Source: Syntrophaceae bacterium
Lineage (GTDB): Bacteria > Desulfobacterota > BSN033 > UBA1163
DNA: 34,795 bases
Assembly: GCA_013388645.1 (NCBI GenBank)
Contig: JACAEV010000078.1
Span: forward strand, 1-34,795
Direction: 5' to 3'
Below, piece by piece: positions 1 through 34,795 of the stretch. Below the pieces are notes generated by a model. That model was given only the letters and a program-made list of their open reading frames with translations. It made no database searches and was not told the origin of the DNA. Position 1 is the stretch's first letter. Each line of letters starts with the position of its first letter. A program made the translations under genes and the position numbers.

Positions 1-14
1 TCTTGCAAATTTTC

Positions 15-42
15 TTGACAAAGTGAATTTTTTTTATATATT
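15..42 (+). promoter_or_regulatory. sigma-70 type promoter ahead of yceD-rpmF
   Basis: A perfect -35 box TTGACA (15-20) is followed after 16 nt by TATATT (37-42). It lies in AT-rich sequence about 35 nt before the first gene and faces the long plus-strand gene run. It is the best promoter candidate for the L32/lipid operon. Transcription start was not determined. Confidence 0.6.
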
Positions 43-78
43 TGGTACTTTAATCTATGAAATCACCATTGGAATAGA

Positions 79-615
79 ATGTTTACATTAAAATTGGAAG
101 AAATCCATGATGAGGGGTTGAACCTTGCTTGGCAAGAGGAAAGGGCCTCCTTGTTAGCCTATTTAGAGAGCTTTTCAAAGATCGACTTTGACTTCGAATC
201 CCCACTTCAATCGGAGGTAAAAGTTAAAAAAGTGGGACGGTCCATTTTGATCACGGGGAAAGTTGAAACCACCCTTCAACTCCAATGCACCCGGTGTTTA
301 AAAAAATTTTTTTACCCCCTCTCCTCAAGGTTCGAACTTTCCCTTCATCCTTTAAAAGAGGCCCCCTCTGAGGAAGAGGTTGAATTGGGCAGAGAGGACA
401 TGGAATCAAGTTTCTTCGAGGGAGGAGAAATCCACCTCTCTGAAATTGCATGTGAGCAGGTTCTTTTAGACATTCCATATCAACCCATTTGTCAGGAAGG
501 GTGCAAAGGACTTTGTTCGGTCTGTGGGCAAGATTTAAACCTCTCCACTTGTCAATGTGTCAAGGAGAAATGGACGTCAGGGTTTTCTGTTCTTAAAAAA
601 TTAAAACTTGATTAA
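79..615 (+). CDS. yceD: YceD/DUF177 family protein
   Basis: A 178-residue protein of the YceD (DUF177) family, which almost always sits directly upstream of rpmF, as here, and is linked to ribosomal large-subunit/23S rRNA metabolism. A CxxC pair (C70, C73) follows a beta-rich N-terminal half. A second cysteine group (C138, C142, C146, C149, C158, C160) near the C-terminus carries the typical DIPYxPxC context and suggests metal binding. The ATG at 79 has only a weak upstream GGAA, but no better start is seen. The biochemical role is not settled for the family; the assignment rests on motif and neighbourhood. Confidence 0.9.
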   Translation: MFTLKLEEIHDEGLNLAWQEERASLLAYLESFSKIDFDFESPLQSEVKVKKVGRSILITGKVETTLQLQCTRCLKKFFYPLSSRFELSLHPLKEAPSEEEVELGREDMESSFFEGGEIHLSEIACEQVLLDIPYQPICQEGCKGLCSVCGQDLNLSTCQCVKEKWTSGFSVLKKLKLD

Positions 616-713
616 TGCCATCATAATCTGTTATGTGAGAAAAATAACCCTTTTGGGGCTATTTCAACGAACATCTGAAAAGCATTTTAACAGATGGGAA
701 AGGAATCGGTTGA

Positions 714-899
714 ATGGGAGTTCCGAAACGAAAGACATCCTCTTCCAAAAGAGATAAACGTCGAACCCATAAAAAATTAAGCGCTCCTGGTTTCTCTCTC
801 TGTCCACAATGCCATGAACCTTTGCTGCCACATCATGTCTGTCCTCATTGCGGCGTTTATAAAGGAAAGGAAGTTATCAAAGTCGAAGAAGAAAAGTAA
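714..899 (+). CDS. rpmF: 50S ribosomal protein L32
   Basis: A 61-residue protein beginning with the family signature [18 protein letters not shown]. It has the zinc-binding type of C-terminus (C30-x2-C33 and C43-x2-C46), so this is the Zn-containing L32 form. L32 is a late-assembling structural component of the 50S subunit. The start ATG at 714 follows an AAAGGA ribosome-binding site. It lies about 100 nt after yceD; a small hairpin (642-664, AAATAACCC with GGGCTATTT) sits in the gap and could be an mRNA processing or attenuation structure, which is inference. Confidence 0.97.
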
Positions 900-901
900 A
901 C

Positions 902-919
902 CCCGTTCGAAAGGACGGG
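902..919 (+). other. Small GAAA-loop hairpin after rpmF
   Basis: CCCGTTC (902-908), loop GAAA, GGACGGG (913-919): a 7-bp stem with one G-T pair directly behind the rpmF stop codon. There is no immediate U-run (a T-rich stretch begins only about 10 nt later), so it is at best a weak terminator or an RNA 3'-end stabiliser that could lower read-through into plsX. Confidence 0.35.
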
Positions 920-950
920 CTGTGCTCTTATATTTTTATGAGAAGTGATC

Positions 951-1024
951 GGTCAATTGACCCCATGAGAAATCCCATGTCACACCTTTCCACGATGAAT
1001 CCTGAGGGTTTCTGATGGGGTTGA
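951..1024 (+). promoter_or_regulatory. plsX leader: palindrome plus long hairpin
   Basis: A perfect 12-bp palindrome GGTCAATTGACC (951-962) overlaps the left arm of a long imperfect inverted repeat. The arm 960-976 (ACCCCATGAGAAATCCC) pairs with 1006-1021 (GGGTTTCTGATGGGGT) with one bulged T and one G-G mismatch, closing a 29-nt loop, 31 nt before the plsX ATG. The palindrome could be an operator and the hairpin a transcript leader element. No known riboswitch consensus was recognised. Confidence 0.4.
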
Positions 1025-1054
1025 TCATGAAGAGGGTACCGAAGAAAGTGTAAT

Positions 1055-2110
1055 ATGAAGATCGCTGTCGATGCCATGGGAGGGGATTTTGCGCCCCAAA
1101 ATATTGTCGAGGGAGCCTTCCTGGCGGCCAAGGAACATGCAACGAGGGTTGTGTTGGTGGGGGATGAAGATCAGATCAGTAAGGAATTAACCAAATATCC
1201 TATTTCGAAGCTTCCTATTTTTATTCACCATGCCCCCTTCGTGGTTGCCATGCACGACTCTCCCTCCACGGTCATTCGAAAAATGAAGGATACGTCCATT
1301 AAAGTTGCCTTCGATTTGGCAAAAGAAGGACAGGTCAGTGGGGTGGTCTCCGCCGGCAATTCAGGGGCAGCCATGGGTTTAGCCATGTATATCTTAAGGA
1401 AATTGGAAGGGGTGGAACGGCCTGCCATTGCCACGATCCATCCCACCACCAAAGGCAATACAGTCTTGATCGATTCAGGTGGAAATGTCGATTGCAAGCC
1501 ATTTCATCTGGTCCAGTTCGCCATGATGGGAGATGCCTATGCAAAATATATCTTGGGAAAGGAAGAACCCAGGATTGGGGTACTCAGTAACGGAGAGGAG
1601 GAAGGGAAAGGGAATGAATTGACGCGAGAGGTCCATGACATTTTATCCGAGACAGATATGAATTATGTGGGCTATGTCGAAGGCCGAGATCTCAATAATG
1701 GTGAGGTCGATGTGATTGTCTGCGATGGATTTGTGGGAAATGTTGCGCTCAAAGTCAGTGAGGGGCTTTGGGAGACCATCCACGCCATTCTGAAATGGGA
1801 GGCCCATGATAATATTAGGGCGAAAGTAGCTTATTTCTTAATGAGGCGAGCCATCCGCCGTCTGGAAAAGAAATTGGACTACTCTGAATATGGAGGAGCC
1901 CCTCTTTTAGGAGTGAATGGGAACTGTGTCATTTGCCACGGTTCATCGAATGCGAAAGCGATTAAAAACGCCATCCTGTTGGCCTCGAACCTGGCAAAAA
2001 ACAGATTAAACGAACATGTCATCGAAGAGCTTAAGCAGAAACAGGAACTGCTTCGACGTGGGCAAAAACGACAGGAAAAGGTGAGCGAATCGGTGAAATC
2101 GATTCATTGA
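1055..2110 (+). CDS. plsX: Phosphate acyltransferase PlsX
   Basis: 351 residues. PlsX converts acyl-ACP plus phosphate to acyl-phosphate, which PlsY (encoded at 15702-16310) uses to acylate glycerol-3-phosphate in phospholipid synthesis; it is a peripheral membrane enzyme. Family hallmarks are the N-terminal IAVDAMGGDFAPQ, SAGNSGAAM, the DGFVGNVALKVSEG block and the YGGAPLLGVNG block. Length is slightly above the usual 330-350 because of a charged C-terminal tail. The ATG at 1055 is preceded by a long leader hairpin and only a weak GAAGAAAG binding site. Its stop overlaps the possible upstream start of the next gene, consistent with one operon. Confidence 0.97.
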   Translation: MKIAVDAMGGDFAPQNIVEGAFLAAKEHATRVVLVGDEDQISKELTKYPISKLPIFIHHAPFVVAMHDSPSTVIRKMKDTSIKVAFDLAKEGQVSGVVSAGNSGAAMGLAMYILRKLEGVERPAIATIHPTTKGNTVLIDSGGNVDCKPFHLVQFAMMGDAYAKYILGKEEPRIGVLSNGEEEGKGNELTREVHDILSETDMNYVGYVEGRDLNNGEVDVIVCDGFVGNVALKVSEGLWETIHAILKWEAHDNIRAKVAYFLMRRAIRRLEKKLDYSEYGGAPLLGVNGNCVICHGSSNAKAIKNAILLASNLAKNRLNEHVIEELKQKQELLRRGQKRQEKVSESVKSIH

Positions 2111-2142
2111 ATCGTGAAACGATAAAGGAGGAGGAGAGGGGA

Positions 2143-3315
2143 TTGGATTACTTTCTTACACCCGAGCAGAAAATGATTCAAGGTCTGGCAAGGAAAGTGG
2201 CCGAAGAGAAGATGCTCCCAGTCCGGGCGGAATTGGATGAGAAGGAAGAATTCCCTTGGGAGATTGTTAAAATTAGTGCAGAAGCAGGCCTCATGGGCGT
2301 CTCCATGCCAGAAGAATATGAGGGTTTTGGAGGAGGGATTTTAGAATATTGTTTGGTCGCAGAGGAATTGAGCCGAGTCTGCCTTGGGATTGCAACCAGT
2401 GTGGTAGCAAGTGGCTTGGGTGCCATGCCTATCCTACTTTTTGGAAATCTCGAACAGAAGAAAAAATATCTTCCTGACATCGCCAAGGGGAAAAAGTTAG
2501 CTGCGTTTGGATTGACAGAAGCGGATGCCGGAAGCGATGCAGGGGCCATCCGAACGACCGCTGCTCGGACGGCAGACGGTTATGTGTTGAACGGAACAAA
2601 GCAATGGATCACCAATGGAGGGGAAGCAGAAATCTATTCGATCATCACCATGACCGATCGGTCAAAAGGACCCAGGGGTGCAAGTGCCCTCATTGTCGAG
2701 AAGGGGACTCCGGGCTTTAATTTTGGGAAAAAAGAGAAAAAGATGGGGATCCGGGCCTCTGCTACTCGGGAACTGGTCTTCCAGGATTGTTTCGTTCCAA
2801 AAGAAAACCTCATCGGAAAGGAAGGGATGGGGTTTATCATCACCATGAGGACATTTGATCGAACCCGACCCGGAGTCGGTGCCCAGGGGGTTGGGTTAGC
2901 CCAAGGGGCACTCGATGAGGCGGTTCGTTATGCGAGAGAACGGGAACAGTTTGAAAAGAAGATCATTTCATTTCAGGCGGTTCAACATCTCTTGGCAGAT
3001 ATGGCCACTCTCGTCGAGGCGGCCAGAGCATTGGTCTATTCGATTGCCCGTTATATTGACCAATCAGAAAACCCAAAAGAGATTTCAAAGGTCTCTGGAA
3101 TGGCTAAAGTGTTTGCCAGCGATGTCGCGATGAAAGTCACGACCGATGCAGTGCAGATCTTTGGGGGCTATGGATACATGAGAGATTATCCTGTGGAAAA
3201 GATGATGCGGGATGCAAAAATCCTTCAAATTTATGAAGGGACCAATCAGATCCAGCGAAATGTCATCGGTCTGGAATTAAGCAAAGAGTACGCTGGAAAG
3301 AAGGGGACCCGATGA
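2143..3315 (+). CDS. Acyl-CoA dehydrogenase embedded in the fab operon
   Basis: A complete acyl-CoA dehydrogenase (about 390 residues). It has the FAD/substrate-binding block AFGLTEADAGSDAGAIRT, the WITNGG loop, the RxxQF motif (REREQF), and a C-terminal YEGTNQIQR whose Glu (about residue 365) is the usual catalytic base. These flavoenzymes make a trans-2 double bond in acyl thioesters and pass electrons to ETF. I place the start at TTG 2143 because AAAGGAGGAGG (2124-2134) sits 8 nt upstream and the protein then begins DYFLTPEQ as the family does. An in-frame TTG at 2107 overlapping the plsX stop would add 12 residues but has no SD. It occupies the slot usually held by fabH; the following fabD overlaps by 4 nt. 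The substrate is unknown and could be an acyl-ACP. Confidence 0.93.
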   Translation: MDYFLTPEQKMIQGLARKVAEEKMLPVRAELDEKEEFPWEIVKISAEAGLMGVSMPEEYEGFGGGILEYCLVAEELSRVCLGIATSVVASGLGAMPILLFGNLEQKKKYLPDIAKGKKLAAFGLTEADAGSDAGAIRTTAARTADGYVLNGTKQWITNGGEAEIYSIITMTDRSKGPRGASALIVEKGTPGFNFGKKEKKMGIRASATRELVFQDCFVPKENLIGKEGMGFIITMRTFDRTRPGVGAQGVGLAQGALDEAVRYAREREQFEKKIISFQAVQHLLADMATLVEAARALVYSIARYIDQSENPKEISKVSGMAKVFASDVAMKVTTDAVQIFGGYGYMRDYPVEKMMRDAKILQIYEGTNQIQRNVIGLELSKEYAGKKGTR

Positions 3316-4235
3316 AATCCATCGCTTTTATTTTCCCCGGCCAAGGCTCCCAATATGTGGGCATGGGAAAAGAACTCTACGAGAATTTTAGTGTGGCGAA
3401 ACAAATCTTTGAGGAAGCAGATGATTGTCTCCATTTTTTGATTTCGAAGCTCTGTTTTACAGGTCCCGACGAGGACCTGAGGCTGACTGAAAATACTCAA
3501 CCGGCGGTGTTGACCATGAGCATCGCTGCTCTCAAGGTGCTCCAGAAAGAAAAAGGATTCATTCCGCAATTCACTGCGGGACATAGTCTTGGAGAATACA
3601 GTGCTTTGGTGGCCTCTGGAGCACTCACCTTTTCGGAGGCCTTGAAGATAGTTCGTCTTCGTGGGAGATTCATGCAAGAAGCCGTTCCGGTGGGGGAAGG
3701 GGCCATGGCCGCCATCCTCGGGATGGAACGGGAACAGATCGAAAAGATTTGTGAAGAGGTTTCATCTGGAGAAGTTCTCACGCCGGCCAATTTCAACTGC
3801 CCCGGTCAAATCGTGATCGCCGGTCATGCGAAAGCGGTGAATCGAGCGGTCGATAAAGTAAAACAGGATGGCAAGAAGGCCATGCTCCTTCCGGTCAGTG
3901 CCCCCTTTCATTCTCCACTGATGAAACCAGCCGGAGAGCGTTTGGAGAAGGCATTGGAAGAGATTTTGGTTTGCGATCTAAATATTCCAGTGGTGACCAA
4001 TGTCGAGGCAGAACCCAATACGGCAAAAGAGAGGGTGAAGGAATTATTGGTGGCTCAAGTCTCAAATCCTGTCCGCTGGGAAGAGTCCATGAGGAGGATG
4101 ATTGAAAATGGCGTTGAACAGGTGGTGGAGATCGGACCCGGAAAAGTCCTGTCGGGATTAATGAAACGGATTGATCCCCGCATCGAAACAAAAAATTTAG
4201 AAGATGTTCAGACATTGAGGAAGATTTACGGATGA
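3312..4235 (+). CDS. fabD: Malonyl-CoA:ACP transacylase FabD
   Basis: 307 residues. Transfers malonyl from CoA to ACP to supply fatty-acid elongation in the cytoplasm. The sequence shows the FPGQGSQYVGMG start, the nucleophile motif GHSLGEYSA (Ser92), the catalytic-His region APFHSPLM and the C-terminal EIGPGKVLSGL. The ATG overlaps the dehydrogenase stop (ATGA, 4 nt) and its own stop overlaps fabG the same way, so translation is probably coupled through acd-fabD-fabG. Confidence 0.97.
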   Translation: MKSIAFIFPGQGSQYVGMGKELYENFSVAKQIFEEADDCLHFLISKLCFTGPDEDLRLTENTQPAVLTMSIAALKVLQKEKGFIPQFTAGHSLGEYSALVASGALTFSEALKIVRLRGRFMQEAVPVGEGAMAAILGMEREQIEKICEEVSSGEVLTPANFNCPGQIVIAGHAKAVNRAVDKVKQDGKKAMLLPVSAPFHSPLMKPAGERLEKALEEILVCDLNIPVVTNVEAEPNTAKERVKELLVAQVSNPVRWEESMRRMIENGVEQVVEIGPGKVLSGLMKRIDPRIETKNLEDVQTLRKIYG

Positions 4236-4987
4236 CGGAGGGAAAGTTGAAACTGAAAGGGAAGGTGGCATTGGTTACAGGAGCCGCTCAGGGAATTGGA
4301 AGGTCAGTGGCTCTACTCCTGGCTCGAAATGGCGCTGATGTGGTGATCTCGGATATCAACCTTGAAAAAGCCGAAGAAACAGCTAAGGAGATCGAATCCC
4401 TCGGCCAGAAAGCGATGGCAGTAAAAGTCGACGTAGCCCATTTCACCGAAGTCGAGCAAATGGTGGGGACCATCTTAGAACAATTTGGCAAAATCGATAT
4501 CTTGATTAATAATGCTGGGATCACTCGTGATAAATTGATCCTGAGAATGACAGAAGAGGATTGGGATGCGGTGCTGAATGTCAATCTGAAGGGGACGTTC
4601 CACTGCACAAAAGCAGTGATCCGACATATGGCCAAACAGAGAAGCGGAAAAATTGTTAGCATCGCCTCGGTCGTTGGAGAAATGGGAAATGCTGGGCAGG
4701 CGAACTATTCCGCTTCGAAAGCAGGGGTGATCGGGTTGACGAAAACCATTGCGAGGGAATTTGCCCAAAGAGGGATCAATGTCAATGCGGTGGCGCCAGG
4801 ATATATTGAGACCCCGATGACAGAAGTCCTTCCTGAGAGGGTGAAAGAAGAATTAAAGCGTTTAATCCCCATGGAACGATTGGGGAAACCTGAAGATGTA
4901 GCGGAGGCAGTGCTTTTCCTCGTTTCCGAGGAATCCAACTATATTACCGGTCAGGTGCTGAATGTGAATGGTGGCATTTATATGTAA
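4232..4987 (+). CDS. fabG: 3-oxoacyl-ACP reductase FabG
   Basis: 251 residues, a classical short-chain dehydrogenase: TGAAQGIG (16-23) for NADP(H), NNAG (93-96), and the catalytic Ser146, Tyr159 and Lys163. Reduces beta-ketoacyl-ACP in fatty-acid elongation. The start ATG overlaps the fabD stop by 4 nt. It is followed by a 103-nt gap containing a TGGAA/TTCCA-rich repeat before acpP. Confidence 0.96.
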   Translation: MTEGKLKLKGKVALVTGAAQGIGRSVALLLARNGADVVISDINLEKAEETAKEIESLGQKAMAVKVDVAHFTEVEQMVGTILEQFGKIDILINNAGITRDKLILRMTEEDWDAVLNVNLKGTFHCTKAVIRHMAKQRSGKIVSIASVVGEMGNAGQANYSASKAGVIGLTKTIAREFAQRGINVNAVAPGYIETPMTEVLPERVKEELKRLIPMERLGKPEDVAEAVLFLVSEESNYITGQVLNVNGGIYM

Positions 4988-4997
4988 GGAGCGGGAA

Positions 4998-5070
4998 AAA
5001 TGGAATCATGGAATCCTGGAGGGATCATTCAGTTTAGCCCTATTCTTCCGGTATTCCAATTTTCGATTAA
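4998..5070. repeat. TGGAA/TTCCA-rich intergenic repeat, copy 1
   Basis: The fabG-acpP gap begins with tandem-like ATGGAATCATGGAATCC units and ends with CCCTATTCTTCC, GTATTCCA and CGATTAAT. The second half closely resembles 15051-15100 (CCCATTCTTCC, ATATTCCA, CCATTAAT). This suggests a dispersed, non-coding repeat family; a further TGGAAT-GAT-ATTCCA hairpin is at 7090-7104. Confidence 0.4.
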
Positions 5071-5090
5071 TCTTATAAGGAGGTGATTAC

Positions 5091-5327
5091 ATGTCCATTG
5101 AAAAGAGGGTGAAAGAAATCATTGTTGAGCAGTTAGGGGTCAATGAAAGTGAGGTGACTCCGGAAGCCAAGTTCGTTGATGATTTAGGGGCGGATTCTCT
5201 TGATTTAGTTGAGTTGGTCATGGCTTTGGAGGAAGAGTATAATATAGAAATTTCCGATGAGGAAGCAGAGAAGATCTTGACCGTCGGGGATGCCATCGAA
5301 TATATTCAAAACCATGTGACCCAATGA
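5091..5327 (+). CDS. acpP: Acyl carrier protein
   Basis: 78 residues, acidic, with the phosphopantetheine attachment site [15 protein letters not shown] (Ser36). It carries growing acyl chains for FabD/FabG/FabF and donates acyl groups to PlsX. A textbook SD, AAGGAGGTGAT, lies just upstream of the ATG, indicating strong translation. Position between fabG and fabF is the normal order. Confidence 0.98.
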
Positions 5328-5366
5328 GGATCCACGCCCAGTCCCGATATAAGGAGGTAGGTTGTT

Positions 5367-6608
5367 TTGAGAAGAAGGGTGGTTGTCACAGGAATGGGGT
5401 TAGTCATTCCCACCGGAATTGGAGTCGAGACCGCATGGAAAAATATTTGTGAGGGGAAGTCAGGTATCGGTCCCCTCACTCGTTTCGATGCCAATGGGTT
5501 TGAGACCAAGATTGCCGGAGAGGTGAAAGGTTTCAACCCGGAGTCCTATATTGATAAAAAAGAGATCAAAAAAATGGATCTCTTTATCCATTATGCGATC
5601 GCTGCAACCCAGGAGGCACTGGATGACGCTCAATTGACCATCACCCCAGAGATCGCGGAGCAGGTTGGGGTGATTGTGGGGACGGGTTTAGGGGGCTTGC
5701 CCACCATTGAAAAATATCACAAAGTCCTTTTGGATAAAGGGCCAGGTCGAATCACCCCTTTTTTCATCCCCATGTTAATTGCCAATTTAGCTTCTGGTCA
5801 AATTGCCATCCAGTTTGGTCCCAAAGGTCCAAACACCTGCGTGGTGACTGCCTGTGCGACAGGAGCGCATTGTATCGGAGATGCCTTTCGCACCATTTTG
5901 TATGGAGATGCGGAGGCCATGATCGCCGGAGGGACAGAAGCCAACATCACTCCCCTCACCATCGGCGGATTTAATGCGATGAAAGCCCTATCGACGAGAA
6001 ATGATCAGCCCGAAAAGGCTTGCAGGCCTTTTGAGAAGAATAGAGATGGGTTTGTCGTAGCCGAAGGCTCTGGCATTCTCATTTTGGAGGAACTTCAATT
6101 CGCACTCAATCGAAAAGCGAAGATCTACGCAGAGTTAATCGGTTATGGTTATACAGGAGATGCTTATCATATTACGGCCCCTTCCCCGGATGGTGACGGA
6201 GCGGTTCGGTGCATGAAAATGGCCTTGAAAGATGCTGGGTTGAAGCCTGAAGAAATGGATTACATCAATGCCCATGGAACCTCAACCCCGTTAAATGATT
6301 TAACCGAGACGATTGCGATTAAAACGGTCTTCGGTGACCACGCCAAAAAGATCCCCATCAGTGCCACCAAATCGATGACCGGCCATCTCTTGGGGGCAGC
6401 CGGTAGCACCGAAGCCATTTTCACCATCTTGGCTATTCGAGATGGGATTCTTCCCCCAACTATCAACTATGAGGACCCGGACCCCCAGTGTGATTTAGAT
6501 TATGTGCCCAATGTGGCGAGACGGCAATCTTTGAATATCGCCATGTCCAACGCCTTTGGGTTTGGTGGAACGAATGCCACACTCGTCTTTAGAAAATTTT
6601 TGGGGTAA
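5367..6608 (+). CDS. fabF: 3-oxoacyl-ACP synthase II FabF
   Basis: 413 residues. Condenses malonyl-ACP with acyl-ACP. The thiolase-fold catalytic residues are visible: Cys163 in TACATGAHC, His303 in [11 protein letters not shown], Lys335 and His340 in [15 protein letters not shown], with FGFGGTNA near the end. Starts at TTG 5367 (reading [11 protein letters not shown]), supported by AAGGAGG at 5351-5357. It is the only condensing enzyme in the window; FabH, the initiating enzyme, is absent from this cluster. Confidence 0.97.
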
Positions 6609-6614
6609 AGACCC

Positions 6615-7073
6615 ATGCAGATTGCTTTGGCCAGCGACCATGGTGGATTTGAGCTCAAACAAGAATTAAAGGTCTTTTTGGAATCCTTAAGTATTGAGGT
6701 CATTGACTTAGGGACGTTTAGTCCAGCTTCCGTTGATTATCCGGATTTTGGGACATTGGTTGCGGAAAAAATTTCTCGGGGAGATTTAGAAAAGGGAATT
6801 CTCATCTGCGGTACCGGGATCGGGATGTCCATTGTCGCCAATAAATTTCCAAAAGTGAGGGCGGCTGTAGCGAACGATCTTTATTCTTCTCGGTACAGTC
6901 GAGAGCATACGGATGCGAACATCCTCATCATTGGAGGTCGAATCGTCGGAAAAGAATTGGCCAAAGAGATCGTGAAGGTTTGGTTGGAGACTCCTTTTGC
7001 AGGAGGAAGACATAAAAGACGGTTAGAAAAGATTGCCGCATTAGAAAGGGAAAAATTTAAAGATGAAGAATGA
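6615..7073 (+). CDS. rpiB: Ribose-5-phosphate isomerase B
   Basis: 152 residues of the RpiB/LacA/LacB family; interconverts ribose-5-P and ribulose-5-P, so it can supply the ribulose-5-P used by the RibB domain encoded downstream. Motifs: IALASDHGGFELK, DYPDFG, the catalytic-Cys loop CGTGIGMSI (Cys65) and REHTDANILIIGGR. It follows fabF by 6 nt, as in related genomes. Confidence 0.95.
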   Translation: MQIALASDHGGFELKQELKVFLESLSIEVIDLGTFSPASVDYPDFGTLVAEKISRGDLEKGILICGTGIGMSIVANKFPKVRAAVANDLYSSRYSREHTDANILIIGGRIVGKELAKEIVKVWLETPFAGGRHKRRLEKIAALEREKFKDEE

Positions 7074-7145
7074 TGGAATCATGCTCAACTGGAATGATAT
7101 TCCAACCCGAGAATAAATCGTTCAATTCTACTTAATGGCTCACTT

Positions 7146-7625
7146 TTGAAGGCAAAAAGAAAAAATAAAATTCGCCTCCATCGACCCTCCTGGGAAGAAT
7201 ATTTCATGGACATCACCCATCTCGTCGCGAAACGATCGACTTGCATTCGAAGGCAGGTGGGGGCCGTTCTCGTCAAAGATAAAAAGATTTTGGCGACAGG
7301 ATATAACGGAGCCCCTTCCAAGCTGGAGCACTGTTTGGAAGTGGGTTGTCTCCGTGAAGAAAAAGGGATCCCTTCTGGGGAGCGACACGAACTCTGTCGA
7401 GGGCTGCACGGGGAGCAAAATGCGATTATCCAGGCAGCTTATCATGGTGTGGAGATTCGAGGAGCCACTCTCTATTGTACCAACCATCCCTGTATTATCT
7501 GTTCAAAGATGATCATCAATGCAGGAATTCAAAGGGTCGTCTATGAAAACGGTTATGCCGATACCTTAGCCAAAAAGATGTTAAAAGACTCAGGCATCAA
7601 GATTGAGAAATTTAAAAGAAGATGA
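7146..7625 (+). CDS. dCMP deaminase (ComEB-type)
   Basis: 159 residues of the cytidine/deoxycytidylate deaminase fold; converts dCMP to dUMP for dTMP synthesis. The N-terminal [11 protein letters not shown] and TGYNGAPS blocks match dCMP deaminases. Zinc ligands are His88 (in HGE, with Glu90 as proton shuttle) and Cys116/Cys119 in HPCIIC. The common HAE motif appears here as HGE. The start is TTG 7146 with no clear SD; the next ATG (7206) would cut into the conserved block and is unlikely. Its stop overlaps nrdR by 4 nt. Confidence 0.9.
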
Positions 7626-8095
7626 AATGTCCATTCTGCAATCATCCCGAAAGTAAGGTCGTGGATTCCCGTTTGGGAAAAGAGAAGGATACCATCCGAA
7701 GGCGAAGGGAGTGTCTGGGTTGCCATAAGCGATTCACCACCAGCGAAAGAGCTGAGGAGGCCCTTCCTCTGGTTGTCAAAAAGGATGGAAGAAGAGAGGC
7801 ATTCAATCGCCTAAAGATCTTCAACGGATTAAAAAAAGCCTGCGAAAAAAGGCCAATCAGTATCAATCTGATCGAAAAGATGGTCAACCGAATCGAACTC
7901 TATTTACAGGAGCGAGGAGAGAGGGAAGTCAAAAGTTCTGAGATCGGGGAGAAGGTGATGGAAGAACTTCATCGGTTGGATGGAGTCGCCTATGTTCGCT
8001 TTGCCTCTGTTTATCGCCAGTTCAAAGATATCCAGGAGTTTATGGATGAGTTAAAGGACCTCCTTGGAAACAAAGAAGAAGCCAAAAAGAAATAA
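7622..8095 (+). CDS. nrdR: Transcriptional repressor NrdR
   Basis: 157 residues. A Zn-ribbon (C3-x2-C6, C31-x2-C34) followed by an ATP-cone domain ([16 protein letters not shown] onward). NrdR senses ATP/dATP and represses ribonucleotide reductase operons at NrdR boxes. Coupled by an ATGA overlap to the dCMP deaminase, tying two dNTP-pool genes together; nrdR-ribD adjacency is very common in bacteria. Confidence 0.97.
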
Positions 8096-8127
8096 CCTAT
8101 AACACTCCGAGTCTCTAAGGATATTCC

Positions 8128-9213
8128 GTGAAAGACGAATATTGGATGAAGCGGGCTCTCCGCCTTGCCAAAAAAGGCTGGGGGAGGACTTCCCCTAACC
8201 CCATGGTAGGAGCCATCTTAGTAAAAAATGGTATTGAGGTGGGACAGGGCTATCATATGAAAGCAGGGGAGGCCCATGCCGAAATCGTTGCCCTTCAGAA
8301 AGCAAAGGGAGAAGCCAGAGGATCAGCTCTTTATCTCAATTTGGAGCCCTGTGTGCATTATGGGAAAACCCCCCCCTGCGCCCCACAAATTATCCAGTCC
8401 AAGGTGAAGCGGGTGGTCATTGGGATGGAAGACCCCAATCCTTTGGTAAAAGGGAGAGGGATCGAAATGCTAAGACAGGCTGGCCTCGATGTTCAACTAG
8501 GAATTTTAGAAAAAGAATGTCAGGGATTAAATGAAGCCTTTTCCAAATATATCTTGAAAAAGACGCCTTTTGTTATTTTAAAAGTAGCTGCCACATTGGA
8601 CGGTAAAATGGCCACTCGAGATGGCCGTTCAAAATGGATGTCTGGAGAGGCCTCCAGACATCTTGTCCACCGGTGGAGAGATCGAGTCGATGGAATCCTC
8701 GTTGGCATCAATACCATTTTAAAAGATGATCCGATGTTGACGGCACGCGTTAAAAATGGAAGAGATCCTTATCGCATCATTTTGGATAGTCGATTGAGAA
8801 TTCCATTCGAAGCAAAAGTGATTAGAAGTTCCCCTTCGAAAACAATCATTGCAACGACAGAGATGGCCCCTCAAAACAAAATTAAAAAATTGGAACAGAT
8901 GGGAACTCAGGTCTTGATCCTCCACTCTAAAAGGGGAAAAATTGATTTGAGGTCTTGTCTCTCTAAGCTCGGGGAAAAGGGAATGATCAGTCTGATGGTA
9001 GAAGGAGGAAGTCAAGTCAACGGTTCATTTCTGGATGAAGGCCTGATCGATAAACTCTTGCTCTTTCTCTCTCCTAAAATCATGGGGGATCCGCAAGCCC
9101 TTGGAATTTTTGGTGGGAGAGGAGTTTCTCGCCTCCAAGAGGCCGTTACCCTAAAGGAAATTAAAACAAGAAGAATTGGAGAAGATATTCTGTTAGAAGG
9201 TTATTTTGAGTAA
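8128..9213 (+). CDS. ribD: Bifunctional riboflavin deaminase/reductase RibD
   Basis: 361 residues. The N-terminal deaminase has the zinc site H50-A-E52 and PC75-VHYGKTPP-C84; the C-terminal reductase domain starts near KKTPFVILKVAATLDGKMAT and has the MVEGGSQVNGSFL motif. It carries out two successive steps from the GTP cyclohydrolase II product. GTG start at 8128 with TAAGGA about 6 nt before it. First of the four rib genes; I saw no FMN riboswitch in the 32-nt gap upstream. Confidence 0.96.
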   Translation: MKDEYWMKRALRLAKKGWGRTSPNPMVGAILVKNGIEVGQGYHMKAGEAHAEIVALQKAKGEARGSALYLNLEPCVHYGKTPPCAPQIIQSKVKRVVIGMEDPNPLVKGRGIEMLRQAGLDVQLGILEKECQGLNEAFSKYILKKTPFVILKVAATLDGKMATRDGRSKWMSGEASRHLVHRWRDRVDGILVGINTILKDDPMLTARVKNGRDPYRIILDSRLRIPFEAKVIRSSPSKTIIATTEMAPQNKIKKLEQMGTQVLILHSKRGKIDLRSCLSKLGEKGMISLMVEGGSQVNGSFLDEGLIDKLLLFLSPKIMGDPQALGIFGGRGVSRLQEAVTLKEIKTRRIGEDILLEGYFE

Positions 9214-9224
9214 GGGAGAGAAAC

Positions 9225-9878
9225 ATGTTCACCGGAATCATTGAAGATAGAGGCAGAATTCTAAAAATGGAATATCGTGGACAGGAAAAGAGATTGACGA
9301 TCGAACTGCCTCAACATTTGACAGATGTGCAACTGGGTGATAGTATTAATATAAATGGTGTTTGCTTAACGATCGTTCAGAAGGGGAAACAAGAAATAGT
9401 AACGGATTTATCCCAAGAGACTCTTCAAAAAAGTGTATTGGGGGAGTTAAAAGAAGGAGACCAAGTCAATTTGGAAAGGGCCCTGAGACTCACAGACCGA
9501 TTAGGAGGACATATCGTGACAGGCCATATTGACGGGATTGGGATGATTATAGAGAAGACGAAAGAAAGAGATTTTCTCCAAATAAAAATAAGAATTCCTA
9601 AATCCGTTTCAAAATATGTGGTATCCAAAGGATCGATTGCCATTGATGGGGTTAGTCTGACGGTCAATGAATCTTCAGGAGATGAGATTCGATTGACTTT
9701 AATCCCTTTTACCATTGAAAAAACAACCCTTTTTAATAAGACCGTAGGGGATCGAGTGAATGTGGAGGCTGATATTTTAGGCAAATATGTGGAAAGACTC
9801 TTGACCCGAGAGGATAAAAAACCTGTGAAATTGGACTGGTCTTTCTTAAAAGAACATGGTTTTATTAAAGGAGAATGA
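9225..9878 (+). CDS. ribE: Riboflavin synthase alpha subunit
   Basis: 217 residues, two tandem lumazine-binding beta-barrels. Repeat one starts MFTGIIEDRG and contains INGVCLTI; repeat two contains GHIVTGHIDG and IDGVSLTVNE. Dismutates two 6,7-dimethyl-8-ribityllumazine to riboflavin. The ATG lies 11 nt after ribD with a GGGAGAG binding site. Called ribE or ribC depending on the species convention. Confidence 0.96.
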   Translation: MFTGIIEDRGRILKMEYRGQEKRLTIELPQHLTDVQLGDSININGVCLTIVQKGKQEIVTDLSQETLQKSVLGELKEGDQVNLERALRLTDRLGGHIVTGHIDGIGMIIEKTKERDFLQIKIRIPKSVSKYVVSKGSIAIDGVSLTVNESSGDEIRLTLIPFTIEKTTLFNKTVGDRVNVEADILGKYVERLLTREDKKPVKLDWSFLKEHGFIKGE

Positions 9879-9887
9879 GGAACAACG

Positions 9888-11099
9888 ATGATTCATAAGA
9901 TTGAAGCAGCCTTAGAGGATATTCGCCAGGGTAAAATGGTGATTCTGGTGGATGATGAAGATCGTGAAAATGAAGGCGATCTCACCATGGCCGCAGAGAA
10001 GGTAACTCCTGAAGCCATTAATTTTATGGCAAAATATGGGCGAGGATTGATCTGTCTCTCCTTAACGGATCAAAGACTTAATGAGTTGCGTCTTCCGATG
10101 ATGGTCTCTGAAAATACTTCAAGATTTCAAACCGCCTTTACCGTTTCCATTGATGCGAGAAAAGGAGTGACCACAGGCATTTCAGCCTTAGATCGAGCCA
10201 CCACCATTTTGACCGCGGTCGATGATCGTACACAACCCGAAGATTTAGTTTCCCCTGGGCATGTTTTCCCATTGAGGGCAAGGGAGGGGGGCGTATTGGT
10301 CAGAACAGGTCAGACGGAAGGGTCGGTTGACCTGGCCAGATTAGCAGGACTGAAACCTGCAGGGGTGATTTGTGAGATTATGAAAGATGACGGAACCATG
10401 GCAAGAATGCCTGACCTTCTCATCTTTGCCAAAGAGCATGGGCTGAAGATTGTGACTATCGCCGATTTGATCAAATATCGCCTTAACAAGGAATCCCTGG
10501 TTCGAAGAATCGCTACAGCCACCCTCCCCACCAAATATGGAGGAGTGTTCACAGCCATTGCCTATGAAAATGATATCGATTCTTTTCATCATATCGCCTT
10601 GGTAAAAGGGGAGATAAAACCCGAAGATACAGTTCTGGTAAGGGTCCATTCACAATGTTTAACAGGGGATGTGTTTGGATCGAAGCGATGTGATTGTGAG
10701 GAACAACTCCATACCGCCATGGGAATGGTCGAGAAAGAAGGGAAGGGGGTCATCGTCTACATGAGACAAGAGGGAAGGGGGATCGGATTGGTCAATAAAC
10801 TAAGAGCCTACTGCCTTCAGGATATGGGCAAGGATACGGTGGAGGCCAACGAGGCGTTGGGATTTAAGGCCGATATGCGAGATTATGGAATCGGGGCCCA
10901 AATTTTGGTGGATCTGGGCCTTCATAAGATTCGATTGATGACGAACAATCCTCGAAAAATTATCGGCCTGGAAGGATATGGAATTCAAGTGGTGGAGAGG
11001 GTTCCTATTGAGACAAAACCCCATCAAGAAAATATTGAGTATCTCAAGGCCAAGGCGAAGAAAATGGGACATCTGCTCTCCATTAAACCAGGAGAATGA
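9888..11099 (+). CDS. ribBA: Bifunctional DHBP synthase / GTP cyclohydrolase II
   Basis: 403 residues. Residues 1 to about 200 are 3,4-dihydroxy-2-butanone-4-phosphate synthase ([30 protein letters not shown]). The rest is GTP cyclohydrolase II, with zinc ligands Cys257, Cys268 and Cys270 in [17 protein letters not shown] and the RQEGRGIGL loop. Together the domains make both riboflavin precursors, from ribulose-5-P and GTP. Key residues of both domains appear intact, so both activities are expected. Confidence 0.97.
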
Positions 11100-11170
11100 T
11101 TTAATTTTAAAGTATAGATCGGAGATGGCAGATCGAGAATGGTGAAATGAGAATTCGAAAGGAGGAAAAG

Positions 11171-11650
11171 ATGGTGAAGATCTTTGAAGGCAAACTACTG
11201 GCCAAGGGGCTCAAGTTTGGGATCGTCTTAAGTCGATTTAATGATTTTATTGGGGAACGGCTTCTCGAGGGAGCCATGGATGCCTTGCAGCGAAGTGGGT
11301 TGGAAGAAGGAGACTGCCATGTGGCACGAGTTCCAGGGGCCTTTGAGATTCCCCTGGTTGCGAAGAAAATGGTCAAGAGCGGTCGTTATGATGCCATCAT
11401 TTGCTTAGGCTGTGTCATTCGGGGAGCCACTCCTCATTTCGATTATATCGCCAGTGAAGTGACGAAAGGGATTGCCAATCTCACCCTGGAGAGTGAGACA
11501 CCCATCTCCTTTGGAGTATTGATTACCGATACGATTGAACAAGCGATTGAAAGAGCAGGAACAAAAATTGGAAACAAAGGGTTCGATGCAGCGATGTCCG
11601 CCGTTGAAATGGCGAATCTCATGAAGGAGATTGGAAAGGGTAAAGCTTGA
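11171..11650 (+). CDS. ribH: Lumazine synthase
   Basis: About 159 residues. Condenses the RibA/RibD and RibB products to the lumazine substrate of riboflavin synthase; usually a large hollow oligomer. Motifs: [36 protein letters not shown], and [17 protein letters not shown] prefer ATG 11171 because AAAGGAGG (11158-11165) lies 5 nt upstream and the length then fits the family; an in-frame ATG at 11147 adds 8 charged residues that overlap this SD. Confidence 0.96.
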
Positions 11651-11651
11651 T

Positions 11652-12068
11652 TTGGGAATTAGAAGAAAATCGAGGGAATTTGCCCTCCAGGTTCTTTATC
11701 AATTGAATATTTCAAAGCAAGACCCCTTGGTCGCCCTCGCTCAATTTGGAGAACATTTTCAATCTGTTGAAGGGGGGGATGCCTTTCAAAGACGCCTTGT
11801 TCTGGGTGTTTTGGAGCACTGTCCAGAATTGGATCGATTGATTGAACGGTACTCTGAGAATTGGCGTCTCGACCGAATCAACCTGATCGAACGAAATATT
11901 CTTCGGATGGCTATCTTTGAACTCCTTTTCTGTGATGAGATCCCTCCAAAGGTAACGATCAATGAGGCGATCGATCTTGGAAAGCGATTCGGATCGGAAG
12001 ATTCCGGAAGTTTTATCAACGGCATTTTAGATCGAATCCAACACGAAGTCGTCCGAAAACCCATCTAA
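11652..12068 (+). CDS. nusB: Transcription antitermination factor NusB
   Basis: About 138 residues, all-helical NusB: RRKSREFALQVLYQ at the start, and RNILRMAIFELLF and PPKVTINEAIDLGKRFGSEDSGSFINGILD at the end. Acts with NusE (S10) in rRNA antitermination. The start is uncertain: TTG 11652 has GGAAAGGG 11 nt upstream, whereas TTG 11631, overlapping ribH by 20 nt, has its SD only 1 nt away. ribH-nusB adjacency is widespread. Confidence 0.94.
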   Translation: MGIRRKSREFALQVLYQLNISKQDPLVALAQFGEHFQSVEGGDAFQRRLVLGVLEHCPELDRLIERYSENWRLDRINLIERNILRMAIFELLFCDEIPPKVTINEAIDLGKRFGSEDSGSFINGILDRIQHEVVRKPI

Positions 12069-12209
12069 AAAGCGGTTTGAGGCTAAGAGAAGAAAGCCAG
12101 TTTGGGCTAAAGTGTTGAGGTCAGGGTTTTTAAACCATGGACATAGCCTATTGACGAAACGGGCGTCATTACCCTAACCCAACGACTCCATACTTTTTAT
12201 TGAGACAAT

Positions 12210-12818
12210 ATGGATGTGATTCTTTCTGGGGAAAGAGTGGATGACCAGGATTGTGCTCTCTTGGTCATTGGGTTCTTCAAAGATGAAAGGCCTCTGAAGG
12301 GATCGAGTGGTTGGATCGATTGGAGGCTCAATGGAATGGTCTCCCGTTTCTTAATGAAAAAGAGGTTGACCGGTGAATGGAAGGAGACGACGTTAATCCC
12401 CTCCCAAGGAAGGATCCAACCCCGTATGATCCTCCTACTCGGTCTGGGAGAGCTAAAAGAATATAGTTATCCTCGTCTTCGGGAACTGTCTCCCTATCTC
12501 TTAGAAACCCTCAAGAAACTGGGCACGGATAGCGTCTGTCTCTCACTCCCTTACGAAGGAAGCACCCAGGTGGACTGCGGAAAACTAACAGAAGTGCTCA
12601 TCGAGGGGATGGTCGATTGCTTAGATCTTCATGAATATCCATTCAATGAAGAGTGGATAAAAAACTTGCAAATTTATTTTGCTGAAGGAAAAGAGCGTTT
12701 TTACGAAATTCTTTCAGGAGTTCAAACCGCCCAATCCCTTTTCGAACAGCGGATTCAAATCAGAATTTTAACCCCCACAGAAGGTTTTTCTGCTCGGAGT
12801 TCAAAGATTCACATCTAA
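12210..12818 (+). CDS. Orphan M17 aminopeptidase N-terminal domain protein
   Basis: 202 residues resembling only the N-terminal (macro-like) domain of leucyl aminopeptidases: an early [31 protein letters not shown], and the [14 protein letters not shown] strand-turn. The metal-binding peptidase half (NTDAEGR and related motifs) is missing and the ORF ends cleanly, so it is not an active M17 peptidase. It may have a regulatory or binding role, or be a truncation. It lies about 140 nt after nusB and its stop overlaps the stop of the convergent SDR gene by 4 nt. Confidence 0.7.
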
Positions 12819-13759
12819 GTTTCCGTTAGTTTCTTCTTAAAATATTGAAGCGTTCTCCGCAGTCCCTCTCGACGGCTGACCTTTGGTTCCCATCTCAATA
12901 GAGTTTTCGCTTTGGTGATATCTGGCTGTCGCACCTTGGGGTCATTTTGAGGTAATGAGCAATAAACGATTCGGCTCTTACTCCCTGTCAAGTCAATGAT
13001 CTCTTTGGCGAAGTCTAAAATCGTAATTTCTTCAGGATTTCCTAAATTAACAGGGTCCGCCTCATTTGAATCGAGAAGTTTTTTGATCCCTTCAATCAAG
13101 TCGTCCACATAACAGAAACTTCTGGTTTGAGTCCCGTTGCCATAAACGGTGATATCTTCTCCTTTCAACGCTTGAACCATGAAGTTGGGAAGAGCTCTTC
13201 CATCATCGAGTCTCATACGTGGGCCATAGGTGTTGAAGATACGGGCAATACGGGTTGAAATCCCATGGTTTCGATGGTAAGCCATGGTGATGGCTTCAGC
13301 AAAACGTTTTGCTTCATCATAGACTCCTCTTGGCACAACAGGATCCACATTTCCTGGATAAGATTCGGGTTGGGGGTGCACTGAGGGATCCCCGTAGACT
13401 TCTGAGGTGGAGGCGAGGAGGAACCGTGCTTTTTTCTCTTTTGCCAAACCGAGAGCCTTATGCGTACCTAAGGATCCCACCTTTAAGGTTTGGATGGGAT
13501 AATCCAAGTAATCTTTGGGACTGGCCAGAGAGGCAAAGTGGAGGATGTTATCGAGTTTTCCATTGACATGAAGATATTCTGTGACGTCGTATTTGATGAA
13601 TTTAAATCTTTCGTGTCCCATCAGGTGAGCGATATTTTCGATATTTTCTTTTTTAATCAAATTGTCTATGCAGATGACTTCATGACCTTGGGTAATGAAA
13701 AAATCGCAGAGGTGGGAACCAAGAAACCCTGCCCCCCCTGTGATCAACGTCCTTTCCAT
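12815..13759 (-). CDS. UDP-glucuronate decarboxylase-like SDR epimerase
   Basis: 314 residues, extended SDR. NAD-binding GGAGFLG (8-14), the [11 protein letters not shown] block with Ser119/Glu120, and the catalytic Tyr147-x3-Lys151 in [13 protein letters not shown], a form typical of UDP-glucuronate decarboxylase (UDP-xylose synthase). The [21 protein letters not shown] and GNPEEITI blocks follow. Likely makes UDP-xylose for surface polysaccharide or another nucleotide sugar; close homologues include dTDP-glucose dehydratases and other epimerases, so the substrate is inferred. Good GAGGGGG SD 6 nt before the ATG. A lone gene with its own promoter. Confidence 0.85.
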
Positions 13760-13798
13760 GTTATCCCCCTCTTGGTGACGATTTGATAGAGCGTTAAA

Positions 13799-13827
13799 TC
13801 ATTAACATAGCTGAAGGAACTTGTAAA
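13799..13827 (-). promoter_or_regulatory. Putative sigma-70 promoter of the SDR gene
   Basis: On the minus strand TTTACA (13827-13822) and TAATGA (13804-13799) are separated by 17 nt, about 40 nt upstream of the ATG. A reasonable match by spacing and sequence. Confidence 0.4.
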
Positions 13828-13856
13828 CCCTATGATTGATCCAATGGTGACTTTAA

Positions 13857-14012
13857 AGAGTGAAGCTCCCAGTGCTGAGGTACGGGGCATCTTCACAGCT
13901 TCGGCGAAAACCGCCGAAGCATATCCTACTACGTTCCTTCAGGGCCTCGAAGGGTACCCTGTCGCATTCATCCTCGCCCTTCCGGGCGGGGCATTCTGCG
14001 ACGGCGGGTAAA
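13857..14012. repeat. Composite hairpin repeat element A
   Basis: A GC-richer island filling most of the 330-nt gap between two divergently transcribed genes. The left edge (TGAAGCTCCCAGT, then ACGGGGCAT) is a degenerate copy of the hairpin at 28851-28903 read on the opposite strand. The right part has a stem CCTCGCCC/GGGCGGGG followed by CATTCTGCG and GGCGGG, again matching that element. Between them is a 9-bp stem GCTTCGGCG/CGCCGAAGC (13898-13920) and a palindrome AGGGTACCCT (13951-13960). No transposase and no coding sense recognised; MITE- or REP-like. Confidence 0.6.
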
Positions 14013-14019
14013 CTTTCTT

Positions 14020-14048
14020 TTGACAATTGGTTTGAAATAGGATAAAAA
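14020..14048 (+). promoter_or_regulatory. Putative promoter of the aminotransferase gene
   Basis: TTGACA (14020-14025), 17-nt spacer, TAAAAA (14043-14048). It lies just outside the right edge of repeat element A, 42 nt before the ATG. The -35 is perfect, the -10 weak. Confidence 0.45.
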
Positions 14049-14089
14049 ATGATACCCATAGATATTCAATGAGATTGGAGGGTTGACCG

Positions 14090-15007
14090 ATGGTGCAAAA
14101 AGTCTCGAAGATTTGGATGGATGGGAAATTGATTCCTTGGGAGGAGGCCAATGTTCATATCCTCACGCATAGCCTTCATTATGGTTTAGCTGTTTTTGAG
14201 GGAATTCGTTGCTATCTCTGCCACGATGGAAAATCTGCCGTTTTTAGATTGAGGGAACATGTCGATAGACTTTTCGATTCTGCCCAGATCGGGGATATCA
14301 AAATTCCTTTTTCCAAGAGGGAGATCGCTGAGGCATGCAAAGATACCTTACGGGCAAATCAGTTGAAAGAAGGATATATCCGACCCATTGTCTTCATTGG
14401 AGAAGGAGTCATGGGGGTTTATCCCGGAGAGAATCCAACTCGCATTGCTATCGCCACCTGGTCATGGGGGGCCTATTTAGGAGAAAAAGCCTTGGAGAAG
14501 GGAATTCGGGTGAAGGTTTCTTCTTACACTCGACACCATGTCAATGTGATGATGACCAAAGCGAAGATTTGCGGCAATTATGTCAATTCCGTTCTCGCTA
14601 AGAGAGAAGTGATGAAGATGGGATATGATGAAGCCTTGATGCTCGATACAGAAGGTTATGTTTCAGAAGCCAGTGGAGAGAATATCTTTATGGTGAAAAA
14701 TGGGGTGTTAAAAACGACTCCCCTCACCTCGATCCTTCCTGGTATCACAAGGGATGCAGTGATTCAGATCGCCAAGGCAAAAAAGATACCTCTGTTAGAA
14801 GAGCGATTTACCCGAGATGAACTTTATACAGCCCACGAAGCCTTTTTTACAGGGACAGCGGCTGAGCTGACGCCCATTCGAGAGGTGGATGATCGGATCA
14901 TTGGTGAAGGGAAACCGGGCCCAATGACCAAAGAACTTCAAGCTACTTTTTTTGAAATCGTCAGAGGAAAAAATCCAGAATATAAAGAGTGGTTGGATTA
15001 CCTATAG
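14090..15007 (+). CDS. ilvE: Branched-chain amino acid aminotransferase
   Basis: 305 residues, fold-type IV PLP aminotransferase. SLHYGLAVFEGIRCY near the N-terminus, the PLP-lysine segment TKAKICGNY (Lys159), EGYVSEASGENIFMV and TSILPGITRDAVI. Catalyses the last step of Val/Leu/Ile synthesis with glutamate as donor. The length matches IlvE (about 300-310). Transcribed alone from its own promoter; D-amino acid or aminodeoxychorismate lyase relatives are less likely given the early GIRCY motif. Confidence 0.92.
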   Translation: MVQKVSKIWMDGKLIPWEEANVHILTHSLHYGLAVFEGIRCYLCHDGKSAVFRLREHVDRLFDSAQIGDIKIPFSKREIAEACKDTLRANQLKEGYIRPIVFIGEGVMGVYPGENPTRIAIATWSWGAYLGEKALEKGIRVKVSSYTRHHVNVMMTKAKICGNYVNSVLAKREVMKMGYDEALMLDTEGYVSEASGENIFMVKNGVLKTTPLTSILPGITRDAVIQIAKAKKIPLLEERFTRDELYTAHEAFFTGTAAELTPIREVDDRIIGEGKPGPMTKELQATFFEIVRGKNPEYKEWLDYL

Positions 15008-15015
15008 GGCTGAAC

Positions 15016-15098
15016 TAATGGAAGGGTGGGTGAACCATAAGTTTTTTGGAAAACCCATTCTTCCAATATTCCATGCTTCCAATGTTCCGTTTCCATTA
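15016..15098. repeat. TGGAA/TTCCA-rich intergenic repeat, copy 2
   Basis: The 96-nt gap between ilvE and yacP is bounded by a perfect inverted repeat TAATGGAA (15016-15023) / TTCCATTA (15091-15098) and carries ATTCTTCC, ATATTCCA, GCTTCC and ATGTTCCG units. Similar to the fabG-acpP gap (4998-5070). Short terminal inverted repeats suggest a mini-element of about 83 bp. Confidence 0.4.
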
Positions 15099-15103
15099 AT
15101 ATC

Positions 15104-15622
15104 ATGCATCTCATCATCGATGGTTATAACCTACTCCATGCAGACCGTTCTCTGATTACACCCAACGACCTTCAACTTCAACGGGAAAGGGATCGCCTCA
15201 TCGACCAGCTTTCAACCTATCAACAACGCAAGTCTTTTGGAATGACCGTTGTTTTCGATGGATGGTTGGGGGGACGGACAACCGAGAAGCGGGAAAGGAA
15301 AAAAGGGGTGGAGGTCGTCTTCTCCAAGCTCGGGGAGAAAGCGGATGAAGTTATTAAACGAATGATCAGAGAAAAAGGTTCAGGGGCGATAGTCATTTCC
15401 TCGGATCGAGAGATCATCGGGTTTGCTCAGCGGATGGCAGTATCGGTTATTTCATCCGAACAGTTCCGAGAAAAGCTGGAGATTCCTTTCAATACAGGTA
15501 AAGAAGTTTTTATAGAGGAGGAGGAAGAGGAGGAAGAAGAAAGGCGGGGGAAGAAAAAAGGGCTTGCGAGAAGACTTTCTAAAAAAGAAAAACGGGCGCG
15601 AGCCGCCTTAAGGAAGCTTTAG
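15104..15622 (+). CDS. YacP-like NYN-domain RNase
   Basis: 172 residues. A PIN-like NYN domain: HLIIDGYNLLHA (acidic Asp6), VVFDGW and the conserved VISSDREI segment. YacP/Rae1 proteins are ribosome-associated endoribonucleases in Firmicutes; the exact role here is inferred. The C-terminus is striking: a run of about nine glutamates (near 139-147) followed directly by a Lys/Arg-rich tail, probably a disordered RNA- or ribosome-contacting extension. No good SD is visible before the ATG. Confidence 0.82.
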   Translation: MHLIIDGYNLLHADRSLITPNDLQLQRERDRLIDQLSTYQQRKSFGMTVVFDGWLGGRTTEKRERKKGVEVVFSKLGEKADEVIKRMIREKGSGAIVISSDREIIGFAQRMAVSVISSEQFREKLEIPFNTGKEVFIEEEEEEEEERRGKKKGLARRLSKKEKRARAALRKL

Positions 15623-15701
15623 GAATTTTGAGCGTTGAAATTCAATATTCGCATTTTTTCAATCTGCATTCTTTCTACCTTCGGCGGACAGGGGAAATGG
15701 C

Positions 15702-16310
15702 TTAGGTTTTCCATTTATTTTCCGTCCCCTGCAAAAGCCTGGAGATATTTGATTGATGTCGGTAGAGGATCAGAGCAGCGATCACGATACTTAAAATGAA
15801 ATAGGCCCTCGAATCCGTTAAGAAGGCGATCAGAATTGGAATCGTCATGCCGCAAGCAACCGATCCGAGAGAGATAAATCTCCATCGCCACACAATGAAG
15901 ACAAAGAGAATGGCTTCGAGAATCACTGCCGCTGTAGAAATAAAAAAGTAAACACCCAACGCCGTAGCGACTCCCTTTCCTCCCTTAAACCCCAGAAAGA
16001 TTGGGAAGACATGACCGACGATCGGGCTTAATCCTGCAAGCGCGATCCAGTAGTCGACGGGGATACCCCATTTATTTGATGTGATCAAACTGAAGGCCAT
16101 CACCACAGGGATCATCCCTTTTAAAATATCCCCAATCAAGGTAAGGATTCCCAACCGTCTCCCTGCGGTACGAAAGATATTAGTCGCTCCAATATTTTTA
16201 CTTCCAATCTTTCTTGGATCCGCTTTAGAAAAAAATTTGGTGAGAAGAAGTCCGGTGGGGATCGAACCCAAGAGATAGCCAAAAAGAGCTACGAAAATTC
16301 CAATGGGCAC
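15702..16310 (-). CDS. plsY: Acyl-phosphate:glycerol-3-phosphate acyltransferase PlsY
   Basis: Integral membrane enzyme (about 202 residues, five or more hydrophobic segments) using PlsX-made acyl-phosphate to form lysophosphatidate. The three family motifs are seen: GSIPTG with KIGSKNIGATN, GHVFPIFLGFKGGKGVAT, and RHQSNISRLLQGTENK. I prefer GTG 16310 because AGAGGGGG lies 6 nt upstream and the protein then starts at the first membrane helix. An ATG at 16355 would add 15 basic residues with no SD and would cover that binding site. Confidence 0.95.
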   Translation of the reverse strand: MPIGIFVALFGYLLGSIPTGLLLTKFFSKADPRKIGSKNIGATNIFRTAGRRLGILTLIGDILKGMIPVVMAFSLITSNKWGIPVDYWIALAGLSPIVGHVFPIFLGFKGGKGVATALGVYFFISTAAVILEAILFVFIVWRWRFISLGSVACGMTIPILIAFLTDSRAYFILSIVIAALILYRHQSNISRLLQGTENKWKT

Positions 16311-16377
16311 GAAAAACCCCCTCTTTTGTTTTTTAATAGGTATAACGTTTCGCATAGAAAATCAAGATGAAAATTGA

Positions 16378-16419
16378 TGGAGCCCCACGGGCGAAGCCCG
16401 TGGTCTTATGCGTAGTTGG
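16378..16419. repeat. Hairpin repeat element B
   Basis: GGAGCC, stem CCACGGGC (16385-16392), GAA loop, GCCCGTGG (16396-16403), then TATGCGTAG. Read on the minus strand it has the same order as element C (CTACGCA, GC-rich stem-loop, GGGGCTCCA). It lies in the 5' region of plsY and may act as an RNA hairpin or protein-binding site. The rest of this gap up to 16656 shows no gene I can support. Confidence 0.5.
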
Positions 16420-16656
16420 ATAAAAATAAACCCTTTAAACTTTGTTGACTTCATTCCACTAATTTAGTAACTTTTATGTTATCCAAGGAGCGATGGGAGA
16501 AAACGCATCGGGGGGGGTAAGACATAAGAGGATTGGGTTTATGAAATCGGAATGGTTCGAAGCCATCTCAAGTTCCACCATGGAGAATGGGCATAAAACA
16601 GTAGGTTTATAACCGATTCCGAGAGTTGCATTATCGAACATAGGAAGGAATAATAA

Positions 16657-16716
16657 ATGGGTAAGAAGGGGAAGAATCCTAATTTCAAAAAAGGGGGAGC
16701 AAAGGATGAAAAATAA
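16657..16716 (+). CDS. Possible 19-residue basic leader peptide
   Basis: ATG at 16657 with AGGAAGGA 7 nt upstream; encodes MGKKGKNPNFKKGGAKDEK and stops inside the following gene (11-nt overlap). The lysine/glycine-rich peptide resembles no family I know. The good SD and overlap suggest a translationally coupled leader, but it may be chance. Confidence 0.3.
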   Translation: MGKKGKNPNFKKGGAKDEK

Positions 16717-16966
16717 GATACCGGATCAAGTCCTTAACGAAATCTTTCCAAGGAAGGTGAAACGACCCAAATTGAGTGAGGAAGTCTATAACCAGATGAA
16801 AAAGATGATTCTCTCTGGGAAATTCAAAAAGGGACAACGATTGGTTGAGGAGAAACTTGCCCATCAGTTAAACGTCAGCAGAAATCCCATTCAGATTGCC
16901 ATCCGTCAATTGAGGAAGGAAAAATTGGTCATCTGGAAATTTAAAAAAGGGACTTTTGTCGCCTGA
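16706..16966 (+). pseudogene. GntR-family HTH regulator, truncated (likely frameshifted)
   Basis: 86 residues covering the winged helix of FadR/FCD-type GntR regulators: SEEVYNQMKKMILSGKFKKGQRL, VEEKLAHQLNVSRNPIQIAIRQLRKEK and the wing GTFVA. Family members go on for about 130 more residues with a ligand-binding FCD domain, absent here. The ORF stops at a TGA followed by a T-run (TGATTTTTTTATT, 16964-16976). The neighbouring frame (to 17177) continues PDFFIKDVGSVKTINLFLKG, weakly like the start of an FCD domain, and then degenerates. SD GGGGGAG lies 6 nt before the ATG. It may be a relic or a stand-alone HTH protein. Confidence 0.65.
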
Positions 16967-17279
16967 TTTTTTTATTAAAGATGTCGGATCTGTAAAAACC
17001 ATCAATCTCTTTCTGAAAGGAAAAGGCTTTTCTTCACCCTTCGATTTGAAATTGATTTACCCCTATTCTGAAAGGGGGATGGGGATGAGGTGGGGTCATG
17101 GGTCTGAAAGATTCAGCTTATGCTACTTTAGCACACAAACGGCAGTGGCATTATTTGATGAATTATATTATAAATAATACCGAAATGGTTTTCGAACTCA
17201 AAGGATGAGATAAACGTTAAAACAGAAATGTTCTTTCTTTACCATTTTTCAGTCGATCACAAATAAGGAGGTCAGTTGA

Positions 17280-17708
17280 ATGAAACGAATCATTGGTAAA
17301 TGGGTGATCATCGTCGCAGCAGGGCTTTTCTTTTTAAGCCATGCTGAGGTTTGGGGAGAGGATTGGAAGTTTATTCGTAAGCAAAAAAATGGAGATAGTT
17401 CTTATTACGATGCAGACAACATCACGCGTCCATCCAAGGGGATGGTAAGGGGAGTGGTAAAAATAGTTTATTCAGAAAAGAGTATAAATCGGGAGGTTGA
17501 GAAGCTTGGTTCGTCTTTTAAAGATTTAAGCCATCGGACTGTTATATGGGAAATGAATTGTAGTGAGAAAAAGGTTGCCTTCCATCAAACAGATTATTAC
17601 TCGAAAAAAGGAACCATTATAAAATCTATCAAGATTGATAAGGTCACGTGGATGACCATTGCCCCGGACACAATGGGCGAGGATCTATTCAAAATATTAT
17701 GTAAATAA
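17280..17708 (+). CDS. Secreted surface-adhesin E-like protein
   Basis: 142 residues with a signal peptide (basic MKRIIGKW, hydrophobic [12 protein letters not shown], likely cleavage after the AEVWG region). The mature part has the pattern of the surface-adhesin protein E-like family: [49 protein letters not shown], with two cysteines that could form a disulfide. Function is unknown; probably periplasmic. A strong AAGGAGGT SD is upstream. Adjacent to tRNA-Pro on the other strand. Confidence 0.7.
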
Positions 17709-17743
17709 TCGATGGAAGGATTTGTAGCAGTGCACAACAGTGT

Positions 17744-17820
17744 TGGTCGGGGAGAGGAGATTTGAACTCCCGACCTCTTGGTCCCGAACCAAGCGCGCTA
17801 CCAGGCTGCGCTACTCCCCG
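17744..17820 (-). tRNA. tRNA-Pro (anticodon CGG)
   Basis: Read on the minus strand: acceptor arm CGGGGAG/CTCCCCG, D-arm GCGC/GCGC, anticodon stem CTTGG/CCAAG with loop TTCGGGA (anticodon CGG, decoding CCG), T-arm GGGAG-TTCAAAT-CTCCT, discriminator A and an encoded CCA end (17744-17746). All stems pair (one G-T in the T-stem) and the length is 77 nt with CCA. A solitary tRNA gene between the adhesin-E-like gene and an intergenic remnant. Confidence 0.97.
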
Positions 17821-17956
17821 AAAAGGTAATAATCCCTAATCCAAAATGCAGAGGAAATGAAAACGATCAACATCCAAAGGATACTCGATTCCACCTGAAT
17901 TGTCCACCCTCCCTAATTGTTCGTTCCAGATGGGATAGGATAATCAATCAAAATAA

Positions 17957-18091
17957 TCCAATCTGCAACCGAACGAGTACATCGTAGAAGATGGGGAGAT
18001 CATTGCTTTCGGCAAAGGGTTCCCTCTTTATGATTATTGTTGGGATATGGTGAAGACAAGGATTGACCGAATTACCGATACCTGGCACTAA
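17957..18091 (+). pseudogene. Short ORF remnant without start codon
   Basis: An open stretch of 44 codons lacking ATG/GTG/TTG near its beginning and ending in TAA. It reads NEYIVEDGEIIAFGKG then FPLYDYCWDMVKTRIDRI, which looks like genuine protein sequence rather than random translation, perhaps the C-terminal end of a lost gene. No family recognised. The rest of 17821-18148 shows nothing I can support. Confidence 0.3.
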
Positions 18092-18148
18092 TTATTCATA
18101 TTAAGGATTGGCGTGAAAGCCATCCTATGATACTTAATCCATTAAAAC

Positions 18149-18922
18149 TTAATCGTTTTCCCCTCTTTCCACATACGCATACGCACTATGGTTATGGATT
18201 GATTCAAAGTTTTCGGATTCCACGGTAAACCAGGTGATGTTTTTATCTCTTTTTAAACGTTTCGCTATCTCCCTCACCACATCTTCAACAAACATCGGGT
18301 TTTCATAGGCCTTCTCTGTCACATATTTCTCATCCGGTCTTTTCAAAATCGAATAGAGATCACAAGAAGCACATTCTTCTATCAACTGGATGATGTCTTC
18401 AATCCAAATAAACTTCTTAAATCGTAGGTTGACCGTGACAAGTGACCTTTGGTTATGTGCTCCAAACTGACTGATCTCTTTTGAACAGGGACACACGGTT
18501 GTGATGGGAACAACGATCCCTACATAGAAATCCTCTTTTTCATTGCTCGAACCGCTGAATCGACAAATATACTCCATCAAGCTTTTGGCCTTGGTGACAG
18601 GTGCCTCTTTTTCGATAAAATAAGGGAACTCCACTTCTAAGTGAGCTGTCTTGGCTTTCAGTTTCTTTTTGACTTCTGATAAAATTTTCGAAATATTTTT
18701 GATCGCAATATCCCCCTTATATTTATTGAGGATCTCCACAAAACGACTCATATGGGTTCCCTTGAAACGATGGGGAAGATCCACGAACATATTGACATTT
18801 CCCACTGTATGCTGAAAGCCTTTGGCCTTATCCAGAACAGTGATGGGGTAACGAATATTTTTTACACCGACTTTATTGATCTCGATCTTTCGATGGTCCC
18901 TTTGATTCTGGATATCATTCAT
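18149..18922 (-). CDS. folE2: GTP cyclohydrolase I type 2 (FolE2)
   Basis: About 257 residues of the FolE2 (GCYH-IB) family. Converts GTP to 7,8-dihydroneopterin triphosphate, the entry to preQ0/queuosine and folate. The signature TTVCPCSKEIS followed by GAHNQRS holds the metal-binding Cys/His; an ENPMFVEDVVRE block follows. Located directly behind queD. The ATG at 18922 has GGGAG 6 nt upstream; ATG 18928 overlaps the queD stop but leaves no spacing. FolE2 enzymes can use metals other than zinc. Confidence 0.95.
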   Translation of the reverse strand: MNDIQNQRDHRKIEINKVGVKNIRYPITVLDKAKGFQHTVGNVNMFVDLPHRFKGTHMSRFVEILNKYKGDIAIKNISKILSEVKKKLKAKTAHLEVEFPYFIEKEAPVTKAKSLMEYICRFSGSSNEKEDFYVGIVVPITTVCPCSKEISQFGAHNQRSLVTVNLRFKKFIWIEDIIQLIEECASCDLYSILKRPDEKYVTEKAYENPMFVEDVVREIAKRLKRDKNITWFTVESENFESIHNHSAYAYVERGEND

Positions 18923-18924
18923 GG

Positions 18925-19299
18925 TCATCTCCCGAAATAGGTGGCACAGGCAGTCTCTGACTCCCAGGCAGTCACTTTATAAAGGGTCACCGCATATCCG
19001 CTTAACTCCCTTTTTACTTTATCAAAGATATATTTTGAAATATTTTCTGAAGAAGGTTCTTTTTTAGAAAAATAAGGAAGGTCATTGAGGAAGGTATGGT
19101 CCAAAGACTTCATGACTTTTTCTACCTTCTCCTTTAAGATTCCAAAGTCAATGGCCACCCCTTCCTTTCCTAATCGGTTCGATCTGACGGAAACCTCCAC
19201 CTTCCAGTTGTGACCATGAAGCTCTTCGCATTTCCCATGGAGATACCGTAATCGATGGGCCCCAGAAAAATGAGAGAGGATGGTAATTTGATACATCAT
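18925..19299 (-). CDS. queD: 6-carboxytetrahydropterin synthase QueD
   Basis: 124 residues of the PTPS/QueD family. Zinc ligands are His15 (FSGAHRL), His28 and His30 (LHGHNW), with the expected catalytic Cys24 in KCEELHGH and the DHTFLND and EPSSENISKYIF blocks. Makes 6-carboxy-tetrahydropterin from dihydroneopterin triphosphate, the FolE2 product, so the pair performs steps one and two of preQ0 synthesis; queE and queC are not in the window. SD AAAGGAAC lies just before ATGATG. Confidence 0.95.
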   Translation of the reverse strand: MMYQITILSHFSGAHRLRYLHGKCEELHGHNWKVEVSVRSNRLGKEGVAIDFGILKEKVEKVMKSLDHTFLNDLPYFSKKEPSSENISKYIFDKVKRELSGYAVTLYKVTAWESETACATYFGR

Positions 19300-19301
19300 C
19301 A

Positions 19302-19330
19302 GTTCCTTTCAAATTTTTTAGGATAGGAAC
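19302..19330 (-). promoter_or_regulatory. Possible SD-masking hairpin in the queD leader
   Basis: On the minus strand GTTCCT (19330-19325) can pair with AGGAAC (19307-19302), the SD of queD, across a 17-nt AT-rich loop. It could limit translation. I looked for a preQ1 riboswitch consensus here and did not find it. Confidence 0.25.
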
Positions 19331-19360
19331 ATGATCCTGTCAGTAAAAATCAGACGTAAA

Positions 19361-19396
19361 TCATGAAAATGGTCATGAGTTTTCGGATGGTCATGA
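19361..19396. promoter_or_regulatory. Triple TCATGA motif between queD and xseA
   Basis: The palindrome TCATGA occurs at 19361, 19373 and 19391, the last two inside a repeated GGTCATGA (19371 and 19389). It sits in the 361-nt gap between divergently transcribed queD and xseA and could be an operator. Apart from this and the xseA promoter I see nothing else in the gap. Confidence 0.25.
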
Positions 19397-19591
19397 TCCT
19401 TTTGAGATGAACCCTATCAGCAGAACAAAATGGGACGTCCTTGAAAAAGTTTCCCAAACCCATTCCGCCTATAGGACGATACAAAACTTATAACTCTAAT
19501 GACTCTTCTTAGTCAACCCTTGCCTCTCGCATTAAGATCCAAGGATGGATGATGACAAAGGGACATGCTTTAAAATTTCGCAACCTTGGGT

Positions 19592-19620
19592 TTTACACAT
19601 TTATACCTTTCTGTTATATT
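19592..19620 (+). promoter_or_regulatory. sigma-70 promoter for xseA operon
   Basis: TTTACA (19592-19597), exactly 17 nt, TATATT (19615-19620), ending 40 nt before the xseA ATG. A good match in both boxes and spacing; probably drives xseA-xseB-ispA-dxs and onward. Confidence 0.6.
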
Positions 19621-19660
19621 GTAATAAAAATTCCCTGATGCTTTTAAAAAGTAAGAACGA

Positions 19661-21055
19661 ATGAATAAAAGGTTGAGGAGTGTGAAATCCATACTTCGAA
19701 ATTCGAACTCAGACATGGAGCTCCCCTTCCGATACATCCTGACTGTCACAGAACTAACCCAGGAAATCAAAGATATCCTTGAAGAGAAGTTTCCTGATAT
19801 CTGGGTTGAAGGAGAGATTTCAAATCTTCGAATTCCACCCTCTGGCCATCTTTACTTCACTTTGAAAGATCAGTTCAGTCAAATCCGGGCAGTCCTGTTT
19901 AAAATGCAAGCCCGATGTCTTCGTTTCATTCCCGAAGATGGCCTTCAAGTCATATGCAGAGGCAGGGTTAGTCTCTATGAAAGAAGAGGTGATTATCAGC
20001 TCATTATAGAGTCGATCGAGCCAAAAGGGATGGGAGCTCTTCAATTGGCATTTCTCCAACTCAAAGAGAGACTCGAAAAGGAGGGACTTTTTGATCCCGC
20101 TCACAAGAGACCTCTCCCGATGATCCCCCAACAAATTGGGATCATCACTTCCCCTGCGGGTGCGGTGATTCAGGATATGCTCCATATCCTTGAACGACGA
20201 TTTCAAAATCTCCATCTCCTTCTTTACCCGGTTCGAGTCCAGGGGGAAGGGGCACCTTCCGAAATTGTTGAAGCGATCAAATATTTTAATCAATCAACGG
20301 CAGTCGATGTCTTGATTATCGCCAGAGGGGGAGGGTCGTTAGAGGACCTGTGGGCGTTTAACGAAGAAGAGGTGGCAAGGGCGATCTATCATTCTAAAAT
20401 CCCTACCATCTCAGCGATCGGTCATGAAACCGATTACACCATCGCAGACTTTGTCGCAGATTTAAGGGCTCCTACTCCCTCTGCTGCCGCAGAATTGGTG
20501 GTCCGTGATAAAAAGGAAGTGGAGGGTGCCGTTCGTTATTTGAAAGGTCGTTTAGAAACTCAAATCATTCAGCGATTACAAGGATATCGAACCGATTTAT
20601 CTTATTTCAAGAAAATATTCAAAGAGCCTAAAAAGAGAATGGAGGAATATTTTTTTCGAGTGGATGATCTTACCAACCGACTTCGTGTATTAGCCTCTTG
20701 GATTTTTAGACGAGCAGTTGAAAAATATATCCATCTAAACGAAAGTTTACTCCTTCGAAATCCCATGGAAAGGATGAAAATCTTCAGAAGAATCCTTCGA
20801 GAGGCAAATAAACATTTAGAGAAAAACCTAAGATATTTCATAGAGATCCAAAAACAACGCGCAGGAAAATTCTCAGGTCAATTAAATTCGCTCAGTCCAT
20901 TTTCCATTCTCGAGAGGGGGTATAGCATTACTCGCCAAATACCCTCATACCAAATTCTAAGAGATGCGGCTTTAGTGAAGGAGGGTGATAAAGTAGAGGT
21001 TAGACTTTACAAAGGAACGTTAATTTGTGGGGTTGAAAAAACGGAAATCTCTTGA
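19661..21055 (+). CDS. xseA: Exodeoxyribonuclease VII large subunit
   Basis: 464 residues. N-terminal OB-fold (LTVTELTQEIKDILEE, IWVEGEISNL), then the catalytic region ITSPAGAVIQDMLHILERRF, IIARGGGSLEDLWAFNEE and AIGHETDYTIADFVADLRAPTP, then a long helical C-terminal region. Forms, with several XseB copies, a nuclease degrading single-stranded DNA from both ends. The ATG at 19661 lacks a clear SD; ATG 19715 would still keep the OB-fold and is an alternative. Confidence 0.96.
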   Translation: MNKRLRSVKSILRNSNSDMELPFRYILTVTELTQEIKDILEEKFPDIWVEGEISNLRIPPSGHLYFTLKDQFSQIRAVLFKMQARCLRFIPEDGLQVICRGRVSLYERRGDYQLIIESIEPKGMGALQLAFLQLKERLEKEGLFDPAHKRPLPMIPQQIGIITSPAGAVIQDMLHILERRFQNLHLLLYPVRVQGEGAPSEIVEAIKYFNQSTAVDVLIIARGGGSLEDLWAFNEEEVARAIYHSKIPTISAIGHETDYTIADFVADLRAPTPSAAAELVVRDKKEVEGAVRYLKGRLETQIIQRLQGYRTDLSYFKKIFKEPKKRMEEYFFRVDDLTNRLRVLASWIFRRAVEKYIHLNESLLLRNPMERMKIFRRILREANKHLEKNLRYFIEIQKQRAGKFSGQLNSLSPFSILERGYSITRQIPSYQILRDAALVKEGDKVEVRLYKGTLICGVEKTEIS

Positions 21056-21114
21056 CGATTAAGGATATAAGGATATAGAATTTAAGATTAAATCCCAGTG
21101 AAACTGGAGCCGAA

Positions 21115-21414
21115 ATGCCAAAAGAAAAGTTTGAAGATGCACTCAATAAATTGGAAAAGATTGTCTCTAAGTTAGAAGAGGGGGATATCCCATTGGACGA
21201 ATCCTTAAAACTCTTCGAAGAGGGGATAAGACTTTCAAGATTTTGTAATCAGAAATTAGATGAGGCAGAAAAAAAATTGGAAATTCTTTTGAAAGATGAA
21301 GATGGGGTCCTTAAGCCAAGATCCTTTGATCCTTCAACCCCATCAGGGCAATCCATTAAAATGCGCTCAGGTCGTACCGATGGGGAAGAATCTATAGAGG
21401 AAGAGGAAGAATAA
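21115..21414 (+). CDS. xseB: Exodeoxyribonuclease VII small subunit
   Basis: 99 residues. The first about 65 form the usual two-helix XseB domain (FEDALNKLEKIVSKLEEGDIPLDE, then SLKLFEEGIRLSRFCNQKLDEAEKKLE). An acidic tail of about 35 residues is longer than in most homologues and ends in a Glu run. Lies between xseA and ispA, the standard order. Confidence 0.94.
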   Translation: MPKEKFEDALNKLEKIVSKLEEGDIPLDESLKLFEEGIRLSRFCNQKLDEAEKKLEILLKDEDGVLKPRSFDPSTPSGQSIKMRSGRTDGEESIEEEEE

Positions 21415-21420
21415 GCTTGA

Positions 21421-22335
21421 ATGGACATTAAACGTTACCTTGAAGAGAAAAAAGAAATTGTGGAGGATGCCTTAGAGAAATATTTACCCAACCGACCTGA
21501 AATCAAGGGAGAAGGGGTCATTCCAACCTCTCTTTACAAAGCCATTCGATACAGCCTGTTTGCTGGTGGGAAACGAATCCGTCCTGTTTTATCGATGGCG
21601 GCCTTTGAGGCAGTGGGAGGAAAGGGAAATGGCATTCTTCCTTTTGCCTGTGCTTTAGAAATGATTCACACTTATTCATTGATACATGACGATCTCCCTG
21701 CCATGGATAATGATGACTTTCGAAGGGGAAAACCGACCTGTCACAAAGTATTTGGAGAAGCAGTCGGAATTCTTGCTGGAGATGCGCTTCTGACGGAAGC
21801 CTTTCACCTGATGACCAACCAGGCTATTCCGGAAGTTTCAGGACACCGCGCGGAATTGATTCTCAGTGTGATCCATGAGGTGGCCCAAGCTGTCGGAATG
21901 TCGGGAATGGTAGGAGGGCAGGCATGTGACATCGAATCAGAGGGGAAGGAGGTCGATTTTCCCACCCTCCAGTATATTCATACCCATAAAACGGGGGCAT
22001 TGATCCTGGTCTCTGTTCGACTGGGAGCAAGGCTCGGAAGTGGAAGCGAAGAATCGCTGAAAGCGTTGACACGTTATGGGGAGGGGATCGGACTGGCCTT
22101 CCAAATTGCAGATGACATTTTAAATATTGAAGGAAATACCATTCAACTCGGGAAAAAAACAGGAAGCGATCTTTTTAAGAAGAAAGTCACCTATCCCTCC
22201 CTCCTTGGAATGGAGGAGTCAAAGAAAAGAGCGAAGGAATTAGTAGAAATTTCAGTAGATGCCCTCCGCCTCATGGGGTCGGAGGCCGACCCCCTTCGGG
22301 AAATCGCTCGGTTTATCCTTTCAAGAGAAAGTTGA
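21421..22335 (+). CDS. ispA: Polyprenyl (farnesyl/geranylgeranyl) diphosphate synthase
   Basis: 304 residues, all-helical trans-prenyltransferase. First aspartate-rich motif DDLPAMDNDD (90-99) followed by RRGKPT; second motif ADDILN (Asp231, Asp232). The two-residue insertion in the first motif is typical of bacterial FPP/GGPP synthases. Elongates IPP/DMAPP; product length cannot be fixed from sequence. It lies 6 nt after xseB and 14 nt before dxs, so isoprenoid supply and elongation are co-expressed. Confidence 0.94.
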   Translation: MDIKRYLEEKKEIVEDALEKYLPNRPEIKGEGVIPTSLYKAIRYSLFAGGKRIRPVLSMAAFEAVGGKGNGILPFACALEMIHTYSLIHDDLPAMDNDDFRRGKPTCHKVFGEAVGILAGDALLTEAFHLMTNQAIPEVSGHRAELILSVIHEVAQAVGMSGMVGGQACDIESEGKEVDFPTLQYIHTHKTGALILVSVRLGARLGSGSEESLKALTRYGEGIGLAFQIADDILNIEGNTIQLGKKTGSDLFKKKVTYPSLLGMEESKKRAKELVEISVDALRLMGSEADPLREIARFILSRES

Positions 22336-22349
22336 TGAAGGGTTGAACA

Positions 22350-24296
22350 ATGACAAAGGTATTGGATCAGATCGAAGCTTCCCACGACGTGAAGAAATTG
22401 GATCTCGAAGAGTTGGAAATTCTCTGCCGTGAAATCAGAGAGAAGATCCTTTCCACCGTTTCAAAAAATGGGGGTCATCTCGCTTCGAATCTGGGGGTGG
22501 TGGAGTTAACGGTCGCCCTTCATTATATTTTTGACTTTCCCAGGGACAAATTGGTATGGGATGTGGGCCATCAGAGCTACACCCACAAAATTTTGACAGG
22601 GAGAAAAGATCGATTCCACACCCTGAGGCAATATGAAGGGATCAGCGGATTTCCAAAAAGAGATGAGAGCCCGTATGATACTTTTGATTCCGGCCATAGC
22701 GGTACTTCCATCTCCTCTGCCCTCGGCATGGCAGAAGCCAGAAGACTGAAGGGAGAAGGCGGCAGGGTGATCGCTGTGATCGGGGATGGGTCGATGACCG
22801 CAGGCCTTGCCTTCGAAGGTCTCAATCAAGCAGGTCATCTTGATCAAGATCTCATTGTGATCCTGAACGACAATGAGATGTCGATCTCGCGCAATGTGGG
22901 GGCGCTCTCTTCTTATCTCAACCGATTAATGACCGGAGAGTTCGTAAACCGTTTCCGTCATGATATAGAGAACTTTTTAAAAACGCTTCCTGGGATCGGA
23001 AAATCGGTCCTTCGTTTTGCCAAACAGGCGGAGGAATCTCTCAAGGGGTTCTTTATGCCCGGTCTCCTGTTTGAAGAATTGGGCATGAAATATATAGGGC
23101 CGATCGATGGCCACCGGTTGGATTACCTGATTGAGACCTTTCAAAATATTAAGAGATTAAGAGGTCCAATTCTGATCCATGTCGTTACTAAAAAGGGAAA
23201 GGGATATTTGCCTGCAGAGAAGAATCCTGACCGGTTTCATGGCGTCTCACCTTTTTTCGTTGAGACAGGAGAACTCAGAGATAATCAAAAAGGCCCTCCC
23301 ACTTATACAGAGATCTTTGGGGAAACGCTCTGCCAATTGGCAAAAGAGAATGAACGGTTGATCGCGATAACGGCGGCCATGCAGAGTGGAACAGGCTTAG
23401 AAGAATTTGCAAGGCAGTTTCCTAATCGGTTTTATGACATCGGTATCGCTGAACAACATGCCGTCACCTTCGCCGCAGGTCTTGCCCTTGAAGGAATGAA
23501 GCCAGTGGTCGCCATTTATTCTACCTTTTTGCAAAGAGCTTATGACCAAGTCCTTCAGGATGTTTGTTTGCAAAATCTTCCGGTGGTGTTTGCATTAGAT
23601 CGAGGGGGAATTGTAGGTGAGGATGGTCCCACCCATCATGGATTGTTTGATTTTTCTTATCTACGTCATATTCCAAATCTGATCGTCATGGTACCCAAAG
23701 ATGAAAATGAATTTCGACATATGATCAAAACAGCTGTGGAGTGCCCCATGCCAGTTGCCTTCCGATATCCAAGGGGAAGGGGGATAGGTGCGAGAAGAGA
23801 AAGTCTTCTCGATTCGATCGAGATTGGGAAAGGAGAAGTGTTGAGAGAGGGTAATGATCTTCTCCTCATCGCCATCGGGTCCACTGTCTATCCCTCCCTA
23901 CGCGCGGCAGAAAGACTAGGGGAGTTGGGCATCCAAGCCACTGTGATCAATAGCCGGTTTCTAAAGCCTTTGGATGGAGACCTCCTGTGCGAATGGGCCA
24001 AAAAGATAGGAAAAGTTTTGACCGTTGAGGAAAATGTTCTTCAGGGAGGGTTTGGAAGTGCAGTGCTCGAGCTCTTCCAAGAGAAAGGGTTCTCCTCTCT
24101 TCGTTTGAAACGATTGGGGATCCCTGATATTTTTATTGAACATGGGTCACAAGGTCTCTTAAGAAAAAAGTATGGAATCGATGAAGAGGGAATTTTTAGA
24201 GGAGCTGTGGAGATGGTTGAAGAAGGGTGTGAGGAGTTACCTCATCCAAACCCATCGAAATCCTCACTAAACCGAGCCATCCCTCCTTCGAAATAG
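22350..24296 (+). CDS. dxs: 1-deoxy-D-xylulose-5-phosphate synthase
   Basis: 648 residues, a ThDP enzyme joining pyruvate and glyceraldehyde-3-P, the first step of the MEP isoprenoid pathway. [18 protein letters not shown], the ThDP/Mg motif from GDGSMTAG to [30 protein letters not shown], and [15 protein letters not shown] are all visible. It is 20-30 residues longer than usual because of a Ser/Pro-rich C-terminal tail of no recognised function. Confidence 0.97.
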
Positions 24297-24317
24297 CGAT
24301 GAAGGCAATTGGTATCG

Positions 24318-25112
24318 ATGAATGCCAAAGGTGAGACTCCATCGATTCAATCTTTTAGGATAGGGCGAAAGGAGCGTTTGGATAAACTTTTGGTCGAGAA
24401 GGGGATGGTGCCAAGCCGTGATAGGGCAAGGGCATTGATCATGGCTGGAAAAGTAATGGTCGGGGAGAAAATGGTTGATAAACCCGGGACCCAGGTCAAT
24501 ATCAACACGAGACTTCAACTTCGTGGAGAAGGATCTCCCTATGCGAGTCGGGGGGGTGAAAAATTAGAAGGGGCTCTTCAGACCTTTGGAATTGATCCCA
24601 AGGGAATGGTCGTCATGGACGTCGGAGCCTCCACAGGGGGGTTCACCGATTGTATTTTGCAAAAAGGGGCTCAGAGGGTTTATGCGGTCGATGTTGGATA
24701 TGGGCAGTTGGCCTGGAAACTTCAACAAAATTCCAGGGTCGTAAACTTGGAGAGAAGAAACATCCGTTACTTGAATAGAGAGGAAATTCAAGGGGAGGCA
24801 GATTTGATCCTTGTCGATACCTCTTTCATATCCATAGAAAAATTTCTCCCCCACCTCTTAAAATTTCTTAAAAGAGGGGGATTCATCCTTGCCCTCATTA
24901 AGCCCCAGTTTGAAGTGGGAAAAGGGGAGGTGGGGAGGGGAGGAGTGGTCAGAAATCCCACCTTACATCAGAAAGTGATTAACCGAATTTCCACGTTTAG
25001 CATTCGATTAGGGCTGAAGGTACTGGGTGTGACAGAGTCTCCTTTGCTTGGTCCAAAAGGAAATAAGGAGTTTTTCATTTACTTGAAAAAAGAGAATGGA
25101 GAGGATGGGTAA
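24318..25112 (+). CDS. tlyA: TlyA-type S4/FtsJ rRNA 2'-O-methyltransferase
   Basis: About 264 residues. An N-terminal S4 RNA-binding domain (RLDKLLVEKGMVPSRDRARALI) and a FtsJ-like SAM domain with DVGASTGGFTDCILQ (motif I), AVDVGYGQL, DTSFISIEKFLP and LIKPQFEVG. TlyA proteins methylate the 2'-OH of 16S and/or 23S rRNA cytidines; some members were called hemolysins. I choose ATG 24318 with GAAGG about 12 nt upstream; TTG 24309 is too close to that site. Usual position after dxs. Confidence 0.93.
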   Translation: MNAKGETPSIQSFRIGRKERLDKLLVEKGMVPSRDRARALIMAGKVMVGEKMVDKPGTQVNINTRLQLRGEGSPYASRGGEKLEGALQTFGIDPKGMVVMDVGASTGGFTDCILQKGAQRVYAVDVGYGQLAWKLQQNSRVVNLERRNIRYLNREEIQGEADLILVDTSFISIEKFLPHLLKFLKRGGFILALIKPQFEVGKGEVGRGGVVRNPTLHQKVINRISTFSIRLGLKVLGVTESPLLGPKGNKEFFIYLKKENGEDG

Positions 25113-25650
25113 ACCGAAAGAACCCAAACCGGCTAAACTTTTTATGAGTGTGATTGCTTCGGAGAATGATATTTTTCAACAGGGGATAGAAGACCTCAGC
25201 GCAATCTTTGGGAAAACCGATGCCATCAGTCAACGATTCCCTTTTGATTTCACAGATTACTACACGCCAGAGATGGGAAAACCACTTTTCAGGCATTTCA
25301 TGACCTTTCAACGACTCATTTTTATTCCTGCCCTCCCTGATATTAAACGGACGACAAATGGGCTGGAAGAAAAATACGCCGCCTCGAGTGGTCATCGACG
25401 CCTCAACATCGACCCGGGATATATTGGTTTGGGGCATGTCATCCTCGCGACGACGAAAGGATATACCCATCGACCCTACCTCCGGGACGGCATTTATGCT
25501 GATTTGACATTGATCTTTCAGAACAAATCTTTTCAGCCTTTGGCGTGGACCTACCCCGATTATCGCAGCGAAGAGGTCATCGCGCTTTTCAATCAATTTC
25601 GAAAAAAATATTTAGATGATTTAAGAAGGAGGGCCAACGATTCATGTTAA
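25096..25650 (+). CDS. DUF4416 family protein
   Basis: 184 residues resembling DUF4416, a family I know mainly from Desulfobacterota and relatives and with no established function. Visible conserved stretches: PAKLFMSVIAS, FPFDFTDYYTPEMG, IDPGYIGLGHVILATTKGYTHRPYL and IYADLTLIF. No signal peptide or membrane segment. It overlaps tlyA by 17 nt and yicC by 7 nt, so is translated with them. ATG 25105 is an alternative start. Confidence 0.85.
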   Translation: MERMGKPKEPKPAKLFMSVIASENDIFQQGIEDLSAIFGKTDAISQRFPFDFTDYYTPEMGKPLFRHFMTFQRLIFIPALPDIKRTTNGLEEKYAASSGHRRLNIDPGYIGLGHVILATTKGYTHRPYLRDGIYADLTLIFQNKSFQPLAWTYPDYRSEEVIALFNQFRKKYLDDLRRRANDSC

Positions 25651-26522
25651 AATCGATGACCGGATATGGAAGGAGTGAGGGGGAGACGTCATTGGGGAAG
25701 GTGTTCATAGAGTCTCGTTCCGTCAATCATCGATATTCTGACATCAACATCAAACTTCCCAAGCGTTTAAGCCTCTTTGAAAATCGAATGAAGGAGGTCA
25801 TCCGTTCTCAAAGTTCAAGAGGAAGAATCGACGTCTCACTCAAATTGGAGAGTGGTGGAGAGGAAAAAGTTTACCTCAGTATCGACTATGATTTAGCTAA
25901 ACAATATTATCGAATATTTCAGGAATTAAAGGACAAACTGAAACTAAAAGATGAGGTCACTCTGACCTTATTGGCTGGAGCCAAAGACTTAATCACCGTC
26001 AAAGAAGAAACCGGAGAGATGGAGCCATATTGGGAGGAAATTTTACCGATTTTAAAACAGTCCTTGAAGAATATGGAAGAGATGAAAAGGCTAGAGGGAG
26101 AGTCGCTGGCCAGGGATCTCCAATCCCGTTTAGATTTGATTGATCAACAATTACAGGCGATCAAACAGCAATTTCCATCCCGGCTTCAAACGTCGCTTCA
26201 ACGATTTCATGAAAGGCTCCGCTCTCTGTTAGAGGGGGTGGATGTTGATCCGCTCCGTTTTCAACAGGAGGTTGTTTTTTTAACAGAGCGGATAGATATT
26301 ACGGAAGAAATCGTTCGAGCCGAAAGTCATTTAACTCAATTTACTGCTCTCTTGGCCAGAGAGGAACCTGTCGGCCGAAAAATGGATTTTTTACTTCAGG
26401 AAATCCATCGAGAGATGAATACAGTGAGTGCCAAGGTCAACGATGCGGAGATCTCTCAGAGAGTCGTCGAAGTGAAGTCCGAGTTGGAGAAAATCCGAGA
26501 ACAGGTTCAAAATATCGAATGA
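25644..26522 (+). CDS. yicC: YicC/YloC family endoribonuclease
   Basis: 292 residues. The characteristic start MLKSMTGYGRSE, VESRSVNHRY-like ESRSVNHRYSDINIKLP, and the C-terminal DUF1732 block with GRKMDFLLQEIHREMNT and NDAEISQRVVEVKSELEKIREQ. Members act as endoribonucleases influencing sRNA/mRNA turnover. AAGGAGG is 11 nt before the ATG; the stop overlaps gmk (ATGA). yicC-gmk-rpoZ order is conserved. Confidence 0.94.
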   Translation: MLKSMTGYGRSEGETSLGKVFIESRSVNHRYSDINIKLPKRLSLFENRMKEVIRSQSSRGRIDVSLKLESGGEEKVYLSIDYDLAKQYYRIFQELKDKLKLKDEVTLTLLAGAKDLITVKEETGEMEPYWEEILPILKQSLKNMEEMKRLEGESLARDLQSRLDLIDQQLQAIKQQFPSRLQTSLQRFHERLRSLLEGVDVDPLRFQQEVVFLTERIDITEEIVRAESHLTQFTALLAREEPVGRKMDFLLQEIHREMNTVSAKVNDAEISQRVVEVKSELEKIREQVQNIE

Positions 26523-27190
26523 GCATCCGATACGATCAGCGTTTTGGGTTTCAGCAGGAGATAAGAGAAAAAGGAGTTGGATTGGTGTTTATCCTCTCCG
26601 CACCCTCTGGAGCGGGAAAGACCACTCTGGTGAAAGAGGTGATGGAACAACTACCAGGTCTTCGTTTTTCGGTTTCCTTTACTACCCGGTTACCCCGGCC
26701 CAATGAGAAGGAGGGGGAGGACTATCATTTTGTTTCTCACTCCACTTTTCAAAGAATGGTGGAGAAAAATGCATTTTTGGAGTGGGCAGAAGTACTGGGC
26801 AATCGCTATGGGACCCCTCGTCCTGATTTAGAAAAATTAAAACAAGAGGGAGTGGATCTCATCCTGGACATCGATACGCAGGGGGCGAAATCGGTCTTAA
26901 AGCAAATGAGCCAATCCGTCTTGATTTACCTTCTTCCCCCTTCGTTAAAGATCCTTCGAGAACGACTGATGAAAAGAGGATTGGACTCCCTTGAGAGTAT
27001 TAAATTTCGTTTATCAAACGCTCGACGAGATATAGAGGAGGCCTCGACCTATCATTATGTGATACTGAATGATCGCATGGAGGTCGCCACCGAAAAATTA
27101 AGGTCCATTATCATCGCTGAGAGGTGTCGTTGGAGCAAAGATTCGATCATCGAAGAAAACAAAAAATTATGGGAGGATAAGGATGGCTAG
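26519..27190 (+). CDS. gmk: Guanylate kinase
   Basis: 223 residues. P-loop [14 protein letters not shown]-binding block [29 protein letters not shown] and lid region RLMKRG. Phosphorylates GMP to GDP. The ATG overlaps the yicC stop by 4 nt, giving about 20 extra N-terminal residues over the norm; GTG 26585 (AAGGAG 8 nt upstream) would give a 201-residue protein but would drop the often-conserved GL before the first strand. Confidence 0.95.
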
Positions 27191-27413
27191 GATCACTGTA
27201 GAAGATTGTTTGAAGAAAGTGGAAAGCCGGTTTGAATTGGTGATGTTGGCGGCCCGGAGAGCCAAAATGATAATGAAAGGAGCTTCCCCCTTAGTCGAGG
27301 CGGATAACCGCCCTATTGTGATGGCCCTACGGGAAGTGGCTGCTGGAAAGGTCAACTTTAAACATCCGGAAAACAAAGAAAAAGGGAATGAAGCATCTGG
27401 CGACGACTCCTGA
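27183..27413 (+). CDS. rpoZ: RNA polymerase omega subunit
   Basis: 76 residues: [28 protein letters not shown] and [18 protein letters not shown] are the omega hallmarks. It assists beta' folding and, in many proteobacteria, contributes to a ppGpp site. The ATG overlaps the gmk stop by 8 nt with GGGAGG upstream. Confidence 0.95.
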
Positions 27414-27430
27414 AAAGGGAACCCGAGGTC

Positions 27431-28843
27431 ATGAGAGCGATAGAGGATACTCAAGGGAATGCATTGATCGCAGACCCCATTTATCACTACATTGTGATGA
27501 CCGACCGCATCAAGGGGGAGAAAACAGAGAGGGATGTGATTGACAGCCCTTGGGTTCAACGTCTTCGTCGCATCTTTCAGTTGCAGAGTGCACGGTGGGT
27601 CTTTCCTACCGCCGAACATACCCGTTTCCAACACTCCCTGGGCACCCTCCATGTTGCCGGAACCTTTTCAGAGCAGCTTTACCCCTCTCTCTTTAAGATT
27701 TTTAAAACAGATCTCCCTTCTTTTCCCTATATCGAGGAACTCCTTCGTCTGGCAGGACTCCTTCATGATGTGGGTCACGGCCCCTTCTGCCATTTCTTTG
27801 ACGAACAATATCTCTCTCAATTCCGCACGAATCATGAGGAGGTGGGTCAGTATATCATTCGGGAAAAAATCTCTTCTTTGCTCAAGGACATTCGCCAAAG
27901 TCCTCATGGCCCCTTTCCGCGGAGAGAGGTTCTTGATCCAGAACAGGTGGCCTATCTTATAAAACGACCGCGAGGAAAGGAAGGACGAAATCACCCACGA
28001 TGGTTAAATTTCTTACAGCAACTCTTTCGTGGAATTTTCACCTTCGACAATATCGACTATGTTTTACGCGATGCTTACATGACCGGTGTTTCCATAGGAC
28101 CGGTGGATTGGAGGCGACTCCTCTATTACACCTCTTTCTGTATGGAGGGATTGATTTTGGACAAAAGGGGATTGGACGCATTGGCGATGTTTCTCAATGC
28201 TCGTCTTTATCTTTATTCTAATGTCTATTATCACCGGACCACCCGCTCTATTGATCTTCAATTGCAAGAAATATTTAAAGAAACGATGGAGATTCTCTGT
28301 CCGTTTCATCCCCTGAAGGAAATCGACCAATACCTCTCCCTCACCGACTGGTTTGTGATGGAAAAGGTGACAGAATGGAAGAGATCGTTATCGCCTCGAG
28401 AAAGGCAATTAGGGGAAAAATGGGCAGAGGTCCTCTCAAGGAGATTAAAATGGAGGAGTGTCTTTGAAGAAAAGCTTACTCTCAGAGAGGTGGAAATGGG
28501 CCGATCCATCTTTTTGAAACCCGAAGAGGTGAAAGAAAGAATTCAAATGTCTTTGCCGAAACGATTGAAAGGAATCGAATTCCATGTGGATATGGCTCAC
28601 CACGACCCAAGACCTCTCAATCCATGGCGTGAATCAGTAGAAAGAACCCTTCTGATTTTCGACCCCACCTCTAAAAGAATATCGAGGGAACCTCTTAGGA
28701 GATTATTCCAATACATTCCAGCAAAGGTTGCGATTTGCCGGGTTTATGCCCCGACCCACCGTTATGATCAGGAATTAGGACAGGCTGCCAGAAGAGCCAT
28801 CGCTTCCGAGGGGCCCTTAGAAAGTTTTGAGACAAATGTTTAA
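27431..28843 (+). CDS. HD-domain phosphohydrolase (dGTPase/SAMHD1-like)
   Basis: 470 residues. HD metal site: His68 (RFQHSLG), His112-Asp113 (LLHDVGHGPFCH) and Asp209 (FDNIDYVLRD), with the IDSPWVQRLRRIFQLQ start typical of the dGTPase/SAMHD1-like HD group. Likely hydrolyses a phosphate ester such as a (d)NTP; substrate unproven. A C-terminal region of about 200 residues is not recognised. It lies 17 nt behind rpoZ, the slot often held by spoT/relA, but has no synthetase or TGS/ACT domains, so it is not an obvious (p)ppGpp enzyme. Confidence 0.85.
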   Translation: MRAIEDTQGNALIADPIYHYIVMTDRIKGEKTERDVIDSPWVQRLRRIFQLQSARWVFPTAEHTRFQHSLGTLHVAGTFSEQLYPSLFKIFKTDLPSFPYIEELLRLAGLLHDVGHGPFCHFFDEQYLSQFRTNHEEVGQYIIREKISSLLKDIRQSPHGPFPRREVLDPEQVAYLIKRPRGKEGRNHPRWLNFLQQLFRGIFTFDNIDYVLRDAYMTGVSIGPVDWRRLLYYTSFCMEGLILDKRGLDALAMFLNARLYLYSNVYYHRTTRSIDLQLQEIFKETMEILCPFHPLKEIDQYLSLTDWFVMEKVTEWKRSLSPRERQLGEKWAEVLSRRLKWRSVFEEKLTLREVEMGRSIFLKPEEVKERIQMSLPKRLKGIEFHVDMAHHDPRPLNPWRESVERTLLIFDPTSKRISREPLRRLFQYIPAKVAICRVYAPTHRYDQELGQAARRAIASEGPLESFETNV

Positions 28844-28850
28844 AATTTAA

Positions 28851-28903
28851 CCGCCTACGCAGAATGCCCCGTGTGGAAGCACGGGGAGCTTCACCCTCAT
28901 ATG
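28851..28903. repeat. Hairpin repeat element C
   Basis: CCGCCTACGCAGAATG, then stem CCCCGTG (28867-28873), loop TGGAAG, CACGGGG (28880-28886), then AGCTTCACC. It has the same architecture as elements A (13857-14012, opposite orientation) and B (16378-16419). It lies 8 nt after the HD gene stop and could double as an mRNA 3'-end hairpin, though no U-run follows. The remaining 28904-29127 holds a weak promoter only. Confidence 0.55.
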
Positions 28904-29014
28904 GTTATGAAAACTCCATATTCAAATTGAGGCCGAAGATCATTTCACATCTAACCTAAGAGAAAAGATTTAACTTTTCGAGTGGGGATATACGGATTGA
29001 CTCAAAGGAGAATC

Positions 29015-29043
29015 TTGTCTTAGGAGATGGGTCATGTTAATAT
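29015..29043 (+). promoter_or_regulatory. Possible promoter of the MoxR-VWA cassette
   Basis: TTGTCT (29015-29020), 17-nt spacer, TAATAT (29038-29043), about 85 nt before the GTG start of the ATPase gene. Moderate match only; an alternative TTGACT lies at 28997. Confidence 0.35.
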
Positions 29044-29127
29044 AAATTGGGTAGTGATTTATTATGGATGAATAAGATGAGCGAACATGATCAGAAAATA
29101 TGAAGAATAAGAGAAAGGAAGAGCAGA

Positions 29128-30465
29128 GTGGATAAGAATGGATACCAGAGGCAAGCCCTCAGTATTTACCAATTTATTAGCGACCATCTTTATTTTAATC
29201 GGCCAGATATGGAGATTAAAGGAGAACGTTTCAACTCAGCGATTTTGCTAAGCCTTTTGACCGGGTTGAAAAAAGGGAAAGAGCTGATCATTGGAGAACC
29301 GGGCTTAGGGAAGACGACTTCAGCAGAATATATCTGTTCTCTCGTTTACCAATTTCCATTGGGTGTGATCTGGGGAAGCGAGGTGTCAGGCCATCCCGAA
29401 CAAACGGAAGAGAAAATTATTGGGAGACCAGATTTGGGGAAGTTAAATCGAGGAGAAGAGGATGTGGTCTGGACCAATTTTTCCCAAATTCCGGTAAAAA
29501 TTGTCGATGAGATCAATCGTCTTCCAGAGACCAAGCAAAGCATGATTTTAGATGGTGTGGATCGTGGAAATTGGGAATATCTCAATGAGATGATCATTAA
29601 TGATGAATATTGTCTTTTTGCCACGGCCAATTACCAGGATGGTGGGACCAATACCATCATCGCCCCGCTCGTGGATCGATTCGATGTGATGGTGGAATCC
29701 AGATACCCTGGGGCCAACCTTTCTTTCCTCATTGGAAAAAATAAACGGAAAGATCATCTCCTGAGACACCCCAAATATGAAAAGGACTTCTATCATATTC
29801 TGAAATCCAAGATCTCCTATGACAAAAAGATTTCTAAATTGGAAGAGGCTTGCAATCATTTTGGAGAATACCTCCAGCAAGCCTTGGGGATTAAGCCTTT
29901 TCAAAAACAAGATCGTGAACAAATCCGCGAGGAGATGGAACGTATTGAGTTGGACCTCGATGCGAGCGCCTTTGCCCGCATGCTCCTTGCGGAGTTGTCT
30001 TTCTGTGAACGCTATGGACAGAAACGAGTGGTGGAAAACTGTGAAGAGGGTTGTCACTATACCGGGTATCTGTGTCACCAAATTAAAAACTGCGCTTCCA
30101 ACCGATTACCCTCCTCCTTGAAGCAATATGCCCAAGGATTGGCATGGCTATTAGAAGATTCTGAGATCGACATCGAACATATCCAGGCGATCGTCCCCTA
30201 TGCATTGGCCCACCGGATTCAATGGAAAGATGAAATTCTTTCCCAAAAAGAAAGGGCAAAGAGGGATGACCCTTTCCCTATCTTTCTTGCCAAGGAATCC
30301 GTGAAAATGGTCTCTCAGAGGTACCGCGAACAGAATGAACATCTAAAAGATGCCTTAGCCGTCGGATCGAAAATTTATCAAGGGGGCAATCTGGAACCAT
30401 TGGAAGGAGATCACCCTCTTTACGTGGAGATCAAAAAAGATCTGGATAGCCGAAAGCGTCCATAA
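29128..30465 (+). CDS. MoxR-type AAA+ ATPase
   Basis: 445 residues. Walker A GEPGLGKT (56-63), Walker B VKIVDEIN (123-130), sensor-1 Asn168 in ATANYQDGG, and RFD with Arg184 as candidate arginine finger, as in MoxR ATPases that work with VWA partners. The C-terminal region has an unusual cysteine cluster, C305-x3-C309-x6-C316-x5-C322, which could hold zinc or Fe-S, followed by LAWLLEDSEIDIEHIQAIVP and HRIQW. From memory this arrangement recalls archaeal MoxR proteins; a search is required to confirm. GTG start with GAAAGGAAG upstream. First of three tightly spaced genes; the next starts at the base after its stop. Confidence 0.9.
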   Translation: MDKNGYQRQALSIYQFISDHLYFNRPDMEIKGERFNSAILLSLLTGLKKGKELIIGEPGLGKTTSAEYICSLVYQFPLGVIWGSEVSGHPEQTEEKIIGRPDLGKLNRGEEDVVWTNFSQIPVKIVDEINRLPETKQSMILDGVDRGNWEYLNEMIINDEYCLFATANYQDGGTNTIIAPLVDRFDVMVESRYPGANLSFLIGKNKRKDHLLRHPKYEKDFYHILKSKISYDKKISKLEEACNHFGEYLQQALGIKPFQKQDREQIREEMERIELDLDASAFARMLLAELSFCERYGQKRVVENCEEGCHYTGYLCHQIKNCASNRLPSSLKQYAQGLAWLLEDSEIDIEHIQAIVPYALAHRIQWKDEILSQKERAKRDDPFPIFLAKESVKMVSQRYREQNEHLKDALAVGSKIYQGGNLEPLEGDHPLYVEIKKDLDSRKRP

Positions 30466-31284
30466 GTGGATATTCGTTCATCTGTTTTCAGTGGGTCACA
30501 CAAGGGGCCTATGGAAAAAATGAAACCTATTGCCCAGTCTAAGAAAGGTTCTCCTTCCCCTCCAGACAAGGAGCCTGGGATGGTCAGGAACCCCTTTGAA
30601 GAATTTAATTCTTTTATGGCATCGACCTATCCTCTTCCGTTAGATCAGATTGTCCAATCGACGGAGGCGGTCATGGATCAGATACGTTGGGGGTACGAGA
30701 AACTTTTAGAAGAAGAGGCGAAAGAATTGGTATGGATGGTTCAATACAATACCATTATCAAAGCTTATGAGATAGCTGAAAAATATGTCAAGGAGTTAGA
30801 TTACTCGGCAGAGGACATTGAAGACTTCTGTTTCGCTTTAGAAAATACACAAAAAATTCCATACCTGATTCCAGGACCTGCTGGGGTTTATATTTCAGCA
30901 CTCTGCAACTATGCAAAGGAAGAGGAGATCGTTCTCAAACTTTCAGAGTTGAAGACAGAGATCAACCTCCTTGGGTTTCGACTTCCAAAGGAGAAAAGGT
31001 TAAGAATTGACGGGGACACCGGGGATTTTACAGGAATTGGACTTGAGGGGGGAGAATTATTCGTCGAAGGAAATGCAAAAAACTGGACCGGTGCCGGGAT
31101 GAGAGGAGGAAAAATATTAGTCAAGAAAAACATCGGCCTCCATACAGGTGAATGGATGATGGGAGGAGAGATTTATGTAGGGGGAAGGATAAGGGGATTG
31201 GGCAATATTGTGGAGGGAAAGGTGTATGAGAGAGAGAAACTGGTTTACCCAGGAAAGGCGAAATATCCCAATCTCTATTACTAA
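30466..31284 (+). CDS. GXGXG (FwdC/GltB-like) beta-helix protein
   Basis: 272 residues. The first about 175 are not recognised (a disordered basic/proline segment to about 45, then helices). Residues 181-245 contain about three 20-residue repeats built on TGxGMxGGxIxV (GDFTGIGLEGGELFV, NWTGAGMRGGKILV, HTGEWMMGGEIYV), the GXGXG solenoid of glutamate synthase C-termini and formylmethanofuran dehydrogenase subunit C. No catalytic residues known; such domains are usually structural or form a channel surface. Starts GTG directly after the ATPase stop; ATG 30511 after AAGGGG is an alternative. Probably a partner or target of the flanking ATPase/VWA pair. Confidence 0.75.
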   Translation: MDIRSSVFSGSHKGPMEKMKPIAQSKKGSPSPPDKEPGMVRNPFEEFNSFMASTYPLPLDQIVQSTEAVMDQIRWGYEKLLEEEAKELVWMVQYNTIIKAYEIAEKYVKELDYSAEDIEDFCFALENTQKIPYLIPGPAGVYISALCNYAKEEEIVLKLSELKTEINLLGFRLPKEKRLRIDGDTGDFTGIGLEGGELFVEGNAKNWTGAGMRGGKILVKKNIGLHTGEWMMGGEIYVGGRIRGLGNIVEGKVYEREKLVYPGKAKYPNLYY

Positions 31285-31316
31285 AGTAAAGCGAAAATTT
31301 TAACAGGTCTGAGAAA

Positions 31317-32960
31317 ATGAAGGTGGAAGAGCAGGACTATCAATCGATCATCGAAAAGGTTTGGCCCAAATTGAAGAAAAAGCATCTTTACCCTGAGATT
31401 CCAATGCCCAGGGTCAAAGGGACAGCCGATTCTAAAGAAGGGGAAGAGGACGAGACAGAGGGTGTGGGTTTAGAGATGAAAGCCAAACAGATGACCATCA
31501 GTGGACGCTTTGTTTCTCGGATGAAGGATAAGATGCCAGAGCAACGAGTCATTGAAGCGCTCCTTGATCATGGATTAAGCCATTATACTTTTTGCCCATG
31601 GGATTTTCATACCCATCTCATGCTTTATGCAGAGGCGAAGAAAGTGACGGATGACAAACGATTGGCCAAGCAAGTGGCTAATTATTTTATCGATGTCATT
31701 GCAGACACCCATTGTGTCAAAAAAAGAGATACGGAGATTCCTGACCTTCATCGACATCTGAAAAAAGGAACCGTTGAGGAAGTCATCACCTCCCTCTATC
31801 AAAAAATTTGGGGATTGGATTTAGGAATTTCTCCTTCCAAGCAGAGTCTTCAAGGACACGAGGACATTGTTAGACGACTAGCACGAATTCCTTATCTGGA
31901 TCGTCCGCGCTGGGGCGAGAGTATTAAAAAGTTTGCGCGTTCGATTAAGCCACTCCTAATCGAAGAACAGAGAGAAAAAGAGGCCCAAGGAGGAAAAGGA
32001 GAACAGAATCCTCAAGGAGATCATGATCTCAACCATTATTCCAATGAGGAGATCGATCAAGGGCTGAGGGATTATGCAAAACAAACCATGGCTCTATCTG
32101 AATTTAAGGAGATGGTAGAAGACTTTTCTGATGAATTAAAGGAGATGGGATATGGAATGGAAGGAGGGATGGGAAGAGGTCCAGGGAATCCCATCGATGC
32201 GGATGTCCTCTTTTATATGAAATTGGCAGAAAATTATTCGATCCCTTTGAAGAAACTTCCTCTGAATGAAAAAGGATCTCTGCATCCTCACTCCCATTCT
32301 CCTTGGGAGATCGGTTCGCCTTATCAAGATGTGGACATTTGGACGAGTTTTGGGAAAATCATGCCAGGCATCACTCAGGTCTGGACTAAAAAAGAAGGGA
32401 AGGGGAGGGGGAAGACAGAGGGTTCTCCAGATTGCTTAATTGCCATCGATTCTTCCGGAAGTATGATTAATCCTCGGAAGAGTCTCTCCTATGCCGTTCT
32501 TGGAGCGGCCTGCGCCACTAACGCCTATTTACAAAATAATGCAAAAGTCGCTGTCTACAATTTCAGTGACGCTCCGATGGGGGGAAAAGATATCTTAGAT
32601 TACACCGACCGTCGGGAAGATCTTTATCGGGTCCTTTGTAAATATTTCGGCGGAGGGACAGCGTTGGACTTAGAAGATTTGATGCCCTTGATCCGTGGGA
32701 GGAAAAGCCTTGATTTTTTCATTATCACCGATATGAAAATTACTAATTTGGAATCGTTGATTGGATTTTTTGGACAGATCCAAAATCGAGTCACGGCTGT
32801 TCATATTGGAGATAACCCTTACGCCGCACGGTTTGAAAAGGCCTTTGAGAAGAAGAAAAACATCAGCATCTATACCGTCAAACGGAAAGAGGATATTCCT
32901 CATATTGTCCTCGGAAGGATTAGAGATTATTTTAATCCCACCCAAATAAAAAATTCTTGA
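31317..32960 (+). CDS. VWA-domain protein with peptidase-like N-domain
   Basis: 547 residues. The C-terminal third is a von Willebrand A domain with a complete MIDAS: Asp378-x-Ser380-x-Ser382 in IDSSGSM, Thr448 in FGGGTALD, and Asp472 in IITDMK. The N-terminal part (about 75-145) reads VIEALLDHGLSHYTFCPWD and later NYFIDVIADTHC, recalling minimal metallopeptidase domains attached to some VWA proteins (VWA-like/DUF2201 type), but with HGLSH (85-89) instead of HExxH. A charged, Gly-rich linker (215-235, 355-370) joins the parts. No signal peptide, so cytoplasmic. It follows the beta-helix gene by 32 nt and is the expected partner of the MoxR ATPase. Confidence 0.85.
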   Translation: MKVEEQDYQSIIEKVWPKLKKKHLYPEIPMPRVKGTADSKEGEEDETEGVGLEMKAKQMTISGRFVSRMKDKMPEQRVIEALLDHGLSHYTFCPWDFHTHLMLYAEAKKVTDDKRLAKQVANYFIDVIADTHCVKKRDTEIPDLHRHLKKGTVEEVITSLYQKIWGLDLGISPSKQSLQGHEDIVRRLARIPYLDRPRWGESIKKFARSIKPLLIEEQREKEAQGGKGEQNPQGDHDLNHYSNEEIDQGLRDYAKQTMALSEFKEMVEDFSDELKEMGYGMEGGMGRGPGNPIDADVLFYMKLAENYSIPLKKLPLNEKGSLHPHSHSPWEIGSPYQDVDIWTSFGKIMPGITQVWTKKEGKGRGKTEGSPDCLIAIDSSGSMINPRKSLSYAVLGAACATNAYLQNNAKVAVYNFSDAPMGGKDILDYTDRREDLYRVLCKYFGGGTALDLEDLMPLIRGRKSLDFFIITDMKITNLESLIGFFGQIQNRVTAVHIGDNPYAARFEKAFEKKKNISIYTVKRKEDIPHIVLGRIRDYFNPTQIKNS

Positions 32961-32986
32961 CTCTTGCCCTTCCAATCCTGTAATTT
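32957..32986 (+). promoter_or_regulatory. Putative promoter of the methyltransferase gene
   Basis: TTGACT (32957-32962) and TAATTT (32981-32986) with an 18-nt spacer, starting at the VWA stop codon. Suggests the methyltransferase is transcribed separately, at least in part, from the MoxR-VWA cassette. Confidence 0.4.
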
Positions 32987-33060
32987 ATTTTTGGGAGGAA
33001 CGCCTCACAAATGAGAAAACAAGAGGATGATTCCTTCCTATTAAGTCAGGGAGAGATCGA

Positions 33061-33732
33061 ATGCATTCAGGAATTTTAGAGGCCAGATACACCCACCAAG
33101 AGATTATCCGGAAATATAATTGGATTGCTCCCATTTACGATTTGTTTGGGATCCTGATGGAATCAAAAGCGCGCCAACGAGCTTTAGAGATGGCGGCGAT
33201 TCAAAATGGGGAAAAGGTGTTAGAGGTCGCCCTTGGAACCGGACTCAATTTTGTGGAGATCCTAAAGAGGAATCCGAAGGGATGGGTCGATGGAATCGAT
33301 GTCTCCCAGAGAATGGTAGAAAAAGCAAGAAAAAGAATTTCTAAAACTGGACAAAATAATTATACGCTTCATCTCTGCGATTGCCGGCATCTCCCTTTTG
33401 AAGATGAAACATTCGATGTCCTCATGAACCAGTACCTCTTGGACATCCTTCCAGTAGAGGATTTCATCCCCATTCTTTTGGAATTTAAAAGAGTTTTAAA
33501 AGAAGGCGGTCGAATGGTGTTAGTAAATATGACCAAAGGGGAGAAATGGTTAAATCAAATTTATGAGGAAATTTATAAATTAAAGCCTCCGCTTTTAGCG
33601 GGGTGTAGAGGGGTCATGGCCCAACCCTTTCTCCAAGAAGTTGGATTTAAAGAGTTTCGTAGGGAATTTGTGTCTCAGCTTGGATTTCCATCCGAAATAG
33701 TAAGGGGAATAAAGAGAAACGGTTTGAGCTAA
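33061..33732 (+). CDS. Class I SAM-dependent methyltransferase
   Basis: 223 residues, Methyltransf_11/UbiE-like. Motif I VLEVALGTGLN (about 54-64), acidic motif II region DGIDVSQRMVEKARKR, CDCRHLPFEDETFDV and LLEFKRVLKEGGRMVLVNM. The N-terminal YNWIAPIYDLFG resembles UbiE/phosphatidylethanolamine N-methyltransferase relatives, so a quinone or lipid substrate is possible; the sequence does not decide. Separated by 100 nt, with its own promoter-like motif, from the VWA gene. Confidence 0.88.
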   Translation: MHSGILEARYTHQEIIRKYNWIAPIYDLFGILMESKARQRALEMAAIQNGEKVLEVALGTGLNFVEILKRNPKGWVDGIDVSQRMVEKARKRISKTGQNNYTLHLCDCRHLPFEDETFDVLMNQYLLDILPVEDFIPILLEFKRVLKEGGRMVLVNMTKGEKWLNQIYEEIYKLKPPLLAGCRGVMAQPFLQEVGFKEFRREFVSQLGFPSEIVRGIKRNGLS

Positions 33733-33907
33733 AATGGAAATAACCTATTAAAATGATAGCAATTTCTAATGCTTAAAAATGAGGCATTTTGCTAAAAAAA
33801 TATAGAACAAGCCATTTTTATATCAATCATTAGGGTTTTTCAACAGGCAATTCACAAAAAATGTGGGAAATGATTTTAATTCATTAATTTCGTTAAAGAA
33901 TTAAAAA

Positions 33908-33993
33908 GGGATCAGTTAGAGGAGGGCAATAACTGATCCCTACCAGTACACCAAATGGGGGTGAAACAAGGAGGTGATATGGTTTGATGTACT
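33908..33993 (+). ncRNA. Candidate small RNA with two SD-displaying hairpins
   Basis: Hairpin 1 is a perfect 11-bp inverted repeat GGGATCAGTTA (33908-33918) / TAACTGATCCC (33930-33940) with loop GAGGAGGGCAA. Hairpin 2 is AGTACACCAAA (33945-33955) / TTTGATGTACT (33983-33993), one mismatch, enclosing AAGGAGGTGAT (33968-33978), a full complement of the usual 16S 3' end, followed only by ATG GTT TGA. A T-rich stretch (33997-34003) follows. No real ORF uses these SD sites (the longest in-frame peptide is 10 residues). GGA in loops also fits CsrA/RsmA-binding RNAs. Lies in a 339-nt AT-rich gap with nothing else recognised except the sigma-54 motif. Strand and transcription are inferred. Confidence 0.35.
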
Positions 33994-34046
33994 AGCATTT
34001 TTATTATAATATATTATAAAAAAAAATCAAACCCTAAAACACGGAT

Positions 34047-34062
34047 TGGCACAAGATTTGCT
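34047..34062 (+). promoter_or_regulatory. sigma-54 promoter of the DUF4124 gene
   Basis: TGGCAC (34047-34052) and TTGCT (34058-34062), with the invariant GG and GC separated by exactly 10 nt as required for RpoN. The predicted +1 (about 34073) falls at the start codon of the next gene. No enhancer-binding regulator is encoded nearby. Confidence 0.65.
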
Positions 34063-34074
34063 CAGATAAAGATG

Positions 34075-34602
34075 ATGAAAAAAATATTGATTATTATTTT
34101 ATTTTTTATTTCTTTTACTGGGATCTCTTTAGGTGAAGTGTATAAATGGGTCGATGAAAAAGGAGTCATCCATTTTACAGATGATATTCTCTTAGTTCCA
34201 GATAAATACCGACCTAAAGCTGAAAAAATGGGACTTCCGGAAAGGATAGAAAGGAACCAAGAGGAGGCCGAGCCCAAATCAACAAAAAAAGAGGAGGGAT
34301 ATAAAGACCGTTTAGGAAGAGGGGAAGATTATTGGAAGGGAAGAATCGAAGAGTGGAGAAAAAAATTAAGGGATTCTCAAGAAAGAGTAGAAACGCTACG
34401 AATTAAATATAATGATTTGACCGAAAAGTTTAATGCTTCAAAAAGCACCGCAGAAAGAGGAGTCCTTCGACGGGAAAGAGATCAAATCAAAAACGAAATG
34501 GATCAGTATAAAATTCAAATTGAAGAAGCAAAAAACATGTTAGACAAAAGAATACCAGAAGAAGCTGAGCTCTACAAAGCAAAGCCAGAGTGGTTAAAAT
34601 AG
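34075..34602 (+). CDS. Secreted DUF4124 coiled-coil protein
   Basis: 175 residues. Signal peptide MKKILIIILFFISFTGISLG, then a DUF4124 domain VYKWVDEKGVIHFTDD (a small beta-rich periplasmic domain common in proteobacteria), then a charged linker and a coiled coil (about 85-155, rich in Lys/Glu/Arg with heptads). Probably periplasmic; function unknown. Two ATGs are adjacent (34072, 34075); the second is preferred because the signal peptide starts there and the sigma-54 promoter places the transcript start at or just before it. No SD is present. Confidence 0.8.
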   Translation: MKKILIIILFFISFTGISLGEVYKWVDEKGVIHFTDDILLVPDKYRPKAEKMGLPERIERNQEEAEPKSTKKEEGYKDRLGRGEDYWKGRIEEWRKKLRDSQERVETLRIKYNDLTEKFNASKSTAERGVLRRERDQIKNEMDQYKIQIEEAKNMLDKRIPEEAELYKAKPEWLK

Positions 34603-34770
34603 TGAAAATATTACATAGGGGGTAGAAAAAATTATTCAATCTATTAAAACCTAATTTAGAATTGGTAACCTCTTCATTTTAAAAGAAATAATCGATTTTC
34701 TTCATTTAAAACCCCCTTTTTTCGTAATCATATCTGACAATTTGTGTAAAGAAGAAAAAAGACTTTCAGT

Positions 34771-34786
34771 TGGTATCCTTTTTGCT
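34771..34786 (+). promoter_or_regulatory. Second sigma-54-type promoter at the window edge
   Basis: TGGTAT (34771-34776) and TTGCT (34782-34786) with GG-N10-GC spacing intact, one deviation from TGGCA. It would drive a plus-strand gene just beyond the window. The gap 34603-34795 otherwise holds no recognisable gene. Confidence 0.4.
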
Positions 34787-34795
34787 TTTATTTAA

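Follow-up and report, generated by a model that had tools for sequence, protein, structure and literature searches.

Pairs of a MoxR-type AAA+ ATPase and a VWA protein are widespread, but few of them have a known client. Systems of the NorQD and CbbQO type often have the client gene next to the genes of the pair, and the beta-helices of FwdC and GltB serve a structural role within redox enzymes of several subunits. NorQ and NorD, which insert iron into nitric oxide reductase (NOR), have been described in terms of VWA finger engagement and metal insertion (PMC13036017, PMC9976466); they form a two-component system that is encoded with its client NOR and includes no beta-helix protein. In Escherichia coli, the MoxR and VWA architecture is found in RavA/ViaA and also in YehL-YehM-YehP-YehQ, where a MoxR ATPase (YehL), a middle protein and a VWA protein (YehP) are encoded in that order. 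The MoxR-vWA ternary conflict systems (Kaur et al. 2020, PMC7159879) likewise comprise a MoxR, a vWA and a third conserved protein.

The window, the whole stretch of 34,795 nt analysed here, is from an uncultured, anaerobic Syntrophaceae bacterium (Desulfobacterota) and includes three consecutive genes, with intergenic gaps of 0 and 32 nt if the longest open reading frames (ORFs) are taken:

29128..30465, + strand: MoxR-type AAA+ ATPase (ORF of 445 aa with a GTG start; Pfam AAA_5 and AAA_lid_2)
30466..31284, + strand: GXGXG beta-helix protein (longest ORF, 272 aa; FwdC and GltB profile matches; AlphaFold2 model with pLDDT 79.8)
31317..32960, + strand: VWA protein (ORF of 547 aa; AlphaFold2 model with pLDDT 79.4; Foldseek matches to VWA domains including NorD and the midasin MIDAS domain)

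This arrangement agrees with a preliminary description of the locus, which had a MoxR ATPase as the first gene (AAA_5 and AAA_lid_2 both score above cut-off) and a MIDAS-bearing VWA protein as the third. The trio looks like an undescribed three-part protein-remodelling machine, and searches of the open-access literature revealed neither a description of it nor a named complex, which would have spoken against the preliminary description. It resembles NorQ/NorD in combining a MoxR-type ATPase with a VWA partner, in a VWA fold that matches NorD and in a candidate pore finger. YehL is the closer of the two E. coli MoxR proteins tested (hhalign 94 %; 29 % identity across the AAA core) and the Yeh gene order is that of the trio, but YehM shows no relationship to the GXGXG protein (hhalign 0.1 %) and YehP matches the trio VWA protein in the VWA domain only. 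RavA and ViaA gave only weak matches (hhalign 21 % and 37 %) and have no beta-helix partner. FwdC/FhcC and the GltB C-terminal domain share the right-handed GXGXG beta-helix, but they are subunits or domains of redox or formyl-transfer enzymes, whereas the beta-helix of the trio shares its chain with an unrelated helical domain and belongs with a MoxR-VWA pair.

When the three proteins were used as separate anchors across 395 genomes of the phylum, the VWA protein was found in 40, MoxR in 39 and the GXGXG protein in 40. These are the same genomes, and the single MoxR gap corresponds to a contig end. Recovery of the same 39–40 genomes by three independent anchors is far beyond chance, and the trio is a cohesive three-part module. 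Every full-length GXGXG homologue in the phylum sampled is accompanied by the VWA protein in the same genome and, save for the contig-end case, by MoxR; hence, the homologues do not lie mostly away from MoxR-VWA pairs, an outcome that would have spoken against the preliminary description. In the Latescibacterota, the VWA member was present in 17 of 64 genomes, and the loci that were read have the whole trio. Type A, the type of the window, keeps the order MoxR-GXGXG-VWA wherever the copy is intact, Latescibacterota included, and in a divergent type (type B, 25–36 % identity) the order is MoxR-VWA-GXGXG. Adjacency is broken in one genome (G059), where MoxR is 332 kb distant but still retained. 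The order switch and the distant MoxR indicate that the link is functional, not merely positional, and a well-delimited third component that stays with its MoxR-VWA pair in two phyla, despite such changes, provides a genetic handle on target choice. Pairwise distances of the three proteins are correlated, with r values of 0.90–0.98 that ignore shared ancestry. An occurrence in Chloroflexota (L025) probably reflects erroneous binning, as its MoxR is ~78 % identical to that in the window; no VWA match above E 4e-4 was found in the L025 genome, and there was none in 250 other Chloroflexota.

The MoxR protein has a complete set of AAA+ core residues and a C-terminal AAA lid, and it aligns to MoxR 2r44. 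K62 (Walker A), D127/E128 (Walker B), N168 (sensor-1), R184 (Arg finger) and R326 (sensor-2) are invariant in 59 loci. Directly upstream of sensor-2 is a near-invariant group of Cys residues with a His that was overlooked in the preliminary description:

30004..30075, + strand: candidate Cys4 site of MoxR, C293, C305, C309 (then H310) and C316, identified by conservation

C293, C305, C309 and H310 are invariant in the 59 loci, type B included, and C316 is found in 57 of 59. The segment from C305 to C316 is within an insertion relative to the solved MoxR 2r44 and ChlI structures. The four Cys are a candidate [4Fe-4S] or Zn site. We know of no Cys4 insertion in NorQ.

Two domains were distinguished in the GXGXG protein:

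30637..30912, + strand: N-terminal helical domain, residues 58–149 (model helices 58–84, 94–108, 115–125 and 136–149)
30988..31251, + strand: right-handed beta-helix with GXGXG repeats, residues 175–262 (Pfam GXGXG and TIGR03122 FwdC; pLDDT >95 over most of it)

The helical domain, in which D117 is replaced by Glu in type B, has no recognisable relative in Pfam and fold searches. With about 4 coils, the type A beta-helix is short. A profile match together with a beta-helix model places it among the GXGXG (PF01493) beta-helices, with the window copy at 27.8 bits, under the 32.5-bit cut-off, and relatives L022, L084 and L093 over it. The resemblance to FwdC and GltB pointed out previously is upheld by sequence profiles (E 6e-28 and 4.5e-7, respectively), the fold match being weak by E-value (0.06–0.1). 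However, the protein is not a FwdC, as it scores 48.2 bits with TIGR03122 against an equivalog cut-off of 130.65, and no fwd genes were seen near the trio in the loci read. The invariant residues are G183, G202, G209, M212, G215, M231 and G234. No Cys, His, Asp or Glu is invariant across the types, an absence of catalytic-type residues that had also been overlooked.

The VWA protein was recognised only weakly by Pfam (E 0.11) and more clearly from its fold, and it includes the DxSxS...T...D MIDAS of MoxR-VWA partners:

32418..32936, + strand: VWA domain with full MIDAS, D378-S-S380-G-S382, T448 and D472 (fully or almost fully conserved across 59 loci; Foldseek)
31569..31694, + strand: N-terminal HxxxH (H85, H89) and D126, a putative zincin-like metal site without the catalytic Glu (G86), identified by conservation
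32280..32396, + strand: conserved strand pair, PHSHSPWEIG...WTSFGKIMPG, residues 322–360 (strands 322–329 and 354–360; pLDDT about 50–66)

H85, H89 and D126, another feature missed in the preliminary description, are invariant in the 59 loci and fall in two consecutive predicted helices (75–91 and 114–136). Position 86 is Gly or Ala in 57 of 57 type A proteins and Glu, giving HExxH, in type B. The HGLSH...D of the window's type thus keeps the ligand-type residues but has lost the Glu of a zincin metallopeptidase (HExxH plus a third ligand), and it is a candidate metal-binding site. By analogy with NorD, the strand pair is a candidate finger into the MoxR pore. For the N-terminus, the putative metallopeptidase domain DUF2201_N (PF13203) was considered and rejected, as the window protein has no Pfam match to it; none was found in 20 genomes, trio genomes among them. 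A profile search of the protein against the PDB returned chance coiled-coil matches only. Both the degenerate HExxH of the VWA protein and the Cys4 site of MoxR lead to specific predictions of metal binding that can be tested and that bear on metal handling in anaerobes.

We consider the chances about even that the trio is a MoxR-VWA-type remodelling machine, powered by ATP, with a target, most likely a metal or Fe-S enzyme, encoded elsewhere. The conservation of all ATPase and MIDAS residues, the match of the VWA model to NorD and the midasin MIDAS, the recovery of the same genomes with each anchor and the correlated distances all argue for it. That the three proteins form a complex is very probable. 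MoxR subunits would assemble into a hexamer, on which the VWA domain would dock via its MIDAS face and pore finger, in the manner of NorD on NorQ. ATP hydrolysis would then pull on the VWA protein or the adaptor and cause a conformational change in the target, perhaps an oxygen-sensitive enzyme of anaerobes, with metal delivered or checked, possibly via the HxxxH-D and Cys4 sites. A metalloenzyme as target is plausible, if short of probable; maturation is an analogy from NorQD/CbbQO that the two conserved sites strengthen only indirectly. A fuller version, in which an anaerobe machine has an Fe-S cluster in the ATPase and a 2-His-1-Asp metal site, the remnant of a metallopeptidase, in the VWA protein, and senses or supplies metal while the beta-helix adaptor brings in the enzyme for maturation, is speculative and rather unlikely. 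Against the machine count the lack of a conserved adjacent client gene, an association with tungsten aldehyde:ferredoxin oxidoreductases (AOR) at the genome level only and the absence of any association with CODH/ACS, as CdhC (acetyl-CoA synthase) was present in 24 of 31 trio genomes and 22 of 35 others. The conserved fourth neighbour, possibly a metalloenzyme, that the preliminary description proposed to look for was not found across families, so no conserved metalloenzyme client is encoded with the pair in the NorQD/CbbQO manner; the conserved neighbours seen (Lon, an FKBP isomerase and an HD protein) are lineage-limited.

The GXGXG protein had been proposed to be either client or scaffold, and the second part of this proposal has fared better: without an invariant Cys, His, Asp or Glu to serve a metal or active site, and with the FwdC and GltB beta-helices being structural, its sequence suggests that it is probably a dedicated adaptor or scaffold that would join the machine to its target. 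That it is instead the client, folded or activated by MoxR-VWA and then acting alone or in another complex, is unlikely though worth keeping in mind. Clients are often encoded beside such pairs, FwdC-type beta-helices are enzyme subunits, and, of the three, the GXGXG protein shows the lowest conservation (mean identity 51 %; the others reach 64 % and 56 %), but it lacks the residues mentioned, and its neighbourhood has no conserved gene for a partner enzyme. Maturation of AORs by the trio appears improbable. AOR genes are found in 31 of 31 trio genomes tested and in 26 of 35 that lack the trio (about 0.002 in a one-sided Fisher test by our own arithmetic, uncorrected for phylogeny), and in G062, G097 and G296 one lies 3–4 genes from the trio. 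However, many genomes rich in AOR (17–22 copies in G054, G022, G223 and G265) lack the trio. Where trio genomes have one or two copies, the AORs are only ~25–40 % identical in most pairs, with no common clade seen and no obvious common client, MoxR and VWA are absent from a paper classifying tungsten oxidoreductases, and an anaerobic lifestyle could account for the association, which is a weak lead.

The HxxxH...D motif, with its Glu lost in type A and HExxH intact in type B, could also indicate a pseudo-peptidase machine, in which the VWA N-terminal domain would bind a metal-bound target or the ends of peptides while the trio as a whole acts as a quality-control unfoldase that may pass substrates to Lon. 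Families f12 and f82 have Lon immediately downstream, and an FKBP-type isomerase takes that position in 13 of 13 Latescibacterota loci, but these are common proteins and each association is confined to a single lineage, and the VWA protein has no sequence match to any metallopeptidase family; we doubt this explanation. A regulated biological-conflict system, which would share the logic of a MoxR-VWA pair with a third conserved protein, is disfavoured and very improbable. The third proteins of the ternary systems are VMAP, iSTAND, FtsH or beta-propeller proteins, none of which is the third component here, and neither 'GXGXG' nor 'beta-helix' occurs in the text describing them (PMC7159879). No effector domains or variable modules were seen and PADLOC gave no match of note. 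Moreover, of 23 genomes in the class to which the window belongs, 22 have the trio, adjoining housekeeping genes, and a plasmid search found no homologues.

The true start of the GXGXG gene is probably the ATG at 30511 rather than 30466, since it is preceded by AAGGGG, homologues start near residues 16–42, and residues 1–39 are unconserved and predicted to be disordered.

The MoxR, GXGXG and VWA genes of the window constitute a conserved MoxR-VWA module of three components, the third being a beta-helix protein. The ATPase of the module carries a Cys4 site, and its VWA protein has a degenerate HExxH site. All three open reading frames were confirmed, with the positions and strand originally assigned to them:

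29128-30465, + strand: MoxR ATPase, 445 aa
30466-31284, + strand: GXGXG protein, 272 aa
31317-32960, + strand: VWA protein, 547 aa

The MoxR protein matches Pfam AAA_5 and AAA_lid_2. The likeness of the middle protein to FwdC and GltB proposed in the preliminary description was borne out by a GXGXG family match and by profile matches to FwdC (8rja, E 6e-28) and glutamate synthase (1llw, E 4.5e-7), and the third protein does carry the MIDAS claimed for it, in full, its VWA fold being recognised by structure comparison and its Pfam match being weak. Because the first 39 residues are predicted to be disordered and homologues start at about residues 16-42, the GXGXG gene is more likely to begin at the ATG at 30511, preceded by AAGGGG, than at the GTG at 30466.

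When approximately 395 Desulfobacterota genomes were searched with each protein as a separate query, the VWA protein was found in 40, MoxR (E<=1e-20) in 39 and the full-length GXGXG protein in 40. The genome sets were identical, the sole gap being G020, where the contig starts inside the GXGXG gene. Other GXGXG matches covered the repeat region alone, mostly within proteins several hundred residues longer; the only other match in the window's genome (L001, G000 C184) lies inside a 2545-aa open frame. In the window's class, 22 of 23 genomes have the GXGXG protein, and tblastn of fetched loci placed MoxR and VWA next to it wherever the contig permits. The VWA member is present in 17/64 Latescibacterota genomes, where the loci read contain the trio followed by other genes, and the 251 Chloroflexota genomes yielded a single marginal VWA-profile match, in a suspect MAG (G402). 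Hence, in the three phyla surveyed, the possibility raised earlier that GXGXG homologues lie mostly away from MoxR-VWA pairs did not hold, the full-length homologues of the Desulfobacterota occurring in the same genomes as MoxR and VWA. A trio fragment (L025), with a MoxR ~78 % identical to that of the window, is on a contig assigned to Dehalococcoidia that is probably misbinned. One Latescibacterota locus (L134, genome G440) has the GXGXG and VWA genes without an adjacent MoxR, and none within the 19 kb read.

The trios fall into two types. Type A, found in the window, has the order MoxR-GXGXG-VWA, and type B, seen in G026, G154, G059 and G180, is 25-36 % identical to it; G026 and G180 have both.

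Type B loci (L084, L087, L093, L095): VWA with intact HExxH; more beta-helix repeats in the GXGXG protein; different gene order

In type B, VWA is followed by GXGXG and, where contiguous, preceded by MoxR, which is 332 kb away in G059 (L087) and on a separate contig in G180. That all three genes are kept even where their order has changed speaks for a functional unit. Over 59 loci, the distances between protein pairs correlate at r 0.90 (MoxR/GXGXG), 0.98 (MoxR/VWA) and 0.94 (GXGXG/VWA), values inflated by the shared species tree and by some loci being one genome under two handles.

Across the 59 loci the MoxR catalytic residues are invariant. C293, C305, C309 and H310 are conserved in 59/59 rows and C316 in 57/59, both types included, and C305-C316 form an insertion just before sensor-2 relative to MoxR 2r44 and ChlI. 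This Cys4 site may hold a [4Fe-4S] cluster or Zn. In the VWA protein the MIDAS is conserved, with one row deviating at D378, and the N-terminal HxxxH and D126 are invariant. The Glu of HExxH is kept in type B and is Gly or Ala in 57/57 type A rows. The AlphaFold2 model has H85 and H89 on one helix (75-91) and D126 on another (114-136), which would fit a zincin-like site; the protein gave no match to any metallopeptidase family. A low-confidence strand pair at residues 322-360 (PHSHSPWEIG...WTSFGKIMPG) is, by analogy with NorD, a candidate pore finger. Among the VWA domains that Foldseek returned for this model are those of NorD in the NorQD complex (9qhe, E 4.7e-5) and the NLE1-UBL-bound midasin MIDAS (8ql1, E 5.7e-5).

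The GXGXG protein is modelled as a helical domain (58-149), for which no relatives were found, followed by a high-confidence beta-helix whose best Foldseek matches are FwdC and FhcC (E ~0.06-0.1, probability 0.96-1.00), with glutamate synthase also returned. Its invariant residues are Gly and Met, with a small number of Tyr, Trp, Pro, Arg and Leu, and in the alignment of both types no Asp, Glu, His or Cys is invariant. As column 117 is acidic in both types (Asp in A, Glu in B), this residue is a candidate MIDAS ligand.

By anatomy the trio would work like NorQD-type machines. However, that kind is client-linked and no client is encoded alongside the trio, which was therefore not classed with it; its mechanism and client are what we infer. 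Among E. coli proteins, YehL is closest to the trio MoxR (hhalign, 94 %) and RavA is far from it (21 %), YehP and ViaA resemble the VWA protein in the VWA domain only, and YehM is unrelated to the GXGXG protein. In the open-access literature searched, MoxR is never joined with VWA and GXGXG, with von Willebrand and formylmethanofuran dehydrogenase, or with aldehyde ferredoxin oxidoreductase. There, MoxR, VWA domain and 4Fe-4S meet solely in a RavA-ViaA/Complex I study, and MoxR, VWA and HExxH solely in a review of mycobacterial NlpC/P60 peptidases.

The conserved fourth neighbour sought as a possible client did not emerge: neighbours vary among families and only lineage-limited ones recur, namely the Lon and FKBP-type isomerase genes described below and the gmk/HD-domain region upstream of the trio in the window's family. 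In L137 and L138 (family f4) and L100 (f89), a gene for AOR, the tungsten aldehyde:ferredoxin oxidoreductase, is found no more than 3-4 genes away from the trio. The AOR family is present in 31/31 trio genomes versus 26/35 without the trio (one-sided Fisher ~0.002 by our own calculation, uncorrected for kinship and for the two families tested), and acetyl-CoA synthase (CdhC) in 24/31 versus 22/35. Pairwise identities revealed no common clade among the AORs of those trio genomes that carry between one and four copies. The tungsten link is thus a lead rather than a finding.

In families f12 and f82 the VWA gene is directly followed by a gene for Lon protease (L019, L020, L021, L085, L088, L091, L097, L099, L141, L142 and L143). 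In 13/13 Latescibacterota loci (L124-L136) the gene after VWA encodes an FKBP-type peptidyl-prolyl isomerase whose N-terminus is lipoprotein-like, followed in most by a pseudouridine synthase. Elsewhere in the window, a DUF4416 protein is encoded at 25096-25650 between tlyA-like and yicC-like genes, and the sole Rfam match is a tRNA gene at 17747-17820 (- strand).
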